From a virus: 33,015 nucleotides of DNA. The stretch lies in IMG/VR virus record IMGVR_UViG_3300032050_000494, positions 1 through 33,015 of that record; one strand, given 5' to 3'. The position numbers were made by a program, and so were the translations under genes. Below, in pieces: positions 1 to 33,015 of this stretch. A model generated the notes under the pieces. That model did not search any database and was not told the DNA's origin. It was given only the letters and a program-made list of their open reading frames with translations. The number at the start of each line of letters is the position of its first letter. Positions within the stretch are counted from its first letter, which is position 1.

Positions 1-1
1 T

Positions 2-286
2 GTACAGGATGTGGTGGATGGTGTTCCTGTAAGAGTTACAAGATGGCAGTTAAGAGCGCAGTTAGCTATTCTGAACTTAGAAGCTAACGTAACAGCAGCT
101 TTAAATGCTCTTCCTGACAGCACACAGGCAGAACAGGAGTTTAAAATTAAGGCTCAATACGCTTGGGATTATTCTAATAACATCGAAAGAACAAGCCCAA
201 CTGTGAGTATGATTCAGGTGGTGTTAGGATTATCAGATAGTGAGGTGGATGACATATTCATTAACGCTTATCAAATAGATATTTAA
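2..286 (+). CDS. Small tail-associated protein, XkdW-like, 5' end cut off
   Basis: The frame is open to the left edge (codons from base 2), so the true start lies outside the window; a GTG at 11 is only the first possible start inside it. The visible 94 residues have the pattern of small phage tail proteins of the XkdW type: an RWQLRAQLAIL-type helix, a middle KAQYAWDYSNNIERTSP segment and a C-terminal helix LSDSEVDDIFINAYQI. Such proteins are usually encoded beside tail fibre genes. The stop overlaps the next ATG (TAATG), so it is co-translated with the tail gene at 286. The exact virion role is unknown. Confidence 0.6.
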   Translation, partial: VQDVVDGVPVRVTRWQLRAQLAILNLEANVTAALNALPDSTQAEQEFKIKAQYAWDYSNNIERTSPTVSMIQVVLGLSDSEVDDIFINAYQIDI

Positions 287-588
287 TGGCTTTAGATTTT
301 CCATCCAGTCCAACGCTTAATCAGGTTTACACTTCAGGAGGAGTTTCTTGGAAGTGGAATGGTTATGCGTGGGATGCTTTCAATCCTTACAATACAATAA
401 GGAGGTTTGCTACAGCTAATTTGTATTTATACTGCGGTGTTGCTCTTGTAGGTAGCAGTGAGGCATCAGCTGTATGGACTATTACAAGGCTTACAATAGC
501 AGCAGATGGTAGTGTTAGTGCAACAGCAACAGCACAGCCTGCTGGTGGAACAGATTGGACTAATTTCAGTTCGCATACATACGCATAG
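286..588 (+). CDS. Small putative virion/tail protein
   Basis: 100 residues. The N-terminus (FPSSPTLNQVY, SWKWNGYAWDAF) is a short module often seen at the start of phage tail and fibre proteins. The C-terminal part (GSSEASAVWTITRLTIAADG) is a beta-rich segment also typical of small tail proteins. The ATG overlaps the stop of the preceding tail gene. No membrane segment or signal peptide is visible. The assignment to the virion rests on these weak motifs and on the position among tail genes; I do not recognise a named family. Confidence 0.55.
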   Translation: MALDFPSSPTLNQVYTSGGVSWKWNGYAWDAFNPYNTIRRFATANLYLYCGVALVGSSEASAVWTITRLTIAADGSVSATATAQPAGGTDWTNFSSHTYA

Positions 589-590
589 AT

Positions 591-857
591 ATGAAAAATG
601 AATTTACATACAAGAATGGTGATGTTCTGCAAATGAAGCGAAATCCTGAAGTAAGAAGGGTTGTGTTAAAAGCAAGGAAATCAAGTTGTCTTTGGTTTTA
701 CCCTGATTCACCTCCTTTGACTGATGATGATTTAATATCTAAGGTTTACGATAGCAGGAATAGTAATGATAGTTGTATGGTTTTGGGATGGGATAAGGTA
801 GGTGTTTGCGACTTGAAAGAAATTAAAAATATAAGTAGAAGAAAAACAATTGTATAA
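591..857 (+). CDS. Hypothetical protein in tail module
   Basis: 88 residues, not recognised. It begins with a short beta-like stretch (FTYKNGDVLQMK) and is charged throughout, with no membrane segment. It starts 2 nt after the previous stop, and its TAA overlaps the ATG of the large tail protein at 857 (TAATG), so it belongs to the same rightward operon. Tight packing between tail genes suggests a small tail accessory or assembly protein, but nothing in the sequence shows this directly. Confidence 0.5.
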   Translation: MKNEFTYKNGDVLQMKRNPEVRRVVLKARKSSCLWFYPDSPPLTDDDLISKVYDSRNSNDSCMVLGWDKVGVCDLKEIKNISRRKTIV

Positions 858-2746
858 TGCCAACTCGCTGGGCGGTCATAAATGGTGATAATAACAACGT
901 GAGTACCTGGAATGATGGTGGGACATTAGGCTTACCAACATCTGCTGACTCTGTGTTCACTAATGGCTTTACTGTTAATATGGTGGCTGATGCTACCTAT
1001 ATTAGTATGAGCAATAGTGCTAGAGCAAGGGATATTGCTACACCTGCTATGACGGCTAACAATGCTCCAAGTCCGTTTGTTGCTGCTGCGAGTAGTATAT
1101 TAGCAGGAAGTGATGCTTTTAGAGCATTTGATAGAGTTTATACGACTAGTACAGGTTGGGCAACAGCAACTAATACAACAACAGGATGGTTGTCGATGGA
1201 TTTTGGAACAAGTGTTATAATAGACGCTTATACAATATTTGGAGGAGATGTCCAAGCTATTAACCCACGTAACTGGACATTTGAAGGAAGTGCAAATAAT
1301 ACAACTTGGACAACATTACATACAGTAACATTAGGTGCTGGTATAGCGGCATCAAGCTCTTATTCAAGCGGTTCTATAAGCAACCCTACTGCATATAGAT
1401 ATTATAGAATAAACATATCATTAAACGGTGGCTCAGCTACAAGGGTAGGTATCACAGAACTCGAACTCTACCAACCAGGCACAGCAGCATTAGCAGCAGG
1501 CGGCTCATTCAACTTCAACACAGCAGGAGTGACTGTAACTTGTACATCCACATCAGCATCTCTATCAGCAGGTGCTACAAACCTTATTACTGTCACTGCT
1601 ACAACAGGCACTGTAACGCTTAATTTGGGGAGTAGTGTGACGGGGTTAGGGATTGCTTCTCAGATATTTAATCATACGGGAAATTGCAATTTTAATTTGT
1701 CAGGGGTTAATTTTAATGGTGGTGGTGCTAATAATTCCTTGTGTATAAATAAGTCATCTACAGGCACAATAACCGTAACAGGTAATTTAATTGGAGGGGG
1801 AGGTTCAACTTCTAATGGATTATTCTCAACATCTGGAAACTCTGTAATAATAGGTAATGTTTCAGGAGGTTCTGCTGGTCTTGGTATATCACAATCATCA
1901 GGTAACGTAACAGTAACAGGAAATGTTGTAGGTGGTACAGGTTCATCAGTTCATGGCATCTCTCTCACAGGAGCAGCTTCACAATTCACCATCAATGGGA
2001 ATGTAACAGGAGGTAGTGGTTCTACTGCTCACGGTATTAACTTTGGTGGTACATTAGGAACTGTTAATGGTAATGTTACAGGTGGGGGTGGCAGTGGTGC
2101 AAGGGGTGTAGAAGCGACAGTGGGAGGCGTTAATGTTAATGGTAATGTTATAGGTAATATAAGTTTAGGTTTAAATATAGGAGCAAGTAGCACAATAGTA
2201 GGAAATGTATTTGCTGGTAGTGCTGCTGGAATTTCAACTACAACTAACAACTCATTAACAGTTACCGTTACAGGCGATGTTTATGCTTCTAATGTAAATA
2301 TCGGAATACAATTAGCAGGCACAGGAACACAAGTGGTCAACCTAACAGGCAACATGTACAACACACTTGGAAGAATGGCTATATGGTGTCCTAACATATT
2401 CATCTCTAATACAGCAACAACTCTTTGGAGAATGGATACAGGAGGTGGCAATTACAAGTTCCTTTATTCAGCAGATAGCACACCTAACCTTCCTGCTCAA
2501 ACAGATGTAAGGTTTGGAACAACATTTGGTCCTGCTCTATCTTTAACAGGAACAATGGTAACGGTAAGTGCTGCTAACACAAGAAAGGATGTGCCTACAG
2601 ACAACACAGTGGGAACAGGAGAGCTTACAAGTGCTGACATAATAAGTGGTATTAACGCAAGCTCTGACCCTCTTGCTGTAAGGCTCAAGAACACGCTGAC
2701 AGATGTAACAGCAGGAAACATTATTTCACAATACAATAACTCGTAA
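857..2746 (+). CDS. Tail/receptor-binding protein: beta-helix with inserted F5/8 type C (discoidin) domain
   Basis: 629 residues. Residues 1-50 form a module with the pattern W..G..LPT.AD.V (VSTWND, LPTSADSVF) shared with the next gene. Residues about 59-206 form an F5/8 type C (discoidin) carbohydrate-binding domain: FDRVYTTSTGW, WLSMDFG, NPRNWTFEGSANNTTWTTL, YRYYRINI, ELELY. From about 214 (GGSFNFNTAGV) onward there are Gly/Asn/Thr-rich repeats of the form VTGNVTGG, predicted to form a parallel beta-helix, then a C-terminal domain (about 500-629) homologous to the next gene. It probably binds surface glycans of the host as a fibre or spike. No enzyme active site is evident. The stop overlaps the ATG at 2746. 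Confidence 0.72.
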   Translation: MPTRWAVINGDNNNVSTWNDGGTLGLPTSADSVFTNGFTVNMVADATYISMSNSARARDIATPAMTANNAPSPFVAAASSILAGSDAFRAFDRVYTTSTGWATATNTTTGWLSMDFGTSVIIDAYTIFGGDVQAINPRNWTFEGSANNTTWTTLHTVTLGAGIAASSSYSSGSISNPTAYRYYRINISLNGGSATRVGITELELYQPGTAALAAGGSFNFNTAGVTVTCTSTSASLSAGATNLITVTATTGTVTLNLGSSVTGLGIASQIFNHTGNCNFNLSGVNFNGGGANNSLCINKSSTGTITVTGNLIGGGGSTSNGLFSTSGNSVIIGNVSGGSAGLGISQSSGNVTVTGNVVGGTGSSVHGISLTGAASQFTINGNVTGGSGSTAHGINFGGTLGTVNGNVTGGGGSGARGVEATVGGVNVNGNVIGNISLGLNIGASSTIVGNVFAGSAAGISTTTNNSLTVTVTGDVYASNVNIGIQLAGTGTQVVNLTGNMYNTLGRMAIWCPNIFISNTATTLWRMDTGGGNYKFLYSADSTPNLPAQTDVRFGTTFGPALSLTGTMVTVSAANTRKDVPTDNTVGTGELTSADIISGINASSDPLAVRLKNTLTDVTAGNIISQYNNS

Positions 2747-4044
2747 TGGCAGATGTTCGTGCTACGAAGAATGGAAACTGGTCGGATGTAACTGTATGGA
2801 ATACAGGTGCTCTACCTACTGCTGCTGATGATGTGTATAGCAATACATTTACAGTGAATGTAGATGTTAGTTTTACTGTATTAACGCTTAGAAGTACAGC
2901 AGGAACTGGTATTACAGCAGGTGGTAGTTTTAACTTCAATACAGCAGGGGTTACAGGAACTGTCACTTCATCATCTCCATTAGTACCAGGTGCTACAAAT
3001 CTTATTCAGGTAACAGCAACAACAGGAACTGTTACGATTAGTTTGGGTGGGAATGTTGAGCCAAGAAGTTTTAATGGAGATACTTTAATAAATTATTCAG
3101 GGAATTGTAACTTAAATTTATCAGGAACAAATTTTAATGGAAGGTTATCAGGGAATACTTCATCTACCACTTGTATATTAAAATCGTCTTCTGGTTTAAT
3201 AACAATAACAGGTAATTTGAATGGTGGAAACTCAAATCAAGCAATAAATCAAGCTCTATTATCATCAAATGGAAATACAATAGTAATAGGAAATATTGTT
3301 GGAGGTTTAAATACAGGTGGCTCTAATAGAGGAGTAAACCAATCAGCAGGAACACTTACTATTACAGGTAATGTAACAGGTGGTCAGTCAACAGCGACTA
3401 ATCAAGGTGTTTTATTTTCAGGAACATCTTTAACAGTTAATGGTACTTTATTAGGTGGAACAACATCTGTTGGTATAGAAACTTCAGCTCCTATAAATAA
3501 TGTAACGGGGAACCTAACAGCAGGAACTCTTGCTGGGATAGCATCATCTTCAGCTAATATTGTAAATGTGACAGGTACTGCAACAGCATCCTCATCATCA
3601 GAAGCAATAAGAATGACAAACGCAAACGGTCAGGTGTATCTAAATGGCAACATGGTGAACAATAACGGTAAGATGGCAATCTTTGCTCCTATCGTTTGGC
3701 TGGATAAGAACAACACTACATCAGCTGCATTCTTTACAAGTGGTGGTGTGGCAAGAACACTCTATTCAGCAGATACAGTGCCTAACCAACCTGCACAAAA
3801 CAATGTAAGATTTAACACTGTATATGGTCCTGGGAATAGTCTGACAGGTACTTGTGTTATGCCTGTAGCAGCAAACGTAAGAAATGGTGTTACATACGAT
3901 AATGGAACTGTAGGAACAGCCCTATTCACCACATCACAATTCGTTACAGAACTATCCTCAAGCACTACACCTGTAGCTGTAAGGATGCAAAACCTTTGCA
4001 CTCCTATGATTCTTGGGGAGCTTATGGAGGCATTTAAAAAATGA
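2746..4044 (+). CDS. Beta-helix tail protein, paralogue of the upstream gene without discoidin domain
   Basis: 432 residues. The N-terminus (GNWSDVTVWNTGALPTAADD) resembles the G8-like start of bacterial surface proteins and matches the upstream gene. After residue 57 the two proteins align again (AGGSFNFNTAGVT, PGATNLIQVTATTGTVTISL). Gly/Thr/Asn repeats (ITGNVTGG type) follow, then a C-terminal domain shared with the paralogue (GKMAIFAP, LYSADTVPNQPAQNNVRF, ALFTTSQF). It is therefore a duplicate, probably another fibre or spike subunit. The start overlaps the previous stop (TAATG) and its own stop overlaps the next start (ATGA). The receptor-binding role is inferred from architecture and position. 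Confidence 0.68.
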   Translation: MADVRATKNGNWSDVTVWNTGALPTAADDVYSNTFTVNVDVSFTVLTLRSTAGTGITAGGSFNFNTAGVTGTVTSSSPLVPGATNLIQVTATTGTVTISLGGNVEPRSFNGDTLINYSGNCNLNLSGTNFNGRLSGNTSSTTCILKSSSGLITITGNLNGGNSNQAINQALLSSNGNTIVIGNIVGGLNTGGSNRGVNQSAGTLTITGNVTGGQSTATNQGVLFSGTSLTVNGTLLGGTTSVGIETSAPINNVTGNLTAGTLAGIASSSANIVNVTGTATASSSSEAIRMTNANGQVYLNGNMVNNNGKMAIFAPIVWLDKNNTTSAAFFTSGGVARTLYSADTVPNQPAQNNVRFNTVYGPGNSLTGTCVMPVAANVRNGVTYDNGTVGTALFTTSQFVTELSSSTTPVAVRMQNLCTPMILGELMEAFKK

Positions 4045-4400
4045 GAGGGTTTATATTACTGATAGTAGCCTTAATTCTATCAGCAATAGTGCTACCAATA
4101 GGATTTAGTTTTCAGATAATCACCGCACTTTTTAAGGGGATAGATAAGTATTTGTTCCGCATGGCAAAGAGTATCGACCAGTTCGGTAATGTAGTATGCG
4201 AGCATCTTTTCAATGTAACATTAATTAAAAAGAACGGTTACAAGTTCGGGAATGAAGATGTAACGATTAGTCACGTGTTAGGCAAAAACGAACAAACAAA
4301 TACCCTTAGTTTTCTAGGAAGGAAACTCGCTTGGTTGCTAAATACAATAGACAAAGACCACAATAAAAGGGCCATAGAATCTTGTAATACTATAAAATAG
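4041..4400 (+). CDS. Membrane-anchored phage protein of unknown function
   Basis: 119 residues. Residues about 3-31 are one or two hydrophobic helices (FILLIVALILSAIVLPIGF). A soluble C-terminal part ends in LGKNEQTNTLSFLGRKLAWL and LLNTIDKDHNKRAIE. As far as I recall, this C-terminal pattern recurs in small membrane proteins of Bacteroidetes phages encoded near lysis genes; I know of no proven function. The ATG overlaps the stop of the tail gene (ATGA), so it is translated with the tail operon but opens the membrane/lysis block. It could be a lysis regulator; this is inference from position. Confidence 0.55.
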   Translation: MRGFILLIVALILSAIVLPIGFSFQIITALFKGIDKYLFRMAKSIDQFGNVVCEHLFNVTLIKKNGYKFGNEDVTISHVLGKNEQTNTLSFLGRKLAWLLNTIDKDHNKRAIESCNTIK

Positions 4401-4445
4401 GCAAAGTGTTGATGAATATCATTTAGGAGATATACAGATTTATAT

Positions 4446-4468
4446 TTACTTTGTAGAAAATAATACAT
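4446..4468 (+). promoter_or_regulatory. Candidate internal late promoter
   Basis: The 71-nt gap before the small membrane gene at 4472 holds TTACTTTG (4446-4453), one mismatch from the Bacteroidetes -7 box TAnnTTTG. It is followed 3 nt later by AAAATAATACAT (4457-4468). The same 12-mer follows a perfect TATTTTTG box before the portal gene (29606-29617), which supports a shared promoter type. No clear -33 TTTG is present. Confidence 0.4.
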
Positions 4469-4471
4469 GAG

Positions 4472-4639
4472 ATGACGTACAAGATTGAACTCATTAGCCT
4501 GTGGATAGGAAGCATATTAGCTGCAATCAGCAGCCACAGCATACCGGTAATCCTTAGCTGTCTTGCTTCAATAAGTGTAATCATAGCCCACTGGGATAAA
4601 GTATCTGAGTTTATTAAGAATATATTTAAAAAGAAGTAA
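4472..4639 (+). CDS. 55-residue membrane protein, holin-type candidate
   Basis: A short ORF starting MTYKIELISLW. It has two hydrophobic stretches (about 5-20, SLWIGSILAAIS; about 24-39, IPVILSCLASISVIIA) and a basic tail ending IFKKK, the usual layout of a small class II holin or phage membrane protein. It starts 4 nt after the 12-mer of the candidate promoter and ends 1 nt before the next gene (4641). Context is strong: a run of membrane genes, a spanin and an endolysin follow. Which of the membrane proteins is the holin cannot be decided by reading. Confidence 0.6.
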   Translation: MTYKIELISLWIGSILAAISSHSIPVILSCLASISVIIAHWDKVSEFIKNIFKKK

Positions 4640-4640
4640 T

Positions 4641-4877
4641 ATGCCGGAATGGTTAAAACGATTAACGAAAACAGACATCCGTAACAGCATTGCAATAATA
4701 GTTGTCGTAGGATGTTTTATTCTTATGTATCTGCTTCAAGTAAGACCAATACCTGAGCAGAATCACGATTTAGTATTAACAACAGGAGGCTTCATCTTTG
4801 GAGGTGCTTTAGCAGGTGTGATAGGATATTATTTTGGGGCCACTAAAGCAGATAAAAAAAATGACTCCGAAGGATAA
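4641..4877 (+). CDS. Putative holin, two membrane segments
   Basis: 78 residues with an amphipathic N-terminus (PEWLKRLTKTDIRNS), a first membrane helix at about 17-33 (IAIIVVVGCFILMYLLQV) and a second at about 45-66 (LTTGGFIFGGALAGVIGYYFG), ending in a short polar tail (ATKADKKND). Small proteins with a GYYFG-type second helix and charged tail are frequent next to phage endolysin genes and are often annotated as holins. It is followed by another membrane gene overlapping by 17 nt. This is the best single holin candidate here, from topology and position only. Confidence 0.55.
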   Translation: MPEWLKRLTKTDIRNSIAIIVVVGCFILMYLLQVRPIPEQNHDLVLTTGGFIFGGALAGVIGYYFGATKADKKNDSEG

Positions 4878-5100
4878 AGAGATGCACTTTTGGGCAGGGG
4901 TATGGGTTAGCTTCTTTGCCCTTATTCTGTTTAAGGCAGTAGATGTTCAGTACTGTTGGCTTTGGGTATTAAGTGCCGTTTTGGCTGCTGCATTAGGTAA
5001 GGAATTTAAGGATGTGTTAGACTATGGTAAGTTCGATTGGAGAGATGCAGCGTATACAATCATCGGAGGACTAAGCGGAGTAGTATTATCTTTCTTTTAA
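4861..5100 (+). CDS. Small membrane protein, VanZ/DUF2279-like helices
   Basis: I chose the ATG at 4861 (MTPKDKEMHFWAG, 79 residues) over the ATG at 4834. It follows an A-rich run and leaves only a 17-nt overlap with the previous gene. There are three hydrophobic stretches: HFWAGVWVSFFALILF, CWLWVLSAVLAAAL and AAYTIIGGLSGVVLSFF. The polar elements KDKEMHF, GKEFKDVLDYGKFDWRDA and a final GG..G helix resemble the short VanZ-like/DUF2279-like membrane proteins. The role in the phage is unknown; position suggests lysis or envelope modification. Confidence 0.55.
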   Translation: MTPKDKEMHFWAGVWVSFFALILFKAVDVQYCWLWVLSAVLAAALGKEFKDVLDYGKFDWRDAAYTIIGGLSGVVLSFF

Positions 5101-5101
5101 T

Positions 5102-5638
5102 ATGAAATATTTATATTTATCGGTACTATACTTTTTAGTATCATGCAGTACACCAAAGAGGTTGCACCGGATTATGGACAATCTTCCAGAATCTGCTGCA
5201 AAGGAATGCGCTGAAAGGTTTCCAATTAAGGAAACTATTGATACTATTTTAACTGTTGATTATAATCTTCTCAGCGCTTACGAAAACGAATACACAAGGC
5301 TTAGTCTAAAAATTGACAGCTTATTAAACGAAGGATGTGATACTGTTGTTATTGATAGTATTAAGACTGTAATCAAGCAGCTTCCTGCAAAGACGAACAC
5401 AAAGATTATAGTAAAGACCCAGGAGAATACAGCAAAGACTCAAGTAATCCTTGATAGTTGCCAAAAATTGTCAAGTTTACTGAGCGCGAAACTTAATAAA
5501 GAGATTGAGAATGTCGCTAAACTGAATAATAAATGCGACAAATATAAAGGCCAAAGGGATTGGTTATTTTGGATAGTAATACTGCTTTTGATTTGGATTT
5601 TCCGCAAACAGATAGCTTTACTTTTTAAATTATTCTAA
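5102..5638 (+). CDS. Unimolecular spanin candidate (outer-membrane lipoprotein with C-terminal membrane helix)
   Basis: 178 residues. The N-terminus is a lipoprotein signal peptide with lipobox LVSC (Cys15, followed by STPK). The middle is a charged, helical periplasmic region (about 30-150) with coiled-coil character (LLSAKLNKEIENVAKLNNK). Residues about 153-171 form a C-terminal membrane helix (WLFWIVILLLIWIF) with a basic end. A lipid anchor for the outer membrane at one end and an inner-membrane helix at the other is the hallmark of a unimolecular spanin (T1 gp11 type), which fuses the two membranes in the last step of lysis. It starts 1 nt after the preceding stop and sits in the lysis module. 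Confidence 0.72.
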   Translation: MKYLYLSVLYFLVSCSTPKRLHRIMDNLPESAAKECAERFPIKETIDTILTVDYNLLSAYENEYTRLSLKIDSLLNEGCDTVVIDSIKTVIKQLPAKTNTKIIVKTQENTAKTQVILDSCQKLSSLLSAKLNKEIENVAKLNNKCDKYKGQRDWLFWIVILLLIWIFRKQIALLFKLF

Positions 5639-5639
5639 T

Positions 5640-5942
5640 ATGTATAAATTAGCTCCAATTGAAGAAAGTTACGATATGTTCGTGGCTTTAGCTTTTTGCT
5701 ATCTGCCTATTGTCGCGTTTTTAATTCTTGCCTATATAGCGTCTAAATCAGGAAGCTGGGTGAAAGAGCCATTAAATTACAGGGGTGGGTTTAGATACGT
5801 TAAATCAGATGTAAACATTCCATATGTTAAGACGGGATGGTTCCAGTTCGCAATCGTTTGGTTTGTATTTGGTAGTATATTTTTCTGGGCACTATTATGG
5901 CCTGAGCATCACGACGTTTGGTTTATCATAACAGATAAATAG
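5640..5942 (+). CDS. Small membrane protein, two helices
   Basis: 100 residues. Hydrophobic helices lie at about 14-33 (FVALAFCYLPIVAFLILAYI) and about 68-86 (FQFAIVWFVFGSIFFWALLW), separated by a basic loop of about 35 residues (LNYRGGFRYVKSD). There is no signal peptide or recognised domain. It follows the spanin by 1 nt and precedes another membrane gene by 6 nt. It may be an antiholin, a second holin or an envelope protein; nothing distinguishes these. Confidence 0.5.
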   Translation: MYKLAPIEESYDMFVALAFCYLPIVAFLILAYIASKSGSWVKEPLNYRGGFRYVKSDVNIPYVKTGWFQFAIVWFVFGSIFFWALLWPEHHDVWFIITDK

Positions 5943-5948
5943 ATAAAA

Positions 5949-6359
5949 ATGATTAGTTTGTTAGCACCTATAGCAGCGGCCCTTGTAGCAGCTGCTATTG
6001 AGTTTGGTAGAATCTTGTTGTCATTTGGTGCTACTAATGTAAACAAACTATGGACTTACACTATAGGGGTTATATTATTTGGTGTTTGTTTAGCTGTATC
6101 TTTAGATTATTACGATGAAGTATGGCCTCATCATGTAGTTATTTATGCCTTGTATTACGCCTGTTGCAGGGGTATGTTTTACGACATAACCCTTAATATT
6201 CTCAGGTTTTTACCTGTAGATTATAAATCTAAGACAACTAATAGTAAAATAGATAAATTTTTATATAAATATAGCTTTTGGATGACAAAAGTCGTATATT
6301 TAATAATTGCTTTAATAACCGGCTACACATGGCAACAGCTACTATTACATTCGATTTAG
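5949..6359 (+). CDS. Multi-spanning membrane protein of unknown function
   Basis: 136 residues with about four hydrophobic helices: 1-25 (LLAPIAAALVAAAIEFGRILL), 35-51 (WTYTIGVILFGVCLAVSL), 60-80 (HHVVIYALYYACCRGMFY) and 112-133 (TKVVYLIIALITGYTW). A basic loop (YKSKTTNSKIDKFLYKY) precedes the last helix. I do not recognise the family. It is part of the membrane-gene run in the lysis region, and its end overlaps the next gene by 31 nt. Confidence 0.5.
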   Translation: MISLLAPIAAALVAAAIEFGRILLSFGATNVNKLWTYTIGVILFGVCLAVSLDYYDEVWPHHVVIYALYYACCRGMFYDITLNILRFLPVDYKSKTTNSKIDKFLYKYSFWMTKVVYLIIALITGYTWQQLLLHSI

Positions 6360-6547
6360 ATGATTTTGATGACAGGATGGATTTGGCTCGTTATCAAGCG
6401 TCGCTAGATATGGCTTGTATGCTACATGAGGTGCTTCTAAATGGTAGAAAGAACTTTCCAGATAGCGATACCATAGATAAAGTTTGGGAGTATCTTTGGG
6501 GGCAAGCTAGAGACTACAATATTAACCTTGACAAGATAATCGAATGA
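6329..6547 (+). CDS. Small acidic helical protein, hypothetical
   Basis: I chose the ATG at 6329 (MATATITFDLDDFDD, 72 residues) instead of an upstream ATG at 6278, which would add 17 low-complexity residues inside the previous gene. The pattern ITFDLDDFDDRMDLARYQASLDMACMLHEV is typical of small helical phage proteins of unknown role. I believe it recurs next to phage nuclease genes, but cannot confirm this. The stop overlaps the start of the exonuclease gene (ATGA), which implies translational coupling. Confidence 0.55.
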   Translation: MATATITFDLDDFDDRMDLARYQASLDMACMLHEVLLNGRKNFPDSDTIDKVWEYLWGQARDYNINLDKIIE

Positions 6548-7581
6548 TAAACCAATTTTCCGACATAGTAACCGAGTATTGTAAGCATCACAAAAACCTG
6601 AAAGACTATACCTTAGCAAGAAAGATATACGAGGAAAACAAGGATAAGTTTAAGTCTGTAGAGCAGGTTAGAAATATGGTAAGATACCGTAGAGGTCATT
6701 CAGGCGAACAAAACAGAGAAAGACTTACTATAAAAGGATTTGAAACCCCTAAAACATACGATACTAGGAATAGTCCCAAGTTTGAAGTTATTGAAACGGG
6801 CGCTAAAATACTAATCATAGATATTGAAACAGCGCCTATCCGCGGATGGGTATGGGGGATATGGAATCAGAATGTATCCATTGACCAAATACAAAGCGAT
6901 TGGTTTGTGCTTACATGGGCCGCTAAATGGCTGTTTGAGGATAAGGTATACTCAGGATGTCTTACACCAAAAGAGGCCGTAGAACAAGACGACAAGCGCA
7001 TTATGGAAGGTATATGGGAGTTGCTAAATGAGGCAGATATAGTAATAGCCCATAATGGAGATAAGTTCGATATACCTAAGCTGAATACAAGGTTTCTGTT
7101 AAATGGGATGAATCCTCCGCTACCGTACCAATCCATAGATACCCTTAAACATATTAAGAGGAACTTCTCATTTACGTCAAATAAGCTAGAGTTTGTGAAC
7201 CGTATGTTAGGGCTGCCTAGAAAGACGCAGCACGAGGGATTTTCGCTATGGACAAAATGCTATATTGGTGATAGTGAATCCCTAAAAAAGATGCTCGACT
7301 ACAACATCAATGACGTAAAGATTCTTGAGGAGACGTACCTTATGCTTCGCCCTTGGATTAAACCTCATCCGAACACATCGCTGTTTATACTTGATGAGAA
7401 TACGCACAGGTGTCCGACTTGCGGAAGTGATAAGCTAGAAGAGCAGGGCAAAAAATACTATACGACAGTAAATGCTTATATGCAGTTCAGGTGTTGTAAT
7501 TGTGGGGCTACTGGAAGGAAGCGAGCATCTGACCTTACTATAAAACAAAGGAGACCCATTCTTTCAAGTAATCCAAGATAG
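6544..7581 (+). CDS. DEDDy-type 3'-5' exonuclease with C-terminal zinc ribbon
   Basis: 345 residues. Residues about 1-55 are basic and helical, possibly DNA-binding. The RNase H-like exonuclease domain spans about 85-270. Exo I is IIDIETAP (Asp93, Glu95), Exo II is AHNGDKFDIPKLN (Asp173/Asp176) and Exo III is YNINDV (Tyr253 and Asp257, the YxxxD of DEDDy enzymes). A C-terminal zinc ribbon uses Cys290/Cys293 and Cys317/Cys320. The fold matches the exonuclease domain of family B polymerases and RNase_H_2-type proteins, but no polymerase domain follows. It is coupled to the small upstream gene (ATGA overlap). Lying among late lysis genes is unusual for a replication enzyme; host or phage DNA processing is possible. 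Confidence 0.72.
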   Translation: MINQFSDIVTEYCKHHKNLKDYTLARKIYEENKDKFKSVEQVRNMVRYRRGHSGEQNRERLTIKGFETPKTYDTRNSPKFEVIETGAKILIIDIETAPIRGWVWGIWNQNVSIDQIQSDWFVLTWAAKWLFEDKVYSGCLTPKEAVEQDDKRIMEGIWELLNEADIVIAHNGDKFDIPKLNTRFLLNGMNPPLPYQSIDTLKHIKRNFSFTSNKLEFVNRMLGLPRKTQHEGFSLWTKCYIGDSESLKKMLDYNINDVKILEETYLMLRPWIKPHPNTSLFILDENTHRCPTCGSDKLEEQGKKYYTTVNAYMQFRCCNCGATGRKRASDLTIKQRRPILSSNPR

Positions 7582-7583
7582 TT

Positions 7584-7859
7584 ATGACAGAAGAAAAAGA
7601 ATTGCAAGAGTTTTATTCTGAGACAGATAATGAGCTGCTGCAAATTATTGAAACGCAGTGTATGTTGTTAGCTACAATTGCCGAAATTTGTGAGCCGGAG
7701 TTTAGGACTTATGACGACGAGTTAGTGGAGATGAATGTGGTAAAGGGGAATGCGTACAAGGTTATACTTGCTGCACAAAAAAAGTTGCTTAAATATATAA
7801 AAGGTTATAATATTGTAACTAACGATACTACCGATAAAGATGGACATCAGCAAACTTAG
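7584..7859 (+). CDS. Hypothetical helical protein
   Basis: 91 residues, acidic at the N-terminus (TEEKELQEFYSETDNE), with predicted helices and no membrane segment. The middle reads ETQCMLLATIAEICEPEF and the end is polar. It starts 2 nt after the exonuclease stop and overlaps the endolysin start by 20 nt, so it is translated with both. No family is recognised. Confidence 0.45.
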   Translation: MTEEKELQEFYSETDNELLQIIETQCMLLATIAEICEPEFRTYDDELVEMNVVKGNAYKVILAAQKKLLKYIKGYNIVTNDTTDKDGHQQT

Positions 7860-8445
7860 AGAGAAGATTCCGTTAAAGGTTTATGACGACCTTGAGGCTT
7901 GCGTAAAAAGATACGGAGGCCCTAAAAATAATGTTATGCTTGCCCAGTTCCTTTGTCAAGTGGCGCATGAGTCTGCTAACTTTACAGCCATCAGAGAGAA
8001 TCTAAACTACAGCGTCAGTGGGCTGTTAAAAGTATTCAAGAAGTATTTTAAGGATGTACCTACGGCTAATCAGTATGCTCGCAAACCGGAGCAGATAGCC
8101 AACAGGGTTTACGCTAATAGGATGGGGAATGGTAATGAGCAGAGTGGGGATGGTTGGAAGTATAGAGGTAGAGGTTATTTACAGCTTACAGGGAGGACTA
8201 ACTACGCTATATTTGGTACGTATGTAGGAGAGGACTTACTTAACAATCCAGACCTGGTAGCTACCAAATATCCAATGCATAGCGCCTTTTGGTTTTTTGA
8301 AAGGAATAACCTTTGGAAGATGACAGATAGCAGAAACTACTACGATACACTTGTAGAAATCACAAAGCGAATCAACGGGGGAACAAATGGATTATCTGAC
8401 CGCGCAGCTAAGTTCCGTACTTTCAGCAAGTTTTTAGGGATATAA
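7840..8445 (+). CDS. GH19 (chitinase-like) endolysin
   Basis: 201 residues with no signal peptide. Residues about 32-60 (NVMLAQFLCQVAHESANFTA, then IRENLNYS) contain the GH19 catalytic pair Glu44 (HES) and Glu53. Residues 108-122 (KYRGRGYLQLTGRTNY) are the GH19 signature GRG..QLTGR.NY. GH19 proteins of this size in phages cleave peptidoglycan glycan strands and act as the endolysin, reaching the wall through the holin. The gene ends the rightward late arm and is the last gene of the lysis module. The start overlaps the previous gene by 20 nt. Confidence 0.9.
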   Translation: MDISKLREKIPLKVYDDLEACVKRYGGPKNNVMLAQFLCQVAHESANFTAIRENLNYSVSGLLKVFKKYFKDVPTANQYARKPEQIANRVYANRMGNGNEQSGDGWKYRGRGYLQLTGRTNYAIFGTYVGEDLLNNPDLVATKYPMHSAFWFFERNNLWKMTDSRNYYDTLVEITKRINGGTNGLSDRAAKFRTFSKFLGI

Positions 8446-8476
8446 AATAAAACCCCAACATAGAAATGTCGGGGGT
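8441..8476 (-). terminator. Rho-independent terminator of the leftward arm
   Basis: The hairpin ACCCC-A-ACAT / ATGT-C-GGGGT (8452-8476, loop AGAA) lies between the convergent endolysin and RusA genes. On the minus strand it is followed by TTTTATTTTATA, so it terminates leftward transcripts well. On the plus strand no T-run follows, so it is a poor terminator for the late arm. Confidence 0.7.
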
Positions 8477-8504
8477 AAAACCTATGATTGCTTGCCATGA
8501 ACAC

Positions 8505-8924
8505 TTATTCTCCTGCGTACAGGAATATCTCTAAAATATCATTTTCTTTTTTACCTAATGGATAATACTTTGAGCAAATCGAAGATATAAATTTTACATT
8601 ATCATCTGGTACTACATTCTTTTCTTTTATCATATCGAGCAGAACCTTTAGCCAGAATGAGGACTTGTTATCCAGGTCGAAGGTATGTCTTGCAGAGTGG
8701 TAAACTATCTCTATCTTAATGGGGAGCTTAGTTGGATTTACCTGTTTAAGAGGCTCTTTAATCTCACTAAGAAGATATAGTTTACACATCTCTACAACTT
8801 TCTTCCTTACCATCCAGTGTACACCACCATAGAACAGATTACTTGTAAGGTAATGCTTACGTTTACCCATCGTCATACTGGTAGGAACGTCGCTACATTT
8901 GATGTACAGTAATGCTTCAGTCAT
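8505..8924 (-). CDS. rusA: RusA-like Holliday junction resolvase
   Basis: 139 residues. The region HTFDLDNKSSFWLKVLLDMI (80-99) with NVVPDDNVKFI (103-113) matches RusA: acidic residues Asp83/Asp85 in DLDN and Asp107/Asp108 in PDDN would bind the metal, with Lys119 near the expected position of a conserved basic residue. RusA dimers cut four-way junctions. In phages they resolve recombination intermediates before packaging. It is the last gene of the leftward arm; its ATG shares a base with the stop of the upstream gene (TAATG). It fits the recombination set encoded further upstream in this operon. Confidence 0.82.
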   Translation of the reverse strand: MTEALLYIKCSDVPTSMTMGKRKHYLTSNLFYGGVHWMVRKKVVEMCKLYLLSEIKEPLKQVNPTKLPIKIEIVYHSARHTFDLDNKSSFWLKVLLDMIKEKNVVPDDNVKFISSICSKYYPLGKKENDILEIFLYAGE

Positions 8925-9139
8925 TAGCCGTATGTTTTATCGTAGTACTTGCCAGCATCCTTATTGTAATCCATATAGTAATCCATACCTTCATAGAAGG
9001 CTTCTATTATTTGCTGCTTCTCCATTTTTTTAGCTAAGTCTGTTATCTCTTTACATAGACTATGCTGCTCTTGAGTTAATCTTATTTTTCCATTAATCAT
9101 AAGATTTTCAATAAATTCAACAGCTGTTTGTTGTGTCAT
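8924..9139 (-). CDS. Small helical hypothetical protein
   Basis: 71 residues. A helical region (VEFIENLMINGKIRLTQEQH, AKKMEKQQIIEAFYEG) is followed by a tyrosine-rich acidic end (MDYYMDYNKDAGKYYDKTYG). Short proteins with a KQQIIEAYxxG-type helix are common beside nuclease genes in Bacteroidetes phages; I know of no function. It sits 10 nt after the PDDEXK-like gene and is coupled to rusA (TAATG). Confidence 0.5.
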   Translation of the reverse strand: MTQQTAVEFIENLMINGKIRLTQEQHSLCKEITDLAKKMEKQQIIEAFYEGMDYYMDYNKDAGKYYDKTYG

Positions 9140-9149
9140 AATTTATTTT

Positions 9150-9503
9150 TTATCCGTGAATAAGTTCTGTTATAGGTATAAGCACCATCTTAGATTTGTC
9201 CAGGTCTCCACCTTTAGTCACCTTACCTTCCTGATAGAACTTCCTTGCAATCTCTTTTAGTCGAGTAGTTTCAACAAAAATGGCTATTTTATTGGGAATA
9301 ACAAACACCCAATGCCTTGCTGATGTAGTGGCTATGCCTGATGGCTTACCCCATGATTCATACTCAACAGCTATGTTTCCTGTCTTATCTGCTAAGAAAT
9401 CTGTCTTTACTTCGATTGTGGATAGTTGCAGCATATCGTGTACCATAACTTCTCCTTCTTGTCCAGTTGACAGGTCAAGGTCAAAGTCACTTCTATATTT
9501 CAT
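9150..9503 (-). CDS. PDDEXK-type nuclease-like protein
   Basis: 117 residues. Residues about 16-50 (GEVMVHDML, IEVKTDFLADKTGNIAVEY) have the layout of a PD-(D/E)XK nuclease core: a GE..V helix, an E-x-K strand (Glu31, Lys33) and a following strand with acidic residues. ESWGKPSGIATTSARHWVFV then resembles resolvase and endonuclease-like phage proteins that carry a GI..T.A..W motif. Likely a small DNA nuclease working with RusA or the exonuclease; substrate unknown. It overlaps the upstream gene by 11 nt. Confidence 0.6.
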   Translation of the reverse strand: MKYRSDFDLDLSTGQEGEVMVHDMLQLSTIEVKTDFLADKTGNIAVEYESWGKPSGIATTSARHWVFVIPNKIAIFVETTRLKEIARKFYQEGKVTKGGDLDKSKMVLIPITELIHG

Positions 9504-9777
9504 ATTTTGCTAGAGTTTTGTAGTATATGTACTCAGCGTCAAACTTATCTCTTTTTATAATTGCATTTCGTATCTTTTCTGCAAGTAATGGAGATGTCCT
9601 AGCGTCGTACATCATGCCGGTTATATGGTTACAGAAATCTCTTATGTACCAGTTTGTTTGTGTATCGTTATTTACAATAACAGGCTTGTCTATTATAATA
9701 GTTACGCTGTATATATCTTGCATAACCTGTATTACATAAACAGATAACACATTATCAGGTATTGATTTAGTTTCCAT
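9493..9777 (-). CDS. Hypothetical protein
   Basis: 94 residues, not recognised. An N-terminal beta-rich region (VLSVYVIQVMQDIYSVTIII) is followed by helices (WYIRDFCNHITGMMY, LAEKIRNAIIKRD). No membrane helix, cysteine cluster or DNA-binding motif stands out. Overlaps of 11 nt on both sides (with the nuclease gene and the RHH-like gene) show it is part of a compact leftward operon. Confidence 0.45.
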   Translation of the reverse strand: METKSIPDNVLSVYVIQVMQDIYSVTIIIDKPVIVNNDTQTNWYIRDFCNHITGMMYDARTSPLLAEKIRNAIIKRDKFDAEYIYYKTLAKYEI

Positions 9778-9949
9778 CTGGAATTATATTCTTTCTTATG
9801 TAGTTAGACATCGTAACGTCATTGTCCTTGCATAAAGATACAATACTTTGATATTCGTCGTATGAAAGTCTTACCGATACTATAACTACAGACTTTTGCT
9901 TACCTGAGCCTAGTCTGTTTCTTGGGTCTTTCCTTGTTTTCTTTGTCAT
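9767..9949 (-). CDS. Small ribbon-helix-helix-like DNA-binding protein
   Basis: 60 residues. A basic N-terminus (TKKTRKDPRNRLGSGKQKS) is followed by a strand and two helices: VVIVSVRLSYDEYQSIVSLC and DVTMSNYIRKNII. This order is the ribbon-helix-helix pattern of CopG/MobC-like proteins, with the basic arm and strand expected to contact DNA. In a phage it may be a repressor of its own operon or an accessory replication protein. It overlaps the next gene by 11 nt. The assignment is by pattern only. Confidence 0.5.
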   Translation of the reverse strand: MTKKTRKDPRNRLGSGKQKSVVIVSVRLSYDEYQSIVSLCKDNDVTMSNYIRKNIIPDGN

Positions 9950-9951
9950 GA

Positions 9952-10353
9952 TTAATAGTTTAAATTTTCCATTTCCTTTTTAGAATAAGACAGCGCACTA
10001 CGTATAGCATCCATAGCGTAGTGAGATTCCTTAATCATAATCTCAAGAGCTTTAGGGAATACTATTACAAGCCCTACGCCATCACGCACCATAGCATCGT
10101 ACTTCTTTGCCGGCATTGAATCGTGGTCTATCTTACGCATCTCAGATGCTGTAGCCTTGTCAACTAAGAAGTCGAAAGATGCTTTTAGTCTACCCACCCA
10201 TGCGTTATGGGATGTAAGCGTCTGTAATCTTTGGATGAGGGATTGAGGGTTTGAGAAGTCTACTTGTTCCAGCATCATCTTGCGGTACACCTCGTATTCC
10301 GCAATACATTCTTGTAGCTTTTTATTATAAGCTTCATTTTCAAATTTGTACAT
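9952..10353 (-). CDS. Hypothetical helical protein
   Basis: 133 residues, helical and mixed charge, with the segments NKKLQECIAEYEVYRKMML, LTSHNAWVGRLKASFDFLVD and KKYDAMVRDGVGLVIVFPKA. There is no membrane helix. Its position between a RHH-like gene and replication genes suggests an early accessory role, but I do not recognise the family. Confidence 0.45.
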   Translation of the reverse strand: MYKFENEAYNKKLQECIAEYEVYRKMMLEQVDFSNPQSLIQRLQTLTSHNAWVGRLKASFDFLVDKATASEMRKIDHDSMPAKKYDAMVRDGVGLVIVFPKALEIMIKESHYAMDAIRSALSYSKKEMENLNY

Positions 10354-10364
10354 ATTTACCTGTT

Positions 10365-10550
10365 TTATCTACCGTTATCTAATTTAGAGCAGTCGTAACC
10401 GTCTTTATATCCTGTGTTGTAAGCTTCTTGCAAAGATAGTGTAATGTACGACAATAATTCATCAAAAAGAACTTTTGTTGTATCTGCTCTTTCTTTTGTT
10501 TGAGCAATACTCATTTCGATTACATCTTTTAGTTTTTGTTCTGTGTTCAT
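10365..10550 (-). CDS. Small hypothetical protein
   Basis: 61 residues. A long helix (TEQKLKDVIEMSIAQTKERA, LFDELLSYITLSLQEAYNTG) is followed by a short charged end (YKDGYDCSKLDNGR). The 11-nt and 1-nt gaps to its neighbours and an A-rich leader without a Shine-Dalgarno site fit the leftward operon. No function can be given. Confidence 0.45.
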   Translation of the reverse strand: MNTEQKLKDVIEMSIAQTKERADTTKVLFDELLSYITLSLQEAYNTGYKDGYDCSKLDNGR

Positions 10551-10551
10551 T

Positions 10552-10983
10552 TTAGTATTTGTTTAATAAGTGAATAATAGAGGAGTGGCATTTGTAGCCA
10601 AACCATTCCTTTAGTTCTGTTTTTGTTATGGTGTCATCTGTCGAAAATACTCTTCTGCACATATCCCTTCTTGCTGCGACATATTTCATAGACCCTTTCT
10701 TGCCATCTTTATAGCAGCTAAGAGGGCTGTCAGCTTTCAGCTCCTTTATGGTTATGCCATGTTCCCTGCATATCTCATCAGCAACAGCATCTATAACTGT
10801 TTGGTTCTCTTTTAAGTTAACAATAGGCTTAGCTTCCAGGTACACTTTCTTTAGAATGTATATGGGTTCTACTTTATCCTGGAACTTTTCTAGCATACTG
10901 ATTACCTTATTCTCATCAAACGGCCTCCAGTCCCACTCGTGGAAATAAGCCTTCAACTCTTTTACAAATTCATTCTTCGTCAT
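10552..10983 (-). CDS. DnaA domain IV-like helix-turn-helix protein
   Basis: 143 residues. The C-terminal half carries the layout of the DnaA DNA-binding domain: a first helix VIDAVADEICREHGITIKEL, then KYVAARRDMCRRVF (compare the R..a..aR..a.yl helix of DnaA), and finally WFGYKCHSSIIHLL, which corresponds to the DnaA signature G..rdHStv.ha. The AAA+ part of DnaA is absent. The N-terminal 55 residues are helical and unrecognised. It may bind the phage origin or act as an early regulator. A second protein of the same type is at 13648-14085. Confidence 0.65.
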   Translation of the reverse strand: MTKNEFVKELKAYFHEWDWRPFDENKVISMLEKFQDKVEPIYILKKVYLEAKPIVNLKENQTVIDAVADEICREHGITIKELKADSPLSCYKDGKKGSMKYVAARRDMCRRVFSTDDTITKTELKEWFGYKCHSSIIHLLNKY

Positions 10984-11015
10984 AACTCATCCATTGTTTT
11001 AATTAAAAATAATCG

Positions 11016-11225
11016 TTATAGTAGCGTTTTTACTATTATCTGTGACTTTGAAATTCCTTTTTCTAACTTCATTCTTTTATACATATCTGTTAAAGATGTT
11101 GCATAAACCAAAAAATCGGTATAGTTTTTAGTTGTAAAGTCTCCCATAACTGGGTCAAAATGCGACTGAATACCGTCAACATAAGATATTAAAATCGAAA
11201 TTTTAGTTTTTTCTTTCTTCTTCAT
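11016..11225 (-). CDS. Small hypothetical protein
   Basis: 69 residues, lysine-rich at the N-terminus (KKKEKTKISILISYVDG). The middle reads FTTKNYTDFLVYATSLTDMY and the C-terminal helix is basic. Not recognised. Its start overlaps the stop of the upstream gene (ATGA), so the two are coupled. Confidence 0.42.
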   Translation of the reverse strand: MKKKEKTKISILISYVDGIQSHFDPVMGDFTTKNYTDFLVYATSLTDMYKRMKLEKGISKSQIIVKTLL

Positions 11226-11452
11226 TTATTAATTTTTAAAAATAAATTATACATATCCTTGTCGGTAAATCCTACATATTTTGCGGCATTTATTGGAGTG
11301 TCTTCTTGTCGCATCCACTTGGCAAACTCAATAGCCGTATGCATCATTATGCTTACATGTTCAGAATGCTCTACCCAAGCTCCGGTTCTATTGTTTTCAA
11401 ACATTACTTCGCTATTTCCGCAAGTGTATCTTGTAATTTTTGTTCTTTTCAT
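11222..11452 (-). CDS. Small hypothetical protein
   Basis: 76 residues. An N-terminal basic strand region (KRTKITRYTCGNSEVMFENN) is followed by a helix (VSIMMHTAIEFAKWMRQED) and a short C-terminal helix (DKDMYNLFLKINK). The middle helix followed by AKYVGFTDKDMYN could be a helix-turn-helix, but this is weak. It is located 17 nt downstream of the primase-helicase and coupled to the following gene. Confidence 0.42.
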   Translation of the reverse strand: MKRTKITRYTCGNSEVMFENNRTGAWVEHSEHVSIMMHTAIEFAKWMRQEDTPINAAKYVGFTDKDMYNLFLKINK

Positions 11453-11469
11453 TGCTTTATTATTTTATT

Positions 11470-13269
11470 TTAAGATTCATAAGTAGGCAGGAAGTCTCTG
11501 TCAAATGGAAGCCTTCCATCCTCTAAAAACTCTACTCCTCCCTGCATCCTGAGTAGTACCGGCTCTGCCTTTGGTGTTGGCTGTCCACCTGTGTCTTTGT
11601 TCCGTACCTTATCAACGCTTATCTGCGTGTACATCCACTCGTTAGGGTCTTTAATCTTGCGGTGGAATACGACAAAGTTGTGGCACTTATTATACAAGGC
11701 AACACCACCCTCTACCATCGTAGCATGAGGCATCTTCTGATTGCCATCATTATCTAACAGCCTCTGCGCCTCCGTATTGGTATGGGCACTTAGGAATAGC
11801 GTAATCTTTGTTCTGTTAGTAAATGACAGCATATCACTATATGCTTCGTAGTCATACTGGTATTTGCTTTTGGATGCTGTTACATTAGACTTCAGTGAGT
11901 TGTAAGGGTCAATAAAGATACCCTTTAAAGACTTGTGTCTAGACAGCGATTCAGCAAAGCCAAGCAGCTCCATATAGTCGTAGGTCTTATCGTTAGAGAT
12001 AAAGTAGAAGTGGTCATTGATGAAACGCATAGCGTATTTGAGCCAATGCTCAGGCACTTCCTTTATCTTTCTGCCGGTAAGGTATTCTATCAAGCGCATC
12101 TTGACATTTGCCGGGTTATTCTCTCCCGTATATATCATCCAGTTCCAGTCGTAATTAACAGCAGATACAAGGATAAGCCAAAGTATAACAGTCGTCTTAC
12201 CTACATTAGAGTGGGCTACAAAGCCGTAAAACTCCCCTTCCTTGAGCACTAAGTACTCGTCTAGCTTATGGTATCCGAATCCCTTTCCTGTCTCTATAAG
12301 TCCCTGGCGGAACTTACGGATATACAGCTCATCGTCATCAGAGCTGCTAAGGAAACTAAGCTCATCCTCAACAGACTTGATAATATCCAAAGCTTCCGAG
12401 AATGCTTGCTCTGTTTGATGAATGGGTGCTAGCATGCCATAAGTGATACCATCTCCTATAGTGCCTTTAGCTGATGCAGCGTCTTTAATATCCCTCTTGC
12501 ATATCTCGTGGTATAGGATGCTCTCAGCTACTTCTCTTTCTACCTTTCCGGCAGCAATGTAACCGCCAAGAAGTACAGAAGCTTTTAATAATACATTATG
12601 CTTTTCTCCATCAGGAGCAAGACGAACCATCTTAGCAGCTACATCTATCTTTTTATAATCTGTAGTTCCGGAGCCATTGATTGACAGCTCTCCAGTAGAT
12701 GTAACCTCCTGGTCATCTTCAACATCATAAAATACGCTGCTGTGTTTGTTGTAGTATAGCTCAGGGTCGTATGATACGAACAGAATCCTAGACTCATTAC
12801 GAGCAGTTGTATCAAGAATCTTGTAGCGTTTGATGATTGAGTTATAGTGTCTTCTGTGGCTCTTTCCATCTCCTATTTTAATCAGTCCATGACACCCTTT
12901 ACCAGATGGTGATTTCCATATAGCATGGACAAATTGGTCTCTCTTCATGGAATCTATTACGTCATCAATATTATCTACATCGTCAATATCTATCGGGACT
13001 AGATGGCTGTGTTTTGATAGGCATTCATCTTTTCGGTAGGTAGGCTGTCCTTTATCATTCTCTACCTCTATAGTAAACTCTCCGGCATAAAGGATACATG
13101 GCAACTCAGCTTTTAGGCTGCTTACTTCATCTTCGTCATGTGAGTTCCTGATGCGCTCTATCTTATCCTTCCACCTTCCGTCCCTAATATACTCAAGAAC
13201 CTTGTCCACCGGCTGTAGTACGGGCCTTGTGGTGTCGGTTATTGTTTTGAATAGTGTTACGTTTGGCAT
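11470..13269 (-). CDS. Primase-helicase: BT4734/AEP-like N-terminus fused to RecA/DnaB-like ATPase
   Basis: 599 residues. Residues about 1-180 match the BT4734/VirE-N-type domain of Bacteroidetes elements: ELPCILYAGEF, KHSHLVPIDIDDVDN with the AEP-like DxD pair Asp94/Asp96, and WKSPSGKGCHGLIKI with His127. Residues about 330-570 are a RecA-fold ATPase: Walker A AHSNVGKTT (352-360), Walker B IFIDPYN (451-457), and a sensor-like LFLSAHTNTE. It should unwind the fork and probably make primers. It is the central replication gene of the leftward arm, next to the SSB-like gene. The start MPNVTLFK fits the usual beginning of this family. Confidence 0.82.
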   Translation of the reverse strand: MPNVTLFKTITDTTRPVLQPVDKVLEYIRDGRWKDKIERIRNSHDEDEVSSLKAELPCILYAGEFTIEVENDKGQPTYRKDECLSKHSHLVPIDIDDVDNIDDVIDSMKRDQFVHAIWKSPSGKGCHGLIKIGDGKSHRRHYNSIIKRYKILDTTARNESRILFVSYDPELYYNKHSSVFYDVEDDQEVTSTGELSINGSGTTDYKKIDVAAKMVRLAPDGEKHNVLLKASVLLGGYIAAGKVEREVAESILYHEICKRDIKDAASAKGTIGDGITYGMLAPIHQTEQAFSEALDIIKSVEDELSFLSSSDDDELYIRKFRQGLIETGKGFGYHKLDEYLVLKEGEFYGFVAHSNVGKTTVILWLILVSAVNYDWNWMIYTGENNPANVKMRLIEYLTGRKIKEVPEHWLKYAMRFINDHFYFISNDKTYDYMELLGFAESLSRHKSLKGIFIDPYNSLKSNVTASKSKYQYDYEAYSDMLSFTNRTKITLFLSAHTNTEAQRLLDNDGNQKMPHATMVEGGVALYNKCHNFVVFHRKIKDPNEWMYTQISVDKVRNKDTGGQPTPKAEPVLLRMQGGVEFLEDGRLPFDRDFLPTYES

Positions 13270-13310
13270 CGTGATAGTGAATGGTTTTTTTGGAAAAATT
13301 CATGCTGATA

Positions 13311-13336
13311 GAAATGCCCCCCGATTACGAGGGGCA
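13311..13336 (-). promoter_or_regulatory. Hairpin between ssb-like and primase-helicase genes
   Basis: Perfect arms TGCCCC (13315-13320) and GGGGCA (13331-13336) close a 10-nt loop that can pair further (CG/CG). On the minus strand it is followed only by TTTCTATC. It could be a weak terminator, attenuator or RNA processing site that sets the ratio of SSB to primase-helicase. It lies in a 93-nt gap, long for this operon. Confidence 0.45.
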
Positions 13337-13362
13337 GCTATCTTACGTTTCAGTAGAACAGA

Positions 13363-13641
13363 TTAGAACGGAAGCCCATCATCCTCTGTGTACACGTTCC
13401 CTTTAGCCTTAGCTGGCTGAGGAGTCGCTTGTGCAGGAGCAGAGCTTTTTGCTGTTGGTTCCCATGTATCGAACTGGGCGTATAGTTTGTCGCCTGATTT
13501 AGAAGTTTTGATTTCTACATTAACAAAACCATCTTTGTTTTTCTTAGAATTTAATTCTTCAATAAATTCTGCTGCTTTGAAAGATACTTTTACTCCGTAC
13601 TTTCCTTGCTTTGGGAACATTCCTTTTACGAAATCTGCCAT
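13363..13641 (-). CDS. Short SSB-like single-stranded DNA-binding protein
   Basis: 92 residues. A short beta-rich core (GKYGVKVSFKAAEFIEEL, GFVNVEIKTSKSGDKLYAQF) is followed by an Ala/Pro/Lys-rich linker (about 62-82) and the C-terminal tail TEDDGLPF. This is close to the DDDIPF tip by which bacterial SSB recruits partners. The core is shorter than a full OB fold of bacterial SSB, so this is an SSB-like phage protein rather than a canonical SSB. Its place directly before the primase-helicase in the operon supports a replication role. Confidence 0.7.
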   Translation of the reverse strand: MADFVKGMFPKQGKYGVKVSFKAAEFIEELNSKKNKDGFVNVEIKTSKSGDKLYAQFDTWEPTAKSSAPAQATPQPAKAKGNVYTEDDGLPF

Positions 13642-13647
13642 TGTTTT

Positions 13648-14085
13648 TTATTTTAAAGATTGATAATACTCCACTAGTTTACCGTACACATCTATCGACT
13701 TCCTGTCTGGAGTTTTGCGATACAGGAAGTTGTGTATTTTTCTTATTGCATGAAGAACGGATGTTCTGTTCTTCTGCCCGTTTAGAAGCTTAACGATGCT
13801 GTCAATGTTTACCCCAGAGATTGATGTCATCATGTACCAGCACCAATGTCTTGGGCTTACGTTCTTACCGTTGCGTATGTCGTTGTCAAGGGTTTCGTAG
13901 CCTATGTTGAATATTGCACAGCAGGCATCTCGCCATTTGTTATATTCAGCGGCTATATAATCCTCGTCTGTTTGTTTACGGTATACAATAAATCCCTTTG
14001 ATGTTAGTTGGGCTGTCCATTTTATACCTGTTCTTTCGGATAACTCTTTGAGAGTAGATTCGATAAGCACTCCTATGGGTGTCAT
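13648..14085 (-). CDS. Second DnaA domain IV-like helix-turn-helix protein
   Basis: 145 residues. The region about 50-130 has the DnaA_C layout: CCAIFNIGYETLDNDIRNG, then SPRHWCWYMMTSISGVNIDS, then the signature helix NRTSVLHAIRKI, very close to the DnaA box-binding RDHSTVLHAIRKI. The N-terminal 45 residues are a separate beta-rich part. No ATPase is present. It may bind TAACAGC-type or DnaA-box-like sites in the phage control region or mimic host DnaA. It sits 6 nt upstream of the SSB-like gene, in the replication block. It is distinct from the protein at 10552-10983. Confidence 0.65.
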   Translation of the reverse strand: MTPIGVLIESTLKELSERTGIKWTAQLTSKGFIVYRKQTDEDYIAAEYNKWRDACCAIFNIGYETLDNDIRNGKNVSPRHWCWYMMTSISGVNIDSIVKLLNGQKNRTSVLHAIRKIHNFLYRKTPDRKSIDVYGKLVEYYQSLK

Positions 14086-14456
14086 ACAATAATTGAATTT
14101 ACCTGAGATAATAGTCCGTCGTCAAACGACAGCTCTAAGGTACATCTTTTCCCACGAATTTCACAATATACTTTTTCAAGACTAGGAAACATAACATGAT
14201 TATGCTTTATGTCGCATACCAAAGCGGTACTAGAAACTCCTGTAAGTACTGCATCTTCCATTACAGACATCTTGATGCGCTCTATTATAAGTCTCCCTGC
14301 TGTGTCAATGTAGTATATGTCTCCGTCGCCAGAAAGTTCGTCTGTAAAGAAGTCTATCATCTTGTCGCTTCTGACGTCTTCTTTTTTCAGTAGCCTTAGT
14401 ACTTTATTTGGAAGCCACATGATAGGAACCATTACCAGGTCATCTATTCTGTTCAT
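14082..14456 (-). CDS. Hypothetical protein
   Basis: 124 residues. The N-terminal part is helical (LVMVPIMWLPNKVLRLLKKE), the rest mostly beta-like (DIYYIDTAGRLIIERIKM, VYCEIRGKRCTLELSFDDG). No family recognised. Its stop overlaps the start of the DnaA-like gene (ATGA) and its start overlaps the stop of a 41-residue membrane gene (TAATG), so it is translationally coupled on both sides. Confidence 0.45.
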   Translation of the reverse strand: MNRIDDLVMVPIMWLPNKVLRLLKKEDVRSDKMIDFFTDELSGDGDIYYIDTAGRLIIERIKMSVMEDAVLTGVSSTALVCDIKHNHVMFPSLEKVYCEIRGKRCTLELSFDDGLLSQVNSIIV

Positions 14457-14581
14457 TAGTATTTGTTTTTAATGTAAGTAATCAAGTTGCCGATAGATAC
14501 TATAGCAAAGGACAGCACGTATAATGACAGCGCAAATATTCCTACCTTATATATGGATGCTATTTTAATTATCTCCATCAT
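14456..14581 (-). CDS. 41-residue single-helix membrane protein
   Basis: A short ORF: MMEIIKIASIYKVGIF, then a hydrophobic helix (about 14-35, IFALSLYVLSFAIVSIGNLI), then a basic end (TYIKNKY). Its ATG overlaps the stop of the previous gene (ATGATG) and its TAA overlaps the next ATG (TAATG). This exact coupling on both sides is the main reason to believe it is real. It is one of several membrane micro-proteins of the early arm; function unknown. Confidence 0.55.
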   Translation of the reverse strand: MMEIIKIASIYKVGIFALSLYVLSFAIVSIGNLITYIKNKY

Positions 14582-14739
14582 TTGTTTTTTAAGTAGTTTA
14601 TTAATCGCGATGTCTCTTCTGTTATGTTTACTAGTATGAATAGTACTACAAAGAACAGTATCATTGAGCTACCTATGAAGCTATTGATAGACATCTTTAT
14701 CCCGAACAGATAGTATGCCTTTGCTTTAAGCAACCACAT
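14578..14739 (-). CDS. 53-residue membrane protein
   Basis: The best start is the ATG at 14739 (MWLLKAKAYYLFG), overlapping the exonuclease end by 14 nt; the ATG at 14796 would overlap by 71 nt and 14694 would give 38 residues. The sequence contains one membrane helix (about 25-42, IGSSMILFFVVLFILVNI) and a charged C-terminus (EETSRLINYLKNK). It is followed directly by another membrane micro-protein (ATGA overlap). Function unknown. Confidence 0.48.
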   Translation of the reverse strand: MWLLKAKAYYLFGIKMSINSFIGSSMILFFVVLFILVNITEETSRLINYLKNK

Positions 14740-15514
14740 CGTCTGTCTTTTTAGCCCATGAAGGGAGGTCAAGTACTGCGATGTCTGAGCCGCCATAGAA
14801 CTCGTATCCCATATCGAACTGGTCCATGCTTAGGCAATACGAGAAATCAGTCATAGCTTTCTCGAACAGCTTATACCCTTCTTTCATATAGCTATCGGAT
14901 GCTACGAATGCTCTGCTAAGGTATGGTGCTGTTGTTTCTACTACGATATAAATCATCTTCTTGCCATTGTAATACTGATACATTGCCGCCTGAAGATGAT
15001 ACTTTAGATTATAGAAATCGCGCCTGATGTCATCTGGGTCAGATGAAGAGGTAGTCTTAATCTCGAAGTTGTACTCATCGTTCATGCCATCTATGTATCC
15101 GCAGATAGGAATACCACTGTACTGCTTATCAAATCTAACCTCTTTATCGGTCATTTGTTTGATATAGTTGTACGTTGGGCTGTACATGAGTTGCGTTACA
15201 ATCTCCTTAGCCTTGATGAAAGTCTTAGGCTCTACAACTTGCAGGTTCTTTTCTGCTACTGAATCGAGGAACTTTTGGTAGTCTTCCTTTCCTTGATTGG
15301 TACGCTTGTTGATGTCCGGCTCGATGATAAACTTAGAGTCGAAGTTGTCCGGCTCAAGTATAAGATTGTGGATGACAGAGCCTAGCATCATAGACTCGGT
15401 GGGTTTTTTGTCCTGCGTCAGATACTGGATGTAGTGTTGAGGAGATTTGATAAACTGTTTCAGTGAGCTGAACGACAGTGGGCGTTCCTGTAAGTACTCG
15501 TTTGTAATTGTCAT
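14726..15514 (-). CDS. PDDEXK exonuclease, RecE/DUF3799 type
   Basis: 262 residues. It starts with LSFSSLKQFIKSPQHYIQYL, the usual N-terminus of this group. The nuclease core follows: GSVIHNLIL (His49), GYIDGMN (Asp142), EIKTTS (Glu151, Lys153) and YHLQAAMYQYY (Gln175). These are the H, D, E-x-K and Q positions of RecB/RecE/Cas4-family exonucleases. A RecE-type enzyme would resect double-strand ends to give 3' single strands for the Rad52-type annealing protein at 16401-17033. It is translated with a small membrane protein that overlaps its end. Confidence 0.78.
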   Translation of the reverse strand: MTITNEYLQERPLSFSSLKQFIKSPQHYIQYLTQDKKPTESMMLGSVIHNLILEPDNFDSKFIIEPDINKRTNQGKEDYQKFLDSVAEKNLQVVEPKTFIKAKEIVTQLMYSPTYNYIKQMTDKEVRFDKQYSGIPICGYIDGMNDEYNFEIKTTSSSDPDDIRRDFYNLKYHLQAAMYQYYNGKKMIYIVVETTAPYLSRAFVASDSYMKEGYKLFEKAMTDFSYCLSMDQFDMGYEFYGGSDIAVLDLPSWAKKTDDVVA

Positions 15515-15532
15515 GGTATATGGGTTTAATGG

Positions 15533-15793
15533 TTAAATGTTGTCTATGGCTTTTTGCTTTGGGACGCATATATCGAATCCTTTATCTAGCCCCATGTTGA
15601 ATCCTGCTGCAAAGAATAGCAGGCAAATACTAGACTCTTTGTCGTGCGAATATTCAAATGTAACTAATGACATATCTTTTGAGTGCTCTTCAACTGATAC
15701 TATTTTAAAAATGTCATCGCAAGATAGTTGCTCAATAACGTTTTTAAGATAAGGCAATCTGTCGTTGTACAGATAAATTGATACTCTTTTCAT
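15533..15793 (-). CDS. Hypothetical protein
   Basis: 86 residues. An N-terminal strand-helix (MKRVSIYLYNDRLPYLKNVI) is followed by an acidic middle (VSVEEHSKDMSLVTFEYSHD) and a helix (ICLLFFAAGFNMGLDKGFD). The last is hydrophobic but probably not a true membrane span. Not recognised. The leader before the ATG contains TTTAAACAAAACAAAC, matching the common A-rich early leader. Confidence 0.45.
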   Translation of the reverse strand: MKRVSIYLYNDRLPYLKNVIEQLSCDDIFKIVSVEEHSKDMSLVTFEYSHDKESSICLLFFAAGFNMGLDKGFDICVPKQKAIDNI

Positions 15794-15852
15794 GTTTGTT
15801 TTGTTTAAATGGTGAATAAAAATCGTTTTACCGGATATTTTCCGATGTTTTA

Positions 15853-16122
15853 TTATTTTTTATACATATAACCGTAGCATCTTCTTGTTACTATGGGTGC
15901 GCCAGGTAGTCTCTTTCTAATCCTTCTCATGTGTACATCTATTGTCCTTGACAAAACTACCACTCCATTCTCCCATATATTTTCAAGCAGCTCATCTCTG
16001 CTTATTATTCTGTTAGGATTACTTTTAAGGTATTTGAACAGCATGAACTCCTTCCTTGGAAGTAATACTTTTGCTCCGTTATGCTCTATTGATTTGTCTT
16101 CGTTGTTGATTATATAGTCCAT
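15853..16122 (-). CDS. Orphan OmpR/PhoB-type winged-helix DNA-binding protein
   Basis: 89 residues, almost entirely a Trans_reg_C domain: LPRKEFMLFKYLKSNPNRII, then SRDELLENIWENG, the recognition helix region SRTIDVHMRRIRKRL, and the wing RRCYGYMYKK. Response regulators normally carry a receiver domain before this; none is present here. A free-standing effector domain in a phage may act as an early-gene repressor or hijack host two-component promoters. It is encoded just downstream of the small RNA candidate, in the middle of the leftward arm, and has the leader CTAAACTAA-ATG shared with the next gene. Confidence 0.75.
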   Translation of the reverse strand: MDYIINNEDKSIEHNGAKVLLPRKEFMLFKYLKSNPNRIISRDELLENIWENGVVVLSRTIDVHMRRIRKRLPGAPIVTRRCYGYMYKK

Positions 16123-16133
16123 TTAGTTTAGAT

Positions 16134-16253
16134 TTACCAGTTTAAAAAGTCGTCACCCTTGTAGTCCGGATGCTCTTTTTTCATTTCAGCAATTGCATTC
16201 ACCCATAAGTAGCTGATGATTGCTACAATTCCAAATAGTATAAAGTATATCAT
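16134..16253 (-). CDS. 39-residue membrane protein
   Basis: A short ORF: MIYFILFGIVAIISYLWVNA (one membrane helix) followed by a polar tail AEMKKEHPDYKGDDFLNW. The leader ATCTAAACTAA-ATG is identical to that of the next gene, supporting translation. It lies downstream of the small RNA terminator, so it may need its own promoter or read-through. Function unknown; small inner-membrane proteins of phages can act in superinfection exclusion. Confidence 0.58.
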   Translation of the reverse strand: MIYFILFGIVAIISYLWVNAIAEMKKEHPDYKGDDFLNW

Positions 16254-16291
16254 TTAGTTTAGATTTTGGGTTGTATTCGTACTATATGTAC

Positions 16292-16388
16292 TAAAATAAG
16301 CCGGGAATTAAACTCCCGGCCATTATACTGCCGCCCCCTTTAATAATCATTAACTTACTAACAGTTTCAAATAATTATAAGCGGCAGT
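16292..16388 (-). ncRNA. Candidate structured small RNA with own promoter and terminator
   Basis: Directly after a minus-strand promoter box (16392-16399) the transcript would begin with ACTGCCGC (16388-16381), which pairs perfectly with GCGGCAGT (16334-16327). Inside this, ATAATTATT pairs with AATGATTAT (one G-U), and inside that AACT with AGTT, giving one nested hairpin. The RNA ends in a strong terminator: arms GCCGGGA and TCCCGGC (16320-16300) followed by TTATTTTAG. Predicted length is about 97 nt, with no ORF worth naming. I recognise no known RNA family. It could instead be the 3' UTR of the Rad52-type gene, whose stop is 13 nt upstream. Confidence 0.55.
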
Positions 16389-16391
16389 CTG

Positions 16392-16399
16392 CAAAGATA
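16392..16399 (-). promoter_or_regulatory. Promoter -7 box for the small RNA
   Basis: TATCTTTG on the minus strand, a perfect TAnnTTTG box, lying 3 nt before the first paired base of the RNA hairpin and immediately after the stop of the Rad52-type gene. The same octamer forms the two divergent promoters of the control region (23156-23163 and 24180-24187). A clear TTTG at -33 is not visible. Confidence 0.55.
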
Positions 16400-16400
16400 A

Positions 16401-17033
16401 TCAAAATTGTTTAGCGAATGCCTGACGGAAAGACGCATGAGTCTTTATCTTATCGGGTAGCGTCTTGGCCCATTCGATTGCTGCTGCTTTATCCTTCATT
16501 ACTGCCAGCTTTTGTAGTGCCTCTTGCAATGGATGTACTCCGTTGACTACTCCATGTAGGTCATTAATGTACTGTGTTAAGTCCCATATCTTATTACCCT
16601 TATCGTCTGCCGGATATGGATACTGCTTACCGTTGAACTCCTTGCTGCCTGCGTTAAGGTCTACGATGTCTAGGTCGTACAGAAACCTACCAACTCCGAA
16701 GTTAACAGCTGCACGTTTGAAAGCGTCGGATGCTGCTGACTTCTCAGCCTCAAAGTTACCTTCTGAGCCTACATCCTGGCGTTCAATAATAGTACCGTCC
16801 GGCATTACTATACCTATCGAACAGTAGATGCTTCCCTTGATGTCGTAGTACTTTTTAGTCCATCCGTAGGAGCAGTACTTATCTAGGGTATCCATCGCCT
16901 GACGGGCATCTATATAGGCTACGCAGGTGCATTTGGTATTGCCCTTGTTGAATGATTGCACGCGCCATTGGTAAGGCATTGGCTTAGATAGATTGGTGAT
17001 TAGGTCTGTTAGATAGATGCTGTTTTCTGTCAT
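16401..17033 (-). CDS. Rad52-family single-strand annealing protein
   Basis: 210 residues. The region about 20-125 matches Rad52/Rad22-type annealing proteins: YQWRVQSFNK, CVAYIDARQAMDTLD, WTKKYYDIKGSIYCSIGI, then EGNFEAEKSAASDAFKRAAV and NFGVGRFLYDL, the best-conserved block of the family. The C-terminal region is helical and probably contacts partners. It would anneal single strands made by the RecE-type exonuclease at 14726-15514. Together with the SSB-like protein and RusA this gives a full recombination set in one operon. A promoter and small RNA start right after its stop. Confidence 0.82.
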   Translation of the reverse strand: MTENSIYLTDLITNLSKPMPYQWRVQSFNKGNTKCTCVAYIDARQAMDTLDKYCSYGWTKKYYDIKGSIYCSIGIVMPDGTIIERQDVGSEGNFEAEKSAASDAFKRAAVNFGVGRFLYDLDIVDLNAGSKEFNGKQYPYPADDKGNKIWDLTQYINDLHGVVNGVHPLQEALQKLAVMKDKAAAIEWAKTLPDKIKTHASFRQAFAKQF

Positions 17034-17043
17034 GTTATTTGGT

Positions 17044-17280
17044 TTAAATAGTTATAGTATCAAATTCTTGGTACATCTTAACGGTTGCTGATGGGTATTT
17101 CTCCTTGATTGCCTCTACTAGCATATCATTGTCGTAAAAGCATTCTTCTGCATCAGGATTATTTCTTTCTGCCTGCACTATAGGAGTTATTGCTTTTTCT
17201 ATCTGACTTTCAGAAAGGTTTGTCAATAGATAGAAATCTTCTTCTTCGTACGATGTTGTTTTAATTCTGTAAATGTTCAT
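17044..17280 (-). CDS. Small hypothetical protein
   Basis: 78 residues: MNIYRIKTTSYEEEDFYLLT, then a helix (LSESQIEKAITPIVQAERNN), an acidic middle and a second helix (MLVEAIKEKYPSA). The strand-helix-helix-strand order and the ending VKMYQEFDTITI are seen in many short phage proteins of unknown role. Located 10 nt before the Rad52-type gene in the operon. Confidence 0.45.
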   Translation of the reverse strand: MNIYRIKTTSYEEEDFYLLTNLSESQIEKAITPIVQAERNNPDAEECFYDNDMLVEAIKEKYPSATVKMYQEFDTITI

Positions 17281-17291
17281 GGCTTTAGTTT

Positions 17292-17537
17292 TTAATATAT
17301 CATAATTGGGTTTCCTTTTTTATCTCTCAGTTCTACGCAGTTAAGTTCGCTGTCGTAGTGCTGACATACCTTAGTATAGACTTGGTTTACGTCGATACAC
17401 ATTGGAGCGAATGTATCAAACTCTTTCCTCGTAAGGAATGGTTTATGTTTGAACTTATCGTATCTCTCTTTGTAGTATTCGTAAACTACGCCCATCGGGT
17501 CTGCCTGCTTGAGTTGAAAGTACTGTTGCTTAGTCAT
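17292..17537 (-). CDS. Small hypothetical protein
   Basis: 81 residues with an N-terminal helix (TKQQYFQLKQADPMGVVYEY), a basic middle (YYKERYDKFKHKPFLTRKEF) and a C-terminal beta-like part ending KKGNPIMIY. No family recognised. Its ATG overlaps the stop of a 45-residue membrane gene (TAATG). Confidence 0.45.
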   Translation of the reverse strand: MTKQQYFQLKQADPMGVVYEYYKERYDKFKHKPFLTRKEFDTFAPMCIDVNQVYTKVCQHYDSELNCVELRDKKGNPIMIY

Positions 17538-17674
17538 TAGTAGTGGGATAAATTGTCAATAGGTTGTTGTTCTGTTTCTATATCTTCTCCAGACATAAAG
17601 TGCCGGATAAGTAAATGTATTGTAAGGCAGTACGCTGCAAAGAATAGCAAGATAATAACTGTTAAGAGTGTCAT
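17537..17674 (-). CDS. 45-residue single-helix membrane protein
   Basis: A short ORF: MTLLTVIILLFFAAYCLTIH is one membrane helix, followed by a polar tail (LIRHFMSGEDIETEQQPIDN). The leader CTCTAAACAA-ATG is the common early leader, and the TAA overlaps the next ATG by one base. Both support translation. Function unknown. Confidence 0.58.
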   Translation of the reverse strand: MTLLTVIILLFFAAYCLTIHLLIRHFMSGEDIETEQQPIDNLSHY

Positions 17675-17693
17675 TTGTTTAGAGTTTAATATT

Positions 17694-17807
17694 TTAATAA
17701 ATCCTTTTACTTTTCTTTTCTTCGTAGTTGTCCTTTATCTCCAGGTATAACGCCCAAAGATAACAGCAAGAAAAAAACCCTACGAAAATGGAAACTACAT
17801 TATTCAT
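17694..17807 (-). CDS. 37-residue membrane protein
   Basis: A short ORF: MNNVVSIFVGFFSCCYLWAL forms one membrane helix, then a charged tail (YLEIKDNYEEKKSKRIY). It ends 19 nt before the next membrane micro-protein. There is no Shine-Dalgarno site, as elsewhere in this arm. The sequence is short, so the call is mainly from topology and neighbours. Confidence 0.45.
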   Translation of the reverse strand: MNNVVSIFVGFFSCCYLWALYLEIKDNYEEKKSKRIY

Positions 17808-17860
17808 ATAGCTTTATTAAATTGTTACGCAATATACTACATTTAGTTTAATCCACCAAA

Positions 17861-18220
17861 TTAAAATGGCATTTTTGTTCTAGGTGGGTAGTAGTTTCTG
17901 TAAAGGTAGTCTATGAAGTCTCCATCTGCCATGTGTCTGTGCTTCATGTAGATGTCGTCCCATGTTTCTATCCTTTGGTTGTTTACTAGTTGCGCCTGTA
18001 TCTCTCCTTCTCCCCAGGCAGTGCCGGTAAACAGTTCGGGATGGCTGAACTCGGTAACTATTTCAAAGTTTACGATTCTTCCGTTTACCATTTTTACAAT
18101 GTACTCATCATCAAGTGACTTGATGTAATCGTCATCTGGTTGACATAGTGGGATGAGTAGGTCTTCGTCTACTTTGTCTACATACCATCTGTCGTGTTTA
18201 AAGATTAATTTTCCTTCAAT
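17861..18220 (-). CDS. Hypothetical protein, probable AUU start
   Basis: The first ATG in frame (18091) gives 76 residues (MVNGRIVNFEIVTEF...). The frame stays open for 49 more codons upstream and looks coding: EGKLIFKHDRWYVDKVDEDL, LIPLCQPDDDYIKSLDDEY. There is no ATG, GTG or TTG in that stretch. An ATT at 18220-18218 sits right after AAAATCAAATCAA, which matches the AAAACAAATCAAA leader before the ATG at 20088. This gives 119 residues. Either AUU is used as start or the ATG has been mutated. The protein has a WGEGEIQAQLVNNQRIETWD segment; the family is not recognised. Confidence 0.5.
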   Translation of the reverse strand: MEGKLIFKHDRWYVDKVDEDLLIPLCQPDDDYIKSLDDEYIVKMVNGRIVNFEIVTEFSHPELFTGTAWGEGEIQAQLVNNQRIETWDDIYMKHRHMADGDFIDYLYRNYYPPRTKMPF

Positions 18221-18250
18221 TTGATTTGATTTTAATTGTTATTATATTTG
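18220..18250 (+). promoter_or_regulatory. Strong Bacteroidetes-type promoter, leaderless
   Basis: TTTG (18220-18223), 19-nt spacer, TATATTTG (18243-18250): a perfect match to the Bacteroidetes primary sigma consensus TTTG-N19-TAnnTTTG. The ATG of the basic gene is at 18255, only 4 nt after the box, so transcription would start at or next to the start codon. It faces away from the leftward operon. Confidence 0.75.
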
Positions 18251-18254
18251 TTGT

Positions 18255-18518
18255 ATGAAGTCAAAAACTCAAAAGTATTACGATAAGAATCCAGATGCTA
18301 AGAAGCGTAAGGCAGCTTATGATTCGCTGTATCATAGCACTCCTGAGCGTAGGGAATATCGGTCTAAGTTGAACAAAGCCAATCGCAAGGCCGGTACGTA
18401 CGGAAATGGTGATGGTAAAGATATGAGCCATACCAAGACTGGTAAGCTCGTTATGGAATCAAAACACAAAAACCGTAGTCGTAATGGTGCGAATGGCAAG
18501 TCGACCAAGAAATCGTGA
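18255..18518 (+). CDS. Small basic phage protein running against the early operon
   Basis: 87 residues, very basic. It contains KYYDKNPDAKKRKAAYDSLY, STPERREYRSKLNKANR, KAGTYGNGDGKDMSHTKTG and KNRSRNGANG. I recall this pattern as widespread in short phage proteins, usually encoded near structural genes. The NGDGKDMSHTK...N element looks like a degenerate HNH or zinc-free DNA-binding motif, but function is unproven. It has its own perfect promoter, probably a leaderless mRNA, and a hairpin at its end, so it is an independent, moron-like unit inside the leftward arm. Convergent gene end only 12 nt away. Confidence 0.75.
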   Translation: MKSKTQKYYDKNPDAKKRKAAYDSLYHSTPERREYRSKLNKANRKAGTYGNGDGKDMSHTKTGKLVMESKHKNRSRNGANGKSTKKS

Positions 18519-18534
18519 TAGTGAACGATTTTAG
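18510..18534. terminator. Bidirectional terminator-like hairpin between convergent genes
   Basis: Perfect arms AAATCGT (18510-18516) and ACGATTT (18525-18531) close an 8-nt loop. T-rich sequence follows on the plus strand (ATTTTAG) and, more weakly, on the minus strand (ATTTCTT). It overlaps the stop of the rightward basic gene (a TGA-TAG-TGA triplet of stops) and the stop of the leftward gene. Confidence 0.55.
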
Positions 18535-18770
18535 TGCCGGCTAAATATTCTTACCATTTCGTCATAAAACTTTTCTGATACTCCGTAGAATGTACCGTTG
18601 CCACCTGCGTTAATTTCCATTATATTATCATCTGGCATTATTATATTGGTCCATTTAGGAGGCCATAGTTTAAAGCTGATTGTATCCCCTGCATCTTTTA
18701 ACATGCATAGGGTTTCGAAAATTGTTTCCATTGTCTCTTGAGACATTGTCGTGGTTTGATTCTGTGTCAT
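18531..18770 (-). CDS. Small hypothetical protein
   Basis: 79 residues. The N-terminus TQNQTTTMSQETMETIFETL is polar and helical, then TISFKLWPPKWTNIIMPDDN and a C-terminal helix (SEKFYDEMVRIFSRH). An internal Met (MSQETMET) is an alternative start. Not recognised. It ends in the convergent hairpin with the rightward basic gene. Confidence 0.45.
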   Translation of the reverse strand: MTQNQTTTMSQETMETIFETLCMLKDAGDTISFKLWPPKWTNIIMPDDNIMEINAGGNGTFYGVSEKFYDEMVRIFSRH

Positions 18771-18780
18771 GTGATTTCAT

Positions 18781-18966
18781 TTAATTATTAACAGATTGAA
18801 TCATATTGAGCGTTTTCCATATTTTACTCCAGCTTCCGTATTTTACATTATCTATTTTCTTTAGTATGCTTTTATCTGTTCCATGTTTTACTACTATGTC
18901 TCCATTATGTAGTTCAATAATGATGGATGCTGAGCCCTGTTCTATTTGTTCTTTTACTAAGTTCAT
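18781..18966 (-). CDS. Small hypothetical protein
   Basis: 61 residues: a strand-rich core (SASIIIELHNGDIVVKHGTD) and a basic C-terminus (KKIDNVKYGSWSKIWKTLN). The leader TTAAACCAAATAAC-ATG is nearly identical to that before the Rad52-type gene (17033). No function can be assigned. Confidence 0.45.
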   Translation of the reverse strand: MNLVKEQIEQGSASIIIELHNGDIVVKHGTDKSILKKIDNVKYGSWSKIWKTLNMIQSVNN

Positions 18967-18986
18967 GTTATTTGGTTTAATTATTA

Positions 18987-19676
18987 TTAATTTAAGTTAA
19001 CTACGAATCCGGATTTGTCTTTCTTAGCTTGACCCTTAGCGCGTAGTCCGATGATGTAGCCGCCTTGTGGGTCGAGGAAGCGAGCGTCAGACTTATCGCC
19101 ATCAAATACGGGTGCTCCTTGCCATGTGCTAGGTAGTTCGTCGCTCTTGCTTACATCAAATACAACAGATACGTTATGCCCCATCTTTATGGCTGTTAAG
19201 CATTCTATTTCATTAGACTCGGACTTGCTAAATGTTAAATGATAATTACTTGGCCGCTTATCTAATCTTCTAAGTACTTTGGTGTAGTCGTAGAAGATAA
19301 CTCCTGGGAACTCGTCCATGATACCGAAGCGAGCCCAGTCTATGTCAGATGTACCGTTTAGTCTGACAGCCGGGGTCATGCCCTCGTCTTTAGCTTTTAG
19401 TTCTAATAGCCTAATGTCTAGCTTAAGCATAGAAAGAAACAGTTCGCGTTTCTCAAAGAACATTTTAGTACGCTTTATTCTTGCATTCTGTACGCTGTTT
19501 AATTTGCCCATTCCAGCTGAGTATAGGCAGGATTTTGTACATCCTTCTGACCTGCGAGGGCATACCTCGTATCCGGATATATTGGCCGGTGCTAGGTATA
19601 GTATGCCGGTAAGTACGCCAAGTTTCTCACCTTTGTTAGTCTTGGCATTTGTCATTGTGAACAGATTGTACTTCAT
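18987..19676 (-). CDS. GP88-family phage protein with conserved cysteine motif
   Basis: 229 residues. The signature CPRRSEGCTKSCLYSAGMGK (Cys39, Cys46, Cys50) followed by NARIKRTKMFFEKRELF is that of the GP88 family, named from a mycobacteriophage gene product. Further conserved parts are RLNGTSDIDWARFGI, VIFYDYTKVL and YHLTFSKSESN. The cysteine cluster suggests metal or Fe-S binding, and relatives have been compared with radical-SAM-like DUF5131 proteins, but no activity is known to me. Codons and leader match the neighbours; the leader ends CTAAAACAAAACAAA-ATG. Confidence 0.72.
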   Translation of the reverse strand: MKYNLFTMTNAKTNKGEKLGVLTGILYLAPANISGYEVCPRRSEGCTKSCLYSAGMGKLNSVQNARIKRTKMFFEKRELFLSMLKLDIRLLELKAKDEGMTPAVRLNGTSDIDWARFGIMDEFPGVIFYDYTKVLRRLDKRPSNYHLTFSKSESNEIECLTAIKMGHNVSVVFDVSKSDELPSTWQGAPVFDGDKSDARFLDPQGGYIIGLRAKGQAKKDKSGFVVNLN

Positions 19677-19704
19677 TTTGTTTTGTTTTAGAGTGAATGA
19701 ATAG

Positions 19705-20088
19705 TTATACTGTCTCTTTTACTTTATACTTAGCTATGAACTTTTGAGGAGTGCCGACGAATATAGTCTTACCTTTCCATACATCGAAACAGCTCATCAT
19801 TAGTTGGCCTTTGTTATTAGTATATACTTCGTAGACATACTCTTCTCCTAGGTATCTGTCTCCTGGAATTTCAAGGTATATATTACCACATTTTGTTTTG
19901 AAATTAGCTACAACCTGAGCAGCAAGACATCCCATACCATTGTACGTTAGCTCTTCTCCTTTGTTTAGAAACTCAGCCAGCTGTAAGCCATGCCCTTCAG
20001 GGTATCCATCGAACTGACGGTACATTGTAGCAAATTCTTTGTCTTCTTTGCCTTTGATGATGAAGGCTGTTAGTGAACGTGTTCCCAT
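19705..20088 (-). CDS. Conserved phage protein of unknown function (MGTRSLT family)
   Basis: 127 residues starting MGTRSLTAFIIKG, followed by MYRQFDGYPEGHGLQLAEFL. This N-terminal pattern recurs in many unrelated phages as a conserved hypothetical protein. The rest is beta-rich (GNIYLEIPGDRYLGEEYVYE) with a short basic end. No enzyme motif is known to me. The leader reads ACTAAAACAAATCAAA-ATG. Confidence 0.62.
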   Translation of the reverse strand: MGTRSLTAFIIKGKEDKEFATMYRQFDGYPEGHGLQLAEFLNKGEELTYNGMGCLAAQVVANFKTKCGNIYLEIPGDRYLGEEYVYEVYTNNKGQLMMSCFDVWKGKTIFVGTPQKFIAKYKVKETV

Positions 20089-20099
20089 TTTGATTTGTT

Positions 20100-20390
20100 T
20101 TAGTGTGTGATTTGTTTAATATTATTAGATATAAGTTCGCCATGTTCTAGGTCGCTGTATAGTTCCAGCGTTGCCCTGTTTTCATTTTGTTGCGGAGTCA
20201 TATCTTGTTCTGTTTCATACAAGTATTCATTCTCGTAGAATGTACTGTCGAATGTGCGATTGTCAAATGATTCAATCATCATCCGCTTTGCATCCTCGTA
20301 TGATGCAGCTTCGACAGAATGCTTTTCTCTTGCCCAGATTGTAACTTTACGGTCTACGTAAAATTCAAATGATTGTGTTTCTTGTGACAT
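20100..20390 (-). CDS. Hypothetical protein, DpnD/PcfM-like start
   Basis: 96 residues. The N-terminal pattern FEFYVDRKVTIWAREKHSV followed by a helix (EDAKRMMIESFDN) looks like the small DpnD/PcfM fold (strand, strand, helix). The C-terminal part (TPQQNENRATLELYSDLEHG) is acidic. The similarity is weak. It starts from the common A-rich leader (TTTAAACAAATCAAC-ATG). Confidence 0.45.
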   Translation of the reverse strand: MSQETQSFEFYVDRKVTIWAREKHSVEAASYEDAKRMMIESFDNRTFDSTFYENEYLYETEQDMTPQQNENRATLELYSDLEHGELISNNIKQITH

Positions 20391-20419
20391 GTTGATTTGT
20401 TTAAAGTGTGAATAATAAT

Positions 20420-20980
20420 TTATAAAGATACAACTTCTTTTGATTTGTAGTACATTAGTTGTTCATTGGCTACATTTTTTACATCCTCATATCCATAGTA
20501 TCCCCAACAGCTGTCTATTTCTTCTCCGTCTTTAGTTATTTTGTAGCCATAAGTTTCTCCGGTTAGGTAGTTATCATAATACTCAACTTCACCCTTGAGG
20601 TATTCGGTTAGTCTATCTTTTAGTTTACGGCTTATACGTTTTACGTTATACTCTTTCATTACTTTAAGCTTTCCGATATAGATGAAGCCGATTTGTCCGC
20701 TATCGAAACGGCATCCGAATGGCTGCGTGCTTATTGTTATTCCTGAATGGTCGTACATATAGATGGGTAGTATAACAGCTGGCTTTACTTGCTTTATAAT
20801 TAGCTGTTTAAGTTCATCCCATGAGTTGAAGTCGGATGAACGGTAGCCGTGACCAATATCTCCTAGCGTATACCTTCTATGGAAGCATACCATTGTGCCA
20901 AGGTTGTCCCATTCTGTACGTGGGTTAGATGGATGTTCATCATGGATGATTTCGATTTGGTAGTTTGTTTCTGTGTTCAT
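20420..20980 (-). CDS. Conserved phage hypothetical protein
   Basis: 186 residues. The N-terminal motif HPSNPRTEWDNLGTMVCFHR followed by RYTLGD is conserved, to my knowledge, in many early phage proteins of unknown function. The middle contains ILPIYMYDHSGITISTQPFG and the C-terminal part YLTGETYGYKITKDGEEIDS then CWGYYGYED. It lacks a membrane segment. It is encoded with other small early proteins that commonly occur together in phages. Confidence 0.6.
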   Translation of the reverse strand: MNTETNYQIEIIHDEHPSNPRTEWDNLGTMVCFHRRYTLGDIGHGYRSSDFNSWDELKQLIIKQVKPAVILPIYMYDHSGITISTQPFGCRFDSGQIGFIYIGKLKVMKEYNVKRISRKLKDRLTEYLKGEVEYYDNYLTGETYGYKITKDGEEIDSCWGYYGYEDVKNVANEQLMYYKSKEVVSL

Positions 20981-20991
20981 TGTGTTTGTTT

Positions 20992-21288
20992 TTATTTGTT
21001 AATGAATGTTTGAGCCTCTTCGTAGCTGTCAAAGAAATGTTCTTCTCCGTCTTCAACATCTGTTACAAGGTATTCTACCTCTCTGCCTAGCATTGAACAG
21101 ATACTTATTCCGTTCTCTAGTGCAATGTAGACATAACCTGAGTTAGAATTAAACCCTACTTCCATTATGTATTCTCCTGGGCAGTCATTTGCGTATGCTC
21201 CGAATACTTTTGACATACCTTCAGCTTCGCAGTAGGCGATTCCGTCTGTTGATAATCCGTAGATTTCGATTTGTGTTTGAGTTCTCAT
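20992..21288 (-). CDS. Hypothetical acidic protein
   Basis: 98 residues, acidic and beta-rich: TQIEIYGLSTDGIAYCEAEG, GEYIMEVGFNSNSGYVYIAL, VEYLVTDVEDGEEHFFDSYE. No known motif. The leader ACTCTAAAACAAAACAC-AATG is one of the best copies of the common early leader. Confidence 0.48.
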   Translation of the reverse strand: MRTQTQIEIYGLSTDGIAYCEAEGMSKVFGAYANDCPGEYIMEVGFNSNSGYVYIALENGISICSMLGREVEYLVTDVEDGEEHFFDSYEEAQTFINK

Positions 21289-21310
21289 TGTGTTTTGTTT
21301 TAGAGTTTTA

Positions 21311-21457
21311 TTAATTGTTTACTTCAAATATATAAGTGCCTGATTCTGAATATCTTGGAAATATTATCAGCCTTACATAGCTGTACATTCCGTATAGCTT
21401 TTCTAGGTATCGTTCCGCTTGTCTTGATGTTTCAAATTGTTTTGTAATCTGTTGCAT
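21311..21457 (-). CDS. 48-residue hypothetical protein
   Basis: A short ORF: MQQITKQFETSRQAERYLEK, LYGMYSYVRLIIFPRYSESG, TYIFEVNN. The helix-strand-strand order and an FETSRQAERYLEKL start are natural for a small soluble protein. It lies 22 nt before the next gene and starts about 70 nt after a leftward terminator, so it needs a promoter in that gap or read-through. Function unknown. Confidence 0.52.
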   Translation of the reverse strand: MQQITKQFETSRQAERYLEKLYGMYSYVRLIIFPRYSESGTYIFEVNN

Positions 21458-21515
21458 GGTAAAGTTTTAGATTGATTAATTTAAAAATTAGTAAAGTGAT
21501 TTGTTGACTTTGTGT

Positions 21516-21551
21516 AAAATAAAAAAGCCGGTCAGCCTAACTGTTACCGGC
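21516..21551 (-). terminator. Rho-independent terminator (leftward)
   Basis: Arms ACCGGC (21551-21546 region) and GCCGGT (21527-21532) with an inner CAG/CTG pair form a strong stem. On the minus strand it is followed by TTTTTTATTTT (21526-21516). It follows the lipoprotein gene and separates it from the rest of the early arm. Confidence 0.8.
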
Positions 21552-21575
21552 TATCTTCACTCTAACACAATTCTA

Positions 21576-21749
21576 TTAATGCACTCCTGATGCACTTCTC
21601 CATGATGTGTTTCGTGGTGTGTAATCTCCTGAATACTTTTTAGGATACCATACTCCGCATCCTCCTCCGCCTCCGTTGGTATAGCGGCTGCAAGATGACA
21701 TGATGATGATGACAGCTAAAAATCCGAGTAGTTTTTTGAAGAGTTTCAT
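21576..21749 (-). CDS. Small secreted lipoprotein
   Basis: The ATG at 21749 gives 57 residues: MKLFKKLLGFLAVIIIMSSC is a lipoprotein signal peptide with lipobox MSSC (Cys20), followed by a short Gly/Cys-rich mature part (TNGGGGGCGVWYPKKYSGDY). An ATG at 21884 in the same frame would add 45 residues, but would bury the signal peptide. The stretch just before 21749 (CTAAACAAAAAACAAAACC) looks like the common leader. The upstream 45 codons may therefore be a separate in-frame extension or chance. A lipoprotein made early could coat the host envelope, for example in superinfection exclusion; this is inference. A strong terminator follows. Confidence 0.62.
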   Translation of the reverse strand: MKLFKKLLGFLAVIIIMSSCSRYTNGGGGGCGVWYPKKYSGDYTPRNTSWRSASGVH

Positions 21750-21905
21750 AAAATTTAGGTTTTGTTTTTTGTTTAGAGATTGTTTAAATACTGATGTGTC
21801 GAAGTAGTGGCATGTAGGTTTAGGTATAGGCTTTTGATAGTAAGCCCCTACGTTTAGTTCGTTTGCCCATTTATTGTAGTCCATAGCTGTTTAGGTTTAG
21901 AATGT

Positions 21906-21992
21906 TTATAATGATTCAATTAACCCAGCAATTAGTAAGCCGATTACGATAAAGGCAAGTACTGATAAGATTTCTTTTGTCGTCTTTTTCAT
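21906..21992 (-). CDS. 28-residue membrane micro-protein
   Basis: A very short ORF: MKKTTKEILSVLAFIVIGLL then IAGLIESL, a basic start and a single membrane helix. The leader CAAAAACAAAACAAA-ATG is an excellent copy of the early leader, which is the main support. It is located 21 nt upstream of the lipoprotein reading frame. Function unknown. Confidence 0.5.
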   Translation of the reverse strand: MKKTTKEILSVLAFIVIGLLIAGLIESL

Positions 21993-22363
21993 TTTGTTTT
22001 GTTTTTGAGTGGTGAAGAAATAGCGGGCAAAGGACAGCAAAGTTTGTCCCGTCGGCTTTTAGCACGTTGAAAATAGACGCGCGTTATGTATACCGATTTG
22101 CCCAAAGTATTATAAAAAATTCAGTTTAGGTATAAACAAAACAACCCTTTGTTTAACATCAGGGCGAGTATAGGTATAGACATGATATGCCTTGCCGGTT
22201 TTGTTTAGAATGAATTTTGAGTCGTTTTTACCTTAGATATATTTTTCTATATAAAAGCCTTATCCTAGTTCCCGGGCTTCACGCTGATAATCTTATCAAA
22301 TACTATCAGCCACGTACAAAGGGCGGCCAGTGTACGCGTGCGAGCTTTTCAAGTTAATTAGTT

Positions 22364-22474
22364 GCACCGCAATATATCCGCGCCTAATTTCGCAAAGAAC
22401 TTGCAAAGTAATATAAACGAATTAACATAATATAGCACCGCGCCTGATTTTATCATACAAGAGATGCACCGCGC
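22364..22474 (+). repeat. Direct repeats GCACCGC(GC)
   Basis: GCACCGC at 22364-22370, GCACCGCGC at 22435-22443 and 22466-22474. Two are linked to CGCGCCTAATTT (22379-22390) and CGCGCCTGATTT (22440-22451) elements. A further GCGCCTGATT occurs inside the next gene near 22945. Spacing is irregular. Confidence 0.55.
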
Positions 22475-22544
22475 ATTTTTCCCCTTGATAATATTATGTC
22501 TTTTCTATATATTGGCAACTACTTTGCATTAATGTTGCCTTTGT

Positions 22545-22594
22545 GCGCCTATGAAATACGATTTTCGCGCGTATCTTTATACGCTAATAGGCGC
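22545..22594. repeat. Nested inverted repeat
   Basis: Outer arms GCGCCTA (22545-22551) and TAGGCGC (22588-22594) enclose a perfect inner hairpin GCGTA-TCTTTA-TACGC (22569-22584). It ends 7 bp after the leftward gene at 22602-23099. There is no T-run of normal terminator length, so it may be an RNA-stabilising or protein-binding structure. Confidence 0.6.
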
Positions 22595-22601
22595 GACCTT
22601 A

Positions 22602-23099
22602 TTATATTATTTCCTGATTATAAACGGCTAGTAAGGTATCTTTATCAGTAATTGCGCCTACCTTTATGCCGCGATAATAACGCGCGATTATGTTAGTGTA
22701 TTCAGTCGGGTTGATACCGCCGCGTATCATACCTCGCGCCGCCTCAATTTCCTTTACATAATCTAAAATCTCCCTTTTTGGTAATTTTAGCACCTTTTCA
22801 ATAGTAATTTCTTTGCCGGTTTCATCTGATAATTTAGCCAAAAATACCTCAGATGCAGCGCGCGAATTGGTGGAAAATATCAGCTCAATTACTTCAAGGT
22901 TAAACAATTGGCTTTTAATATCCTTCGCTAATATTTGCCGCGCCTGATTAGTGGCCGCGCGCTTTTCCTTTGCGATTCTTTTAGCTAATTGTTTTGCCGT
23001 TTCATTTTCCTTTGCCTTAGTGGTAATTACATGATTAAGGGAAATTTCTACTTTGTCATTGCTCAAAGTAATTTCGGGGGATTGTGTTTTTGTGTTCAT
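22602..23099 (-). CDS. First gene of the leftward arm, basic hypothetical protein with unusual codon use
   Basis: I chose the ATG at 23099 (165 residues, MNTKTQSPEITLS). An ATG at 23156 overlaps the promoter box, while 23099 follows the leader CTCTAAATCAAAACAC-AATG. The protein is helical and basic (KQLAKRIAKEKRAATNQARQ, ILAKDIKSQLFNLEVI, VLKLPKREILDYVKEIEAA, YTNIIARYYRGIK). It has no recognised domain. Arginine codons are often CGC and alanine often GCG, unlike the AGA/AGG/CGT and GCT/GCA-rich neighbours, a sign of different origin. As the promoter-proximal early gene it may be a regulator or host-takeover protein. Confidence 0.62.
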   Translation of the reverse strand: MNTKTQSPEITLSNDKVEISLNHVITTKAKENETAKQLAKRIAKEKRAATNQARQILAKDIKSQLFNLEVIELIFSTNSRAASEVFLAKLSDETGKEITIEKVLKLPKREILDYVKEIEAARGMIRGGINPTEYTNIIARYYRGIKVGAITDKDTLLAVYNQEII

Positions 23100-23155
23100 T
23101 GTGTTTTGATTTAGAGATGAATAAATACGAACTATCTTTTTTTGTTCGTTCCTCA

Positions 23156-23163
23156 CAAAGATA
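23156..23163 (-). promoter_or_regulatory. Main leftward (early) promoter, -7 box
   Basis: TATCTTTG on the minus strand, perfect TAnnTTTG, 57 nt before the ATG at 23099. A TTG lies 15 nt upstream (23181-23179), closer than the usual 19-21. It faces away from the rightward promoter at 24156-24187, which uses the same octamer. Confidence 0.65.
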
Positions 23164-23189
23164 GGTATAAATGTATTACAATCATATAA

Positions 23190-23227
23190 ATATTTTCTAA
23201 ATTTTAAAACTATTTTTTAGAAAATAT
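23190..23227. repeat. Perfect 12-bp inverted repeat, possible operator
   Basis: ATATTTTCTAAA (23190-23201) and TTTAGAAAATAT (23216-23227) with a 14-bp spacer, located 26 bp upstream of the early -7 box. Its place, around the -33 region and just upstream, fits a dimeric repressor or activator site. Confidence 0.65.
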
Positions 23228-23237
23228 CTAACTAAAA

Positions 23238-23268
23238 TAATTAGCATATAATACTAAATTAATTAGCA
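23238..23268 (+). repeat. Direct repeat TAATTAGCA, 22-bp spacing
   Basis: TAATTAGCA at 23238-23246 and again at 23260-23268, start to start 22 bp, about two helical turns. It sits next to the palindrome upstream of the early promoter, so a protein binding one face of the DNA is possible. Confidence 0.55.
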
Positions 23269-23508
23269 AAGTATCTGTTATAAATACATAGTATCAACAG
23301 AGGATAATTTACCCGATACAAAAAACAGATATTAAAAATTACAATGGGTTATTTTGTGGGGGATAGTATATGGGGGAAGGGTAGCAACACAGCCGGCCTC
23401 AATCAACCATAAAAAAAAATGGGTTTGCTTTATTTTCCCTCTGAAAAGTTAGTCAGCTAACGGGGACGCGTAACCGCTTCGCATCCGGCCGGAGGTACAC
23501 GGGTTTGT

Positions 23509-24139
23509 ATAACAGCTTCCCCAAATACGGGTCAGCGGACGGGGTAGGGGGGTTATCTCAACCTCCTACGTATTAAATCCCGTTTTAAAACTCGTCATAA
23601 CCGGCAAATGTGTTATTATTTAACAGCTAACCTACCCGGTTTTTTCAAAACCTCATGTGTTTGCGGTGCTGTTATGTAGTGGTGTGGGGGTGTTATTTAG
23701 ACGGGTTTGTGTGCGTTGGGTATGTAGTATGGGTAGGATATGAATAACAGCTAATTTAGGGTTGTTATTTATATCCGTATTATGTGTAGGCGCATAGTAT
23801 CCCCTTAGTACGGGCTGAATTTCGTTTACATTAGTTAAAGATTTATGCCTTATACCGTACGTTGCTACCGTAGTAGTACACCTTCATAACAGCCCTAATA
23901 TCCTGTAAAAGTCTCAAAACTCTTAACAGCTGTTACCTATAAGGGTCTTTATATTCTTTAACCATTTGCTACGCTATCGGGGACACATCCTGTTTATTTA
24001 ACAGTAACTACCCGACGTCTGGGCTTTTGATTGATGTGGTAAACCTACATCTCGTGAAAGCCGTAACTATCTAAGAGGATAGTGCGTATTTTGTTCGTTA
24101 AGAACTTATAAAAAGAACTACATCAAAGATAATAACAGC
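23509..24139. repeat. Clustered TAACAGC repeats
   Basis: ATAACAGC or TTAACAGC at 23509, 23620, 23744, 23886, 23923 and 24132 on the plus strand and at 23675-23668 on the minus strand, plus the variant TTAACAGT at 23998. Spacing is irregular (37-209 bp), more like DnaA-box clusters than classical iterons. By chance a given 7-mer would be expected well under once in such a length. Confidence 0.6.
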
Positions 24140-24203
24140 AAATATTTTAAACAAATTTGTTTTTTCAACACTTTTGTCGTATCTTTGAATCCTCGTGAAA
24201 GCC
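24051..24203 (+). repeat. Direct repeat CTCGTGAAAGCC
   Basis: The 12-mer occurs at 24051-24062 and 24192-24203. Each copy is followed by a hairpin (24066-24083 and 24222-24245). The second copy is at the predicted 5' end of a short transcript. Confidence 0.55.
24156..24187 (+). promoter_or_regulatory. Main rightward (late-side) promoter
   Basis: TTTG (24156-24159), 20-nt spacer, TATCTTTG (24180-24187): a perfect Bacteroidetes primary-sigma promoter. Transcription would begin near 24193, at the second copy of CTCGTGAAAGCC, and meets a terminator only about 50 nt later. Confidence 0.75.
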
Positions 24204-24252
24204 TCGAAAGAGAACTTAATTCCCATCGGTAGTCCTGCTGATGGGTTTTTTT
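24192..24252 (+). ncRNA. Short transcript between promoter and terminator
   Basis: From the predicted start to the T-run is only about 60 nt: the 12-mer CTCGTGAAAGCC, an A-rich middle, and a terminator hairpin. There is no start codon with a useful frame. It may be a small RNA or an attenuated leader that limits read-through into the late genes until an antiterminator acts. Both readings are inference. Confidence 0.42.
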
Positions 24253-24257
24253 ATTTT
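24222..24257 (+). terminator. Rho-independent terminator in late leader
   Basis: Arms CCCATC (24222-24227) and GATGGG (24240-24245), extendable inward through GGTA/TGCT with wobble pairs, followed by TTTTTTTATTTT (24246-24257). It lies 35 nt after the -7 box of the strong rightward promoter. Confidence 0.75.
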
Positions 24258-24281
24258 GTAAACTATTTTCTATTATATTTG
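24255..24281 (+). promoter_or_regulatory. Promoter for the secreted-protein gene
   Basis: TATATTTG (24274-24281) is a perfect -7 box 14 nt before the ATG at 24296. A TTTG lies at 24255-24258, 15 nt upstream, a shorter spacer than usual. It would restart transcription after the terminator. Confidence 0.55.
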
Positions 24282-24295
24282 TAAAAACATTTTAA

Positions 24296-24694
24296 ATGAA
24301 AAAGATTTTAATTGCTGTTATTTTTATTTTAGGGTTTAACTACTGTTATGCTCAACCAGCTCAAAAGATTGAGTTCGTAGGTGTCGACTCATTAATCAAT
24401 ACCGATACCGTTGTAAAAAACATCACGCTATCTACTACGCTTAATGGGATTGTATTACAACCTGTATTTAATCGAGTTTCAGGTACTGCTGCCGGAAAAT
24501 TCTTTCTTGCTCAAAGTATTGATGGTACTAACTTCATCACTACTGACAGCTTAATCCTGTCTAATCAATTAGTAAATACAGCACTTATCACTAAGTCTCA
24601 ACCAACAGCACTGTACTATAGACTGACATTTATCAGCTCAGGAACTGTTGCTATGTGGCCTGAACTATGGTATCTTCCAAGAAAAGAAAAGTAA
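24296..24694 (+). CDS. Small secreted or virion protein with signal peptide
   Basis: 132 residues. MKKILIAVIFILGFNYCYAQ is a typical Sec signal peptide, cleaved probably after Ala19. The mature part is Thr/Leu/Ser-rich and beta-like (LINTDTVVKNITLSTTLNG, GTAAGKFFLAQSIDGTNF, SQPTALYYRLTFISSGTV). The DGTNFITTDSL and LYYRLTF pieces resemble small beta-sandwich domains common in Bacteroidetes secreted proteins. A Sec signal on a phage protein directly before a tail fibre gene is unusual: it may be exported to the host surface or derived from a host gene. Function unknown. Confidence 0.6.
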   Translation: MKKILIAVIFILGFNYCYAQPAQKIEFVGVDSLINTDTVVKNITLSTTLNGIVLQPVFNRVSGTAAGKFFLAQSIDGTNFITTDSLILSNQLVNTALITKSQPTALYYRLTFISSGTVAMWPELWYLPRKEK

Positions 24695-24733
24695 TCTGTT
24701 GAAGGATTAATAGCTAAATACTTTTAATTAGTT

Positions 24734-24741
24734 TTAAATTT
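24734..24741 (+). promoter_or_regulatory. Weak promoter-like box before tail fibre gene
   Basis: TAAATTTA, one mismatch from TAnnTTTG, lies about 16 nt before the ATG at 24758 in a 63-nt AT-rich gap. The level of match is modest; read-through from upstream is equally possible. Confidence 0.3.
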
Positions 24742-24757
24742 ACAAAAAAAATAAATA

Positions 24758-25789
24758 ATGGCAATTTTATTAAAACCAAGAAGCAATAAGGAAGGTGTAG
24801 TTGAAACTACAGCTGACCTAGCACAATTAAATGGAAGACCAGAATACCAAGTTTTGGTAAAAGATGTAGGTATTTTTGAATGGGTTGGAAGTGGAGAAGT
24901 AGATGATAACAATATTTTCTTAGGAGCAAATGGCTTCTGGAGCAGAGTAATACAATCAGGAGAAGGAGTTAACATCGGATTTGTTCCTGAGAATGTAGCA
25001 AATAAATCTGTTTCTGTTACAGCTGACGGAACTAGCGATACAAAATATCCTTCCGTAAAAGCTTCTAAAGATTATGCAGATTCATTGATTGTAGGACTTT
25101 TGAACGATAGAGGTAACTTTACCCCTAGCGTATCTTCTCCTGGTGGATGGCCTACAACTGGTGGTAGCGGTACTGCTGGAGCTATTAAAAAAGGAGACAT
25201 TTGGTTTTGCGCTGCTGATGGATTCTTAGGAACTACAGCTGTAGTTACTGGTGCTAGCTTCAGAGCATTAACAGACGCTCCTGGTCAAACTGCTGGAAAC
25301 TGGAATATCCTTAACTCTGGTCTTGGATATACTCCTGAAAATGTAGCTAATAAGTCTACTTCAACAGCGCTAGGTACAAGTAATACACTTTACCCTACTC
25401 AAAATGCTGTTAAAGCTTATGTAGATGCTAACGCAGGACTTCCTTATAAAGTGTATACAGCATCTTTCTTAATTTCAGGAACTGGAGTTTCAAGTTTAAC
25501 TGTATTTAGAAATACAATCGGAAATGGTTCCGGAGATGGTATTAATGATATAGCATGGACTGGAAATGGATTTGATTGTAATGCTAATATGACTGGTAGC
25601 ACAGCATTCCCTTCTGGAAAAACCTGGGTACAATCTACAAATTATACATCAGGTGGGCAAACATTTAACTTTTATGGAAGAAGAATGTCAAATACTCAAG
25701 TTAGATATAGCTCAATTCTTCCATCTAATAATAGCCAAGGAGGGGGAACGGCTGCATTAGTATTTATTGAAATTCGCGTTTATCCATAA
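24758..25789 (+). CDS. Tail fibre / collar-type protein
   Basis: 343 residues. The N-terminal part (residues 1-70) reads ETTADLAQLNGRPEYQVLVK and GIFEWVGSGEVDDNN, a common phage fibre start. Two copies of a fibre repeat follow: PENVANKSVSVTADGT...YPSVKASKDYAD (about 77-107) and PENVANKSTSTALGTSN...YPTQNAVKAYVD (about 193-223). This repeat is typical of phage tail fibres and collar fibres. The C-terminal part (about 230-343) is a beta-rich tip (TFNFYGRRMSNTQVRYSS, LVFIEIRVYP). It likely mediates receptor recognition. A terminator follows the gene. Confidence 0.75.
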   Translation: MAILLKPRSNKEGVVETTADLAQLNGRPEYQVLVKDVGIFEWVGSGEVDDNNIFLGANGFWSRVIQSGEGVNIGFVPENVANKSVSVTADGTSDTKYPSVKASKDYADSLIVGLLNDRGNFTPSVSSPGGWPTTGGSGTAGAIKKGDIWFCAADGFLGTTAVVTGASFRALTDAPGQTAGNWNILNSGLGYTPENVANKSTSTALGTSNTLYPTQNAVKAYVDANAGLPYKVYTASFLISGTGVSSLTVFRNTIGNGSGDGINDIAWTGNGFDCNANMTGSTAFPSGKTWVQSTNYTSGGQTFNFYGRRMSNTQVRYSSILPSNNSQGGGTAALVFIEIRVYP

Positions 25790-25825
25790 ACTTTGTTCAT
25801 GGTTTGGTTTGGTTAATTGGTTAAT

Positions 25826-25853
25826 AACCCCATCTTTTTAGGTGGGGTTTTTT
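25826..25853 (+). terminator. Rho-independent terminator
   Basis: Arms AACCCCATC (25826-25834) and GGTGGGGTT (25841-25849) around a TTTTTA loop, followed by a T-run to 25853. It ends the fibre transcript; a promoter for the next gene lies 17 nt downstream. Confidence 0.85.
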
Positions 25854-25869
25854 CGTCCGAAATATTTCC

Positions 25870-25877
25870 TATATTTG
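25870..25877 (+). promoter_or_regulatory. Promoter -7 box of the packaging operon
   Basis: TATATTTG, perfect TAnnTTTG, 17 nt before the ATG at 25895 and right after a terminator. No TTTG is seen at -33; T-rich sequence of the terminator lies there. It decides the start of the next gene, since an upstream ATG at 25817 lies inside the terminator. Confidence 0.6.
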
Positions 25878-25894
25878 TGACAAATAGAAACAGA

Positions 25895-26536
25895 ATGAAT
25901 CCCAAACCACTAAGGGGAGAACTACTCGTTATAGTAGATAAAGAAGATAAATACTCCCATACAATTGCAGGAACAGACATCAAATTATTTATCGACAAAG
26001 ACTTTGGCTGGAACGAAAGAGAAAAGAATGCCGTCAATGCTGTCGTTAAAGACCCAGGTAAAACAAACCTAAAAGAAGGTACACCAATCGTATGCTGGCA
26101 TAACTCATTTACAGAGCATTCACTAATTGATACTATTGATACAGATGAAGATTCTCTGTATGGTGGTAAAAAGAAACTGCAACTGCATAAAGTAAATCCA
26201 AAGCATATATTCTTTTACTTTGAAAATAATGAGCCTAAACCAATGGAAGGCTTTTTACTGGTAGATAGAATATACTACAAACCAAAAACAGAGTCCATTA
26301 TCTTAACGGATGTAAATGAACAGAAAGAAAACAATAGAGTTGTAATAAAGGGTACACCATCAGGATTTGAGCTTTGCTCTGTTGGCGATATAGTTATAAT
26401 AGAGACTATGGCTGATTACGAGGTTGTGTATGCACACGAAGGAAGAGAGCATCGTATCATAAGAATTAAAGAAGAAGATATTATGGCAATAGACCATACA
26501 TTCGAAATAAACGAAACACATAGAGTAGGTATATGA
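25895..26536 (+). CDS. Tandem GroES-like (co-chaperonin fold) protein
   Basis: 213 residues from the ATG at 25895. The C-terminal half (about 118-210) has a GroES-like order: GFLLVDRIYYKPKTESIIL, NRVVIKGTPSGFELCSVGDI, VIIETMADYEVVYAHEGREH, RIIRIKEEDIMAID, close to the GDxV...e...i..sdilAi pattern of GroES. The N-terminal half (about 5-115) repeats it weakly: LRGELLVIVDKE, NAVVKDPGKTNLKEGTPIVC, VNPKHIFFYF. So the protein looks like two GroES-fold domains. It may assist folding of the capsid protein with host GroEL, as T4 gp31 does, or be a virion protein; the mobile loop is not obvious. The stop overlaps the next ATG. Confidence 0.55.
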   Translation: MNPKPLRGELLVIVDKEDKYSHTIAGTDIKLFIDKDFGWNEREKNAVNAVVKDPGKTNLKEGTPIVCWHNSFTEHSLIDTIDTDEDSLYGGKKKLQLHKVNPKHIFFYFENNEPKPMEGFLLVDRIYYKPKTESIILTDVNEQKENNRVVIKGTPSGFELCSVGDIVIIETMADYEVVYAHEGREHRIIRIKEEDIMAIDHTFEINETHRVGI

Positions 26537-26856
26537 CAGATATAGTAAAACTGAAACAAAGAGTTCAGGAACTAGAAAAGGAGCTAGAAACCTATAAGGC
26601 AGACGGTCTGCAAGGGCTGTACCATGCCTTAAACTACCAACTTGTAAAACTGGCGGAAGAACTCAACGGAGAATACGTATCATTTAAATCCAAAAACGAT
26701 AAAACTTTTGAACGCGTATGGAAAGCAATGGTAGACAGCAAGGACGTAGCACAGAACCTGCTATGGCTCAAGAAGGAACTCAAAGTGGGAGAATCGAAGG
26801 AGGAGGAGAAAGTACTGATACCTCGAAACCCACTGGAGACGTTCCTGAAAAAGTAA
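26533..26856 (+). CDS. Coiled-coil hypothetical protein
   Basis: 107 residues. The N-terminal helix (TDIVKLKQRVQELEKELETY) is a clear coiled coil. Then a helical middle (QGLYHALNYQLVKLAEELNG, FERVWKAMVDSKDVAQNLLW) and an acidic linker (VGESKEEEKVLIPRNPLE). It is coupled to the GroES-like gene (ATGA) and lies two genes before the large terminase, so a role in packaging (small terminase partner) or scaffolding is possible. No family recognised. Confidence 0.5.
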   Translation: MTDIVKLKQRVQELEKELETYKADGLQGLYHALNYQLVKLAEELNGEYVSFKSKNDKTFERVWKAMVDSKDVAQNLLWLKKELKVGESKEEEKVLIPRNPLETFLKK

Positions 26857-26894
26857 AGCCTAAATGCGACAGGATATTCGTTAAAAGAGGGCGC

Positions 26895-27605
26895 ATGTAT
26901 AGCGGAGATAAGGTAATAGAATACCTTAATAAGCTACGCAAAAAATGCGAGAACGAAAGGCTTAGAGCCATAGGACTCAAAAAAACGAACCAAAAAATGC
27001 GCGCTAGAAACCTTAAAAAGAACGAAAAGTACATTAAGGATTACAGCATTATGCGCCTAAAGTATCACTTTTTAAGCAAACGCTATAAGAAGATGATGGA
27101 GCAGTGGAAAGAGAAAGTGAAAGCAGAGAAAGAAAAGTATAAAAAGTTCCGCACAGAAGATTTAAAATTAATGCGAAAGCAGGAGTGGAACAGGGCAAAG
27201 TACTACTGGGAGGTCCCAAATGACAAAACGAATCCGCGCAATTACGATATAATTACGTGGACTCGAATATACGCTAAGTTAGGTATTGTACGCAAAAGAA
27301 CAAAATTAAGAAGCTACGAATTAATTGTTTTATTGTGGATAAGTGCTAATGAAGAAGGTACAGCTGTTGCTAGGTTGTGGAGTGAAGATACAGGTATTAC
27401 ATTTGCATCTCTAAAAACATGTGCAGCAAAACTTGAAAAATATAATCTTGTAAGAGTATATAAGAGTGGAAGTCGCAATGTTTATGAACTAACAGAAAGA
27501 GGCAAGAAGTTTGTAGACCCTATAATAGCGTTTGTAAAAAAAGAGCATCAAAATGCAAAAAAACGAAAGCGTAAGTTTGTACGGGATAGAGTACCAACTC
27601 CCTAA
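26895..27605 (+). CDS. Winged-helix protein before terminase, possible small terminase subunit
   Basis: I took the ATG at 26895 (236 residues), preceded by AAAAGAGGG. Earlier ATGs at 26763 and 26718 would overlap the previous gene by 94 or 139 nt; their extra residues (GGGESTDTSKPTGDVPEKVK) look like a plausible disordered tail, so the start is open. The middle is a very basic, long helix (KKMMEQWKEKVKAEKEKYKK). The C-terminal part is a MarR-like winged helix: YELIVLLWISANEEGTAVAR, GITFASLKTCAAKLEKYNLV, VYELTERGKKFVD. DNA binding and position next to terL suggest the small terminase, or a late regulator. Confidence 0.55.
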   Translation: MYSGDKVIEYLNKLRKKCENERLRAIGLKKTNQKMRARNLKKNEKYIKDYSIMRLKYHFLSKRYKKMMEQWKEKVKAEKEKYKKFRTEDLKLMRKQEWNRAKYYWEVPNDKTNPRNYDIITWTRIYAKLGIVRKRTKLRSYELIVLLWISANEEGTAVARLWSEDTGITFASLKTCAAKLEKYNLVRVYKSGSRNVYELTERGKKFVDPIIAFVKKEHQNAKKRKRKFVRDRVPTP

Positions 27606-29589
27606 GCAACCGGCAGCATATACGATGGAGAACTGTAAGTACAGCAAAAAAGAGCAGTACTTCAGATATACAGAGATACCTGACTATTTTGATGAACTAG
27701 AATATGACCCATCAGGCACTCCATTATGGACAGATAAACAATGGGATTTTATAATGAAAGAACTAGTCAAATGTCGTGATGGTCACTGGTTTTTAAATTG
27801 TGGTACACCTACTTATATCACCGGCAAATACTATTACTTCCTAAACTACTTTACACTTGAAAATGGAGATAAGCCACAATACAGGGATTGCGACAGAAGA
27901 TGGTATTTGTTCCTAGATTACTGCGAAAAGTCTTCTAATGTGCTTGGTGTAATACGCGTTAAATCACGTCGTGAAGGTGCTACATCGCAAGCATCTTCCA
28001 ATATGCTGTATACAGCCACTACTACCGAACAAGCAAAATGTGGTATTGTTTCCAAAACAGGGGACGATGCCAAGTCTGTATTTAAAGAGATGGTAGTATA
28101 TGCTTTCAGGAACCTTCCGCTGTTTATGAAACCTGATATATCAGCAGGTGATGACCCAGAAAAGATACTGAGGTTTATGAAACAGGTATCAAGGGTTAAG
28201 AAAAAACAGCAGACATCTATTAAGGAAAAGCCAGAAGGGTTGAACTCTCAGATAGACTTTAAAAATACAAAACTAAACAGTTATGATTCCAAAAGAAATA
28301 CAAGGATACTTATAGATGAGGGAGGTAAATTCCCGACAGATGTTCCTATCCAAAGGTACTGGTCTATTGTAAGAAAGACGCTAGAAAAGGGTAGTCGTAA
28401 AGTTGGTTTTGCAGAACTTCCATCTACTGTTAATAAGCTGAAAGATGGTGGTGCAGGATATAAAATATTATGGAATGAATCCAATCAGTTGCTCCATAAG
28501 ACAACTCCTTCTGGATTATATAGATACTTTAAGCCGGCATACGATGGGTATGAGGGATTTATTGATAAATATGGAATATCTGTAATAGATGCCCCTACTA
28601 AAGACCAGGAGAAGTTTTTGCAAGAGACTACTACGCTTACTTTAGATGAGATACGTATGGGGGCTAAGGAGTATTTGCGTCAGCGTATTGATAAGATAGA
28701 GGACGATGAGATGAGGCTTGAGGAGAAGCGTATGATGCCATTTAGCGAAGAGGAGGCTTTTGCTGCTGATGAATCCGAATCTTTCTTTAATATTCAGTTG
28801 ATTAGACAGCAATTGGAATACTTAAAAGATAACCGGCCATCCATGAGAAGGATTACTTTTGGATGGGATGAAAAGAATAAGGTTGACTATAGGGATGACC
28901 CAAATGGTAAATGGATGCTGTTAAAACAACCTAGGTTTCCAAATAGTATTGTCTTTGATGATTCAGGAAAGAAACCGGCAAATACGCATCAGTATAAAAT
29001 AGGAGTTGACCCATTTGCGTCTACTATTATTGTTGGAAAAGGCTCTAATGGTGTTATAGTGGTATATGAGCAGTACGACCCTACCGACCCAGAGAATACT
29101 GGTATGCCAGTAGCTTTATATGTAGGAAGGCCAAAAACAAAGAATCTGTTCCATACGGAGGTGCTTATGGCTTGCCATTACTTTGGGTGTAAGGCTACCT
29201 ATGAAAATGCGAATGACGACTATTTTGAATGGTTTATAGATAAAGGACATAAGAACTTTATTACTAAAACACCCAAGTCTGTACTTGACCCCAATAGAAA
29301 GGGTAAGTCTGTTCAGACGTGGGGGGTATCTCCAAAGGACCCATTCTCTTTAAATAAACAGCTAGAACTGGCTCAGTTTTGGGTGGATAATTACTCTCAT
29401 AAGATGTTCTTCAAAGAGATATTTGAGGATATGCTAGAGTATGACCATTTCAGCAGAACTAAGTCGGATATTACTGTTGCTTTTATGATTGCTCTTGTTG
29501 CTGCGGCAGGTGATGTACGAAATGTGTTGAAAGAAAAGAAGGAGTCTGTGGGCTTCGTTCAGACGTACGACATAAGTAACATAAGATAG
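27553..29589 (+). CDS. terL: Terminase large subunit
   Basis: 678 residues. The ATPase part has a deviant Walker A KSRREGATS (137-145), in which the lysine comes at the front, as in the lambda gpA type, and a Walker B ILIDE (252-256). The RNase H-like nuclease follows in the C-terminal half, with IGVDPF as first acidic strand and later acidic residues (ENANDDYFEW, DMLEYDHFSRTKSDI). It cuts and pumps DNA into the prohead through the portal. It overlaps the upstream gene by 53 nt and is followed by a promoter and the portal gene. The length is typical for a large terminase of this phage group. Confidence 0.88.
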   Translation: MQKNESVSLYGIEYQLPKQPAAYTMENCKYSKKEQYFRYTEIPDYFDELEYDPSGTPLWTDKQWDFIMKELVKCRDGHWFLNCGTPTYITGKYYYFLNYFTLENGDKPQYRDCDRRWYLFLDYCEKSSNVLGVIRVKSRREGATSQASSNMLYTATTTEQAKCGIVSKTGDDAKSVFKEMVVYAFRNLPLFMKPDISAGDDPEKILRFMKQVSRVKKKQQTSIKEKPEGLNSQIDFKNTKLNSYDSKRNTRILIDEGGKFPTDVPIQRYWSIVRKTLEKGSRKVGFAELPSTVNKLKDGGAGYKILWNESNQLLHKTTPSGLYRYFKPAYDGYEGFIDKYGISVIDAPTKDQEKFLQETTTLTLDEIRMGAKEYLRQRIDKIEDDEMRLEEKRMMPFSEEEAFAADESESFFNIQLIRQQLEYLKDNRPSMRRITFGWDEKNKVDYRDDPNGKWMLLKQPRFPNSIVFDDSGKKPANTHQYKIGVDPFASTIIVGKGSNGVIVVYEQYDPTDPENTGMPVALYVGRPKTKNLFHTEVLMACHYFGCKATYENANDDYFEWFIDKGHKNFITKTPKSVLDPNRKGKSVQTWGVSPKDPFSLNKQLELAQFWVDNYSHKMFFKEIFEDMLEYDHFSRTKSDITVAFMIALVAAAGDVRNVLKEKKESVGFVQTYDISNIR

Positions 29590-29595
29590 ATTTTG

Positions 29596-29617
29596 TATTT
29601 TTGATAAAATAATACAT
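29596..29617 (+). promoter_or_regulatory. Promoter for portal gene
   Basis: TATTTTTG (29596-29603), perfect TAnnTTTG, then AAAATAATACAT (29606-29617). The same 12-mer follows a similar box at 4457-4468. The portal TTG start is 3 nt downstream, so the mRNA leader would be very short. Confidence 0.55.
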
Positions 29618-29620
29618 AAC

Positions 29621-31978
29621 TTGACTCCGTTTTATAATCCAACATTGCAGTTTCAGCTTAACCTGGATGGCGTTTCTGATGCCGAGCTAGGTGAGAAAAT
29701 GGCGAAGTATGTTCATTCTATTACTAGTAATGAATACTTTGAGAAAAGAAACGTAGAGATAGCTAAGAACATGAAGCTGTCTACAGGAAGACAGGACATG
29801 AGAGACTATATGCAGTTTCTCAATATTGATGGTAAGCAGTCGTATGTAAATCTTGACTGGACTCCTCCAATGATTGCTCCAAAATTTATGGAAGTACTCA
29901 TTGGTGGGTTTATGAAAAGAGGTGAGAAGCCAAGATGTACAGCCGTAGACCCAGTTAGCGTAAGAAGAAAGAAGTACGATAAAGCTATGGCAGAGTTTAG
30001 AATGCTAGAGCCAGAATTTAACAAAATGGCTGACACAGCTTTAGGTACTTACAAGAATAGAGAAACATTTGAACCGGAAAGTTATGACGAGCTGGACATC
30101 TTCTTCAACGTTGATTATAGAACACCAGAAGAAATCCTCATGGAACGGGGAGCATCTATGGTTATGCAGAACAACAACTGGAACGACATCAAGCGTAACT
30201 TATTATGTCACATTAGAGATGCCGGATATGGAGTTACTTATACCAGAGCTGATGGAGATGGAACAGTAGTTGTAGAGGCAATTAATCCTATTGATTTCTT
30301 TAGTTCTTATTCAGAAAGAAACGATTTAGGAGATGCCTCTGTAATGGGGCATCGTAAGTCGATGAAACTTTATGAATTGCGTAAGCAGTTTGGAATGACA
30401 GAGGAGCAGTTGTTTGAAATAGCTAAGACATCTAAAGACTGTGTTAATCCATATACATTTAAGTGGAAGAATGAATACATGAATCCGGGCTCCCGGCCTT
30501 ATGACGATTACGCCATTGAGGTTCTGTTCTTTGAAGCTAAGACGGTGAGGCCAATGTTTTGGGTTGAAAAGAATCGGGAGAACCGGAAATATGTTGAAAG
30601 GAAGAAGGGAAAGCCAGAGAATGTAGGAGAGGATAAAGTTGTTATCCAAAAAGAGATGGAAGTAATATACTCAGGTGTATATCTTCCTCAATCAAATCGT
30701 TTGCTGAAGTTCCAGCCTAACAGCCCTATGATTAGACCTTCTAATCCTAAAGAGCTGTCTAAGGCTTACTTCAGCTATTCAGTATATATGCCTAATAATA
30801 TAGGCATGAACAATACTCCTCTTGCCGAAAGAATCAGTTCTTCTGTTCGTATGATTACACTTACGCACATGAAGATACAGCAGCTTTTAGCCAAGATGAG
30901 ACCATCTGGTATTGCTGTTGACATCTCCGGTCTTAAGGAGGTAGATTTAGGGCAAGGGCAAGTTAAACCTCTTGAGATTCAAAGAGTTTACGACCAAACA
31001 GGTAATATTTATTATAATAGTGTAGATGAAGACGGAGAAAGAAGGAACTTGCCAATTAATGAATTACCTAATATTGGTAACATTAACCAAATCAATGCAG
31101 CTATACAGGTTTACAATTTCTATGTGGCTAAGATTCGTGATGAGGTAGGAATTAATGAATACAGGGAAGGTTCAAGCGTTAATCCTAAAATGGGATTAGG
31201 TGTGCTTCAATCTCAAATTCGTGAATCTAACAATGCTACTGATTTTATCTATGACTCTTATTTGGAGATATGTGAGCAAACGATTACGAAAATAGGAATA
31301 CTACTACATGATTCTGTTGTGTATGGAGGAAAGGCTTATAGAGAATATTTTAGTAATGCAGAGCTTGGTGGAATGTATTTTGACTTCAAGCTAGAGATGC
31401 TTCCTGATGATGTAGAAAAGGCTTATGTGGAATCAATGATTAATACAGCTATGCAAGCAGGAATGATTGATTTTGACGATGCTTTTAAAATTAGAAGGAT
31501 TGATAACGTTAAGTTACAGGAACTGTTTCTGTCAAGAGCTAAGGAAAAAAAGATGCAAACAGAAATGCAGAAGGCGCAGCAGAACTCTGAGATGAATGCT
31601 CAGATACAGGAGCGTTCAGCGCAAGCTAAAATGCAGGCAGATGCGGCTATTGAAGAAGCTAAGGCTAAGTATCAAATGATGATTGAACAGACTTCATCAA
31701 GATATAAAGATGATGAAAATACTCAAAAATTTGTACATGAAGTTTTGCTAACATCCTATAAAGAAGGTAAGCCTCTTGATGGCTATGTAAAGGGTATTGT
31801 TGATGAGTATTTAATGAAAAAACAACAGCAAGCTCAAGCTGAAGCAGAAATGGTAGCTCAACAACAAGAGCAAATAGCTAAACAACAGCTTATTCAACAA
31901 GGAATAGACCCTCAAGAAGTTATAAATCAAGGTAGAATGGAGCAGGAGCAATTAGCGAAAATGTTTGGAGGACAATAA
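29621..31978 (+). CDS. Portal protein, TTG start
   Basis: 785 residues. The only usable start is TTG at 29621 (upstream frame closes at 29582; the first ATG would remove 26 residues). The order fits a large portal: N-terminal GEKMAKYVHSITSNEYF, KFMEVLIGGFMKRGEKPRCT, central GVTYTRADGDGTVVVEAINP, GDASVMGHRKSMKLYELRKQ, then RISSSVRMITLTHMKIQQLL and EVGINEYREGSSVNPKMGLG. Residues about 640-785 are Gln/Glu/Ala-rich coiled coil (MQKAQQNSEMNAQIQERSAQ). The ring of portal subunits forms the DNA channel and docks terminase. Its position right after terL supports the call. Confidence 0.8.
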   Translation: MTPFYNPTLQFQLNLDGVSDAELGEKMAKYVHSITSNEYFEKRNVEIAKNMKLSTGRQDMRDYMQFLNIDGKQSYVNLDWTPPMIAPKFMEVLIGGFMKRGEKPRCTAVDPVSVRRKKYDKAMAEFRMLEPEFNKMADTALGTYKNRETFEPESYDELDIFFNVDYRTPEEILMERGASMVMQNNNWNDIKRNLLCHIRDAGYGVTYTRADGDGTVVVEAINPIDFFSSYSERNDLGDASVMGHRKSMKLYELRKQFGMTEEQLFEIAKTSKDCVNPYTFKWKNEYMNPGSRPYDDYAIEVLFFEAKTVRPMFWVEKNRENRKYVERKKGKPENVGEDKVVIQKEMEVIYSGVYLPQSNRLLKFQPNSPMIRPSNPKELSKAYFSYSVYMPNNIGMNNTPLAERISSSVRMITLTHMKIQQLLAKMRPSGIAVDISGLKEVDLGQGQVKPLEIQRVYDQTGNIYYNSVDEDGERRNLPINELPNIGNINQINAAIQVYNFYVAKIRDEVGINEYREGSSVNPKMGLGVLQSQIRESNNATDFIYDSYLEICEQTITKIGILLHDSVVYGGKAYREYFSNAELGGMYFDFKLEMLPDDVEKAYVESMINTAMQAGMIDFDDAFKIRRIDNVKLQELFLSRAKEKKMQTEMQKAQQNSEMNAQIQERSAQAKMQADAAIEEAKAKYQMMIEQTSSRYKDDENTQKFVHEVLLTSYKEGKPLDGYVKGIVDEYLMKKQQQAQAEAEMVAQQQEQIAKQQLIQQGIDPQEVINQGRMEQEQLAKMFGGQ

Positions 31979-31990
31979 AAATTAAATACA

Positions 31991-32230
31991 ATGCCTTTAA
32001 AAAAGAAATCAGCAAAAAGCGAAATAACCTTTAATTTAGACGAGGTAGCTAAATTTATGGCTATATATAAGGCCATGAAAGAAATGGGGATGATGAAGGA
32101 GGATGAAGATGAGAAGGAAGAGGATGAAGAGGAGATGGATTCAGAAGAGAATGGTAAAAAAGGTGGAATGATGATTGTAATTGCGCCTGGGGATATGAAG
32201 AAGCCTAAAATGATGAAAAAATCTAAGTAA
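31991..32230 (+). CDS. Small acidic-basic hypothetical virion-region protein
   Basis: 79 residues. A basic start (PLKKKSAKSEITFNLDEVAK) and a helix (FMAIYKAMKEMGMMK) are followed by a Glu/Asp run (EDEDEKEEDEEEMDSEENGK), then a hydrophobic GGMMIVIAP and a basic end. Low-complexity acidic proteins downstream of the portal may be scaffold- or DNA-mimic-type factors; not recognised. It starts 12 nt after the portal stop. Confidence 0.45.
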   Translation: MPLKKKSAKSEITFNLDEVAKFMAIYKAMKEMGMMKEDEDEKEEDEEEMDSEENGKKGGMMIVIAPGDMKKPKMMKKSK

Positions 32231-32231
32231 G

Positions 32232-32525
32232 ATGCCATTTGTAAAAAAAGATTCAAGACTCGAAAGAGCAGGAGTATCAGGATATAATAAACCTAAGCGT
32301 ACTCCTAACCATCCAAAGAAGTCTCACATTGTAGTTGCTAAAGAAGGTGACAAAGTAAAAACGATACGCTTTGGTGAGCAAGGTGCTGAAACAGCAGGCA
32401 AACCTAAAGAAGGAGAATCTGAAAGAATGAAGAAGAAAAGAGCATCGTTTAAAGCAAGACATGGAAGAAATATTGCTAAAGGTAGGATGAGCGCAGCCTA
32501 CTGGGCTAACAGAGTTAAATGGTAA
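32232..32525 (+). CDS. DUF6321-type small basic phage protein
   Basis: 97 residues with the family pattern SRLERAGVSGYNKPKRTPNH, PKKSHIVVAKEGDKVKTIRF, GEQG, ASFKARHGRNIAKGRMSAAY and WANRVKW at the end. These match my memory of DUF6321, found in many phages next to DUF5872, sometimes fused. High charge and position among structural genes suggest nucleic-acid or virion association; function is unknown. It is separated by 1 nt from the previous stop and 3 nt from the next start. Confidence 0.7.
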   Translation: MPFVKKDSRLERAGVSGYNKPKRTPNHPKKSHIVVAKEGDKVKTIRFGEQGAETAGKPKEGESERMKKKRASFKARHGRNIAKGRMSAAYWANRVKW

Positions 32526-32528
32526 TTT

Positions 32529-32918
32529 ATGAGTACTGCTACAAAAACTAATCCAGGTCTTTGGAAAAGAATAGTTTCATCTGTTAAAAGCGGAAGTAAA
32601 GGTGGAGACCCAGGTGAGTGGTCAGCTCGCAAAGCACAGATAGCTGTCAAAAGATATAAAGACGCAGGTGGCGGATATAAAGGCGCTAAGTCAGAATCTA
32701 ACAGCTTATCTAAATGGAGCAAGCAGGAATGGACTACCTCATCAGGAAAACCATCTGAAGGTAAACGCAGATATTTACCTAAAGCTGCATGGAAAGCATT
32801 ATCTTCATCTGAGAAAGCGGCTACTAATAAAGCAAAAGCAGAAGGCAACAAAGCAGGTAAGCAATTTGTGAGCCAACCAAAATCTGTAGCTAAAAAGACA
32901 GCAAGATTCAGAAAATAA
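32529..32918 (+). CDS. DUF5872-type small basic phage protein
   Basis: 129 residues. The pattern NPGLWKRIVSSVKSGSKGGD, PGEWSARKAQIAVKRYKDAG, GGYKGAKSESNSLSKWSKQE, GKPSEGKRRYLPKAAWKALS is that of DUF5872. The C-terminal part is Lys/Ala-rich (SSSEKAATNKAKAEGNKAGK), like a histone-like tail. It pairs with the DUF6321-type gene 3 nt upstream, an arrangement seen in many phages, some as one fused protein. Role unknown, possibly DNA- or virion-associated. Confidence 0.7.
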   Translation: MSTATKTNPGLWKRIVSSVKSGSKGGDPGEWSARKAQIAVKRYKDAGGGYKGAKSESNSLSKWSKQEWTTSSGKPSEGKRRYLPKAAWKALSSSEKAATNKAKAEGNKAGKQFVSQPKSVAKKTARFRK

Positions 32919-32919
32919 C

Positions 32920-32927
32920 TATCTTCG
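32920..32927 (+). promoter_or_regulatory. Weak promoter-like box before right-edge gene
   Basis: TATCTTCG is one base from the TATCTTTG octamer used by the three other promoters of this window. It lies in the 31-nt gap, 22 nt before the ATG at 32950. A low-confidence call. Confidence 0.25.
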
Positions 32928-32949
32928 TAATTAATAAAAACAAAGTAAA

Positions 32950-33015
32950 ATGAAAGCAAAAAAGAATCCAGGATTCAAAGCTGTACAGAAAGGTATAGCA
33001 AAGAAACAAGGTATT
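32950..33015 (+). CDS. Small basic phage protein, 3' end cut off
   Basis: The visible 22 residues read MKAKKNPGFKAVQKGIAKKQ then GI. The KNPGFKAVQKxIAKKxG start is that of short Lys/Ala-rich phage proteins found with the DUF5872/DUF6321 genes. The frame is open at the right edge. The leader is A-rich (AAAAACAAAGTAAA-ATG). Confidence 0.6.
   Translation, partial: MKAKKNPGFKAVQKGIAKKQGI

Follow-up and report, generated by a model that had tools for sequence, protein, structure and literature searches.

What is the short interval that separates the gene of an annealing protein from the next gene on the minus strand of this phage genome? The window, by which we mean the whole stretch of 33,015 nt analysed here, is a 33-kb virus record of a Bacteroidota phage, whose terminase is less than 30% identical to its matches in phages of Flavobacterium, Cellulophaga and Maribacter. 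The initial annotation saw in this interval a compact small RNA gene made of a promoter box, a nested hairpin and a terminator. All these elements are indeed present on the minus strand, between 16292 and 16399 (Table 1). The question is whether they form an independent gene or belong to something else.

Table 1. Positions of the element and of its neighbours in the window
Feature	Position	Strand	Evidence or remark
Rad52/Erf-type ssDNA annealing protein gene (upstream)	16401..17033	-	Pfam PF04098 2.9e-13; PHROG 1097
TATCTTTG, sigma-A -7-like box	16392..16399	-	followed by CAG, then the stem
Core: bulged hairpin, 62 nt	16327..16388	-	fold, covariance model R1 and covariation
Apical-loop motif GTTAGTAAGT	16353..16362	-	near-invariant across 12 aligned relatives
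3' bulge TTAAAGG	16337..16343	-	family form UUUARNGG, near-invariant in alignment A4
Intrinsic terminator stem-loop, GCCGGGA/TCCCGGC	16299..16321	-	terminator scan; GC-rich stem, then U tract; TTATTTT tail to about 16292
Palindrome GTACATATAGTAC, right-hand motif of the element	16279..16291	-	served as family-finding probe
39-codon ORF, hydrophobic N-terminus (downstream)	16134..16253	-	absent at the equivalent place of L130
Winged-helix Trans_reg_C domain protein gene (next gene)	15853..16122	-	Pfam PF00486 3.3e-18; also after the element in L130

The core hairpin consists of an outer stem of 10 bp (two U-G pairs included), a middle stem and a conserved apical loop, with the bulge UUAAAGG on its 3' side. 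On the minus strand, the outer arm ACTGCCGC (16388-16381) pairs with GCGGCAGT (16334-16327), 46 nt apart, while the middle stem joins ATAATTATT to AATGATTAT with one G-U pair and the apical stem joins AACT to AGTT. The 62-mer has a minimum free energy of -20.8 kcal/mol (z = -4.3), and none of 200 dinucleotide shuffles was equally stable. A GC-rich 8-bp arm pair alone is not rare, as there are two in the window and zero to five in shuffled windows. Hence, what makes the structure significant is the nested fold and, as the deciding argument, its conservation. We rejected the idea that AAAGGGGG...ATG in the window is a Shine-Dalgarno sequence with a small ORF, the relatives having no ATG there. 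Elsewhere in the window, two non-coding sequences, 21512-21568 (-), which holds a GCCGGT/ACCGGC terminator, and 23187-23267, are about 90% identical to their counterparts in L130.

We searched for relatives in several ways. Following the annealing gene led to L005/L130, in which the same hairpin has changed bases which are yet still paired, and a search for the stem pattern contributed L129, L134 and L136. The block of the window is 85.5% identical to that of L136 over 138 bp, in quite different gene surroundings. A scan for the bare arms ACTGCCGC...GCGGCAGT returned at least 120 stretches and was uninformative. A probe independent of the hairpin was provided by the motif GTACnTATAGTAC...CAAAA, which lies at least 33 nt 3' of it. 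This probe reached 15 loci, of which 11 were new. Each locus gave a score with the hairpin's covariance model; the hairpin is thus present in 11 of the 11 new contigs, where model R1 gives E-values from 1e-12 to 5e-7. Several loci come from near-identical phages: after merging, 10 distinct hairpins are left, and R1, itself built from three of them, recovers all 10 (E from 1e-19 to 5e-7). Each record holds one copy.

Searches with R1, in which the positive controls were detected, gave no match in 397 genomes of one flavobacterial family, in 395 genomes of its phylum or in 33 other related viral records. Scanning genome contigs for the loop and bulge pattern gave six matches, all stemless and two of them in one coding sequence, which we attribute to chance. 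With blastn against named phages and plasmids, only matches of the size of a T-arm or due to chance were obtained, and the host is left unnamed for this reason. The initial annotation had recognised no Rfam family, in agreement with our search of the window against Rfam 15, which gave no match at the gathering threshold; the best scores below threshold were 20.4 bits for MicF (threshold 79) and, for the tRNA-like part described below, 13.6 for tRNA-Sec (threshold 47).

In the alignment of the 10 distinct hairpins, which is biased toward structure by having been fitted to the model, 90.5% of the paired cells can pair, against 77.5% after shuffling (none of 500 shuffles as high) and 23-51% when the partners are slid. 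Changes on both sides of a pair occupy 30 cells, against 12.8 after shuffling, with no shuffle as high, and the covariation score of 0.403 (0.182 shuffled) was reached by none of 500 shuffles. The outer stem needs no such fitting, and one can see its changes by eye: C-G and U-A are exchanged in 4 of the 10 sequences, and G-C to A-U and U-A to C-G changes also occur. Compensatory changes, which the initial annotation had proposed to look for in all three stems, thus support the outer and middle ones. The third stem does not behave in this way: its 4 bp are not conserved, and its end pairs are broken in five to six of the 10 sequences. What is conserved at the apex is not a stem but the loop GUUAGUaaGU, together with the 3' bulge UUUAAAGG. 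G-U cells outnumber A-C cells by 24 to 6 in the hairpin and by 11 to 0 in the tRNA-like part. This means that the strand running in the direction of the genes has been selected for folding, as expected of RNA. The claim that this is a real structured RNA element of phages is borne out by the covariation and by this strand specificity, which point to folding of the transcribed strand. It could be objected that such 8-bp arm pairs also form at random, so that a chance hairpin might stand beside an ordinary terminator; the family-wide covariation and the cmsearch E-values of 1e-7 to 1e-19 refute this, and we give it practically no weight.

Does this RNA have its own promoter? In F. psychrophilum, the -7 box of sigma-A promoters lies at -12 to -5 (PMC9723704). 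With this spacing, transcription from the box of the window would start at about 16387, which is one base inside the stem; the stem begins at the transcription start, as had been proposed, only approximately. No -33 TTG is visible upstream of this box, and TANNTTTG occurs about 38 times within the window. The box TATCTTTG is absent from the same place in L130, L134, L136 and L208-L218 and is found here in the window phage only. The conserved combination of a -7 TAnnTTTG at -12 to -5 and a -33 TTG, which would characterise an independent sigma-A small RNA gene, is thus missing. A compact gene with its own promoter is not the design of the family: in most relatives no -7 box is present and the hairpin begins 3-12 nt past a stop codon, so that it probably belongs to the 3' end of the mRNA of the preceding gene. 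The junctions between stop and hairpin in these relatives offer neither room nor consensus for a dedicated promoter.

Judged by its promoter, a better candidate for a small RNA gene than the 16288-16402 element seems to lie at 24180-24250 (+) of the window, where TTTG-N20-TATCTTTG is followed by a terminator (24222-24245) in a unit of about 65 nt. This unit diverges from a TATCTTTG promoter at 24131 (-), and both carry AACAAATTTGTTT.

The element occupies two sites. In the window and in L130 it follows the annealing gene or an adjacent small ORF (in the window, the TGA of the annealing gene is 12 nt ahead of the hairpin), and in the remaining loci it has on one side DnaB with a variable cargo that consists mainly of DNA methylases, and on the other a lysozyme gene of convergent orientation. 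The hairpin is oriented as the upstream gene in 12 of 12 loci, and in 8 of them the gap from stop to hairpin is 3-4 nt, typically 4 nt. The upstream genes are unrelated among loci (DnaB, SNF2/methylase, methylase and others), and despite this the junction TTTAAACTC is nearly identical wherever the gap is 3-4 nt. On the strength of the covariation, of the strand-specific G-U pairs, of the fixed gene direction and of the position 3-4 nt past unrelated genes, we propose that we are dealing with an undescribed family of structured RNAs of Bacteroidota phages which would act as an element of operon 3' ends, with the hairpin as its core and an exchangeable 3' module. We give this reading a probability of about 50%.

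In the window and in L130 the genes downstream are co-directional, so that the element might be taken for a 5' leader or attenuator of the downstream gene (in the window, the 39-codon ORF and the winged-helix gene). However, the next real gene in L136, L208, L215 and L218 is the convergent lysozyme, and there is nothing downstream to regulate. Since several copies, at the lysozyme site, are without a co-directional downstream gene, we rejected attenuation as the common function of the family; as a general explanation it is very improbable, and the window copy alone could have such a role.

The variety of the neighbouring genes suggests another explanation, acting at the level of DNA: the element would be a boundary for gene exchange, a short intergenic homology by which the phage annealing protein and an exonuclease swap cargo such as methylases and other genes. 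Different genes do adjoin the same junction of TTTAAACTC and hairpin, the cargo between DnaB and lysozyme varies on both sides, there are two unlinked sites, and the tRNA-like module is 96% identical within stretches which otherwise share nothing. However, the strand-specific G-U pairs and the compensatory changes reveal selection on a folded single strand and not on sequence identity, and the orientation is fixed relative to the genes. We consider this explanation improbable.

Two observations on the surroundings may be added. In L134 (4520-4873), L209 (1798-2645), L214 and L217, cargo genes follow the tRNA-like module and are flanked by conserved sequences, TGTTATTGATAACG...CGGGCTTGGCGAAG on the left and CTAACTACTGGCTTAACGCAATGCGTACTAATAC...GGCGAAACTTTGG on the right, which resembles a cassette insertion site. 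In L006 and L007, which are relatives free of the element, the annealing gene is followed by a perfect 11-bp hairpin (GTGCTATACGC/GCGTATAGCAC) preceding a gene which resembles a DNA methyltransferase.

The slot 3' of the hairpin is filled differently among the 12 compared loci: it holds a tRNA-like cloverleaf in 8, another tRNA-like fold in 1 and a terminator in 3, namely the window, L136 and L212 with its near-copies, the stem being similar in L136 and L212. The terminator seen initially is thus real in the window, but hairpin plus terminator is not the rule of the family. The initial annotation had named as a refutation of its proposal relatives which lose the stem and keep only the terminator; the reverse is seen, the stem being kept and the terminator replaced.

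The type-A tRNA-like module is about 95 nt long and starts about 2 nt past the hairpin. Its acceptor stem (CCCGGAA/UUCCGGG) has 7 bp and its D-arm, whose loop contains GG, has 3 bp; a 5-bp stem which encloses two small hairpins takes the position of the anticodon stem, and the T-arm, in which two pairs have changed on both sides, has a UUCGA loop. The acceptor stem, the UUCGA T-loop and the GG of the D-loop recur in 8 of the 8 aligned type-A modules. The relatives' module does not have the make-up of a canonical tRNA (cloverleaf, 7-nt anticodon loop, U33), and ARAGORN called neither a tRNA nor a tmRNA in type-A modules. After the acceptor stem, N-C-A is conserved in the aligned copies (L130, L134, L208-L218), which is reminiscent of a shortened CCA end. 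In L211 (3611-3701, +), a different tRNA-like fold with a long arm of the variable type stands behind the hairpin and is called tRNA-Glu(ctc) by ARAGORN.

When a model of the tRNA-like module was run on flavobacterial genomes, genuine tRNA-Tyr genes were among the best matches, with a low score. The likeness to host tRNA-Tyr has a shuffle p of about 0.0005-0.0025, which is suggestive only, because the shuffles were mononucleotide-only and the comparison was picked after the match. No tRNA-like module was found without the hairpin, whereas the hairpin stands without the module in the window, L136 and L212; hence the hairpin is the core. As the flank UCCCGGCUCAUUUU of the terminator in L212 resembles the 3' edge UUCCGGGUCAUUUU of the module in L208, the terminator may be a collapsed tRNA-like module.

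How could an element of operon 3' ends work? Starting from what is observed of it (fold, conservation, covariation, strand, place and module exchange), we infer its transcription, processing, stabilisation and binding partner as follows. The operon mRNA would run into the element, perhaps joined in the window by a short transcript from TATCTTTG. The second module would make the 3' end, either by termination at the hairpin and U tract or by processing or protection of the tRNA type, and the hairpin would cap, stabilise or otherwise mark the end of the RNA, the bulge and the loop being probable contacts for a protein or an RNA. In the window phage, the product left would be a stable 3' RNA of about 97 nt, possibly made from its own promoter as well. 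A specific binding partner of the hairpin is likely because the loop and the bulge are conserved. Against the operon-3'-end reading, the module lies only 2 nt past the hairpin, a closeness that may impede RNase P; the sequence of the loop and bulge seems conserved beyond the needs of a plain stabilising hairpin; and the correctly spaced -7 box of the window would be superfluous for a pure 3'-UTR element.

A serious rival to the operon-3'-end reading is a small RNA that would act in trans (as a decoy, antisense RNA or regulator), with the hairpin and its conserved loop and bulge as the active part. In the window phage such an RNA would have a promoter of its own, and in other phages it would be released from the 3' UTR of the operon mRNA. 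The roles of polymerase decoy, antisense RNA or sponge suggested by the initial annotation are conjectural. The spacing of the -7 box, which starts the RNA at the stem, the conservation of GUUAGUaaGU and UUUAAAGG past the needs of pairing, and the single hairpin per record, kept regardless of the upstream gene, would be well explained; the promoter box, however, is not conserved and has no -33 element, and the RNA has no relation to an Rfam family. More far-reaching, and in our opinion doubtful, is the idea of a new class of phage RNA, made of the hairpin and a tRNA mimic with a rebuilt anticodon arm, which would be released from the 3' ends of replication operons and act in trans, its targets being the translation of the host, tRNA enzymes or a defence directed at tRNAs; the window copy would be a reduced, hairpin-only form.

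There has been little work on the structured RNAs of Bacteroidota phages, and the present family is supported by covariance and has a clear genomic address. A binding partner is predicted from the conserved loop and bulge, and with the tRNA mimic and the terminator found behind the same hairpin nature has provided swap experiments, so that the function can be tested directly. It would be unusual for operons of a DNA phage to end in a tRNA mimic, and the element may mark a hotspot of cargo genes between DnaB and lysozyme. It belongs to no Rfam family, has no match in named phages or plasmids and is absent from the 792 sampled Bacteroidota genomes.

Several known systems can be compared with it. 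The PeSL mobile regulatory cassettes of T4-type phages are intergenic stem-loops linked to modular shuffling, with an early promoter before the stem-loop, and a role as homology for gene swaps has been proposed for them. Our element, too, is a short stem-loop between genes whose location differs among related phages (the annealing/winged-helix and DnaB/lysozyme sites); unlike these cassettes, whose promoter directly precedes the stem-loop, it has no box in any of the relatives and is followed by a 3' module. With the 3' tRNA-like structures of plant RNA viruses and with tmRNA it shares the GG of the D-loop, the UUCGA T-loop, the 7-bp acceptor stem and a replaced anticodon arm, but it belongs to DNA phages, lies at operon 3' ends and has a conserved hairpin ahead; no tag reading frame was recognised in the tRNA-like module. 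The tRNA region of T4 encodes stable RNAs which are not tRNAs, species 1 and 2 (RNA C/D), whose function is unknown. These too are small structured phage RNAs associated with RNA of the tRNA type, but in other hosts and another gene context. Terminators with upstream stabilising hairpins and 3'-UTR-derived small RNAs resemble the operon-end hairpin and terminator of the window, L136 and L212, but the hairpin of our family has a conserved loop and bulge and also occurs without a terminator. The polymerase decoy 6S RNA, of 150-200 nt, is likewise a hairpin broken by an unpaired bulge; ours is only about 60 nt long and has no match to 6S in Rfam. Each ingredient has precedents, be it the small structured RNA of a phage, the terminator, the mobile stem-loop cassette or the tRNA mimic, but we know of no other system in which a conserved hairpin is followed by an exchangeable module, either tRNA-like or a terminator.
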